Below, piece after piece: positions 1 through 35,272 of a DNA stretch of 35,272 nucleotides (within the stretch, counting starts at the first letter, position 1; every line of letters begins with the position of its first letter). The notes under the pieces were generated by a model. That model was not told the origin of the DNA. It saw only the letters and a list, made by a program, of their open reading frames with translations, and made no database searches. This DNA comes from Acidobacteriota bacterium. Lineage in GTDB: Bacteria; Acidobacteriota; Thermoanaerobaculia; UBA5066; Gp7-AA6. The translations under genes and the position numbers were made by a program. The DNA lies in the NCBI GenBank assembly GCA_003222385.1, contig QHVV01000007.1:1-35272 (forward strand). Reading direction: 5' to 3'.

Positions 1-1223
1 TTCTGGCGGAGCAAGGCGGACGTGGTGTACCCCCCGGCCGTGGGTGCCGGCCCGAAGAGGATGCCGGGGAAGTGAACTTCGGTGACCCGGCGGATGAGCT
101 CCGTAAAGGGCGTGGGATACGGGCTCGCGACCGTCGGACCTCCGGTGAAGGCGCGGACGACCCGAATCCCGGCGGCAGCTGCGTCGCGGAGAAGGGGGCG
201 CAGGAAGTCTTCGGGATCCACTCCGGGCGGGACCGAGATCACCGTGAAGGCTCCGGTCCTCTTCCCCGCGGCGGTCTCGTAAGGCCTCGGTCCCTCCCAG
301 AAGATCCGGGCCTCGAGGAAGCTCCCGTATCGATCCGGCAGGACGGCGAGCTCCGCCGGGTTGCGCCGCACGCGGTCGAGATGTCGCAGCGGATCGGTCA
401 GAGGGCTGACGAGCTGGTTCGCCATCATGTCGAACGCGATCCGGACCTGGGGATGCGGCTCGACCACCGGGGAATGCAGCTTCGACCATTTCCGGACCAG
501 CTCCTGGAGCGGCGCGGGCGCCGTCGATTCGAATTCGCCGATCGCGTACCCCGCCTGGACCGTCTCGATTCCGAAGAAGCGCACGTCCCGGAGGATCACC
601 TCGACCGTGCCCCCTTCGTTCAAGACGTTCTCAACGCCAGCGAGCAGGTCAGGCCGATGGTCCAGGATCCAGCGGATCCCCCACTCCTGTCCGATTTCCT
701 CGTCCGCCTCCCCGATGAAGACGATGTCGCTCGCGGGAACGATCCCGTGGCTCTTGAGATCTCTCATCGCGAGCGCCTGCGCGAGAGCGAGCGACTTCAT
801 GTCGTAGGCCCCTCGCCCGTACAGGTAGCCGCGCAGGATCCTGCCCTCGAAGGGGGGCGCCTCCTGCCAGGTCTGTCCGGCGACGGGGGCGACGTCGATG
901 TGATTCAGGAGGAGCAGGGCTCCCCGGCGCGAGCGGCCGGCCAGCCGCGCGATCAAATTGCAGCGCCGGGGACGGGGACAGACGATCTCGGTCGGGATGC
1001 CGGCGCATTCGAAGATCGGCTGCAGGAACTTCGCCCCTCGCTCCTCTCCGGGCCCCTCGGTCGTGTCGATCCGGACGTAGTCCCGCAGAAGTCGGACGGG
1101 CTCCATCGCGAGCCACTTCTCGGGCCGACGCGTTGCGTCGGCTTCGAACTGCTCCGGCGGCTTCTTCCGACACGCGCTGGCGAGAACGAGCAGGAGGACG
1201 ATCGGGATCCGACTTTTTTTCAT
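1..1223 (-). CDS. M20 family metallopeptidase, lipoprotein (3' end cut by window edge)
   Basis: Predicted zinc-dependent M20 peptidase/deacylase, about 407 residues visible, with the C-terminus running off the left edge. The N-terminus (MKKSRIPIVLLLVLASAC) is a signal peptide ending in a lipobox with Cys18, so the enzyme is probably anchored to a membrane on the outside of the cytoplasm. Family metal and catalytic motifs are visible: HID at 108-110, GRGAYDMKS with Asp141, and the ADEEIG pair Glu175/Glu176. The last histidine ligand expected near the C-terminus is not in the window. The ATG at 1223-1221 overlaps the TGA of the upstream membrane-protein gene by four bases (ATGA), which supports this start and suggests coupled translation. 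The substrate (peptide or N-acyl amino acid) cannot be read from the sequence. It need not belong functionally to the glycan locus. Confidence 0.85.
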   Translation of the reverse strand, partial: MKKSRIPIVLLLVLASACRKKPPEQFEADATRRPEKWLAMEPVRLLRDYVRIDTTEGPGEERGAKFLQPIFECAGIPTEIVCPRPRRCNLIARLAGRSRRGALLLLNHIDVAPVAGQTWQEAPPFEGRILRGYLYGRGAYDMKSLALAQALAMRDLKSHGIVPASDIVFIGEADEEIGQEWGIRWILDHRPDLLAGVENVLNEGGTVEVILRDVRFFGIETVQAGYAIGEFESTAPAPLQELVRKWSKLHSPVVEPHPQVRIAFDMMANQLVSPLTDPLRHLDRVRRNPAELAVLPDRYGSFLEARIFWEGPRPYETAAGKRTGAFTVISVPPGVDPEDFLRPLLRDAAAAGIRVVRAFTGGPTVASPYPTPFTELIRRVTEVHFPGILFGPAPTAGGYTTSALLRQ

Positions 1224-3571
1224 GGAAGACCCGCGCGCGCCCTTTGCCGCGTCCGGACGGCGAGGGATACGGCCGCGAGAACGTAGACGATCGGTCCCCA
1301 GAGCGAGGCTTCTCCGCCGGGCACCTCTTCCACCCAGTCGATCCGATGGCGGCCGGCCGGAACGGGCACCGCCGAAAAGGCGAGCTGGGCCGGGACGGCG
1401 TCGACCGGGCGGCCGTCCATCCGGACCGATCGAAAACTCCAGAAGCCTCTCAGGACGAAGAGCCACGAAGAGTCCCCGGAGAGCGTTTCCACGATCAAAC
1501 GCGCGGGATCGTTCCGGAGAACCTGGACGATTCCGCCGGGAGACTCTCCCTGCGCCCGCCTCCCGGTCTCCAGCACGATTTCCCCTGACTTCAGACGCGG
1601 CAGGGCCCCCGCCGAAGCGAGCGCGCCGTCCTGCTCGATCCAGCGGGAAACGAGGCGGATGTCGGGAAGAGCAGAGTCGAGCTCGTCCCAATCCTGGAGC
1701 CAGTCTCCGCCGAATCGCCGGTAGCCCGCGATCGCGCGCTGGTCGCGAAAGCGAATGCCCCACTTGAGTCCGAAGCTTCCGAAAAACGCGGCCGAATCCG
1801 AGAAGCTGGCGGCCGCGATCGAGAGGTGCCGCAGGCTCTGCATGCGCGCGAAGTCACCGGAGTCGAAGTCGTGATTGAAAACGGTGCCGCGGCCCCACAG
1901 CCCATGCAGGTGCTCGATCCACGTGCGCCGATAAGCGTCCAGGTAGCTCGCGGTCGAGTCCGCGTACCGGTAGAGCAGCGGCGACGGCGGAGTGTAAGCC
2001 GACTCCCCGAACGTCCGATACGAGCCTCGCGGATCCGAGCGCTCGAGAAAGTGCGCGAAGCGGGTCCGCGAGAAAACTTCCTCCTCGTTCAGGGTGCACG
2101 CGATCCGGCGGCTCGCGACGATCGGGACCGCCGTCAGGAGAGCCAGGGCGCCGCCGAGAGCGGGGCGCGATCGACGCCGGAGGAGATCGAACGCGACGAC
2201 GCTGGCCGTCCAGAGAAGGCCGGCCTCGGCGAGCGCGCCCGGAAGCTTCGAGGACGCGATCGGCGCCATGGACGGATTCGCTCCGATTAGCCGCGCTCCC
2301 TCCCGGCCGGCGGCGTCCGGAAAGAGAGCGGCGAGCCCCGCGACGAGCGTCACGAGGACGCCGGCAGCGAGAGGCCAGCGGCGGGAAGCCGGAAACGCCC
2401 GGAATCGGTCGAAAGCCAGGCCCGCAATCAACGCCAGGGAGAGGACGAGGGCGACCGCGAACTTCTCCGGGTTTCGCAGCGGGAGAGGAGACGCGAGCTT
2501 GCCCCAGACGACCGGGATCAGGCTGGGAAGCACGGAGACCGCGAGCGACAGGCCGAACAGAACGCGACCGAAACGAAACCCCTTCGTTCGGGGCCGTCCG
2601 CTCGAAACGAGCGCGAACACGGCAAACGCGCCGGCATAGAGCGTCGTGAACATCCCGACCGACTTGCCGTGGAGAAGCGACCAACCCCACGTGTCGGCGT
2701 TCGCGAACGTCCAGTTCGAGCCGAAGGGATAAGGGATGAGCAGCTCCAGGAGCCGAAACGGATGGATCGAGAAGTACAGCGATTCGGACAGCTTCATCCC
2801 GAGCACGGCGCGGTTCGTCTCCGGGATCCACAGCGCCGTCGCGACGATCTGCGGCGCGGCCAGCAGCGCCGCGAGGACGAGCGAAGATCCGAAGCCGAGC
2901 AACGCGCGGAGCCGCTCTGCCTGGGCGGTCTCCAGCGAGATCCACAGGAGCGAGGAAACGAGCGCCATCCCGATCGTGAACACGTCTCCGGCGAGGAAGA
3001 TCAGGCCGTAGAGGAAGGAGAGCAGAAGGATTCGGCGACCCTCCGATCGAGCCGGGCGGCCCGTCGCCCAGACGATCCACGGCAGCAGGGCCATTCCCGG
3101 ATGGAGGTTCGGAAAGAAGACCTCGGTCATCCCGACGCCCGAGAACACGTACGTGACCGCGCCGATCCACGCGGCCGCCCGGGAGGCGCGGAGCGACGTC
3201 AGGAGGACGATCATTCCGAGCCCCGCCGCGATCCAGTGCAGGACCGGGAAGAGGCGCATGGCCATCGGGAAGGAAAAGATCGAGAGGAGCGGCCGGACCG
3301 GATAGAGCGCGCCGGCGTTCGGGTTCGGAAGGAGCGGGCGGCCGCCCGAGATTTCGTTCATCCAGACCGGCAGGCGAGCCTGCGCGTAGGCGTCGTGCAT
3401 CGCCTTTTCCATCGGGAGGTTGTAGGGCGCGAGATCCCGTCCCGCGAAATTGCGGCGGAAGAAGAGAGGGTCGGCGAAGACCGCGACCACGAGCAGCGCG
3501 AAGAGAAGTCCGACCGGGGCGAGCCGACGCCGACGCTCCTCCGGCTCCGTCAGTGGCGACTCGCTCGACAA
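1220..3571 (-). CDS. YfhO-like polytopic membrane protein (paralogue 1)
   Basis: Large integral membrane protein of about 783 residues if it starts at TTG 3571. The YfhO family are GT-C-fold proteins linked in Firmicutes to lipoteichoic-acid glycosylation. It has many hydrophobic segments and a soluble C-terminal part ending in a VPAGRHRIDW motif typical of YfhO. The first-loop signature GGRPLLPNPNAGALYP lies at about 76-91 and is shared with the paralogue at 12766-15192 (GGQPFLANPNAGLLYP). The frame stays open upstream to 3742, but that stretch would overlap the divergent gene and reads as an Arg/Pro-rich non-hydrophobic tail. TTG 3571 gives a short charged N-terminus followed directly by the first membrane helix. 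No clear ribosome-binding site supports this start, so it is tentative. The stop overlaps the M20 start by four bases. The substrate is unknown; a role in lipid-linked sugar transfer is inferred. Confidence 0.75.
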   Translation of the reverse strand: MSSESPLTEPEERRRRLAPVGLLFALLVVAVFADPLFFRRNFAGRDLAPYNLPMEKAMHDAYAQARLPVWMNEISGGRPLLPNPNAGALYPVRPLLSIFSFPMAMRLFPVLHWIAAGLGMIVLLTSLRASRAAAWIGAVTYVFSGVGMTEVFFPNLHPGMALLPWIVWATGRPARSEGRRILLLSFLYGLIFLAGDVFTIGMALVSSLLWISLETAQAERLRALLGFGSSLVLAALLAAPQIVATALWIPETNRAVLGMKLSESLYFSIHPFRLLELLIPYPFGSNWTFANADTWGWSLLHGKSVGMFTTLYAGAFAVFALVSSGRPRTKGFRFGRVLFGLSLAVSVLPSLIPVVWGKLASPLPLRNPEKFAVALVLSLALIAGLAFDRFRAFPASRRWPLAAGVLVTLVAGLAALFPDAAGREGARLIGANPSMAPIASSKLPGALAEAGLLWTASVVAFDLLRRRSRPALGGALALLTAVPIVASRRIACTLNEEEVFSRTRFAHFLERSDPRGSYRTFGESAYTPPSPLLYRYADSTASYLDAYRRTWIEHLHGLWGRGTVFNHDFDSGDFARMQSLRHLSIAAASFSDSAAFFGSFGLKWGIRFRDQRAIAGYRRFGGDWLQDWDELDSALPDIRLVSRWIEQDGALASAGALPRLKSGEIVLETGRRAQGESPGGIVQVLRNDPARLIVETLSGDSSWLFVLRGFWSFRSVRMDGRPVDAVPAQLAFSAVPVPAGRHRIDWVEEVPGGEASLWGPIVYVLAAVSLAVRTRQRARAGLP

Positions 3572-3638
3572 GCGCTCAACACACGTTCGGGGTCGAGCGT
3601 GCGCAGTATCGGGAGCTCGGCATGAAGGATTCCGGCTT

Positions 3639-3651
3639 AGGATAGGGCATC
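3639..3651 (+). promoter_or_regulatory. Ribosome-binding site supporting an ATC start
   Basis: AGGA at 3639-3642 lies six bases before ATC 3649-3651. With the in-frame TAG at 3643-3645 and no canonical start before codon 55, this is the only start region that keeps the first membrane helix and the DE motif of the downstream GT-C enzyme. Confidence 0.45.
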
Positions 3652-5088
3652 GCACCGCCGGCGCAAAGTCGCTCTCGCCTCGCGCTCGCGGGAGCTCTCT
3701 TCGTCGTCCTCGTTTCGAGCGCGGCGCGGCTCCGGTTCGCAATCGACCGCCCGCTGTGGTTCGACGAGATCTTCACTCTCTGGGCATCGCGGCTGTCCTT
3801 CCGCGCGCTCGTGGACGCTCTCTCCAACGACTCGGGACCGCCACTCTTCTATCTCCTCGAGAAACCGTTCGTGACGATCGGCGAGCGCCTTTCGGCGGAC
3901 GTCTTCGCGCGCTCGCTCCCCTTCGCCGCAACGATCGCTCTTCTCGTCGGCGTGCTCGCCCTCCCCTCCCGCTCCGCGAAACTCCGGTTCGTCGTCCTGG
4001 CGAGCATCTCGCCCCTGCTGTTTCTCTATTCCGCGGAAGCCCGCGCCTATGCGCTCCTCTCTCTCGCGGTGTTTCTCCTTTTCCTGCTGGCGATCGTCCT
4101 GCCCGAGCGCCCTGGTAACCTCCCGGCGATCGCTCTCCTGGCCGCCGTTTCGCTCTACCTTCATTACCTCGCGCTGTTCGCGGTCGCGGCGCTCATCCTC
4201 GTCGCAGCCGCCGAGAAGCGCGGTCGATCGGCTCTCGCCGCTCTCGCGGGATCGGCTCTCTTTCTCTTCTGGATCCCGATCATGAGAGAGCAGCCGCGTC
4301 AGGCGGTCGCGTGGATGCACGAGTCCGCGGGGGAGCTCGCGACCGGCATCCTCGCATCGCTGGGGGGCGCCGGTCGGATTCCGCCGCCCTTCGGCGCGCC
4401 GCTCCCGCTCCTCCTGGTCGCGCTCGGCGGGGTCCTCGGCCTCGTTCTGGCGTCGTTGCTCGGGCGCTCCTGGCGCATCGATCCGGAGCTCCGGAGGACG
4501 TCCGCGTTTCTCGTCCTCTTTTTCGGTTCCGTTCTTTTCGCCTCTCTCGCGCGCCCGGTCGCGTTCGCCGGCCGAACCGAAATGGCCGTGCTGCCCGTCT
4601 GGCTCTGGGCGATCGCCCGGGCCGGCGAGCAGAGCCGATTCATCCGGGGCGCGATCTGGTCGGCGGTCGCCGTCGCCTCGCTCTCGACGGTCCTGCTCGC
4701 CGCCGCGCCCCGCGGTCCTTCCGCGGCGGCGTGGACTCTCGAGGCTCTCGAGAGAACCGGTCGGCCGCAAGACGTCCTTTTCGCGGGCGCCAGCTTCTAC
4801 CTTCCGGCCCGGCTCGCCGCCGACCGGGGACGGCTCGCGATGGAGCTCCACGCGTTTCCTCTCGAACAGGCGTCGCACCCCGGCTGGACGGTCCCGAGGC
4901 GCTCGACTTCCGAAGACGACGCCGCGGTCGAGCGGGCGCTCGTGCGCGCGGGATCGGCCGGCCGCGTCTTCTTCGCGGTGCCGCCGTCCTACCGCCGAGA
5001 GCTCTCCCCCCTGCTCACGGGCCGCGGCGTCACGCGTCGGATCGTGGAGACTCCTGAGCTGGTTCTCCTGGTCTGGTCTCCGAGATAG
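3649..5088 (+). CDS. GT-C family glycosyltransferase (ArnT/PMT-like), apparent ATC start
   Basis: Polytopic membrane glycosyltransferase, about 479 residues. A first hydrophobic helix is followed by the loop motif [10 protein letters not shown] with Asp39-Glu40, the acidic pair typical of GT-C enzymes that use polyprenyl-phosphate sugars. About eight to ten further hydrophobic segments and a soluble C-terminal part follow. The start is unusual. The in-frame stop at 3643-3645 is followed by no ATG, GTG or TTG until GTG 3811 (codon 55), and starting there would delete the first helix and the DE motif. An ATC at 3649 begins a natural N-terminus (M)[17 protein letters not shown] and has AGGA at 3639-3642, six bases upstream. 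Either ATC is used or an ATG was miscalled. The gene converges on the 5030-6502 gene with a 59-base overlap. Donor and acceptor sugars are unknown. Confidence 0.75.
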
Positions 5089-6502
5089 AGCGCGTCCCGG
5101 CCGATCCGCAGTCCTTACGACCGATCGCGACCAGCGAGAGCCCGGCCGAAGGACGCTCTACTTTTTCGCGCTCGAGAAGGGGCATCAACAGCTTGAACGC
5201 CAGCAGCTGGCTGCGGGGAAGCACCCGGCGGCGGAGAACCCTCCCGTTCAACCACCAGCCGAAGATCCCCGGCCGGTTGACGTACAACACGTCTTCGAGC
5301 ACGAATCCCGCCGCGCGAACTTTTTCCTCGAGCTCGTCCTTCTCGTAGCGCCGGAAGTGGCGGAGATGCTCGTCGAGGGTGCCGAAGAGCCGGGCGAAGG
5401 CGGGCACGAGGAGCACGAGCCGCCCGCCCGGCTGGAGAAGATCGTACATGTCGGCGAGCGTCGCGCGGTCGTCCTCGATGTGCTCGAGCACGTTCAGGCA
5501 GACCACGGTGTCGATCCGCATCGCGCGGACTTCCTCGAGCGCGGTCGGGTCGAGCGGGAAATGGTAAGACGCGACCCGCACGGAAGGGTCGTCCCGGAAC
5601 ACACCCTTCAAGTGCTCGAGCGCGACCGGATCGAGGTCCGACGCCACGAGCAGGTCGCGGCCCTTGAAGTGCCTCGTGATGTTGCCGAACCCCGCGCCGA
5701 TCTCGAGGACCCGCCGGCCGACGGCGTCCTCGAAGCGCGAGACGAGCCACCGGTTGTACGGCTCCAGCCGCGCCATCCGCATGAGCGTCACGTGGCCCAC
5801 GTTCTTCGGATCTTCCACTTCGCGGAGCCCGTGGCGCACGATCGTGGCGAGCGCCGAGACCGCGTCTTTCCAGCCGATCTTCTTGCCCTCGTCGTACGTC
5901 CGCCCGTAATACGAGATCGGAACCTCGTAAATCCGGTAGCCGCGCCGCGCGACCTTGGCCGTGATTTCCGGCTCGATGCCGAAGCGACGCGACTCGATCG
6001 AGAGCGACCGGACCACTTCGCGCCGGAACATCTTGTAGCAGGTCTCCATGTCGGTCAGGTTCAGGTTCGTGAACATGTTGGAGGTCAGCGTCAGGAACCG
6101 GTTCCCGATCGTGTGCCAGAAGTACAGCACCCGCCGCGCGCCTCCTCCCAGAAAGCGCGATCCGTAGACGACGTCGGCGTGGCCGCTCGCGATCGGCTCG
6201 AGCAGCTTCGAGTACTCGCGCGGGTCGTACTCCAGGTCGGCGTCCTGGATGACGACGACGTCCCCCTCCGCATAGCGGAAGCCGACCGACACCGCGGCGC
6301 CCTTCCCCTGGTTAGTCGGCTGCAGGAACACCCGGACGCCGTCCCGACCGTCGATCTCGCGGAGAATCTCGCGCGTGCCGTCCGTCGAAGCGTCGTCGAC
6401 GATCAGGAGCTCTTTTTCGATCGGGACCGCGAGGACCTGCGCGACGATCTCGCGGATCGTGTCGGCCTCGTTGTAGACGGGCATCACCACCGACAGCTTC
6501 AT
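5030..6502 (-). CDS. Bifunctional GT2 glycosyltransferase / SAM-dependent methyltransferase fusion
   Basis: A 490-residue two-domain enzyme. Residues 1 to about 225 are a GT2 domain of the polyprenyl/dolichyl-phosphate sugar synthase type (DPM1-like): [10 protein letters not shown] at 7-16, VDDASTDGT at 35-43, and QDADLEYDP at 86-94 for metal and nucleotide sugar. It lacks C-terminal membrane helices. Residues about 245-470 are a class I methyltransferase with motif [11 protein letters not shown] at 265-274, the acidic SDLDP loop at about 288-292, and LNVLEHIED at 336-344. The GT2 half is a close paralogue of the stand-alone GT2 at 8288-9067. ATG 6502 overlaps the TGA of the upstream GT-C gene (ATGA), and there is no Shine-Dalgarno sequence, so translation is probably coupled. 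The likely role is to make a polyprenyl-phosphate sugar for nearby GT-C enzymes. The methyl acceptor is unknown; a sugar or lipid-linked sugar is inferred. Confidence 0.88.
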
Positions 6503-8259
6503 GGAGGATGCCTATTGTCGCCCGGCTCGGGACGGGAGGCAGCGACCGGGAGCTCGAATAGATAGATCGAGTAGCCCACTCGCCCGACCGGCCGGCCCCG
6601 GGACGCGAGCTCTCCGTTCAGCCGGCGAAGCGCGGCGGCCAGGTCGTGCGCGCCGTGATAGTCGTGGAATTCCGGGCCGACGGCGAGGTGGAACGCCGAG
6701 ATCGCGACCAGACCCGGGCGCGGAATCGGATCCGCCGCGAAGTCCGGCACGCCCGTGCGGTACAGGACGTCGTCCCCTCCGAAGTAAACGATCGTCGGCT
6801 TCGGGGCCCGGCGTCTCTCGAGCTCACGCGCGAGGCGCTTCAAATCGAGACCCCAGTCCACGTTCGAGTCGGACAGGAGCTTTCGTCCGTTCTCCGGACC
6901 GCCCACAAAAGCATTGAAGTAGGAAAGCTCGTGGGGATGGATCCGGAGGAGCTCGTAACCGGCCACGAGCGGAAGCGCGAGCAGGGCGAGCGCCGCCGGG
7001 GCCGGCCCCCCGCGTGTGGCCCGGCCTCTCGCTGCGGCCGCGCGCACGAAGACGGCCGCTGCCGCGAGGGCGAGGAACGGGTAGACCGGGAGCATGTGCC
7101 GGATGCCGATGTTGTAGGCGGAGCCGATCGAGGAGAGAAAAAGGATCGCGGGCGGCAGGAGAAAGAGGCGCGCTTCCTCCGCGAGCCCGGCGGGCCGGCG
7201 GAGGAAGGACACCAGGGTCACGGCGGTCACCGCGAGAAAGGCGATCGAGCTCTTCAGGGCGAACGCCGCGAAGAAGTAGAACGGAAACCCGTGCACCGAG
7301 CTCTTCCCGAAGAGGTAATTGACGCCTCCGCCGACCGCGCTCTGTCGCAGGACCGAAGCCAGTCCTCCCAAGTAATGGGCCAGCGGGCGCGAGACCGGAA
7401 CGAGCGACTCGATGGCGGCCGAAAGCCTCGGTGCGCCGCGGCCCGCGACCATCTCGTGGATCACGGCCCGCTGGTGATCCGGACTCATCCTCGCGCTCAA
7501 CGGGGCGTAGACCGCGAGTACCACGACGAGCGCGCCCATGACGACCGCGGCGAGCCGCAGGACGGCGCGGGTCGCGGCGCGGCCCGGGCGCGGGTCGCGG
7601 CGCGAGGCGAGGAGACTCTGCAGCAGCAGGATGGGAGGCAGCAGAATCGCCGAGAACTTGGTGGCGAGAGCGAGGCCGAGCGCGAGCGCGGCCAGAGCGA
7701 GCCGGAGGAGCGTCGGCCGGCGGCGCGCCGCTTCCCAGGACAGCACCGCGGCGAGGAAACCGAGCGACGCGCCGACGTCGGTGTGCACGACTCCGGCGTG
7801 CGCCACGAAGTTGGGATCGAGGGCGACCAGGAGCAGAGCGACCAGGGCGGCCGCCGGCCCGTAACGGGACCAGGCGGCGGCGAAAAGAAGAAGGAGGAGA
7901 GCGGCGAGCACGCCCCGGAAGGGAGCGCGCGCCGCCGCGGCGATGGCGTCGGGTGAAACGCGGTTCTCGAACAGAAACTCGTGGCCGAAGTCGGTGAACC
8001 GGGTTCCCATCGGGATGACCGGAGGCGGCGGCGGAAGCGCTAACGACCGGAGGGAAAGGCCCGCGAGGATCTTCGCGAGCGGCGGATGCTCGATGTTGAC
8101 GATCGCGTTGCGGCCCGAGACCTCCAGCCAGCCCGACAGAATGTGCACGGGCTCGTCCGCGGACAGTGAGTCGTCGCGCGCATGGTCCCGCACGAGCTCG
8201 AGAGAGAGGAAGACGAGGGCCGCGGCGGCGAGGACCGTCGCCGCCCGGTCGCGGCTCAC
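6499..8259 (-). CDS. GT-C family glycosyltransferase (PMT/GT39-like)
   Basis: Polytopic membrane glycosyltransferase of 586 residues from a GTG start. The first extracytoplasmic loop carries SADEPVHI with Asp35-Glu36, followed by NIEHPPLAK at about 55-63. Both are characteristic of bacterial PMT-2/ArnT-like enzymes that take sugar from a polyprenyl-phosphate donor. Ten or more hydrophobic stretches follow. Near the C-terminus a soluble segment contains [15 protein letters not shown], also common in this group. The gene sits between two paralogous GT2 genes, 28 bases downstream of one and overlapping the other by four bases (ATGA). The three thus look like one unit in which GT2 enzymes charge the lipid and this enzyme uses it. 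Acceptor and sugar are unknown. Confidence 0.85.
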
Positions 8260-8287
8260 CCCGGAAAAGGGACCGGTTTCGCCGGAC

Positions 8288-9067
8288 TCAGGCCGATTTC
8301 TCCGTCGTCGCCGCCTCGCGCGATGCCGCGTCCGCTGCCGGGGCCGGCAGCCGCGACGCCTTCGGGGGACGCGGCCCGAACGAGTGCTTGACGAGAGCGC
8401 CGAGCGCGGAGAAGCCGTCCTTCAGCCGGATCTTCTTGCCCTCCGCCTGCGACCGCCCGAAGTAGGAGATCGGCACTTCGAAGATTCGGAACCCGGCGCG
8501 AGCCACCTTGACGGTGAACTCGGCGTCGACGCCGAACCGCTTCGATTCGAGGTCGAGCGCCGGAACGACCCGCCGATGGAACGCCTTGTAGCAGGTCGCC
8601 ATGTCCGTCAAGTTCAGATTGGTGAAGACGTTCGAGATCAAGGTCAGGAGCCGGTTTCCGACGGTGTGCCAGAAGAACTGGACGCGCCGCTCCGAGCTGC
8701 CGAAGAAACGCGAACCATAGACCACGTCGGCGCGGCCCGCCTCGATCGGTCGGATTAGAACCGCGTATTCGGCCGGGTCGTATTCCAGGTCCGCGTCCTG
8801 GATCACGAGGACGTCGCCGCGAGCAGCTTCGAGCGCCGTTCGGACGGCGCGTCCCTTTCCGCGGTTCCGGGGATGGAGCAGCACCCGCACGCCGTCGCGG
8901 CCGTCCCACCGTTTCAGGATTTCGCGCGTCCCGTCCTCGGAGCCGTCGTCGACGACCAGGATCTCCTTTTCGATGGGCACCGCCGCGACCAGCCGGAGGA
9001 TCTCGTCGATCGTGCGGGCTTCGTTGTAAGCCGGGATCAGGACGGAAAGCTTCACGGTTTCCTCCAT
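8288..9067 (-). CDS. GT2 glycosyltransferase, polyprenyl-phosphate sugar synthase-like
   Basis: A 259-residue cytoplasmic GT2 enzyme of the DPM1 type, predicted to transfer a sugar from a nucleotide donor to polyprenyl phosphate. Motifs are LIPAYNEARTIDEI near the N-terminus, VVDDGSEDGT, and [11 protein letters not shown]. There are no membrane helices at the C-terminus, which ends in an Ala/Pro/Arg-rich tail. The frame is open to 9481, but that region is the divergent gene. ATG 9067 has GGGAGC six to eleven bases upstream and gives the N-terminus MEETVKLSVLIPAYNEA, matching the paralogue [13 protein letters not shown]. It is closely similar along its length to residues 1-220 of the fusion protein at 5030-6502, including the shared FTNLNLTDM and EVPISY segments. 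It is first in a three-gene minus-strand unit and is divergent from the STT3-like gene, with 35 bases between them. Confidence 0.87.
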   Translation of the reverse strand: MEETVKLSVLIPAYNEARTIDEILRLVAAVPIEKEILVVDDGSEDGTREILKRWDGRDGVRVLLHPRNRGKGRAVRTALEAARGDVLVIQDADLEYDPAEYAVLIRPIEAGRADVVYGSRFFGSSERRVQFFWHTVGNRLLTLISNVFTNLNLTDMATCYKAFHRRVVPALDLESKRFGVDAEFTVKVARAGFRIFEVPISYFGRSQAEGKKIRLKDGFSALGALVKHSFGPRPPKASRLPAPAADAASREAATTEKSA

Positions 9068-9102
9068 GATAGCTCCCCGCGGCAAGCTCATAATGAAACA
9101 CG

Positions 9103-11115
9103 ATGGCGTCGCGGCGAGCCGTGTTCCTCCTCGGCCTCGCCGCGGCCGTCCTCGTCGGAACGGTCCTCCGGCTGTCGACGTATCGGCAACTCCGCGCGGG
9201 ACCGCGGACGCGCGCCGTGTCGGCGGACGACTACTACCATCTGCGCCGGGCGCGCTTCTCGGTGACGCATTTTCCGCGCACGATCTTCTTCGATCCGCTG
9301 ATGAACTTTCCGGCGGGCGGCGTCTCGATCTGGCCGCCGCTCTTCGATCTGGCGCTCGCGGCGCCGTCGCGGATCCTGCACGGGCCGTACGCGTCGCGGG
9401 AGGCAATCGAGAGGGAAGCCGCCTGGGTGCCGCTCGTCCTGGGCCTGGCCACAGTCGTGGTCGCCGGCCTGCTCGCCGCACGGCTCTACGGCGCGCTCGC
9501 CGGCGCCCTCGTCGCGCTCTTCGTGGCGATTGCTCCGGGACATCTTCTCTGGTCCCAGTACGGACACGTGGACCAGAACGTCGCCGAGTCGTTCGTGGGC
9601 GTCGCCGCGCTCCTTGCGTTCGTCGCGAGCCGCGAGAAGCCCGATTCGGGGGGTAACGTCCGCCGCGAGGTCGTCGCCGGAATCGTCCTGACTCTCGCCG
9701 TGCTCACCTGGCAGGGAGCGATCTACTGGGGCGCGATCTTCGCGCTCGCGCTTTTCATCGAGTCGCTCCGGACCGGGCGCTCCGTGTTTCGCCCGGCGGT
9801 CGCGACGCTCGCTCTGCCCGCAGCGCTCGCGGCCGGCGCGACGCTCGCCTGGACGCGCGGTCTGCCGGCGCCGTTCACCTACGTCTCCTTCGGCCTCTTC
9901 CAACCGGTGTTTCTCGCCGGGCTCGCCGCCGGACTCGGCCTCCTCGACACCGCCGTCGCCCGGGCGCGCGGGTCCATTCCCGGAAGAGAGTTTCTCCTCC
10001 GCGCGGCCGTCCTCGCGGTCCTCCTCGCCGCCGTCGTCCCGTTCGGCGCAGACCTGGTGAAGAGTTTCGCGGGGGGCGTCGGATACGTCGCGGGCCGGAC
10101 GGTCGAAGCCTCCGGCCGCGGCGGTTACGTCTCCTATCCGAGCGGATGGCTGAAGGGAATCTTCGAGACCCGGCCGCTCTTCGCGGACGGGATCGGGCTC
10201 CCCCTGCGCCAGCTCTCCCTCGCGCTCTTCGTCACCCCGGTGGCGATCGTCCTCTGGACGCTGCGCGTGGTCGCGCGCCGCCGGCCCGGGGTCCACGCGG
10301 CGCTCGCGGTCTGGGGCTGCGTGACCCTGTTTCTCGCCGTTTCACAGCGGCTGAACGTGTACTACGCCGTGCCGCTCTGCGCGATCGCCTCGATCGAGGC
10401 GGCGCGGCTCGCGTCGGCGTACATCCGCCGGCGGGCGAGGCCGCCCGCCCGCCCGCCCCGCCGTCGGGTCGCCGTTCTCGTGGTGGTCGCCCTGGCGGTC
10501 CCGATGGCGGCGGGCATCGTCGAGCAGCTCCGGGCCGAGCAGGTCCCGGGCTCCGACCTCTTCGCGACCCTCGACTGGATGCACCGGACGCTTCCCCGCC
10601 CCGTCGACCCGTACGACGCGCGGCTGTTCGGCCCGCCTCCTCATCCGCCCGAGCTCGCGCGAGCCACCGCGGTCCTCGCTCCGTGGTCGCTCGGACACCT
10701 CGTGCTGTACGAATCGGAGGTCCCGGTGGTCGCCAACAATTTCGGGTACGGCTTCCTCGACTCGATCCGGTTCTTCCTCGCGTCGTCGGAAGCCGAGGCC
10801 CTCGCGATCGCGCGGAGCCGGCGCGCCCGGTGGGTCCTCGCGGCGGACCTGGTGCCGCGCCTGAACGATTACGCGGGGTACCTGGGCCGCCCGCCGCTCC
10901 TCGATCGGACCGGCAGCGGGCTCGTCCCTCGCCCCGCCTATTTCGAGACGATGCAGGCCCGGCTGTACGACTTCGACGGAAAGGGCGCCGATCTCGCGGG
11001 ACTCGCGGTCCAGCCGCTCACGGCGTTCCGCCTCGCTTTCGCCTCGAGGACCGGAACGATCCGGGGCGGCCGCTTCGTGGCCCGGTGGAAGGTCTTCGAG
11101 ATCACCGAACCCTGA
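9103..11115 (+). CDS. STT3-like oligosaccharyltransferase-family membrane protein
   Basis: A 670-residue GT-C protein resembling STT3/PglB/AglB oligosaccharyltransferases, which move a glycan from a lipid diphosphate carrier to protein outside the cytoplasmic membrane. After the first helix comes SADDYYHLRRA with Asp42-Asp43, then DPLMNFPAGG, then WPPLFDL. The second acidic motif is SQYGHVDQNVAESF with Asp157 and Glu162, where STT3 proteins have metal and catalytic acids. About a dozen hydrophobic segments precede a soluble C-terminal domain beginning near residue 500. That domain contains APWSLGHLVLYESEVPVV (Trp528) followed by ANNFG, which I take as the equivalent of the WWDYG region; the classical WWDYG sequence is absent. 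Start ATG 9103 gives MASRRAVFLL and no better option exists. Protein N-glycosylation is inferred; transfer to another acceptor is possible. Confidence 0.78.
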   Translation: MASRRAVFLLGLAAAVLVGTVLRLSTYRQLRAGPRTRAVSADDYYHLRRARFSVTHFPRTIFFDPLMNFPAGGVSIWPPLFDLALAAPSRILHGPYASREAIEREAAWVPLVLGLATVVVAGLLAARLYGALAGALVALFVAIAPGHLLWSQYGHVDQNVAESFVGVAALLAFVASREKPDSGGNVRREVVAGIVLTLAVLTWQGAIYWGAIFALALFIESLRTGRSVFRPAVATLALPAALAAGATLAWTRGLPAPFTYVSFGLFQPVFLAGLAAGLGLLDTAVARARGSIPGREFLLRAAVLAVLLAAVVPFGADLVKSFAGGVGYVAGRTVEASGRGGYVSYPSGWLKGIFETRPLFADGIGLPLRQLSLALFVTPVAIVLWTLRVVARRRPGVHAALAVWGCVTLFLAVSQRLNVYYAVPLCAIASIEAARLASAYIRRRARPPARPPRRRVAVLVVVALAVPMAAGIVEQLRAEQVPGSDLFATLDWMHRTLPRPVDPYDARLFGPPPHPPELARATAVLAPWSLGHLVLYESEVPVVANNFGYGFLDSIRFFLASSEAEALAIARSRRARWVLAADLVPRLNDYAGYLGRPPLLDRTGSGLVPRPAYFETMQARLYDFDGKGADLAGLAVQPLTAFRLAFASRTGTIRGGRFVARWKVFEITEP

Positions 11116-12730
11116 GCCGCTGACGGATCACCGTCTCCAGCGCGCGCTCGCCCTGCCTGTGCTCCGCCGGAGTCGAGGCGCGCTCGGCGACGCGGCGCAA
11201 TTCGTCGTGGTTCGGATCCCGGCCCGAGTAGTCGCCGTAGATCGCGGCGCGCAGGAGACGCGCCGGGTACGAAAGAGCGGGAGGCCGCAGGAGCAGCACG
11301 CCGAGCGGGACGAGGCCGATGAGAATCGCCGCCGGCGCGCCCGGCGCGAGCGGCCGGGCTGCGGAAACCGCGGCGAAGAGGGCGAGGGCGGCGGCGACGG
11401 CGCCGACGGCGATCGAAAACGCGGGCGCCAGGCCGAGAGAGCCGCCGGCGCTCGGCGCTACCCACCCGTGCGCGAGGAACCACACCGAGCCGTTTGCCGC
11501 CGGAAACGACAGGTCGAGGGGAAAGTTCGGCCACGACAGCGCGGCGAGAGCGTGCCAGCCGGCCGCGAAGGCGACCGCTCCCGCGAACAGCCCCCGGGAG
11601 AGCGGGCTGCTGAGCGCGAACGGGAGCGCCGCCGCCACCAGGAAGACGAGCGGAAGGAGATACCGGCTCCCGAGCGACCATCCGCCGTGCCAGTTCGGAT
11701 AGCCGGTCAGGAGGAGAAAGGAAACGGCCGCCGTCCCCAACACGAAGACGCCGTCGATCCGATCCCGCTTCGAGCGCAGCCATCGGGCGAAGCCGGGCCC
11801 CGCCCACAGGAAGAACGGCGAGAAGAGGAGAATGCCGCGCGCCGGGTGGAACAGGTAGTCGAGGGCCACGCGGGCGCTCGGCGGGCCGAAGCCCAGGAAG
11901 CGCCGGTGCGCGAGCTCTGCGTAGGCGGGATACGCCTCGCGCGCGTACGACGGCACGAACGGCGATCCGAAGCAGACCGCCTGGTACGCGAGCAGCAGTC
12001 CCAGCGGGATCGCGGCGCCCGCGACGAACGCGAGAAGCCGTCCCGCCCGGCTGCCTCCCGGTGACCGCGCGGCCGCTCGCGCCGCGAGCGCCAGCGCCGC
12101 CGGCGCGACCGTGTACTCCGAGATCGCCGCCCAGCCCGCCAGGATCCCGGCGAGGCCGGCGGCGAGGACGGATCGGCGTGCCGCCGCGGTCGCGCCGTCA
12201 CCCGAAAGAGCGTCCCACGCGAGGAAGAGGAGCGACGCCGCCCAGGCGTGCCCGAAAAAAGAGCGCGCGTAGTAGAGGAACGGGGTTCCGAAGCCCACGG
12301 CGAACGTGACGAGGGGAGCCACGGAGACCCACTCGGGCCGGAGCGCCAGGCGTCTCCCGAACCGCGCGAGCGCGACGACGCAGATGAGCGACACTGTCAG
12401 GAGACGCAGCAGAACGAAGATCGGCGCCGTCGGCGAATCCGGACGCGGCAGAAAGAAACGCAGCAGCCGGTAGACGGGAATCGCGGCGAACGCGAGCCCG
12501 GGCGCCTTGTTCGAGTAGAAGTGCCCCCCCGAGGACGCCTTGTCTTCGTGGTCGCCGAGCGCCGCGAGCTCTCCGTCGATCGCGAACGTGCCGCTCTCGA
12601 CGAACGCGACGACCGTCTGGAGGCGCGACAGCTCGTTCGGGTTGGAGAACGGGGGAAAGAAGCCGGTGAAGTACGCGCACAGGACGGCGAAGGCTCCGAC
12701 GACCGAGGCCCGCGCGCGCGACGGATTCAA
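11102..12730 (-). CDS. Polytopic membrane protein, putative GT-C glycosyltransferase
   Basis: A 542-residue integral membrane protein with around ten hydrophobic segments. I do not recognise a characterised family. The long first loop has a striking conserved-looking stretch: FSNPNELSRLQTVVAF at about 27-42, then ALGDHEDKASSGGHFYSNK and APGLAF. Acidic residues in that loop (Glu33, and the Asp/Glu pair of GDHED) would suit a GT-C active site, so a glycosyltransferase role fits the neighbours but is inferred. The start is TTG 12730, 35 bases from the divergent YfhO-like gene; no ATG or GTG lies close downstream. The 3' end overlaps the end of the convergent STT3-like gene by 14 bases. Confidence 0.7.
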   Translation of the reverse strand: MNPSRARASVVGAFAVLCAYFTGFFPPFSNPNELSRLQTVVAFVESGTFAIDGELAALGDHEDKASSGGHFYSNKAPGLAFAAIPVYRLLRFFLPRPDSPTAPIFVLLRLLTVSLICVVALARFGRRLALRPEWVSVAPLVTFAVGFGTPFLYYARSFFGHAWAASLLFLAWDALSGDGATAAARRSVLAAGLAGILAGWAAISEYTVAPAALALAARAAARSPGGSRAGRLLAFVAGAAIPLGLLLAYQAVCFGSPFVPSYAREAYPAYAELAHRRFLGFGPPSARVALDYLFHPARGILLFSPFFLWAGPGFARWLRSKRDRIDGVFVLGTAAVSFLLLTGYPNWHGGWSLGSRYLLPLVFLVAAALPFALSSPLSRGLFAGAVAFAAGWHALAALSWPNFPLDLSFPAANGSVWFLAHGWVAPSAGGSLGLAPAFSIAVGAVAAALALFAAVSAARPLAPGAPAAILIGLVPLGVLLLRPPALSYPARLLRAAIYGDYSGRDPNHDELRRVAERASTPAEHRQGERALETVIRQRLRVR

Positions 12731-12739
12731 GGTGTCCAG

Positions 12740-12757
12740 TGTAAGGTTGAACTTACA
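12740..12757. promoter_or_regulatory. Inverted repeat in a 35-base divergent gap
   Basis: TGTAAG at 12740-12745 and CTTACA at 12752-12757 are perfect six-base arms around GTTGAA. It is the only A/T-rich stretch between two divergent membrane-protein genes and could be an operator or part of overlapping promoters. No known regulator is matched. Confidence 0.35.
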
Positions 12758-12765
12758 ATCGTTTC

Positions 12766-15192
12766 ATGTCGCGTCGAGGCCGCGCCTTTCTGTCCGGCCT
12801 CGGCGTCGCTCTCCTCTTCGCTCTCCCGCTCCTGCCCGAAATCGTGGGCGCGCGCCGCCTCGTCTTCCGCGACGCCCACATCACCCACTGGCCCTGGCGA
12901 CGCGTCGCGATGACGATGCTGTCCTCGGGACAAGCGCCGTTCGTGAACGACACGGCGTCGGGAGGGCAGCCGTTTCTCGCGAACCCGAACGCCGGGCTCC
13001 TCTATCCGACCGTCCTTTTCGAGAAGGTCTTCTCCCCCGCGGCCGCCTTCAACCTCCACTACCTGCTGCACGTGCTCTGGGCGTTCTTCGGCGCGCGCGC
13101 TCTGGCGACACGGCTCGGCCTGTCGGAAGGCGGAGCGTTCTTCAGCGGGGTCGCGTTCGCTTTCTCCGGGATGATGCTCTCGTACGGCTCCGCCTTCGCG
13201 AACGCCGGGCCCGCCGCCGCCTGGCTGCCCTGGTGCGTCGCCGCGGCGCTCGACACCGCGCGCGCCGAAACGCTCGAGCGCCGGCTCGGCGCGGCGATCG
13301 CGGCCGGGCTCGCTTTCGGTCTCCAGATCCTGGCGGGAGAGCCGGCGATCACGCTCTTGACGGTCCTCTTCGCCGCGCCGACCGCAGTCGCCGCGTCGGC
13401 CGCGGAGCCCGGCCGGCGGCTCTTCCGGATCGGACGGACCGCGGCGGCGGGACTGCTCGCCGGCCTCATCGCGGCGGCGCTCGCGGCGCCTCTCCTCCTG
13501 CCGCTCTCGCAGGTCTTCCGACTGACCTATCGGGGACAGCATCTCTATTCGGCGCGCGCGTTCGGGGCCTCCCCGTTCGCGGCGTGGAGGATCGTCGAGT
13601 GGCTCTTCCCCCGCTTCGACGGCGATCCCGGCGCGCTCGGACCGGGGGCCCACTGGCAGTATCGCCTCCACTCCGGCGACCTCGTCTACATCTGGTCGGT
13701 GACGTTCGGGGTCCTGCCCCTCCTCGCGCTCGCGCTCGCCGCCGCACGCCGTCGCTTCTGGTCGCGCACCCCGCTTCTCCTCGCGGCGGCCGCGCTCGGA
13801 ACGCTCCTCCTCTCGTTCGGATTCTCGCTGCCGCTCTACCGCCTCCTTTACTCCACGGACTTCTTCCGCCGCCTGCGCTACCCGATCAAGTTCTACCTGC
13901 TGACGACTCTCTGCGTGGCGCTCCTTTCGGGCTTCGCGATCGACGCCGTGCGGCGTCATCGCGGCGGCCGGCTGGAAGCGCTGCTGCTCGCGGGGTTCGT
14001 CGCGCTGTACGCCGCCGGCTTTCTCGCCGCCGCCGAGAACGGGCCTCTCGACCGGATCGTTCGTCCGTACTTGGAAGGTCTCGCGGCATCTCCCGGGTCG
14101 CTCCTCCCCGCGATCCGGGGGGTCTTTCGGGGAGACGCCGCCTTCGGAGTCACGGCCGCGGCGCTCCTCGGCGCCGTCTCGTTCTCCCGCCGTCCCGCGC
14201 GCGGAGGCGGCCACGCGCTCGGGTTCGCCACGCTCCTCCTCGCGCTTCCGTGGGGTCTTCCGCTCTTCGTCTCCGCCGACCAGAAAGACCTGACCCGCCC
14301 TCCCGCTCTCCTGCCGGCGGTTCGGGGCGAGGGGCGCCTGTACGTTTCGCCCCGGCTGCCCGAGCTCGCCGTGCTCCAGAGCGGCACCTCGCACCCGGAG
14401 CTTCCGCCGACGGTCGCAAGGCTCTCGCGCGTCCAGGTCGAGGAGATGATCCCCGCGACCGGCGCGCCGTTCGCGGTGCGCTATCTCTTCGAAGAGGACC
14501 CGGACGGTTCATATGGCTACGTCAACCGGATCGCGGGCGAAGTCCTGACGGCGTCGAAGCCGGAGGAGCGCGCGCGGCTTCTGCGGCTCTTCGGGGCGCG
14601 GTGGGTGCTGGGGGAGGCTGGCTCAGACCTCGCCGGTTTTCATCCCGTCACCGGATTTTCGGTTGCCGGAAGGCGGCTCGTGCTCCTGGAGACGAACGGC
14701 GCGGCGCCCGAGCTGCGGTGGGCGAGCCGGCTGCACCTCCGGGCGTCGCTGTCGGGAGCGCTCGAGCTCGCCCGGTCTGACCTCTTTCGTTCAGCGACCG
14801 ACGTGGTGCTGCCGGGAGATCGCGAAAGGAACGGCGGCCTGCCGGGGCCTCCCGGCACGGTCGCGGTGCGCGCGCTCCAGGCCGATCGCGCCTCCGTGGA
14901 CGTCGAAGCGCGCGCGGCCGGGCACCTCGTGTTCTCCAGAACGTTCTTCCCCGGCTGGAAGGCGGTCCTGGACGGTTCGCCGGCGCGGGTCGTCCTCGCC
15001 AACGGCCGGGACCTCGCGGTCGCCGTGCCGGCCGGGCGCCACCATGTGGAGATGTTCTGGAACCCCGCGCCCTTCCGGTTCGGGGTGGCTTTGCAGGGGC
15101 TGGCGCTCTTTCTCGCGGTGGCAGCCGGCGTGCTGACCATTCCGCGAAGCGTCCGCGTCTATAGCCCGACTTCCGGCAGCAGACCGAGGTGA
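12766..15192 (+). CDS. YfhO-like polytopic membrane protein (paralogue 2)
   Basis: An 808-residue YfhO-family membrane protein, paralogous to the one at 1220-3571. It has an N-terminal helix, then FRDAHITHWPW and GGQPFLANPNAGLLYP at about 66-81, then about twelve hydrophobic segments up to around residue 500. A soluble C-terminal region follows and ends with FFPGWKAVLDGSPARVV, VAVPAGRHHVEMFW and a last membrane helix, the usual YfhO ending. ATG 12766 gives MSRRGRAFLSGLG with positive charges before the first helix. YfhO proteins are thought to add sugars to lipid-anchored polymers outside the membrane; the substrate here is unknown. The gene end overlaps the convergent PIG-V-like gene by 34 bases. 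Two divergent YfhO copies in one locus suggest two separate transfer steps. Confidence 0.82.
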   Translation: MSRRGRAFLSGLGVALLFALPLLPEIVGARRLVFRDAHITHWPWRRVAMTMLSSGQAPFVNDTASGGQPFLANPNAGLLYPTVLFEKVFSPAAAFNLHYLLHVLWAFFGARALATRLGLSEGGAFFSGVAFAFSGMMLSYGSAFANAGPAAAWLPWCVAAALDTARAETLERRLGAAIAAGLAFGLQILAGEPAITLLTVLFAAPTAVAASAAEPGRRLFRIGRTAAAGLLAGLIAAALAAPLLLPLSQVFRLTYRGQHLYSARAFGASPFAAWRIVEWLFPRFDGDPGALGPGAHWQYRLHSGDLVYIWSVTFGVLPLLALALAAARRRFWSRTPLLLAAAALGTLLLSFGFSLPLYRLLYSTDFFRRLRYPIKFYLLTTLCVALLSGFAIDAVRRHRGGRLEALLLAGFVALYAAGFLAAAENGPLDRIVRPYLEGLAASPGSLLPAIRGVFRGDAAFGVTAAALLGAVSFSRRPARGGGHALGFATLLLALPWGLPLFVSADQKDLTRPPALLPAVRGEGRLYVSPRLPELAVLQSGTSHPELPPTVARLSRVQVEEMIPATGAPFAVRYLFEEDPDGSYGYVNRIAGEVLTASKPEERARLLRLFGARWVLGEAGSDLAGFHPVTGFSVAGRRLVLLETNGAAPELRWASRLHLRASLSGALELARSDLFRSATDVVLPGDRERNGGLPGPPGTVAVRALQADRASVDVEARAAGHLVFSRTFFPGWKAVLDGSPARVVLANGRDLAVAVPAGRHHVEMFWNPAPFRFGVALQGLALFLAVAAGVLTIPRSVRVYSPTSGSRPR

Positions 15193-16301
15193 GCCAGGAG
15201 GCGCAAATAGATGTCGGGACGGCAGCCGTTGACCGGAATGACGCCCCAGGCATAGACCAGCGCGAGGGCGACGTATGGCGCGAAGATCCAGCGGAACGCG
15301 CGCGTGTCGATCACTTCCCGGAACCCGACCACGAGCGCGAACGGCGCCATCGCGAGGAAATACCGGCTCCAGTCCTCCGTCGAGATGAAGAGATGGAGGC
15401 CGAGCTCGAACGCGCAGTACCAGAAAATCACGGGAAACGGCCGCAGCCGCGAGGTCCCGACCGCGTACACGAGAGCGAGCAGGATATGGAACTCCGCCTG
15501 GTGGTACAGACCCTTGCGGAAGAGCTCGGGCAGGAAGCCGAACGGCAGGAAAGCCGACATCTTGTCGCCGTGCTGCGAGAAGAACTCCAGAAAGTTCCCG
15601 GTCTTCGACGCGCAGAAGAAGAAGTAGCCTGCCAGGGCCGCGGGAATGAGCGCAAGCCAGAGGACGTCGCGAAGCCGGCGGCGGAGCGCGAGCACGACGG
15701 CGAACGCGGGAGCGATCATGAGCCCCGAGATCCGCGTCAAGGCCGCGAGCGCTCCGGCAACCGAGGCTCCCGCGACTCGGGATCTCTCCAGCAGCAGGAT
15801 GGCCGTCAGCGTGAACGCGATGTAGACGGCCTCGGTCGAACCGGTCGATCGGTAGAGCAGCCAGCGCGGCGGAAGATAGAGGAAGACGAGCGTGAGAAAC
15901 CCGGGCGACGACAGCTTCCAGACGTCGCGGCAGAGCCGGTAGAAGAGGAGAGTCGCCGCGCAGGTCGCCAGAATCGAGACGAGGAGCAGCGCCCGCTGGT
16001 ACCCGAAGAACGAGAAGCCGCGGACGAGCAGCGGGTAGACCGGGAAGTGCCGCAGAAAATACGTCGGCGTCCGCACGTAGGCGAGGAGCGGATTGTCGGG
16101 CCGGACGTCGTACAGCGTCCGCGCCACCGTCAGGTAGTTCGGAGCGTCCCAGAATCGGTAGACGTCCGTCATCCGGCCGAGGAACGGCGCGTAAACGAGC
16201 GCCGATCCCGCGACCGCCGCCGCGAGAAGGAGGGCTTCCGGACGGACCCGGGGCTTCGCGGGGCCCGGCGAGGGCGCCGGACCCGTGGCTCGCCGGCTCA
16301 C
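15159..16301 (-). CDS. PIG-V-like GT-C mannosyltransferase-family protein
   Basis: A 380-residue polytopic protein from GTG 16301. The pattern matches PIG-V-like (GPI mannosyltransferase 2-type) GT-C proteins: YRFWDAPNYLTVARTLY at 48-64 with Asp52 in the first loop, FLRHFPVYPLLVRGFS, RSTGSTEAVYIAF, and AALTRISGLMIAP. These proteins usually take a sugar from a polyprenyl-phosphate donor. The frame stays open to 16640, but that segment is Arg/Ser-rich and overlaps the upstream gene. GTG 16301 overlaps the upstream TGA as GTGA, the same arrangement as its neighbours, so I prefer it. It is the last gene of a minus-strand run starting at 20185. The sugar and acceptor are unknown. Confidence 0.75.
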   Translation of the reverse strand: MSRRATGPAPSPGPAKPRVRPEALLLAAAVAGSALVYAPFLGRMTDVYRFWDAPNYLTVARTLYDVRPDNPLLAYVRTPTYFLRHFPVYPLLVRGFSFFGYQRALLLVSILATCAATLLFYRLCRDVWKLSSPGFLTLVFLYLPPRWLLYRSTGSTEAVYIAFTLTAILLLERSRVAGASVAGALAALTRISGLMIAPAFAVVLALRRRLRDVLWLALIPAALAGYFFFCASKTGNFLEFFSQHGDKMSAFLPFGFLPELFRKGLYHQAEFHILLALVYAVGTSRLRPFPVIFWYCAFELGLHLFISTEDWSRYFLAMAPFALVVGFREVIDTRAFRWIFAPYVALALVYAWGVIPVNGCRPDIYLRLLAHLGLLPEVGL

Positions 16302-17368
16302 GCGGCTCTCTCTTTGGACAGACGCCGCAGCTCCCACGCCAGCCAGAACACGATGCTCCACCAGATTCCGTGCCAACCGGGCAGGTGTCCGATCGGAAGG
16401 CCGAGCGCATCCGGAGATCCGAGGAAGAAGGCCGAAACGACGAGAGTGTAGACGGCATACCCCGCCCCGCCGAAGAGCGATCCGAGCGCGATGGGCCAGA
16501 CGAAGTAGTACTCCACGACACCTGGCAGAAAAATGAGAATGACCAGAGAGAGCAGGAGACAGGCGCGACCGATTTCGATCCGCCGAAATGCGATCACTCC
16601 TCCGAGGGCCGCAGCTCCGAAAACCGCAGTTGGCGCCCACCCCGGGATTCCCGGAAGCTTCCGCAGCATCGCGCCACCGTAGTCTTCCGCGAGACTTCGA
16701 TAACGGAAAACTCCCTGGAAAACGGCTTCACGCGCGCCCCAATAGAAAAGAAAAGACGCGAAGAAGACTGCATAGGGCAGCAGAAACGCGAGCGACCGTC
16801 TTCTCTCTCCGGTCCGGCGGACGAAAAAAAGGAGCGGATGAAAGAACGTCACGTGCTTGACGAGCAGCGAAACGGTCAGGGCGGCTGCGGACCAGACCGG
16901 CTCCCGCTTCCGCCCCGCAAGCCACACCGCAGCGACCAGGAAGAGGATCGCCAGGTTGTCCCACTGAACGTGGAACCCCGTCACGAAGATCGAAACCGGG
17001 TTCGAAAAGAAGAGAAGCGCGGCGCCCGCCGCGCTTTCCGGCGGCCGGCCGAGATCATCGCGCGCGATGCGAAAGAGGAGAAGCGCCGTCGCAGCGTCCC
17101 CCAGGAGGAGCAGCGTGCACACCGCTTTCTCGAATGGAATGCCGAGGGCCAGGACGACCCGGGAGAGGCCGAGGAGGAAGAAGGCCCAGAGCGGTGAATA
17201 GTGATACGGCGCGTCACGATAGAGGACTCCGCCGCGGGGCGCGGACTCGACGAACTGCCGGTAGGTCCCCATGTCCCAGTTGTCCCGGAAAGCCGAGAGC
17301 CACGCGAGACGGATCGCCGCGGCGAGCAGAAAGCCCGCGGCGACCAGCAGCCCTCGGCGCCCGCTCAC
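16298..17368 (-). CDS. GT-C family membrane glycosyltransferase (GT87/ALG-like)
   Basis: A 356-residue polytopic membrane protein. The first loop reads AFRDNWDMGTYRQF with Asp32, followed by YRDAPYHYSPLWAFF. A later loop has GFHVQWDNLAILFL and then SLLVKHVTFFHPLLFF, resembling GT-C transferases that use polyprenyl-phosphate hexoses. Assignment to GT87 or to an ALG6-like group is uncertain. The start is GTG 17368, which overlaps the TGA of the PAP2 gene (GTGA). The frame upstream to 18370 is antisense-like sequence within the PAP2 and Wzt genes. Its own stop overlaps the next start as GTGA. It is therefore probably co-translated with a lipid phosphatase and a second GT-C enzyme. Confidence 0.75.
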   Translation of the reverse strand: MSGRRGLLVAAGFLLAAAIRLAWLSAFRDNWDMGTYRQFVESAPRGGVLYRDAPYHYSPLWAFFLLGLSRVVLALGIPFEKAVCTLLLLGDAATALLLFRIARDDLGRPPESAAGAALLFFSNPVSIFVTGFHVQWDNLAILFLVAAVWLAGRKREPVWSAAALTVSLLVKHVTFFHPLLFFVRRTGERRRSLAFLLPYAVFFASFLFYWGAREAVFQGVFRYRSLAEDYGGAMLRKLPGIPGWAPTAVFGAAALGGVIAFRRIEIGRACLLLSLVILIFLPGVVEYYFVWPIALGSLFGGAGYAVYTLVVSAFFLGSPDALGLPIGHLPGWHGIWWSIVFWLAWELRRLSKERAA

Positions 17369-18144
17369 CGACTCGGCTGTCGGGAAGGGTTCGCGCCGGA
17401 CCGCGGCCTCCGGACCGGCCGCGCCCGGGGCACGCGACGGAACACGATCTCCGTGACGACGGCGGAAACGACGACCCAGAAGAGCCCGACGAGAAAACCC
17501 GCGGTCACGTCGGTCATCCAGTGGGCACCCAGGAACACACGAGACCAGACGATCAGGGAGATCGCCAGAAGAGCGAACGCGATCGCTCCGAGTCTCGGCG
17601 CGGGCCGATCGGTCAGGTGGAACACGACAGCGACGAGCCCTCCGTAGAAGACGGTCGACATCGCGGCGTGTCCGCTCGGAAAGCTGAAGGTGTGCTCGGT
17701 GACGAGCGCGGGCCAGAGATCGGGCCGCGCCCGGTGAAAGGTGATCTTGAGCACCGCGTTCAGGACGAAGCCGCCGCCGACGGACCCGAGGAAGAGGAGC
17801 GCCGAAACCGGGTGCTTCTTCCAGCGCAGGATTACCGCCACGAGGATCGTCGCCGGAAGGATGAAGAGGTGACTCCCGAAAAAGGTCACGAAGATCGCAA
17901 AGTGGTCGCGGCCCGCTGTCTGCAGCCCGCGGACGAAGAGCGTGGCCTCCCGGTCGAGCGGCCCGGCGCGCGCCGTCAGGAAGACGTCCCGGGCGACCAC
18001 GCCGAAGAGACCGACCAGAACGGCACAGACGAAGAACCCGGCGAGGAGGGAGAGCCCGATCGCCTGGAGGCGGTTGACCACGAGGTCGAAGAACTTCGGC
18101 TGGGGCTTCGGGCGGTCGGTGATCTTGTCGCTTACGTCTTCCAT
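17365..18144 (-). CDS. PAP2 family membrane phosphatase (undecaprenyl-diphosphatase-like)
   Basis: A 259-residue membrane phosphatase with the complete PAP2 catalytic set: KITFHRARP (Lys133 to Pro141), PSGH at 156-159, and SRVFLGAHWMTD (Arg202, His208, Asp212). About six hydrophobic helices surround these motifs, placing the active site on the outer face. The N-terminus is short and charged; the C-terminus is a basic Arg/Pro-rich tail. PAP2 enzymes of this kind remove a phosphate from undecaprenyl diphosphate or phosphatidylglycerol phosphate. Beside an STT3-like protein and Wzm/Wzt, recycling of the carrier diphosphate is the likely job, though this is inference. The gene overlaps the 3' end of the Wzt-like gene by 13 bases and the next start by four. 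Confidence 0.9.
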   Translation of the reverse strand: MEDVSDKITDRPKPQPKFFDLVVNRLQAIGLSLLAGFFVCAVLVGLFGVVARDVFLTARAGPLDREATLFVRGLQTAGRDHFAIFVTFFGSHLFILPATILVAVILRWKKHPVSALLFLGSVGGGFVLNAVLKITFHRARPDLWPALVTEHTFSFPSGHAAMSTVFYGGLVAVVFHLTDRPAPRLGAIAFALLAISLIVWSRVFLGAHWMTDVTAGFLVGLFWVVVSAVVTEIVFRRVPRARPVRRPRSGANPSRQPSR

Positions 18145-19385
18145 CGAATCCCCTCGGAGAAGCTCCAGCGGCGGTCGGGGCTCCAGACTCCCGCCGTCGG
18201 GTGTTCCGCCGCGACCTCGAAGCGCAGGACGTCGCGCCGGTAGTCGTAGGGTGAACCGTCGCGCGCGTGGATCGCGGCGTCCACCGAGTAGACGCCGGGC
18301 GCCAGCTCGAGCGAAGGGATGTCGAGGGCGACTGTGGACGGGGCCTCGAGCCCGGACGGCACGAAACCATCGATCGCCGTGTTCGATCCGAAGACGGTCG
18401 CGCCCGCGACCGTCGAAATCGCGAACCCGAACACGAAGTCGTCCAGAGGCTCCGGCGCTTCGACCTCCATCACGAGCCGCGCCGCTTCCCCCGAGCGAAG
18501 CCGCACCGTCTCGCGGCCCGCTGAATCGAGAAGGCGCACCGCCGCCAGCGTGGCCGCGCCGGAGCCGACCCTCCGAGGCCGTCCGGCCGCGGGGGCGGAC
18601 CTGGGCTGCGCCCGGCGCGCGGCTTCCCGCGCGGCGACGCTCTCCCGGTAGAGAGTTACCGCCTCTCCCGCCGGAGCGTCGGCCGCGACGCGGCCGCCGT
18701 CGAGCCAGATCGCGCGGTGGCAGCGCTCGGCGATCAAGCCCAGATCGTGAGAGACGAAGAGGAGCGTCTTGCCGGCGCGCTCGAACTCCGCGAACTTCTC
18801 GAGCGACCTCCTCGAAAACGCTTCGTCACCGACGGCTAAGACTTCGTCGACGAGCAGGACGTCGGGGTCGGAGTGCGCGGCGATCGAGAACCCGAGCCGG
18901 ACGGCCATACCGGAAGAGTACGTCTTGACCGGAGCGTCCAAGAACTCCTCGAGCTCTGCGAACCGGACGATCTCGTCGAAGCGGCGGGCGATCTCCTTCC
19001 GCGACAGGCCGAGCAGGAGCCCGTTGATCTCGATGTTCTCGCGTCCCGAAATCTCCGGATGAAAACCGGCGCCGAGCTCGAGGAGGGCCGCCAGGCGGCC
19101 GCGCACGGATACCGAGCCGGCGGTCGGCCGCAGGATGCCGGCCAGGACCTTCAGCAGCGTGGACTTGCCCGAGCCGTTCGGCCCGACGATACCCACGGTC
19201 TCGCCCGGCGCGACCGTGAACGAGACGTCGGTCAGGGCCGGGATCGCTTCGTCCGGTGCGAGCGCCCGGCCCGGGCGGCCCGACAGCAGCGCGGACTTGA
19301 AGGTACCGATCGAGCGCTTTTTCCCCCAGCGCCGGTAGAGCTTGGTGAGCGACTGGACATCGATCGCGGCCGGCGGCGGCGTCAC
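18132..19385 (-). CDS. wzt: ABC transporter ATPase with carbohydrate-binding tail (Wzt-like)
   Basis: ATP-binding subunit of a polysaccharide or lipid-linked glycan exporter, 417 residues. Motifs in order: Walker A GPNGSGKST at 68-76, signature YSSGM at 156-160, Walker B VLLVDEV at 176-182, and the H-loop SHD with His213. These features and the N-terminal VQSLTKLYRRW place it with Wzt/TagH ATPases. Residues from about 280 to the end form a beta-rich domain of the Wzt_C type, which in O-antigen exporters reads the modification at the non-reducing end of the glycan. GTG 19385 overlaps the permease stop (GTGA). The frame upstream of it is antisense to the permease. The methyltransferase in the same locus could provide the terminal mark read by this domain; that link is speculation. 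Confidence 0.9.
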   Translation of the reverse strand: MTPPPAAIDVQSLTKLYRRWGKKRSIGTFKSALLSGRPGRALAPDEAIPALTDVSFTVAPGETVGIVGPNGSGKSTLLKVLAGILRPTAGSVSVRGRLAALLELGAGFHPEISGRENIEINGLLLGLSRKEIARRFDEIVRFAELEEFLDAPVKTYSSGMAVRLGFSIAAHSDPDVLLVDEVLAVGDEAFSRRSLEKFAEFERAGKTLLFVSHDLGLIAERCHRAIWLDGGRVAADAPAGEAVTLYRESVAAREAARRAQPRSAPAAGRPRRVGSGAATLAAVRLLDSAGRETVRLRSGEAARLVMEVEAPEPLDDFVFGFAISTVAGATVFGSNTAIDGFVPSGLEAPSTVALDIPSLELAPGVYSVDAAIHARDGSPYDYRRDVLRFEVAAEHPTAGVWSPDRRWSFSEGIRWKT

Positions 19386-20185
19386 GCTTCCTCCGCGATC
19401 GAGTCGCGCAGCCGTTCGAAGACGGCCGCTCCGGCGGCGAGCGCGAGGAACGTCCAGACGATCATCCCCGCCCAGGCGATTGCCGGCACCGGCCGGAAGA
19501 AGAACGCGCTCTCGTGGACCGCCACGAAGAAAGGGGCGAACGGGTTCAGCCAGAAGAGGAGCCGCAGCCGGCGAGGGGCCGATTCGATCGGATAGAGGAT
19601 CGGCGTCAGGAAGAACGTCAGCGTCAGGACGTTGGCGAGCAGGTCGCGCACGTCGCCGAAGTGGACCGACAGCGAGGAGACGACGAGCGCGAGCCCCAGG
19701 ACCATCGCCGCGAGAAGGACGAGGACGACCGGGAACTGCAGCACGGCCGCGTCGGGTCGGACGCTGCCGTCGAGCGCCCCGATCGCGATCGCGCCGGCGA
19801 GCACGGGCAGCGCCAGGACCAGGTGCGCGAAGCGGGCGCCGGTCGCGACCGCGGGGAAGACCTCGGGCGCGACGGTCGTCTTGCGTAAGAGCGGACCGTT
19901 CGTCCGGAACGTCTCGGCGGCGTCCAGGAGCGCCGAAGAGACGAAGCCCCAGCAGAGCACTCCGGCGAAGAGGAAGAGCGCATAGGGACGCACGTCCGCG
20001 CGCGGCGTGAAAACGAGCCGGAAAACGGTGGCGTACACGAGAAGCAGCAGGAGCGGGTTCAAGAGCGACCAGAAGAATCCGAGAACGCCGCCGCGATACC
20101 GCGCCAGGAGCTCGCGTCGCGCGAGAGCGAGCACGAGCGCGCGCTGGCGCCAGGCGCGCTGGAGGGTGGACCACACTCGCGACAA
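19382..20185 (-). CDS. wzm: ABC-2 type glycan exporter permease (Wzm-like)
   Basis: Membrane subunit partnering the Wzt-like ATPase, about 267 residues. It has the ABC-2 exporter layout: an amphipathic start ALARRELLARYRGGVLGFFW, six hydrophobic helices, and the LTPILYPIE segment before a helix in NPFAPFFVAVHE, typical of polysaccharide exporters. The start is between TTG 20185 and GTG 20176. TTG has GAGG further upstream and keeps the sequence before the amphipathic helix, but neither is decisive. The gene is divergent from the LolD-like gene with 21 bases between starts, so promoters must overlap coding DNA. It heads the minus-strand run wzm, wzt, PAP2, GT-C, PIG-V-like. Confidence 0.88.
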   Translation of the reverse strand: MSRVWSTLQRAWRQRALVLALARRELLARYRGGVLGFFWSLLNPLLLLLVYATVFRLVFTPRADVRPYALFLFAGVLCWGFVSSALLDAAETFRTNGPLLRKTTVAPEVFPAVATGARFAHLVLALPVLAGAIAIGALDGSVRPDAAVLQFPVVLVLLAAMVLGLALVVSSLSVHFGDVRDLLANVLTLTFFLTPILYPIESAPRRLRLLFWLNPFAPFFVAVHESAFFFRPVPAIAWAGMIVWTFLALAAGAAVFERLRDSIAEEA

Positions 20186-20206
20186 GTATCCGATATCCTC
20201 GGGCGC

Positions 20207-20902
20207 GTGTCGTCGCCGGATGCGCGCGCGGCGCCTTCTTGCGCGCCCGCGGTCGTCTGCGAGCGGGTCTCCAAGGTCTATCCGGGAGCGCGGCCGGTCG
20301 TCGCCCTGGACGCGGTCACGCTTGCGGTGTCGGCCGGCGAGTTCCTCGCGATCGTCGGGCCGTCCGGAGGCGGGAAATCGACGCTCCTGCACCTGGTCGC
20401 GGGAATCGATCGGGCGACGTCCGGCTCGATCCGGGTCGGCGGCCGCGACGTCGGAAGCCTCTCCGAGAGCGAATCGACGCTGTATCGGCGGCGCGAGGTC
20501 GGCGTGGTGTTCCAGTTCTTCAACCTGCTGCCGCACCTGACGGTTCGGGAGAACGTGGAGCTGCCGCGCCTCCTCGACGGGAAGAAAGACGCCGCCGCCC
20601 GCGCGCGCGAGCTCCTCGATCGCGTCGACCTGGCCGCGCGCGCCGAAGCGCATCCGTACGAGCTGTCGGGCGGGGAGATGCAGCGGGCCGCGATCGCGCG
20701 CGGCCTCGTGACGGGCGCGCGGCTCCTTCTGGCGGACGAACCCACCGGCAATCTCGACTCGCGTCACGGCGAGGAAGTCCTCGCGCTGCTCGACGACGTG
20801 CGGCGGGAACGGGGAGTCACCGTGCTGCTCGCCACCCACTCGCCGACGGCGGCGCGGCGGGCGGACCGGATCGTCGAGCTGACCGACGGTCGGACACGAT
20901 GA
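20207..20902 (+). CDS. LolD/MacB-type ABC transporter ATPase (AttE-like)
   Basis: A 231-residue ATPase with Walker A GPSGGGKST at 51-59, Q-loop VVFQFFNLLP with Gln103, signature LSGGE at 153-157, Walker B LLLADEP with Asp177-Glu178, and the GNLDS sequence typical of LolD, MacB and YbbA. His211 is the switch histidine. It would power the FtsX-type permease encoded next, whose ATG overlaps its TGA (ATGA, 20899-20902). With the AttH-like secreted protein downstream, the set resembles the attEFGH type of ABC system; substrates of such systems are not well established. The GTG 20207 start leaves a 13-residue Pro/Ala leader; GTG at codon 17 would be a shorter alternative. Confidence 0.9.
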   Translation: MSSPDARAAPSCAPAVVCERVSKVYPGARPVVALDAVTLAVSAGEFLAIVGPSGGGKSTLLHLVAGIDRATSGSIRVGGRDVGSLSESESTLYRRREVGVVFQFFNLLPHLTVRENVELPRLLDGKKDAAARARELLDRVDLAARAEAHPYELSGGEMQRAAIARGLVTGARLLLADEPTGNLDSRHGEEVLALLDDVRRERGVTVLLATHSPTAARRADRIVELTDGRTR

Positions 20903-23466
20903 GCGGCTTTCGCCTCGTCCTTCGCGCGCTCGTCACCGGACCCAGCCGGCGCCGACCGATCCGGGCGCTCCTGCCGGTCGTCGGCGTCGCGATCGGGGTC
21001 GCCGCGGTCGCCGCGATCCACCACGCCAACCGGAGCGTCATCGAGTCGTTTCGCGAGTCCGCCCGCGCGGTGGCGGGAAGGAGCGACCTGGCCGTGGTCG
21101 GCGCCCGCGGAGTGCCGGTCGACGCGATCAAGCGCCTGAAGTTCCTCTGGAAGGTCGGCTCGTTCGCGCCTCTCGTGACCGGGAGCGCCGTCCTCGACGA
21201 CGCGACCGGCGAGGTCGTTTCGATCATCGGCACGGACTACGGCGCCGAAGGAGCCGTCCGGGACATGCGTCTCGTCGCGCCGGCGACCGGCGCGCAACGG
21301 GCGAGCCTCCTTTCCTCGGGGACCGTCCTGCTCCCGATCCCCTTCGCGTCGCGCCACGGTTTCCGGATCGGGTCGCGCATTCCGCTCTCGAGCGGCGGCG
21401 TCCGGACGCAGGTCACGGTCGGCGGCCTCCTGGCGTTGTCCGGGCTCGCCCGCGCCGGAGGGGGCGACGTCCTGGTCACCGACCTCTTCACGGCCGGGCG
21501 GCTCCTCGGGAAGCCCGGCTTCGTCGATCGCGTCGACGTGGTTCTCGATCCCGGAGTTTCGAAGGACGCGGTCCGCCGGGAAATCGAGAGCCGGCTGTCT
21601 CCCGGCCTCTCGGTCGAGCCGGCCGGCCGGGCGGCGCTCGCGGCGGGACGGATGGCGAGGGCGTTCCGGTTCAACCTGAACGCGCTCGGCTCCCTGACGC
21701 TCTTAGTCGGGATGTTTCTCGTCGCCAACGCGGTGTCGATCTCGGTTCTCCGGCGCCGTCCGGAGATCGCGACCCTGCGTTCGCTCGGCGCGTCTCGCGC
21801 CTGGATTTTCGCGGCGTTCGCTGTCGAGGGACTCGCGGTCGGCGCGGCGGGGACGATCCTGGGAGAGGCCGGCGGCCTCGTGCTGGCGCGGACCGCTCTG
21901 GCCGTGGTGTCGGGGACCGTGTCCGACGTCTACGCACCGGCGGCCAAGATCTCCGCCGCCGGTTTCGGAGCGCCGGTCCTCTACGCGGCGGTGGCCGGAG
22001 CGCTGTCGTCCTTTCTCGCCGTGCTTCTGCCGGCTGCCGAGGCGATCCGCGTGGATCCCGCGCCCGCGATGCGCCCGGGATCGACCGAGTCGATCCGGCG
22101 ACGCCGCCTGGGGCCGCGCGCCGCGGCGGCGGCCGCCGTTCTCCTCCTCGCGGCTCTCTCGTCCCGCGCGCGGCCGATCGCGGGCTTTCCGTACCTCGGG
22201 TTCGCCGCCGTCGCGCTCGTCGTGCTCGCGCTCGCGCTCTTCTCGCCGATCGCCGTCCGCGCGGGGGCGGGCTCCGCGCGACCGCTCTTCGCCCGGCTCT
22301 TCGGGCCGGCCGGCCGGCTCGCGACCGCGTTCTTCGGAGGCTCGCTCGCCCGCAACGCGGTCGCGGTGACCGCTCTCGCGATGGCGCTCGGAATGACGCT
22401 CGCGATGATCACGACGGTCGCCTCGATGCGCGAGACCGTGCGAACGTGGATCGAGTCGAGCTTGCGCGCGGACCTGTGGGTCCGGCCCGCTTCGGGGCGG
22501 GCGGGCGCGTCAGTCGGCGATCTTCCCGCCGAGATCGTTTCCTTTCTGCAATCGGTGCCGGGCGTGGCCGCGGTCGACCCGATCCGCGTCCGCGAGGGCT
22601 CGGATGCGTCCGGCCGGCCGCTGGCCGTGGGGTCGAGCGACTTCCGGATTCTCTCGCGGGCCGGCGGCGCGCCGCTCCTGGACGGGAGCGACTCCCGAAA
22701 GACGGCCGAGGCCGCGCGGCGCGACGGCGAAGTTCTGGTCTCGGAGCCTTACTCCCGGCGTTTCGGGGCCTCCCGCGGCGACCGGGCCACGCTCGCGACG
22801 CCGAAGGGACGCAAGTCTTTCCGGATCGCCGGCGTCTACCGGGATTTCGCGAACGACCGGGGAACGGTCGTCCTGGATCGGTCGCTCTACCTCGACCTGT
22901 TCGGCGACGCGCGTGTGACGAGCGCCGGCATCCTGGCCGCCGACGGCGTCTCGGGAGAAGACCTGCGCCGCCGGATCCTCACCGCGCTCCACGGCCGTTT
23001 CGCGATCGACGTGACCACGAACCGCGAGCTCCGCCGGCAGGTCCTCGGAATCTTCGACCGGACCTTCGCGGTGACGCGCGCGCTCGAAGCCATCGCCGTC
23101 GCGGTCGCGGTGCTCGGGATCGCGAACGCGCTCGTCGCCTCGGCGGTCGAGCGGAGGAGGTCCTTCGGGCTCCTGCGCGCGCTCGGCGCTTCGCGGCGCC
23201 AGATCCGGGGCGCGGTTCTGCTCGAGGCCCTGCTCGCCGGCGTCGTCGCGACGATCGCCGCCGTCGCGGCGGGGGCCGCGTTCGCCGCGCTCCTGATCGG
23301 CGTGATCAACCCGCAGTCGTTCGGATGGAGCTTCGTTCCGCGGGTTCCGATCGGGCGGCTCGCGGGCGCCGCGTCGCTCGTCCTCGTGGCGTCTCTCGCC
23401 GCCGGGCTCGCGCCCGGCCGGATCGCGGCCGCGACGGACCCCGCCGCCGCGCTGTCGGAGGAATAA
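20899..23466 (+). CDS. FtsX-type ABC transporter permease with two FtsX domains
   Basis: An 855-residue permease in the MacB/FtsX superfamily. An N-terminal helix (LPVVGVAIGVAAVAAI) is followed by an extracytoplasmic domain of about 200 residues and then three helices of the first FtsX domain, around 255-395, which contains the RRPEIATLRSLGAS loop. A pair of helices leads to the second half: a helix near LAMALGMTLAMITTV, another extracytoplasmic domain, and a last FtsX domain with RRRSFGLLRALGASRRQI and three helices. Such proteins pair with LolD-like ATPases to move lipids or lipoproteins, or to drive outer-envelope processes. ATG 20899 overlaps the ATPase stop. It is followed after 18 bases by the AttH-like gene. 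Confidence 0.88.
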   Translation: MSGFRLVLRALVTGPSRRRPIRALLPVVGVAIGVAAVAAIHHANRSVIESFRESARAVAGRSDLAVVGARGVPVDAIKRLKFLWKVGSFAPLVTGSAVLDDATGEVVSIIGTDYGAEGAVRDMRLVAPATGAQRASLLSSGTVLLPIPFASRHGFRIGSRIPLSSGGVRTQVTVGGLLALSGLARAGGGDVLVTDLFTAGRLLGKPGFVDRVDVVLDPGVSKDAVRREIESRLSPGLSVEPAGRAALAAGRMARAFRFNLNALGSLTLLVGMFLVANAVSISVLRRRPEIATLRSLGASRAWIFAAFAVEGLAVGAAGTILGEAGGLVLARTALAVVSGTVSDVYAPAAKISAAGFGAPVLYAAVAGALSSFLAVLLPAAEAIRVDPAPAMRPGSTESIRRRRLGPRAAAAAAVLLLAALSSRARPIAGFPYLGFAAVALVVLALALFSPIAVRAGAGSARPLFARLFGPAGRLATAFFGGSLARNAVAVTALAMALGMTLAMITTVASMRETVRTWIESSLRADLWVRPASGRAGASVGDLPAEIVSFLQSVPGVAAVDPIRVREGSDASGRPLAVGSSDFRILSRAGGAPLLDGSDSRKTAEAARRDGEVLVSEPYSRRFGASRGDRATLATPKGRKSFRIAGVYRDFANDRGTVVLDRSLYLDLFGDARVTSAGILAADGVSGEDLRRRILTALHGRFAIDVTTNRELRRQVLGIFDRTFAVTRALEAIAVAVAVLGIANALVASAVERRRSFGLLRALGASRRQIRGAVLLEALLAGVVATIAAVAAGAAFAALLIGVINPQSFGWSFVPRVPIGRLAGAASLVLVASLAAGLAPGRIAAATDPAAALSEE

Positions 23467-23484
23467 GGAAATAGAGAAGTCGCC

Positions 23485-24487
23485 GTGAGCTGGATCCGGG
23501 CCCTCGCCTTCGCCTTCGCCGCACTTCTGCCGGCGGCCGCGCCTTCCGTCACGTTCCCCCGCGACCACGGCTTGCACCCCAACGTCCCCGTCGAGTGGTG
23601 GTACTACACCGGGCACCTCGCGGACGCCCGCGGCCGGGCGTACGGCTTCCAGCTCACGTTCTTCCGGGTGCGCGACGTCCACCTCGCGCACTTCGCGTGG
23701 ACGGACGTTTCGCGTCGCACGTTCCGGTACGTCGAGAAGACCCACCTCGGCGTACCCGGAATCGCGTCCGCGAGCGAGAAGGGCCTGGACGTCTCCAACG
23801 AAGACTGGTCCGCGCGGGAAGGCCGGGGCGGCGCGCAAGAGCTCTCGGCTTCCGGTCCGGACGGAGAACTCGAGCTGACGCTCTCGCCCGTCAAGCCTCC
23901 CGTCCTCCATGGAGAAAACGGGCTGTCCCGAAAAGGGGCGGGACCTCGCGAGTTCTCGCAGTACGTTTCCATCACCCGGCTCGCCGCCCGTGGCTCGCTC
24001 GCGCGCGGCGGCCGCCGGGAACCGCTCTCGGGGACCGCGTGGTTCGACCACGAATGGGGATCCGGTGTGCTGCCGGCGGGCGCGGCCGGCTGGGACTGGT
24101 TCGCGCTCCAGCTCGACGACGGCTCGGAGCTGATGCTCTACCGGATGCGGCGGACCGACGGAAGCGCGACCCCGTTCTCTCGGCGCGGCGGTGCCGGTGC
24201 GCTGGAGCGACGTGACTCTCTCGGAGTCGCGGACCTGGACCTCGCCCCGTTCGCTCGCGCGCTACCCGGCGGCCTGGCGTATCGCGGTCGCCTCGATCGG
24301 CCTCGACGTCTCGGTCGAGCCTCTGCTCGCCGATCAGGAGCTCGAGACCTCCGCCTCGACCGGCGTGACCTACTGGGAGGGAGCCTGCGCGGTGAAGGGA
24401 ACGCGGAGCGGACGGCCGATCGCCGGCAAGGCGTACGTCGAATTGACCGGCTACGCGGGCAGAGACGTGCCGGGCGCCGCTTTCTGA
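23485..24487 (+). pseudogene. AttH/CrtC-like secreted lipocalin-fold protein, frameshifted
   Basis: Secreted AttH-like protein (CrtC N-terminal/lipocalin-like family, often annotated as predicted secreted hydrolase). From GTG 23485 there is a signal peptide of about 20 residues, then the family motifs VEWWYYTGHL at 36-45, WFDHEWGSG, and WDWFALQLDDGSELMLYRMR. After SATPFS (about 24180) the frame changes to nonsense. The expected ending continues one frame over: VPVRWSDVTL, WRIAVASIGLDV, VTYWEGACAVKG and YVELTGYAG, stopping at 24487. Removing one base near 24181 would give PFSGAAVPVRW and restore one protein of about 333 residues. It is either a real pseudogene or a one-base sequence error. The uncorrected frame runs on past 24487 into antisense of the next gene. 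Confidence 0.85.
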
Positions 24488-24491
24488 CGCG

Positions 24492-24974
24492 CTACCGCGA
24501 AGACGGCGGCTCCGTCGGCCTCGCTTTCGGCTGGTACTTCCACTTGCCCGTCGGCTTCGTCTCGAGCGTCAGGTAGAAATAGCTGGCGTTCTTGAGGTTG
24601 CGATAGACGTACGGGAAGCGCACGGTGAACGTGTCGCGCTCCCCCTTGTTGAGGTTTCCGACCTTGATCCCGCCGCTGCCCGCCCCGAGCATCGTGCCGT
24701 CGGCGTCGAAGATCGCCAGCGCGACGCCGACCTCCTGGTCGCGAGCGGAGTTGTTGTCGACCCGGACGATCGCCTTGGCGCTCGAGACGCGGAGCGGCTT
24801 GAAGGTGTCGCCGAGATCGAACCGGATCTCCGAGATGGCGATGTCGTTCCAGTCGAACCGGAGGCGCTGGACGCCGTTGACCGGCGACCAGTTGAACTTC
24901 TGCGTGACGATTTCGGCCGAGAGCAGCTGGGAGAAGAAGAGCGTTGCGAGCACGGGAACGAGCCGACGAACCAT
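24492..24974 (-). CDS. Small secreted protein of unknown function
   Basis: A 160-residue protein with a clear signal peptide (MVRRLVPVLATLFFSQLLSA, probable cleavage before Glu21). The mature part has no membrane helix and reads as beta-rich: QKFNWSPVNGVQRLRFDW, RVSSAKAIVRVDNNSA, EVGVALAIFDADGTML, and FPYVYRNLKNASYFYLT. This resembles an immunoglobulin-like or DUF-type sandwich. I do not recognise the family. ATG 24974 has GGAGGT seven bases upstream, a near-perfect ribosome-binding site, so the start is firm although the frame is open much further. That ribosome-binding site lies in one arm of an inverted repeat. Its stop is four bases from the end of the convergent AttH-like gene. Confidence 0.82.
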   Translation of the reverse strand: MVRRLVPVLATLFFSQLLSAEIVTQKFNWSPVNGVQRLRFDWNDIAISEIRFDLGDTFKPLRVSSAKAIVRVDNNSARDQEVGVALAIFDADGTMLGAGSGGIKVGNLNKGERDTFTVRFPYVYRNLKNASYFYLTLETKPTGKWKYQPKARPTEPPSSR

Positions 24975-24981
24975 GAAAGCC

Positions 24982-25018
24982 ACCTCCGATTCGAGGGTAG
25001 CACGCCGCCCTCGGAGGT
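24982..25018 (-). promoter_or_regulatory. Hairpin that can hide the ribosome-binding site of 24492-24974
   Basis: On the minus strand ACCTCCGA (25018-25011) is the perfect complement of TCGGAGGT (24989-24982), which contains the GGAGGT ribosome-binding site seven bases before ATG 24974. CGAGGG and CCCTCG inside the loop can extend or shift the stem. Such a structure in the transcript leader would block ribosome entry until opened. Confidence 0.55.
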
Positions 25019-25042
25019 CATTTCGAGTCGCGCGACTCCGGG

Positions 25043-26590
25043 CTACGCCTCCGGAGGCGGGATGGCAGCCGGGTTGAACGTCGGAGGCGCCGGAGGCGTC
25101 CGCGGATGCCGCATCCGGCTGTGCCCATACCCATAGAGAAGATAGACGACGGCGCCGACCCCGAGCCACGCGACGAAACGCCACCAGGAAGAGGGCGGCA
25201 GGTAGTAGATCAAACCGAGCGACGAGAGGATCCCGAGCGCTGGCAGAAGGACCGGGCCGAACGGGACGCGGAACGGACGCTCCCGGTGCGGATCCTTGAA
25301 CCGCAGGATGGTGATCCCGATGCAGATCAGGATGAAGGCGAAGAGCGTCCCGATGTTCGTCAGGTTGACCATCTCGTCGAGCGTCGTGAACATGGCGGTG
25401 ACGCCGACGGCGACCCCCGTCAGGATCGTCGTCACGTGGGGCGTGCGAAAACGGGGATGCACGCGTGCGAAGACCGGCGGCAGAAGGCCGTCCCGCGCCA
25501 TCGCGAAGAAGATGCGCGGCTGGCCGAGCTGGAAGACGAGCAGCACCGCCGTGTGCGCGACCACCGAGCCGAACGCGACGACGCCCACCATCCAGTTGGG
25601 CATCGCGACGTACTTCATCGCGAGCGTGAGCGGCTCCGCCTGCTCGGTCGCCAGCGTCTGGCGCAGCGCCGCGTACGGAATCATGCCGGTGAACACGGCC
25701 GCGATCAGGATGTAGATGACGGTGCAGATGATGAGCGAGCCGATGATGCCGATCGGCATGTCCCGTTTCGGGTTGCGCGCCTCCTCGGCCGTGGTCGAGA
25801 CCGCGTCGAACCCGATGTAGGCGAAGAAGACGATCGCCGCGCCCGCGGCGATGCCGGAAAACCCGTTCGGCGCGAACGGAGTCCAGTTCACGGGCTTGAC
25901 GAAGTGGAAGCTGACGAAGACGAAGAACCCGAGCACGACGAGCTTGATCGCGACCATCCAGAAGTTGAACGACGCGGACTCGCGAATCCCCCAGACCAGC
26001 ACGACCGTGATCGCGGCGACGATCGCGAACGCGAGGATGTTGAGAACGATCGGAACTCCGAAGACGTGCGGCGCGGCGGCGACGACCTCCGGCATCTTGG
26101 AGTGCGCGGTGTGGTAATCGATGGTCAGCCAGCGCGGAAGGTGAATGCCCATGCCTTCGAGCAGCGTGTTGAAGTAGTTCGCCCACGAGATCGCGACCGC
26201 GACGTTTCCGATCGCATACTCCAGGATCAGGTCCCATCCGATGATCCAGGCGATCAGCTCCCCGAGCGTCGCGTACGAATACGTGTACGCCGAGCCCGCG
26301 ACCGGCACCATCGAAGCGAACTCCGCATAGCAGAGCGCGGTGAAGCCGCAGACGATCGCCGTCAGGACGAACGACAGCATCAGCGCGGGACCGGCGCCGG
26401 GGCGGGAGACGTCTCCGGCCGTCGCCGTCCCGATCGTCGCGAAGATGCCGGCTCCGATGATGGCCCCGATCCCGAGCGCGATCAGGTTCCCGGGGCCGAG
26501 CGCCTTTCGAAGCCGGTGCTCCGGCTCCTCGGTCTCGGCGACCATCTCGTCCAGCGACTTGGTCCGGAAGAGCCCTTCGGGAAAGCTCAA
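25043..26590 (-). CDS. APC superfamily amino-acid permease (CAT-like)
   Basis: Amino-acid transporter of 515 residues with about 12-14 membrane helices. The N-terminus FRTKSLDEMVAETEEPEHRL followed by KALGPGNLIALGIG and GAIIGAGIF at 42-50 is typical of the cationic amino acid transporter (CAT/YfnA) branch; GAIIGAGIF is the substrate-binding unwound part of helix 1. Other family marks are GFDAVSTTAEEARNPKRDMP and PFRVPFGP. The C-terminus is a Pro-rich cytoplasmic tail. TTG 26590 is chosen because it keeps the FRTKSLDE leader and overlaps the upstream HAD stop as TTGA, the same style as other junctions here. The specific amino acid is not readable. It is last in the minus-strand run beginning with tetR. 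Confidence 0.92.
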   Translation of the reverse strand: MSFPEGLFRTKSLDEMVAETEEPEHRLRKALGPGNLIALGIGAIIGAGIFATIGTATAGDVSRPGAGPALMLSFVLTAIVCGFTALCYAEFASMVPVAGSAYTYSYATLGELIAWIIGWDLILEYAIGNVAVAISWANYFNTLLEGMGIHLPRWLTIDYHTAHSKMPEVVAAAPHVFGVPIVLNILAFAIVAAITVVLVWGIRESASFNFWMVAIKLVVLGFFVFVSFHFVKPVNWTPFAPNGFSGIAAGAAIVFFAYIGFDAVSTTAEEARNPKRDMPIGIIGSLIICTVIYILIAAVFTGMIPYAALRQTLATEQAEPLTLAMKYVAMPNWMVGVVAFGSVVAHTAVLLVFQLGQPRIFFAMARDGLLPPVFARVHPRFRTPHVTTILTGVAVGVTAMFTTLDEMVNLTNIGTLFAFILICIGITILRFKDPHRERPFRVPFGPVLLPALGILSSLGLIYYLPPSSWWRFVAWLGVGAVVYLLYGYGHSRMRHPRTPPAPPTFNPAAIPPPEA

Positions 26591-27327
26591 CTTGACGGCA
26601 GGATAGCAAACGGCGTCGAGGAGGCTTCATCCAGCCGCTTCGGGATCTCTCCGAGCGAGACGATCCGGTCCGCGATCCCGGGGAAGGCATCCCGCCGGTC
26701 GAGCAGCAGCGCGGCCAGGCCGGCGGAGCGCGCTCCTTCGAAGTCTTCCGAAACGGAATCGCCCACGTGGAGCGATTCCACCGGGTCGACCTCGAGACGC
26801 CGGCAGGCGCGGTGGAAGATCTCCGGATCGGGCTTTCCGACTTCCTCGATCGACGAAACCGCGATGACCGGGAAGAACCGGTCGAGCTCGAGCGCCGCGA
26901 GCAACGTCGGCAGGTGCGAGTCCCAGTTCGAAACGACTGCCATCTTCAGGCCTCGTCGGGAGAGCTCCCCGAGCGTCGGTACGACGTCGTCGTAGATCGC
27001 CCAGGCGGCGGGACTCCGGAAATGGCTGGCGATGCGATCGAAGGCGGCGGCGGACAGAATCCCGCCGTCCAGGACCGAACGCACACGGGCGAGGAACTTC
27101 TTCCAGAACTCCGCCTCCCCGCGCACGCCGCCGTAGCGATCCGAAGCCGGCGTCGCGTGGACGTCCTCCCACGCCCTCGTCAAGGCGCGGGACAGGCCTT
27201 CCTCGGTGAACAGAGCGCCGTCCGCGGCCAACTCGCGCGAGTAGATCGCCTCGACCGGAGGATCCGGGTGGACGAGCGTCGCTCCCGCGTCGAAGAGGAC
27301 CGCGCGCAACGGCACGGCTCCCGCCAA
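26587..27327 (-). CDS. HAD superfamily hydrolase, subfamily IA
   Basis: A 246-residue HAD-like hydrolase. Motif I is AVLFDAGATLVHP with nucleophile Asp13; the second aspartate of the usual DxD is replaced (Asp-Ala-Gly). Motif II is AVVSNWDSHL (Ser133), motif III is Lys165 in VGKPDPEIF, and motif IV is HVGDSVSED (Asp190, Asp195). The cap domain lies between motifs I and II. DAG-type motif I occurs in a branch of subfamily IA, so activity may differ from classical phosphatases. The start is TTG 27327, three bases after the CADD-like gene stop, or GTG 27315; TTG has a better-spaced GGCGG. The stop overlaps the permease start (TTGA). The substrate is unknown; a link to folate metabolism through the neighbour is only a guess. 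Confidence 0.83.
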   Translation of the reverse strand: MAGAVPLRAVLFDAGATLVHPDPPVEAIYSRELAADGALFTEEGLSRALTRAWEDVHATPASDRYGGVRGEAEFWKKFLARVRSVLDGGILSAAAFDRIASHFRSPAAWAIYDDVVPTLGELSRRGLKMAVVSNWDSHLPTLLAALELDRFFPVIAVSSIEEVGKPDPEIFHRACRRLEVDPVESLHVGDSVSEDFEGARSAGLAALLLDRRDAFPGIADRIVSLGEIPKRLDEASSTPFAILPSS

Positions 27328-27330
27328 TCG

Positions 27331-28011
27331 TTACGCCGCCAGCCCGTTCTCGCGCATCACTCCGTCGAGGACCCGATTCAGCGAGTCGAGACAGCGTTCC
27401 GCGGCCGCGAGAGCATTCTTCTGCTCGTCCGGGGTCGTTGCCACCCGCCCAAGGGCCTCGCGCTCGGCCTGGCGGTGCCAGACGTCGGCCTCTTCGTGGA
27501 CCGTGAAGAACTCGACCGCGCCGGGGTCCTCGATTCCATAGAACGCGGCGAGGCCTTCGCGTTTGGTGCGGGAGATTTCCGGGATCTGCGATTCGTACGC
27601 GTAGAGCGCCGCCAGCCCTTCCGCGACCGAGTCGCCGCGCGTCGCGCGCCGGAATTCGGCGATCGCGCCAGCGACCTCGGGGGTGCGGGGTCGCGTCGAG
27701 AGATCCGTCTCGGAGGCGCCGAGGGCCGCCGCGAAACGACGCCAGAGAGCCGGATGGTTGGCGGGACCTCTCTCTTCCTCCACAAGGTTCTCGAGCAGCA
27801 TCCGGCGGACCGTCGGGTCGTCGCATCCCGAGTGAACTCCTGAGACGTACGTCGGGAACGCCGCGACGTGCGGGTAGTACGAGATCGCGTACTCGCGGAT
27901 GTGATCGCGGGTCAGCTTCCCTTCGCTCCACAGGCAGTAGAAGGGATGTTTCAAGAGGTGCTTCTCCGCCACCAGAGCGTCCAGAGTTTCCAGAAACTGC
28001 TCGGAAGTCAT
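27331..28011 (-). CDS. CADD-type p-aminobenzoate synthase (self-sacrificing dimetal oxygenase)
   Basis: A 226-residue TenA/PqqC-fold protein that matches Chlamydia CADD along its length. CADD makes p-aminobenzoate for folate from its own tyrosine in an oxygen- and dimetal-dependent reaction. From memory of the CADD sequence, every key residue is present two positions earlier: Tyr25 for Tyr27 in HPFYCLW, Lys150 for Lys152 in EISRTKREG, and metal ligands Glu79, His86, Glu140, His172, Asp176 and His179 for CADD Glu81, His88, Glu142, His174, Asp178 and His181. Conserved blocks include VHSGCDD, ALYAYESQIP and VHEEADVWH. ATG 28011 has AGGAG shortly upstream. The gene precedes the HAD gene by three bases and follows the SDR gene after a short repeat. 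It suggests a PabABC-independent p-aminobenzoate route here. Confidence 0.88.
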   Translation of the reverse strand: MTSEQFLETLDALVAEKHLLKHPFYCLWSEGKLTRDHIREYAISYYPHVAAFPTYVSGVHSGCDDPTVRRMLLENLVEEERGPANHPALWRRFAAALGASETDLSTRPRTPEVAGAIAEFRRATRGDSVAEGLAALYAYESQIPEISRTKREGLAAFYGIEDPGAVEFFTVHEEADVWHRQAEREALGRVATTPDEQKNALAAAERCLDSLNRVLDGVMRENGLAA

Positions 28012-28026
28012 CCTCGTCTCCTCTCT

Positions 28027-28057
28027 CGATTTCCGATTTCCGATTTCCGATTTCCGA
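28027..28057. repeat. Heptamer tandem repeat (cgatttc, four copies plus cga)
   Basis: Four exact tandem copies of cgatttc at 28027-28054 followed by cga. It fills most of the 47-base gap between the SDR stop and the CADD-like start, and is much richer in A/T than its surroundings. On the transcript strand it reads as repeated GGAAATC upstream of the CADD-like ribosome-binding site. Confidence 0.9.
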
Positions 28058-28058
28058 A

Positions 28059-28841
28059 CTATGGCATGACCTGCCCGCCGTCCAGAACGATCGCCTGGCC
28101 CGTGATCGAGCGCGCGTCGTCAGAAGCGAGATAGGCGGCGAGGCCCGCGACTTCTTCGGGCTCGATGATCCTGCCGAGCGGCGCCATTTTCGCGGCCATT
28201 TCGCGCCCCTCTTTCTCGCCTGCGCCGTGATGCTCCCCCACTCCCCGCCAGCCGGAGCGCCCCATGTCCGTCTCGACCCACCCCGGGCACATGGCGTTGA
28301 CGGTGATCCCGCGCGGCGCGAGCTCCAGCGCGAAGGTACGGGTCAGGCCGATGACGCCGTGCTTGGTGGCGGAGTACGCGCCCAGGCCGGCGACGCCGAA
28401 GCGGCCCACGACCGACGACAGGTTGATGATCCGCGCGCCGTCGGAGAGGTGGGGAAGGGCCTCGCGCGTCACGCGGAAGACGGCCGTCAGGTTCGTCGCC
28501 AGGATGGCGTCCCAGCGCGAGTCGTCGCGGTCCGAGAGCGGCGTCGGGCCGCCCCGGCCCGCGTTGTTGACGAGGACGTCGATCCGGCCCCACTTCGTAA
28601 CGACCGCCGAGATCATTCGCGCGACCGCCGGGGCGTCGGTCACGTCCGCGTCGATGGCGATCGCTTCTCCGCCGGCCGCGCCGATCTCGCGCGCGATCGA
28701 CCGGCAACGCTCCACGCTGCGAGCGGCGAGCGCGACGCGGGCGCCCTCCTGCCCGAATCGCCGGGAGATCGCTTCGCCGATCCCGCGCGAAGCGCCGGTG
28801 ACGAGGGCCACCCTCCCCTCGAGCCGGCGGGCTTCGGGCAC
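28059..28841 (-). CDS. Short-chain dehydrogenase/reductase (FabG-like SDR)
   Basis: A 260-residue classical SDR oxidoreductase using NAD(P)H. The nucleotide-binding motif is TGASRGIG at 15-22, NNAG at 92-95 stabilises the fold, and the catalytic set is Ser142/Ser143, Tyr156 and Lys160 in YSATK. The C-terminus ends with SITGQAIVLDGGQVMP, as in FabG and 3-hydroxyacyl dehydrogenase relatives. Arg18 and Arg41 (AARSVE) suggest NADP preference, as an inference. GTG 28841 places the Rossmann start at the usual distance. It lies 15 bases after ispH in the same direction. The substrate cannot be named; 3-oxoacyl or 3-hydroxyacyl compounds are common for this type. Confidence 0.9.
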   Translation of the reverse strand: MPEARRLEGRVALVTGASRGIGEAISRRFGQEGARVALAARSVERCRSIAREIGAAGGEAIAIDADVTDAPAVARMISAVVTKWGRIDVLVNNAGRGGPTPLSDRDDSRWDAILATNLTAVFRVTREALPHLSDGARIINLSSVVGRFGVAGLGAYSATKHGVIGLTRTFALELAPRGITVNAMCPGWVETDMGRSGWRGVGEHHGAGEKEGREMAAKMAPLGRIIEPEEVAGLAAYLASDDARSITGQAIVLDGGQVMP

Positions 28842-28856
28842 GACGTCCGGTCTCTT

Positions 28857-29825
28857 CTAGGCGGGAATGCTCGGAAGCGCCGGCCTGCCGCGCTCGGCGC
28901 GGGTGCGGGCGAGCTCGGCGGGAAGGGGAAAGTGGACGTCTTCCTCGATCGAGACGAGGTCTTCCACTTCCCGCGCGCCGAGCGACTTCAGCTTCGCGAC
29001 GATCTCGTCGACCAGGAACTCCGGCGCCGACGCCCCGGAGGTCACGCCCACGGTTTCCGCTCCGGCGAGCCAGGCCGGGTCGACTCCCGACGCGTCGTCG
29101 ACGAGATACGCCTTCGCTCCCGCGAGGAGGGCTTCTTCGACGAGCCGGTTCGAGTTGGAGGAGTTCTTCGAGCCGATCACCAGAATGACCGGCGCCCGCC
29201 GCGCGAGCGCGCGGACGGCGAGCTGTCGGTTCTGCGTCGCATAGCAGATGTCGTCCTTCGCGGGACCTTCGATCTTCGGGAACCGCCGTTTCAGCGTCTC
29301 GACGATCGGCCGCGTGTCTTCCATCGAAAGCGTCGTCTGGGTGATATACGCGACCCGGTCGGGATCCGGGACCGAAATCGCTTCCGCTTCCGCGACCGAA
29401 GAAACGAGCGCGATCCTCGCTGGCGCCTCCCCCATCGTGCCCTCGACCTCGTCGTGTCCGGGGTGGCCGATCAGGACGATCGAATACCCGAGGCGCGCGA
29501 ACCGGACCGCCTCGAGATGGACCTTGGTCACGAGCGGGCACGTCGCGTCGATGACGGTCAACCCGCGGCGCGCCGCCTCTTCCCGGACACGCGGAGCGAT
29601 GCCGTGCGCCGAAAAGATCACGGTCGCGCCGTCGGGCACGGAATCGAGCTCGTCGACGAACCGGACCCCTCGCGCCTCGAACCCGCGCACGACGTGAAGG
29701 TTGTGGACGATCTCCCTGCGCACGTAGAGGGGCGGAGCGACGCATTCGAGCGCCAGGTCCACGACGTCGATCGCCCGCACGACTCCGGCGCAGAAACCGC
29801 GCGGGGCGGCCAACAGGATCCTCAT
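28857..29825 (-). CDS. ispH: 4-hydroxy-3-methylbut-2-enyl diphosphate reductase (IspH)
   Basis: Last enzyme of the MEP isoprenoid pathway, reducing HMBPP to IPP and DMAPP with a [4Fe-4S] cluster. 322 residues. The three cluster cysteines are Cys12 (GFCAGV), Cys96 (ATCP) and Cys194 (ICYAT). Substrate-site residues His41, His74, His124 and Glu126 fall at the same numbers as in the E. coli enzyme, and SKNSSNSNRL is the usual Ser/Asn substrate loop. An extension of about 20 residues at the C-terminus is Arg/Pro-rich. ATG 29825 overlaps the tetR stop (ATGA), so ispH is probably translated with tetR. A strong hairpin lies just upstream, in the end of tetR. It supplies precursors for the polyprenyl carriers used by the glycan locus. 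Confidence 0.96.
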   Translation of the reverse strand: MRILLAAPRGFCAGVVRAIDVVDLALECVAPPLYVRREIVHNLHVVRGFEARGVRFVDELDSVPDGATVIFSAHGIAPRVREEAARRGLTVIDATCPLVTKVHLEAVRFARLGYSIVLIGHPGHDEVEGTMGEAPARIALVSSVAEAEAISVPDPDRVAYITQTTLSMEDTRPIVETLKRRFPKIEGPAKDDICYATQNRQLAVRALARRAPVILVIGSKNSSNSNRLVEEALLAGAKAYLVDDASGVDPAWLAGAETVGVTSGASAPEFLVDEIVAKLKSLGAREVEDLVSIEEDVHFPLPAELARTRAERGRPALPSIPA

Positions 29826-30505
29826 GGCGCCGCGGATTGTATGGGGTCTGATCCCCGAAGGGGGTCAGATCCCTCCCGTCTTGATTTCGTCGCGCGGTCC
29901 GATCCCGCCTCCAAATATCGCAGCAGCTCGCGCTCGCACCTCTCCCGGTACGCGGAAAAGGTGACCTCCGGATCGGTTTCCGCGAGCCACTGCATCATGA
30001 GCCCGTCGAAGATCGCCCGGACGGTCGACGCCGCGGAGGCCGGGTCGCGGACTCCGAAGACGCCGCGGCGGATGCCGTCCTCGACGATCGCGCCGTCGAT
30101 CTCGCGGCAGCCTTCGTAGAAGCGAGCGGTGACCTCGCGGAAACTCTCGCGCCGCGCCGCGAGACCGCAGAAGTCGACGAACGCCCGGAAGAAGGCGCGG
30201 TTTTTCGACGGCGAAGGAAACGTGATCGCGACGAGCGCCTGCAGCTTTTCGACCGGGTCGGCGGGCGTCTCCACCGCCTCGCGCATGCGCGCGTGGATCG
30301 AATCGACGAGCCACCCGAAAAGGCGTCGGAAGAGATCTTCCTTCGACGCGAAGTAGTAGAGCGTCACGCCCTTGGAAACCCCCGCCCTCCGCGCGATGTC
30401 GTCGAGCGTGACCTCCGCGAAGCCCTTTTCGGCGACCTCGCGGAACGCGGCTTTGAAGAGCGCCAGCCGCCGCTGACCTTCGCGCTCGGGATCCCGGCCG
30501 TTCAT
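29822..30505 (-). CDS. TetR family transcriptional regulator
   Basis: A 227-residue TetR-type repressor. The N-terminal helix-turn-helix is at about 32-56 (VTLDDIARRAGVSKGVTLYY followed by FASKEDLF). The ligand domain includes FFRAFVDFCGLAARRESFRE and DGLMMQWLAETDPEVTFSAY, resembling BetI/AcrR-like C-terminal domains; the ligand is unknown. The last 20 residues, containing GSDPLRGSDPIQSAAP, come from the hairpin repeat and look like an added tail. ATG 30505 lies 15 bases from a perfect palindrome (30521-30536), the likely operator for autoregulation and for the divergent moaD operon. It heads the run tetR, ispH, SDR, CADD, HAD, permease. Confidence 0.92.
   Translation of the reverse strand: MNGRDPEREGQRRLALFKAAFREVAEKGFAEVTLDDIARRAGVSKGVTLYYFASKEDLFRRLFGWLVDSIHARMREAVETPADPVEKLQALVAITFPSPSKNRAFFRAFVDFCGLAARRESFREVTARFYEGCREIDGAIVEDGIRRGVFGVRDPASAASTVRAIFDGLMMQWLAETDPEVTFSAYRERCERELLRYLEAGSDRATKSRREGSDPLRGSDPIQSAAP
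29843..29873. repeat. Strong hairpin at the tetR 3' end, upstream of ispH
   Basis: Fourteen-base arms (29843-29856 and 29860-29873) around the triloop gaa pair fully if two G-T wobbles are allowed; the arms contain ggtctgatcccc and ggggtcagatcc. The hairpin sits 18 bases before ispH ATG on the minus strand and encodes the GSDPLRGSDP tail of TetR. It could be a mobile palindromic repeat or a control structure. Confidence 0.8.
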
Positions 30506-30520
30506 CCGGAAAGACCGTAA

Positions 30521-30536
30521 CTGACCGGTCGGTCAG
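30521..30536. promoter_or_regulatory. TetR-type operator palindrome
   Basis: CTGACCG and CGGTCAG are perfect seven-base arms with two bases between them, in the 72-base gap between divergent tetR and moaD. The ACCGGTCGGT core is the style commonly bound by TetR-family proteins. Binding by the adjacent TetR would control both directions. Confidence 0.65.
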
Positions 30537-30577
30537 CTGTCAAACGAAGCGGATGCCGAGGATAAACTGAGGCTGCG

Positions 30578-30823
30578 ATGCAGGTTCGCATCCTCTACTT
30601 CGCGTCCTTTCGCGATGCCGCGGGCCGGACGGAGGAAGATCGCCCTCTCCCCGAGGGAAGCCGCGTCAGCGACCTCTGGGAGATTCTCTCGCGCGAGGTC
30701 CCGGCGTTCGGCCGTTTTCCCAGGATGCCGCCGGCCGCGGTCAACCGGCTTTACCAGCCTGGTCATGTGAAGCTCGAAGACGGCGACGAGGTCGCCTTCC
30801 TGCCTCCGGTCGCGGGCGGCTGA
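30578..30823 (+). CDS. moaD: Molybdopterin synthase small subunit MoaD
   Basis: An 81-residue ubiquitin-fold sulfur carrier for molybdenum cofactor synthesis. It starts MQVRILYFASFRDAAG and ends PPVAGG, with the terminal Gly-Gly that is adenylated and thiocarboxylated by MoeB-type enzymes. LEDGDEVAFLPPVAGG is the standard ending. GAGG lies five bases before ATG 30578. It is followed by moaE with a one-base overlap (TGATG), so the two subunits of molybdopterin synthase are made together. It is the first gene after the TetR-type palindrome and is divergent from tetR. Confidence 0.95.
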   Translation: MQVRILYFASFRDAAGRTEEDRPLPEGSRVSDLWEILSREVPAFGRFPRMPPAAVNRLYQPGHVKLEDGDEVAFLPPVAGG

Positions 30824-31287
30824 TGTACCTGACTCACGAGCCGATCGATCTCGCCGCACTCCTCGCGGCGCCCCGTCCCTCGGACGGCGCCGTCTGCCTC
30901 TTCGTGGGAGTCGTTCGCAACGAGAGCGAAGGCAGGGAGACGGTCGCGATCGAATACCAGGCCTACGAAGAGATGGCGGAGTCCGAGCTCGCGCATGTCG
31001 CCGCATCGATCTCGGAGGAGTGGCCGCCGGCCGTCGTACGCATCTGCCACCGCCTTGGAAGACTCTCCGTCGGTGAGCCTTCGGTCGCGATCCTCGTGAC
31101 CGCGCCCCACCGGGAGACCGCATTCGCCGCCTGCCGCCTGGCGATCGAGTGGCTCAAGGAGTGGGTCCCGATCTGGAAGAAGGAGATCCGCCCGGACGGG
31201 AGCGGCGAGTGGGTGGAACCGACGAGCCGTTCGATGCTGTCTGATACGCTTTTGAGCCCGAAATGGCGCCAGGAGGAACTTCCATGA
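30823..31287 (+). CDS. moaE: Molybdopterin synthase catalytic subunit MoaE
   Basis: A 154-residue catalytic subunit that converts cyclic pyranopterin monophosphate to molybdopterin using MoaD thiocarboxylate. Motifs: GAVCLFVGVVRNESEGR near the N-terminus, LEYQAYE-like IEYQAYEEMAE, HRLGRLSVGEPSV, and the active-site lysines in LKEWVPIWKKE (Lys112, Lys119/Lys120). ATG 30823 overlaps the moaD stop. Its last four bases overlap the enoyl-CoA hydratase start (ATGA). The tail after GSGEWVEP is slightly longer than usual. Confidence 0.95.
   Translation: MYLTHEPIDLAALLAAPRPSDGAVCLFVGVVRNESEGRETVAIEYQAYEEMAESELAHVAASISEEWPPAVVRICHRLGRLSVGEPSVAILVTAPHRETAFAACRLAIEWLKEWVPIWKKEIRPDGSGEWVEPTSRSMLSDTLLSPKWRQEELP
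31271..31286 (+). promoter_or_regulatory. Ribosome-binding site deciding the hydratase start
   Basis: AGGAGG at 31271-31276, seven bases before ATG 31284, fixes the hydratase start there and rules out the in-frame ATG at 31263. Confidence 0.85.
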
Positions 31288-32120
31288 GCACCCCCGTTCA
31301 AACCCGCGACTGGACGAGCGCCGACCTCGACCATGAAGTCGTCCATTACCGCGCGGACGCCGGAATCGCGGTCATCGAGATGGACGACCCGCCGGCCAAC
31401 ACCTACACCTACGGGATGATGCGGCAGCTCGACGACGCGGTCTTGAAGGCCCGCTTCGACGACGACGTCCACGTGATCGTCCTGCGCGGCAAGGGAGACC
31501 GCTTCTTTTCGGCCGGCGCGAACATCGGGATGCTGAACGCGGTCACGCCCGGCTTCAAATACTTCTTCTGCCTGCACGCCAACGAGACACTGCTCCGCCT
31601 GGAGCACACCCCCAAGCTCGTCCTCGCCGCGTTGAACGGCCACACGGTCGGAGGCGGCCTCGAGATCGCGATGGCGGCGGACATCCGTCTCGCGCGAAAG
31701 GACGCCGGCAAGATCGGGTTGCCGGAGGTCACGCTGGGAGTCCTGCCCGGCACCGGCGGCACGGCCCGTCTCGGAAAGCTCATCGGAAAGTCGCGGGCGA
31801 TCGAGCTCATGATCACGGGCAACACGTTCTCCTTCGAAGAGGCGCACGACCTCGGTCTCGTCAACCAGGTCATCGACGCGACGCCGGAGGAGTGGTGGGA
31901 GCAGGTCATGGACTACGCCCGCCAGTTCGTCCCGCCGAACAAGGCGGCGAAGGCGGTCGGCCGGATCAAACGATCGGTGCAGACGGGTTGGGACCTCCCG
32001 CTCGAGTCGGCGCTCGCGGTCGAGCGCGAGCTGCAGCAGCTCCTCTTTCAGAGCGACGACGCGAAAGAAGGAATCGCGGCGAACCAGGAGAAGCGGGTCC
32101 CGAAATTCAAGGGCCGGTAA
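31284..32120 (+). CDS. Enoyl-CoA hydratase/isomerase (crotonase family)
   Basis: A 278-residue crotonase-fold enzyme acting on CoA thioesters. The oxyanion hole is formed by FFSAGANI (about 74-81) and NGHTVGGGLEIAM (118-130). Both catalytic acids of classical hydratases appear present: Glu127 in GGGLEIAM and Glu148 in LPEVTLGVLPGTGG. The start at ATG 31284 is fixed by AGGAGG seven bases upstream; it overlaps the moaE stop as ATGA. The next gene, an aldehyde dehydrogenase, overlaps by one base (TAATG). Together these suggest oxidation of an acyl or aromatic chain, but the substrate is not known. Confidence 0.92.
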   Translation: MSTPVQTRDWTSADLDHEVVHYRADAGIAVIEMDDPPANTYTYGMMRQLDDAVLKARFDDDVHVIVLRGKGDRFFSAGANIGMLNAVTPGFKYFFCLHANETLLRLEHTPKLVLAALNGHTVGGGLEIAMAADIRLARKDAGKIGLPEVTLGVLPGTGGTARLGKLIGKSRAIELMITGNTFSFEEAHDLGLVNQVIDATPEEWWEQVMDYARQFVPPNKAAKAVGRIKRSVQTGWDLPLESALAVERELQQLLFQSDDAKEGIAANQEKRVPKFKGR

Positions 32121-33589
32121 TGGCCGCGGAGACCGTCCCCGGCCAGGCTCTCAAAACGGATCTCTTCATCGGCGGCGAGTTCGTTCCCGCCGTCTCCGGC
32201 AAACGCTTCGCGACCACGAACCCCGCGACCGGGGAGACCCTCGGAGAGGTCGCGGAGGCCGGGCGTGAAGACCTGGATCGGGCGGTCGCGGCGGCTCGCG
32301 CGACGTTGGAGTCGGGACCCTGGGCTTCGATGAAGCCGCGGGAGCGGGGCCGGATCCTGATCCGGGCGGCGGAGATGCTCCTCTCGCGGGCCGAGGAGCT
32401 CGGCCGGGTCGAGACGCTCGACAACGGCAAACCGATCTTCGAGTCCGCGAAGATCGACATGCCCGCGGCGGCCGACGCCCTCTCTTACTTCGGCGAGTCG
32501 GCCGACAAGCTGTACGGCGACACTTTCCCGGGCCGCCCGGACGCGATGCTCCTGACGCTGCGCGAGCCGGTCGGCGTCGTCGGCGCGATCACGCCGTGGA
32601 ACTTCCCGCTCTTACAAGCCATGTGGAAGATCGCTCCGGCGCTCGCGCTCGGGAACACCGTCGTCCTGAAGCCGGCCTCGCTCACTCCCCTGACCGCCCT
32701 TCTTTTCGCCGATCTCCTTCGCGAGGCGGGTCTGCCCGCCGGCGCGTTCAACGTCGTCACCGGACCCGGCTCGACCGTCGGCCAGGCGATGGCGGAGCAT
32801 CCCGGGATCGACAAGGTGTCCTTCACCGGCGAGACCGGGACCGGCAAAAAGATCCTGCGCGCGGCGGCGGCGACGATGAAGCGCGTCTCGATGGAGCTGG
32901 GAGGCAAGTCGCCGAACGTCGTCTTCGCCGACGCGGACCTGGAGGCGGCCGCGAAAGGCGCGATCAACGCGATCTTCTATGGAAAGGGTGAGCTCTGCTC
33001 GGCCGGGTCGCGTCTCTTAGTCGAGGAATCCGTCCACGACGCGCTGCTCGAGAGAGTCGTCGACCGCGCGAAGAAAATGGTCCCGGCGGATCCGCTCCAC
33101 CCGAAGACGCGCTTAGGCGCCCTGGTCTCCGAGAAGCAGCGGGAAACCGTCGAAGCGTACGTGACGAGCGGGAAGAGCGAAGGCGCGAAGGTCGTGGCCG
33201 GCGGCAACCGGGCGTCGGTCGACGGCAAGGGCGCGTTCTTCGAGGCGACCGTGTTCGACGGGGTCCGGCCCGACATGAAAATCGCGCGCGAAGAGATCTT
33301 CGGGCCGGTGCTGGCGACGCTGACGTTCGCGGACGAGGCCGAGGCGGTCGCCGTCGGCAACTCCACGATCTACGGCCTCGCCGCGGCCGTCTGGACGCGC
33401 GACGTGAAGAAGGCGCTCCGCACCGCGAAGGCGCTGAAGGCCGGGACCGTCTGGGTCAACGCGTACAACCTCTACGACCCGGGACTGCCCTTCGGCGGCT
33501 ACAAGGAATCGGGCTTCGGCCGCGAGCGCGGCCGCTATGCGCTCGAGGAGTACACGCAGGTCAAGTCCGTCTGGGTGGACCTCTCCTGA
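32120..33589 (+). CDS. NAD(P)-dependent aldehyde dehydrogenase
   Basis: A 489-residue ALDH superfamily enzyme oxidising aldehydes to acids. Key residues: Asn161 in TPWNFPLL, Lys184 in VLKPAS, Glu259 in MELGGKSP, and the nucleophile Cys293 in GELCSAGSRL; EEIFGPVL and LPFGGYKESGFGRE are the C-terminal family blocks. The layout resembles betaine/phenylacetaldehyde-type dehydrogenases. Glu291 sits where many relatives have Gln in GQxCxA, a mild variation. ATG 32120 overlaps the hydratase stop; the upstream open frame to 31892 is antisense-like and rejected. The stop overlaps the next gene start as CTGA. Confidence 0.94.
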   Translation: MAAETVPGQALKTDLFIGGEFVPAVSGKRFATTNPATGETLGEVAEAGREDLDRAVAAARATLESGPWASMKPRERGRILIRAAEMLLSRAEELGRVETLDNGKPIFESAKIDMPAAADALSYFGESADKLYGDTFPGRPDAMLLTLREPVGVVGAITPWNFPLLQAMWKIAPALALGNTVVLKPASLTPLTALLFADLLREAGLPAGAFNVVTGPGSTVGQAMAEHPGIDKVSFTGETGTGKKILRAAAATMKRVSMELGGKSPNVVFADADLEAAAKGAINAIFYGKGELCSAGSRLLVEESVHDALLERVVDRAKKMVPADPLHPKTRLGALVSEKQRETVEAYVTSGKSEGAKVVAGGNRASVDGKGAFFEATVFDGVRPDMKIAREEIFGPVLATLTFADEAEAVAVGNSTIYGLAAAVWTRDVKKALRTAKALKAGTVWVNAYNLYDPGLPFGGYKESGFGRERGRYALEEYTQVKSVWVDLS

Positions 33590-34738
33590 AAAAGACCTTC
33601 TGGGCTGTCACTCTCGCCTGCGCGCTCGCCGCGCCGACGGCCGCCGCCCCCCGGCCTTCGATCGAGTCGGTCCTCGCGACGCTCCAGAGCGTCACGGAGT
33701 TCGACGGGACCGCCATTTCGCCGGACGGAAAGCTCGTCGCGTGGGCGCGGAAGGTCAAAGACGCGAGCGGAGCGTTGAAGCTCGCGGCGGTCGAGGTCTC
33801 GACCGTTGCGGCGCCCGCGAAAAAGCCGCGGCGCGTGACCGCCGCCTCAGACGGCCGCGACCACGACGAGAAGTGGCCGGCCTGGTCGCCCGACTCGAAG
33901 CTCCTGGCCTTCCGCTCCGACGCCGCAAAGCCCGGACAGGCGCAGGTCTGGGTCGCGCCGGCCGACGGCGGCGCGCCGCGGCAGCTCACGCACGTGACGG
34001 GACAGATCTCCGACCTCCGCTGGTCGCCGGACGGGCGCTCGATCGCGTTTCTCTTCGTCGAAGGCTCGGCTCAGGAGGCCGGACGCCGGCGTCGTCGAAG
34101 AGACGATCGACGAGCAGAGGATCGCGGTCGTAGACGTCGCCGACGGCCGCGTTCGACAGGTCTCGCCAGCAAAGCTCTACGTCTACGACTACGACTGGTC
34201 GCCCGACGGAAAGCGGTTCGCCGCGGAGGCTGCCGAGGGGTCGGGCACCAACAACTACTGGATCGCGCAGCTCTACGTGGTCGACGCCGGGACCGGCAGC
34301 GCCCGGTCCATCTGGAAGCCGGCCGACCAGATCGCCTGCCCGCGGTTCTCTCCGGATGGGAAAGAGGTCGCTGTCATCCACGGTCTCATGAGCGACGAGG
34401 GCTCGACCGGCGGCGACATCTGGACCGTTCCCGCGTCGGGCGGAGCGCCGAAGAACCGCACGGAGGGGATGAAGGCCTCGGCATCGGCGCTCTTCTGGCG
34501 GCCTTCCGGCGAGATCCTGTTCACGGAGCACGTCGACGGCGACGAGGCTGTCGCGGCGCTCGACGCATCCGGAAAGATCCGGACGCTCTGGCGCGGCTCG
34601 GAGGTCGTGGCGAAGTTCTCGGCCGCGAAGAACGGCACGTCCGCCGCGGCGGTCCGCTCCTCGTTCTCGCAGCCGTTCGAAGTGGTGGCGGGACCGATCG
34701 GCGGGTGGACGGCCGTCACGCGGACCAACGCGCGGGTC
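33586..34738 (+). pseudogene. S9 prolyl-oligopeptidase family, beta-propeller half only; frameshifted and truncated
   Basis: N-terminal part of a secreted S9 peptidase (acylaminoacyl-peptidase/DPP type). The best start is CTG 33586, which overlaps the ALDH stop as CTGA, has GGTGGA six bases upstream, and gives the signal peptide (M)KKTFWAVTLACALAAP followed by TAAA. PD40 propeller repeats follow: AISPDGKLVAWA, PAWSPDSKLLAF, LRWSPDGRSIAF, DYDWSPDGKRFA, PRFSPDGKEVAV. At about 34072-34084 the frame shifts by one base; after SAQE the proper continuation PDAGVVEETIDEQR is in the next frame. Removing one g from gagg restores it. The propeller ends at WTAVTRTNA near 34730, and the whole alpha/beta-hydrolase domain is missing. 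Beyond this the sequence is antisense to another gene. Confidence 0.82.
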
Positions 34739-35039
34739 CCATCACCACCGGAAACCAGATCGTGCGCCCCGGCTCCCCCTCGTAGTTCAGCTCTCCGTTC
34801 GCGTCGAGGAGCTGATTGCCCTGCGGGTCGGCGATCGAGACCGCGAACGGATACCGGCCGGTCGAGATCACCCGGGCCTTGATCGCGAGGCCGAGCGACC
34901 GCATCTGGAGAGGGAGCTTCACGACCTGGACGACGTCGGAGTAGACGCCGATCAGGAGCAGCTTGCCGTTGTTCTCGAAGCGCACGTCGTCACAGACGAC
35001 GAGCGAGTCGAAAAGAATCCCCTGCTCGCCGTCGGCCAT
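34716..35039 (-). CDS. DUF6941-like protein, probably truncated at its C-terminus
   Basis: A 107-residue protein from ATG 35039, whose TGATG overlap with the S9 stop fixes the start. The sequence (LVVCDDVRFENNGKLLLIGV, SIADPQGNQLLDANGELNYE) resembles the short cytoplasmic proteins called DUF6941, function unknown. The recognisable part ends at FPVVMGPAR near 34740; the last few residues (WSA) and the stop come from antisense of the plus-strand S9 fragment, and relatives are somewhat longer. It therefore seems cut by the same junction that truncates the plus-strand S9 gene. Confidence 0.6.
   Translation of the reverse strand: MADGEQGILFDSLVVCDDVRFENNGKLLLIGVYSDVVQVVKLPLQMRSLGLAIKARVISTGRYPFAVSIADPQGNQLLDANGELNYEGEPGRTIWFPVVMGPARWSA
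34730..34750. other. Suspected inversion or chimeric-assembly junction
   Basis: Left of this point the plus strand encodes an S9 propeller that stops without its catalytic domain. Right of it the minus strand encodes a cut-off DUF6941-like protein, preceded by the catalytic end of an S9 peptidase. Turning the right-hand part around would place an S9 C-terminus and the DUF6941-like gene behind the S9 propeller. Confidence 0.55.
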
Positions 35040-35272
35040 CAGCGCAGGTACCGGTCGAACCACTCGACCAGCCTCCGGTCGCGGTCGAGCTGATGCTTCG
35101 GCTGGGTGATCGCATGGCCCTCGTTCTCGTAGATGACCAGGGCCGTCGGCACGCCGAGCGTCTTCAGCGCGTGCCAGAACTCGTAACCCTGCGGCGTCGG
35201 GACCTCGGAGTCCCGATCTCCGTGGAGCACGAGCGTCGGCGTCTTCGCCTTCTTGATGAACGTGATCGGCGA
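35039..35272 (-). CDS. S9 prolyl-oligopeptidase family, C-terminal end (5' part beyond window)
   Basis: The last 77 residues of an S9 peptidase enter from the right edge. SPITFIKKAKTPTLVLHGDR leads to the catalytic Asp in HGDRDSEVP, and the catalytic His is in YENEGHAI; it ends DRRLVEWFDRYLR. The serine lies beyond the window. The TGA overlaps the DUF6941-like ATG by one base (TGATG), so the two form a minus-strand unit. It is the complementary half to the plus-strand propeller fragment at 33586-34738; whether they are the same gene split by rearrangement or two copies cannot be told from this window. Confidence 0.88.
   Translation of the reverse strand, partial: SPITFIKKAKTPTLVLHGDRDSEVPTPQGYEFWHALKTLGVPTALVIYENEGHAITQPKHQLDRDRRLVEWFDRYLR

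Follow-up and report, generated by a model that had tools for sequence, protein, structure and literature searches.

Two enzymes that make p-aminobenzoate (PABA) at the expense of their own side chains frame the comparison made here. CADD (CT610) of Chlamydia trachomatis, for which a link to folate was proposed in 2007 (PMC1971073), has a Tyr/Tyr pair at its metal-selecting positions and is an Mn/Fe enzyme; NePabS (NE1434) of Nitrosomonas europaea has a Phe/Phe pair and is an Fe/Fe enzyme (PMC11965152). In NePabS, Tyr25, Tyr41, and Lys159 are essential and Tyr45 and Trp99 help activity, while the F148Y mutant, which carries a Tyr/Phe pair, is about equally active with Fe/Fe or Mn/Fe (PMC11965152). 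Earlier work had already noted CADD-like proteins in Wolbachia, Rickettsia, Chloroflexi, and Sphingomonas (PMC11965152). A partial literature search returned no paper that brings together Acidobacteria, CADD, and PABA.

Here, we describe a gene of this type in a 35,272-nucleotide stretch of an acidobacterial contig, called the window below. Judged from its sequence and a structural model, the gene almost certainly encodes a heme-oxygenase-like dimetal oxygenase (HDO) of the rare CADD/PabS type that consumes itself to form PABA. We consider it highly probable that PABA is made from the protein's own side chains, most likely in place of the PabA-PabB-PabC route, and that it feeds the dihydropteroate synthase (DHPS) of the same genome. 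The reaction that forms PABA, the metal used, and the role of CADD in supplying the cell with PABA are inferred.

An acidobacterial member of the CADD family

The open reading frame lies on the minus strand and is read from 28011 down to 27331, beginning with an ATG that has a GGAG motif on its 5' side and ending with a stop codon (Table 1). A plus-strand gene at the same position was ruled out because the frame is interrupted. The protein scored 270.6 bits (E value, 8e-81) against the CADD family model TIGR04305, whose cut-off is 200, and showed no differences from this family, which is named "CADD family putative folate metabolism protein" in NCBIfam. A sequence search of the PDB matched 9pj4 (5e-57), 1rcw (6e-55), and 8va9 (9e-55); 9pj4 is another solved 4-aminobenzoate synthase, and 1rcw and 8va9 are CADD. 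Identity is 41.5% to Chlamydia CADD and 45.3% to 9pj4, the sequence of which resembles NePabS peptides. Against NePabS, the window protein lacks an extra loop of ~10 residues, seen as a 9-residue gap in the alignment with 9pj4.

An earlier note on this DNA, which gave no strand, had recognized a CADD-type synthase with every catalytic residue, an assignment that the family model, the PDB matches, and the residue alignment bear out. It had also placed the gene outside the known chlamydial and nitrifier examples, and this novelty did not survive: in addition to the bacteria listed in PMC11965152, relatives were found across many phyla. Since the family is already described and named at NCBI, the gene is a well-supported further member rather than a new system.

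Table 1 Features of the CADD locus in the window
Feature	Position	Strand	Basis
TetR-family regulator, head of same-strand run	29822..30505	-	
ispH (4-hydroxy-3-methylbut-2-enyl diphosphate reductase)	28857..29825	-	
SDR oxidoreductase (FabG-like), upstream, 47-bp gap	28059..28841	-	
CADD/PabS-type self-sacrificing p-aminobenzoate synthase (predicted), 226 aa	27331..28011	-	TIGR04305, PDB, mapped sites, AlphaFold model
Codon for the predicted sacrificial residue Tyr25 (Tyr27 in CADD, Tyr25 in NePabS)	27937..27939	-	alignment; role, PMC11965152
Codon of Tyr139, metal-selectivity position (CADD Tyr141, NePabS Phe148)	27595..27597	-	alignment
Codon for the predicted amino-donor residue Lys150 (Lys152 in CADD, Lys159 in NePabS)	27562..27564	-	alignment; role, PMC11965152
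Codon of Phe168, metal-selectivity position (CADD Tyr170, NePabS Phe177)	27508..27510	-	alignment
HAD-family hydrolase, 3 bp downstream of CADD stop	26587..27327	-	
Amino-acid permease (APC type), 4-bp overlap with HAD gene	25043..26590	-	

Catalytic residues and proposed mechanism

Alignment to CADD mapped all 13 functional sites. The sacrificial pair (Y27 and K152 in CADD) corresponds to Y25 and K150, and the metal ligands E81, H88, E142, H174, D178, and H181 correspond to E79, H86, E140, H172, D176, and H179, so that the three histidines and three carboxylates of a dimetal site are all present. The shift of two residues that the earlier note had seen at the Tyr, the Lys, and the six ligands is exact and extends to the aromatic residues Y41, Y45, and W90 (Y43, Y47, and W92 in CADD); on this alignment, chance is excluded as the source of the constant offset. 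The protein also shares with CADD the tyrosine at position 141 of the latter and, with NePabS, the amino-donor lysine and the phenylalanine at position 177; the NePabS residues that are essential or help activity all have counterparts.

By analogy with CADD and NePabS, the dimetal site would activate O2, and an oxidizing equivalent would reach Tyr25 by way of aromatic side chains, for example those of Tyr45, Trp90, and Tyr139. The Tyr25 side chain would then be cleaved off, leaving glycine, and the released ring would be oxidized to a carboxylate with oxygens from O2 and aminated with Lys150 as the donor. Each protein molecule would turn over once, and the PABA would pass to the DHPS encoded in the genome.

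PABA and folate genes of the host genome

The genome that contains the window (G000; 3.6 Mb in 231 contigs, 95.3% complete) is of free-living-type size, which sets the gene apart from chlamydial CADD. We searched it for CADD, folP, pabB/trpE, and class-IV aminotransferases. CADD is present in one copy, and DHPS scored 285.8 bits (cut-off, 162.6). The sole chorismate-binding protein (PF00425) is TrpE: it exceeds the cut-off of the TrpE model (533.2 versus 517.7), stays under that of the PabB model TIGR00553 (298.9 bits versus 328.4), and lies in the gene order aroE-trpE-trpG. No PabB was found by profile search in the assembled genome. Two of the three class-IV aminotransferases are IlvE-like and one is D-amino-acid transaminase-like, in each case a better fit than PabC. 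The genome thus combines a PABA consumer with no detectable PabB, and the absence of a complete pabABC set from the assembly agrees with the alternative folate route that had been suggested.

Distribution of CADD and PabB in the order and class

Of 19 genomes of the order, the three from the window's family all carry CADD, which does not occur in the other 16. PabB was detected in none of the three CADD-bearing members, versus 10 of the 12 other genomes that are at least 90% complete; the contrast gives a Fisher value of 0.02 among related genomes with shared descent uncorrected, and because PabB absence follows family lines, these counts are not independent events. In the class, CADD exceeds its cut-off in 14 of 149 genomes, and PabB was detected in 0 of these 14. 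Where the CADD-positive genomes have a second chorismate enzyme, it reached 39 to 111 bits on the PabB model, on which PabB proteins of the order score 278 bits or more; isochorismate synthase was the top fit for the two examples scanned. We dropped the class-wide count as strong proof, as CADD-less genomes often lack PabB too.

Many near-complete genomes of the class, including G026, G032, G118, G124, G125, G127, G139, and G140, encode DHPS and gave no match to PabB or CADD. The bacteria in question may be auxotrophic for PABA or obtain it by another route.

Because many class genomes have this combination, a missing PabB alone is no proof that CADD is the source. The draft state of the assembly and the distance of the CADD gene from any folate gene also count against this reading. 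The protein could have the CADD fold and residues and still not be the main source of PABA, which would come from import of PABA or a folate precursor or from a route shared with the CADD-less, PabB-less relatives; the near-complete genomes of this kind imply that another supply exists. We regard this as unlikely here, given that all self-sacrifice residues are kept, that three genera of the family retain the CADD gene at the same place, and that the relatives lacking both genes come mostly from outside the order. Still less probable is that TrpE and TrpG double as aminodeoxychorismate synthase and a class-IV aminotransferase serves as PabC, so that the canonical route runs beside or instead of CADD. 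The high score of TrpE on PabB models and the three aminotransferases would fit such an arrangement, but TrpE exceeds only the anthranilate synthase cut-off, with their own profile the PabB proteins of the order score 565 to 662, with lower values for fragments, against 288 at most for TrpE, and the aminotransferases resemble other enzymes more than PabC. The reading of CADD as the PABA source is the one that we retain, and it lends genome-level support to a self-sacrificing PABA route that would serve free-living acidobacteria and other environmental phyla, beyond a parasite's shortcut.

In a quick phylogenetic tree, the three CADD proteins of the family form one group (99% support) that is separate from the CADD proteins of the remaining acidobacterial families. 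A single CADD origin within the class was rejected by the AU test (P = 7e-5; quick tree), suggesting that CADD was probably gained more than once in the class; grouping the window's family with the f4/f5 group was not rejected (P = 0.32; quick tree).

Predicted fold

An AlphaFold model built with 25 aligned relatives has a mean pLDDT of 96.4. Its four top PDB matches are CtCADD chains, with a TM score of 0.94 to 0.95 (target normalized) and an rmsd of 1.5 to 1.7; the predicted fold is a heme-oxygenase-like helical bundle, nearest to CtCADD. That the protein catalyzes a different HDO reaction with an external substrate, in the manner of PqqC, UndA, or BesC, is the most improbable alternative of all: it shares the fold and PF14518/PF03070 with these proteins and TenA, but identity is ~20%, scores are far under the model cut-offs (PqqC, 46.8 versus 240 bits; BesC, 32.7 versus 500 bits), Foldseek gave 1.9e-16 for CtCADD versus 1e-8 or weaker for PqqC, UndA, and BesC, and the sacrificial Tyr and the Lys are kept in 24 and 25, respectively, of the 25 aligned relatives.

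Two kinds of departure were seen among the homologs. In a deltaproteobacterial CADD relative (L070:8001-8663), His replaces the sacrificial Tyr (HPFHQAW), and the Lys, the ligands, and the other aromatic residues are intact. L124 (G028) and L128 (G033) are divergent HDO proteins with metal ligands and without the sacrificial Tyr and Lys.

Metal-selecting positions

The window protein carries Tyr139 and Phe168 at the two positions that select the metal. It differs from CADD at the second and from NePabS at the first, where it matches the F148Y mutant, so this natural variant is distinct from both assayed enzymes found in the literature. By analogy with that mutant, the pair suggests an enzyme able to use Fe/Fe or Mn/Fe. 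Among the collected sequences, Tyr/Phe occurred in 56 rows (the window included), Tyr/Tyr in 28 to 29, and Phe/Phe in 1, shares that are biased because peptides from the window protein, including one that begins with the Tyr of this pair, served to seed the collection. Since the equivalent NePabS mutant takes either metal pair, a Tyr/Phe subtype would be metal flexible. Tentatively, and with the balance of probability somewhat against it, Tyr/Phe could be a widespread natural subtype, a third and metal-flexible class of PABA synthase, that replaced PabABC in this acidobacterial family and separately elsewhere in the class.

Gene neighborhood

The CADD gene is the fourth in a minus-strand run of TetR, ispH, SDR, CADD, HAD, and permease genes, with intergenic distances of -4, 15, 47, 3, and -4 bp; the SDR and HAD genes are probably cotranscribed with CADD. 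The order from TetR to HAD is kept in both other members of the family, with 69 to 75% identity for the CADD proteins, and was absent from every other lineage examined. The permease gene adjoins in one of the two other members and lies ~2 kb further off in the relative G003. The HAD, SDR, permease, and ispH products had no match to folate families. We therefore rejected the operon partners as folate enzymes, as they match no folate family and synteny ends at the family border, and on present evidence the SDR is not a functional partner of CADD. The SDR, HAD, and permease neighbors that the earlier note had brought into its folate argument are real and on the same strand, but they are conserved within the family only and have no bearing on folate; we take the neighborhood to be ordinary inherited gene order.

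With ispH, SDR, HAD, and permease genes around it, the window CADD lies outside a folate gene cluster, as does NePabS and unlike CADD of Chlamydia. Judged from the sequences, folate-type neighbors were seen only at the Chlamydia locus (L038) among the CADD loci compared. Conserved neighbors in other phyla include a class-II amidotransferase-like gene, an NADH-dehydrogenase-type subunit, TPR proteins, peptidases, and redoxins; they were set aside as a clue to folate because they are not of folate type.

In 28 loci, a class-II glutamine-amidotransferase-like gene lies directly 3' of CADD on the same strand; these loci are of the Kapaibacteria/Ignavibacteria type, such as L004 to L009 (L005:8799-9764). 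In the window, a scan for promoters and terminators found nothing exceeding chance. Between the SDR and CADD genes, at 28028-28056, the 7-base repeat GATTTCC occurs in four tandem copies, where none is expected by chance.
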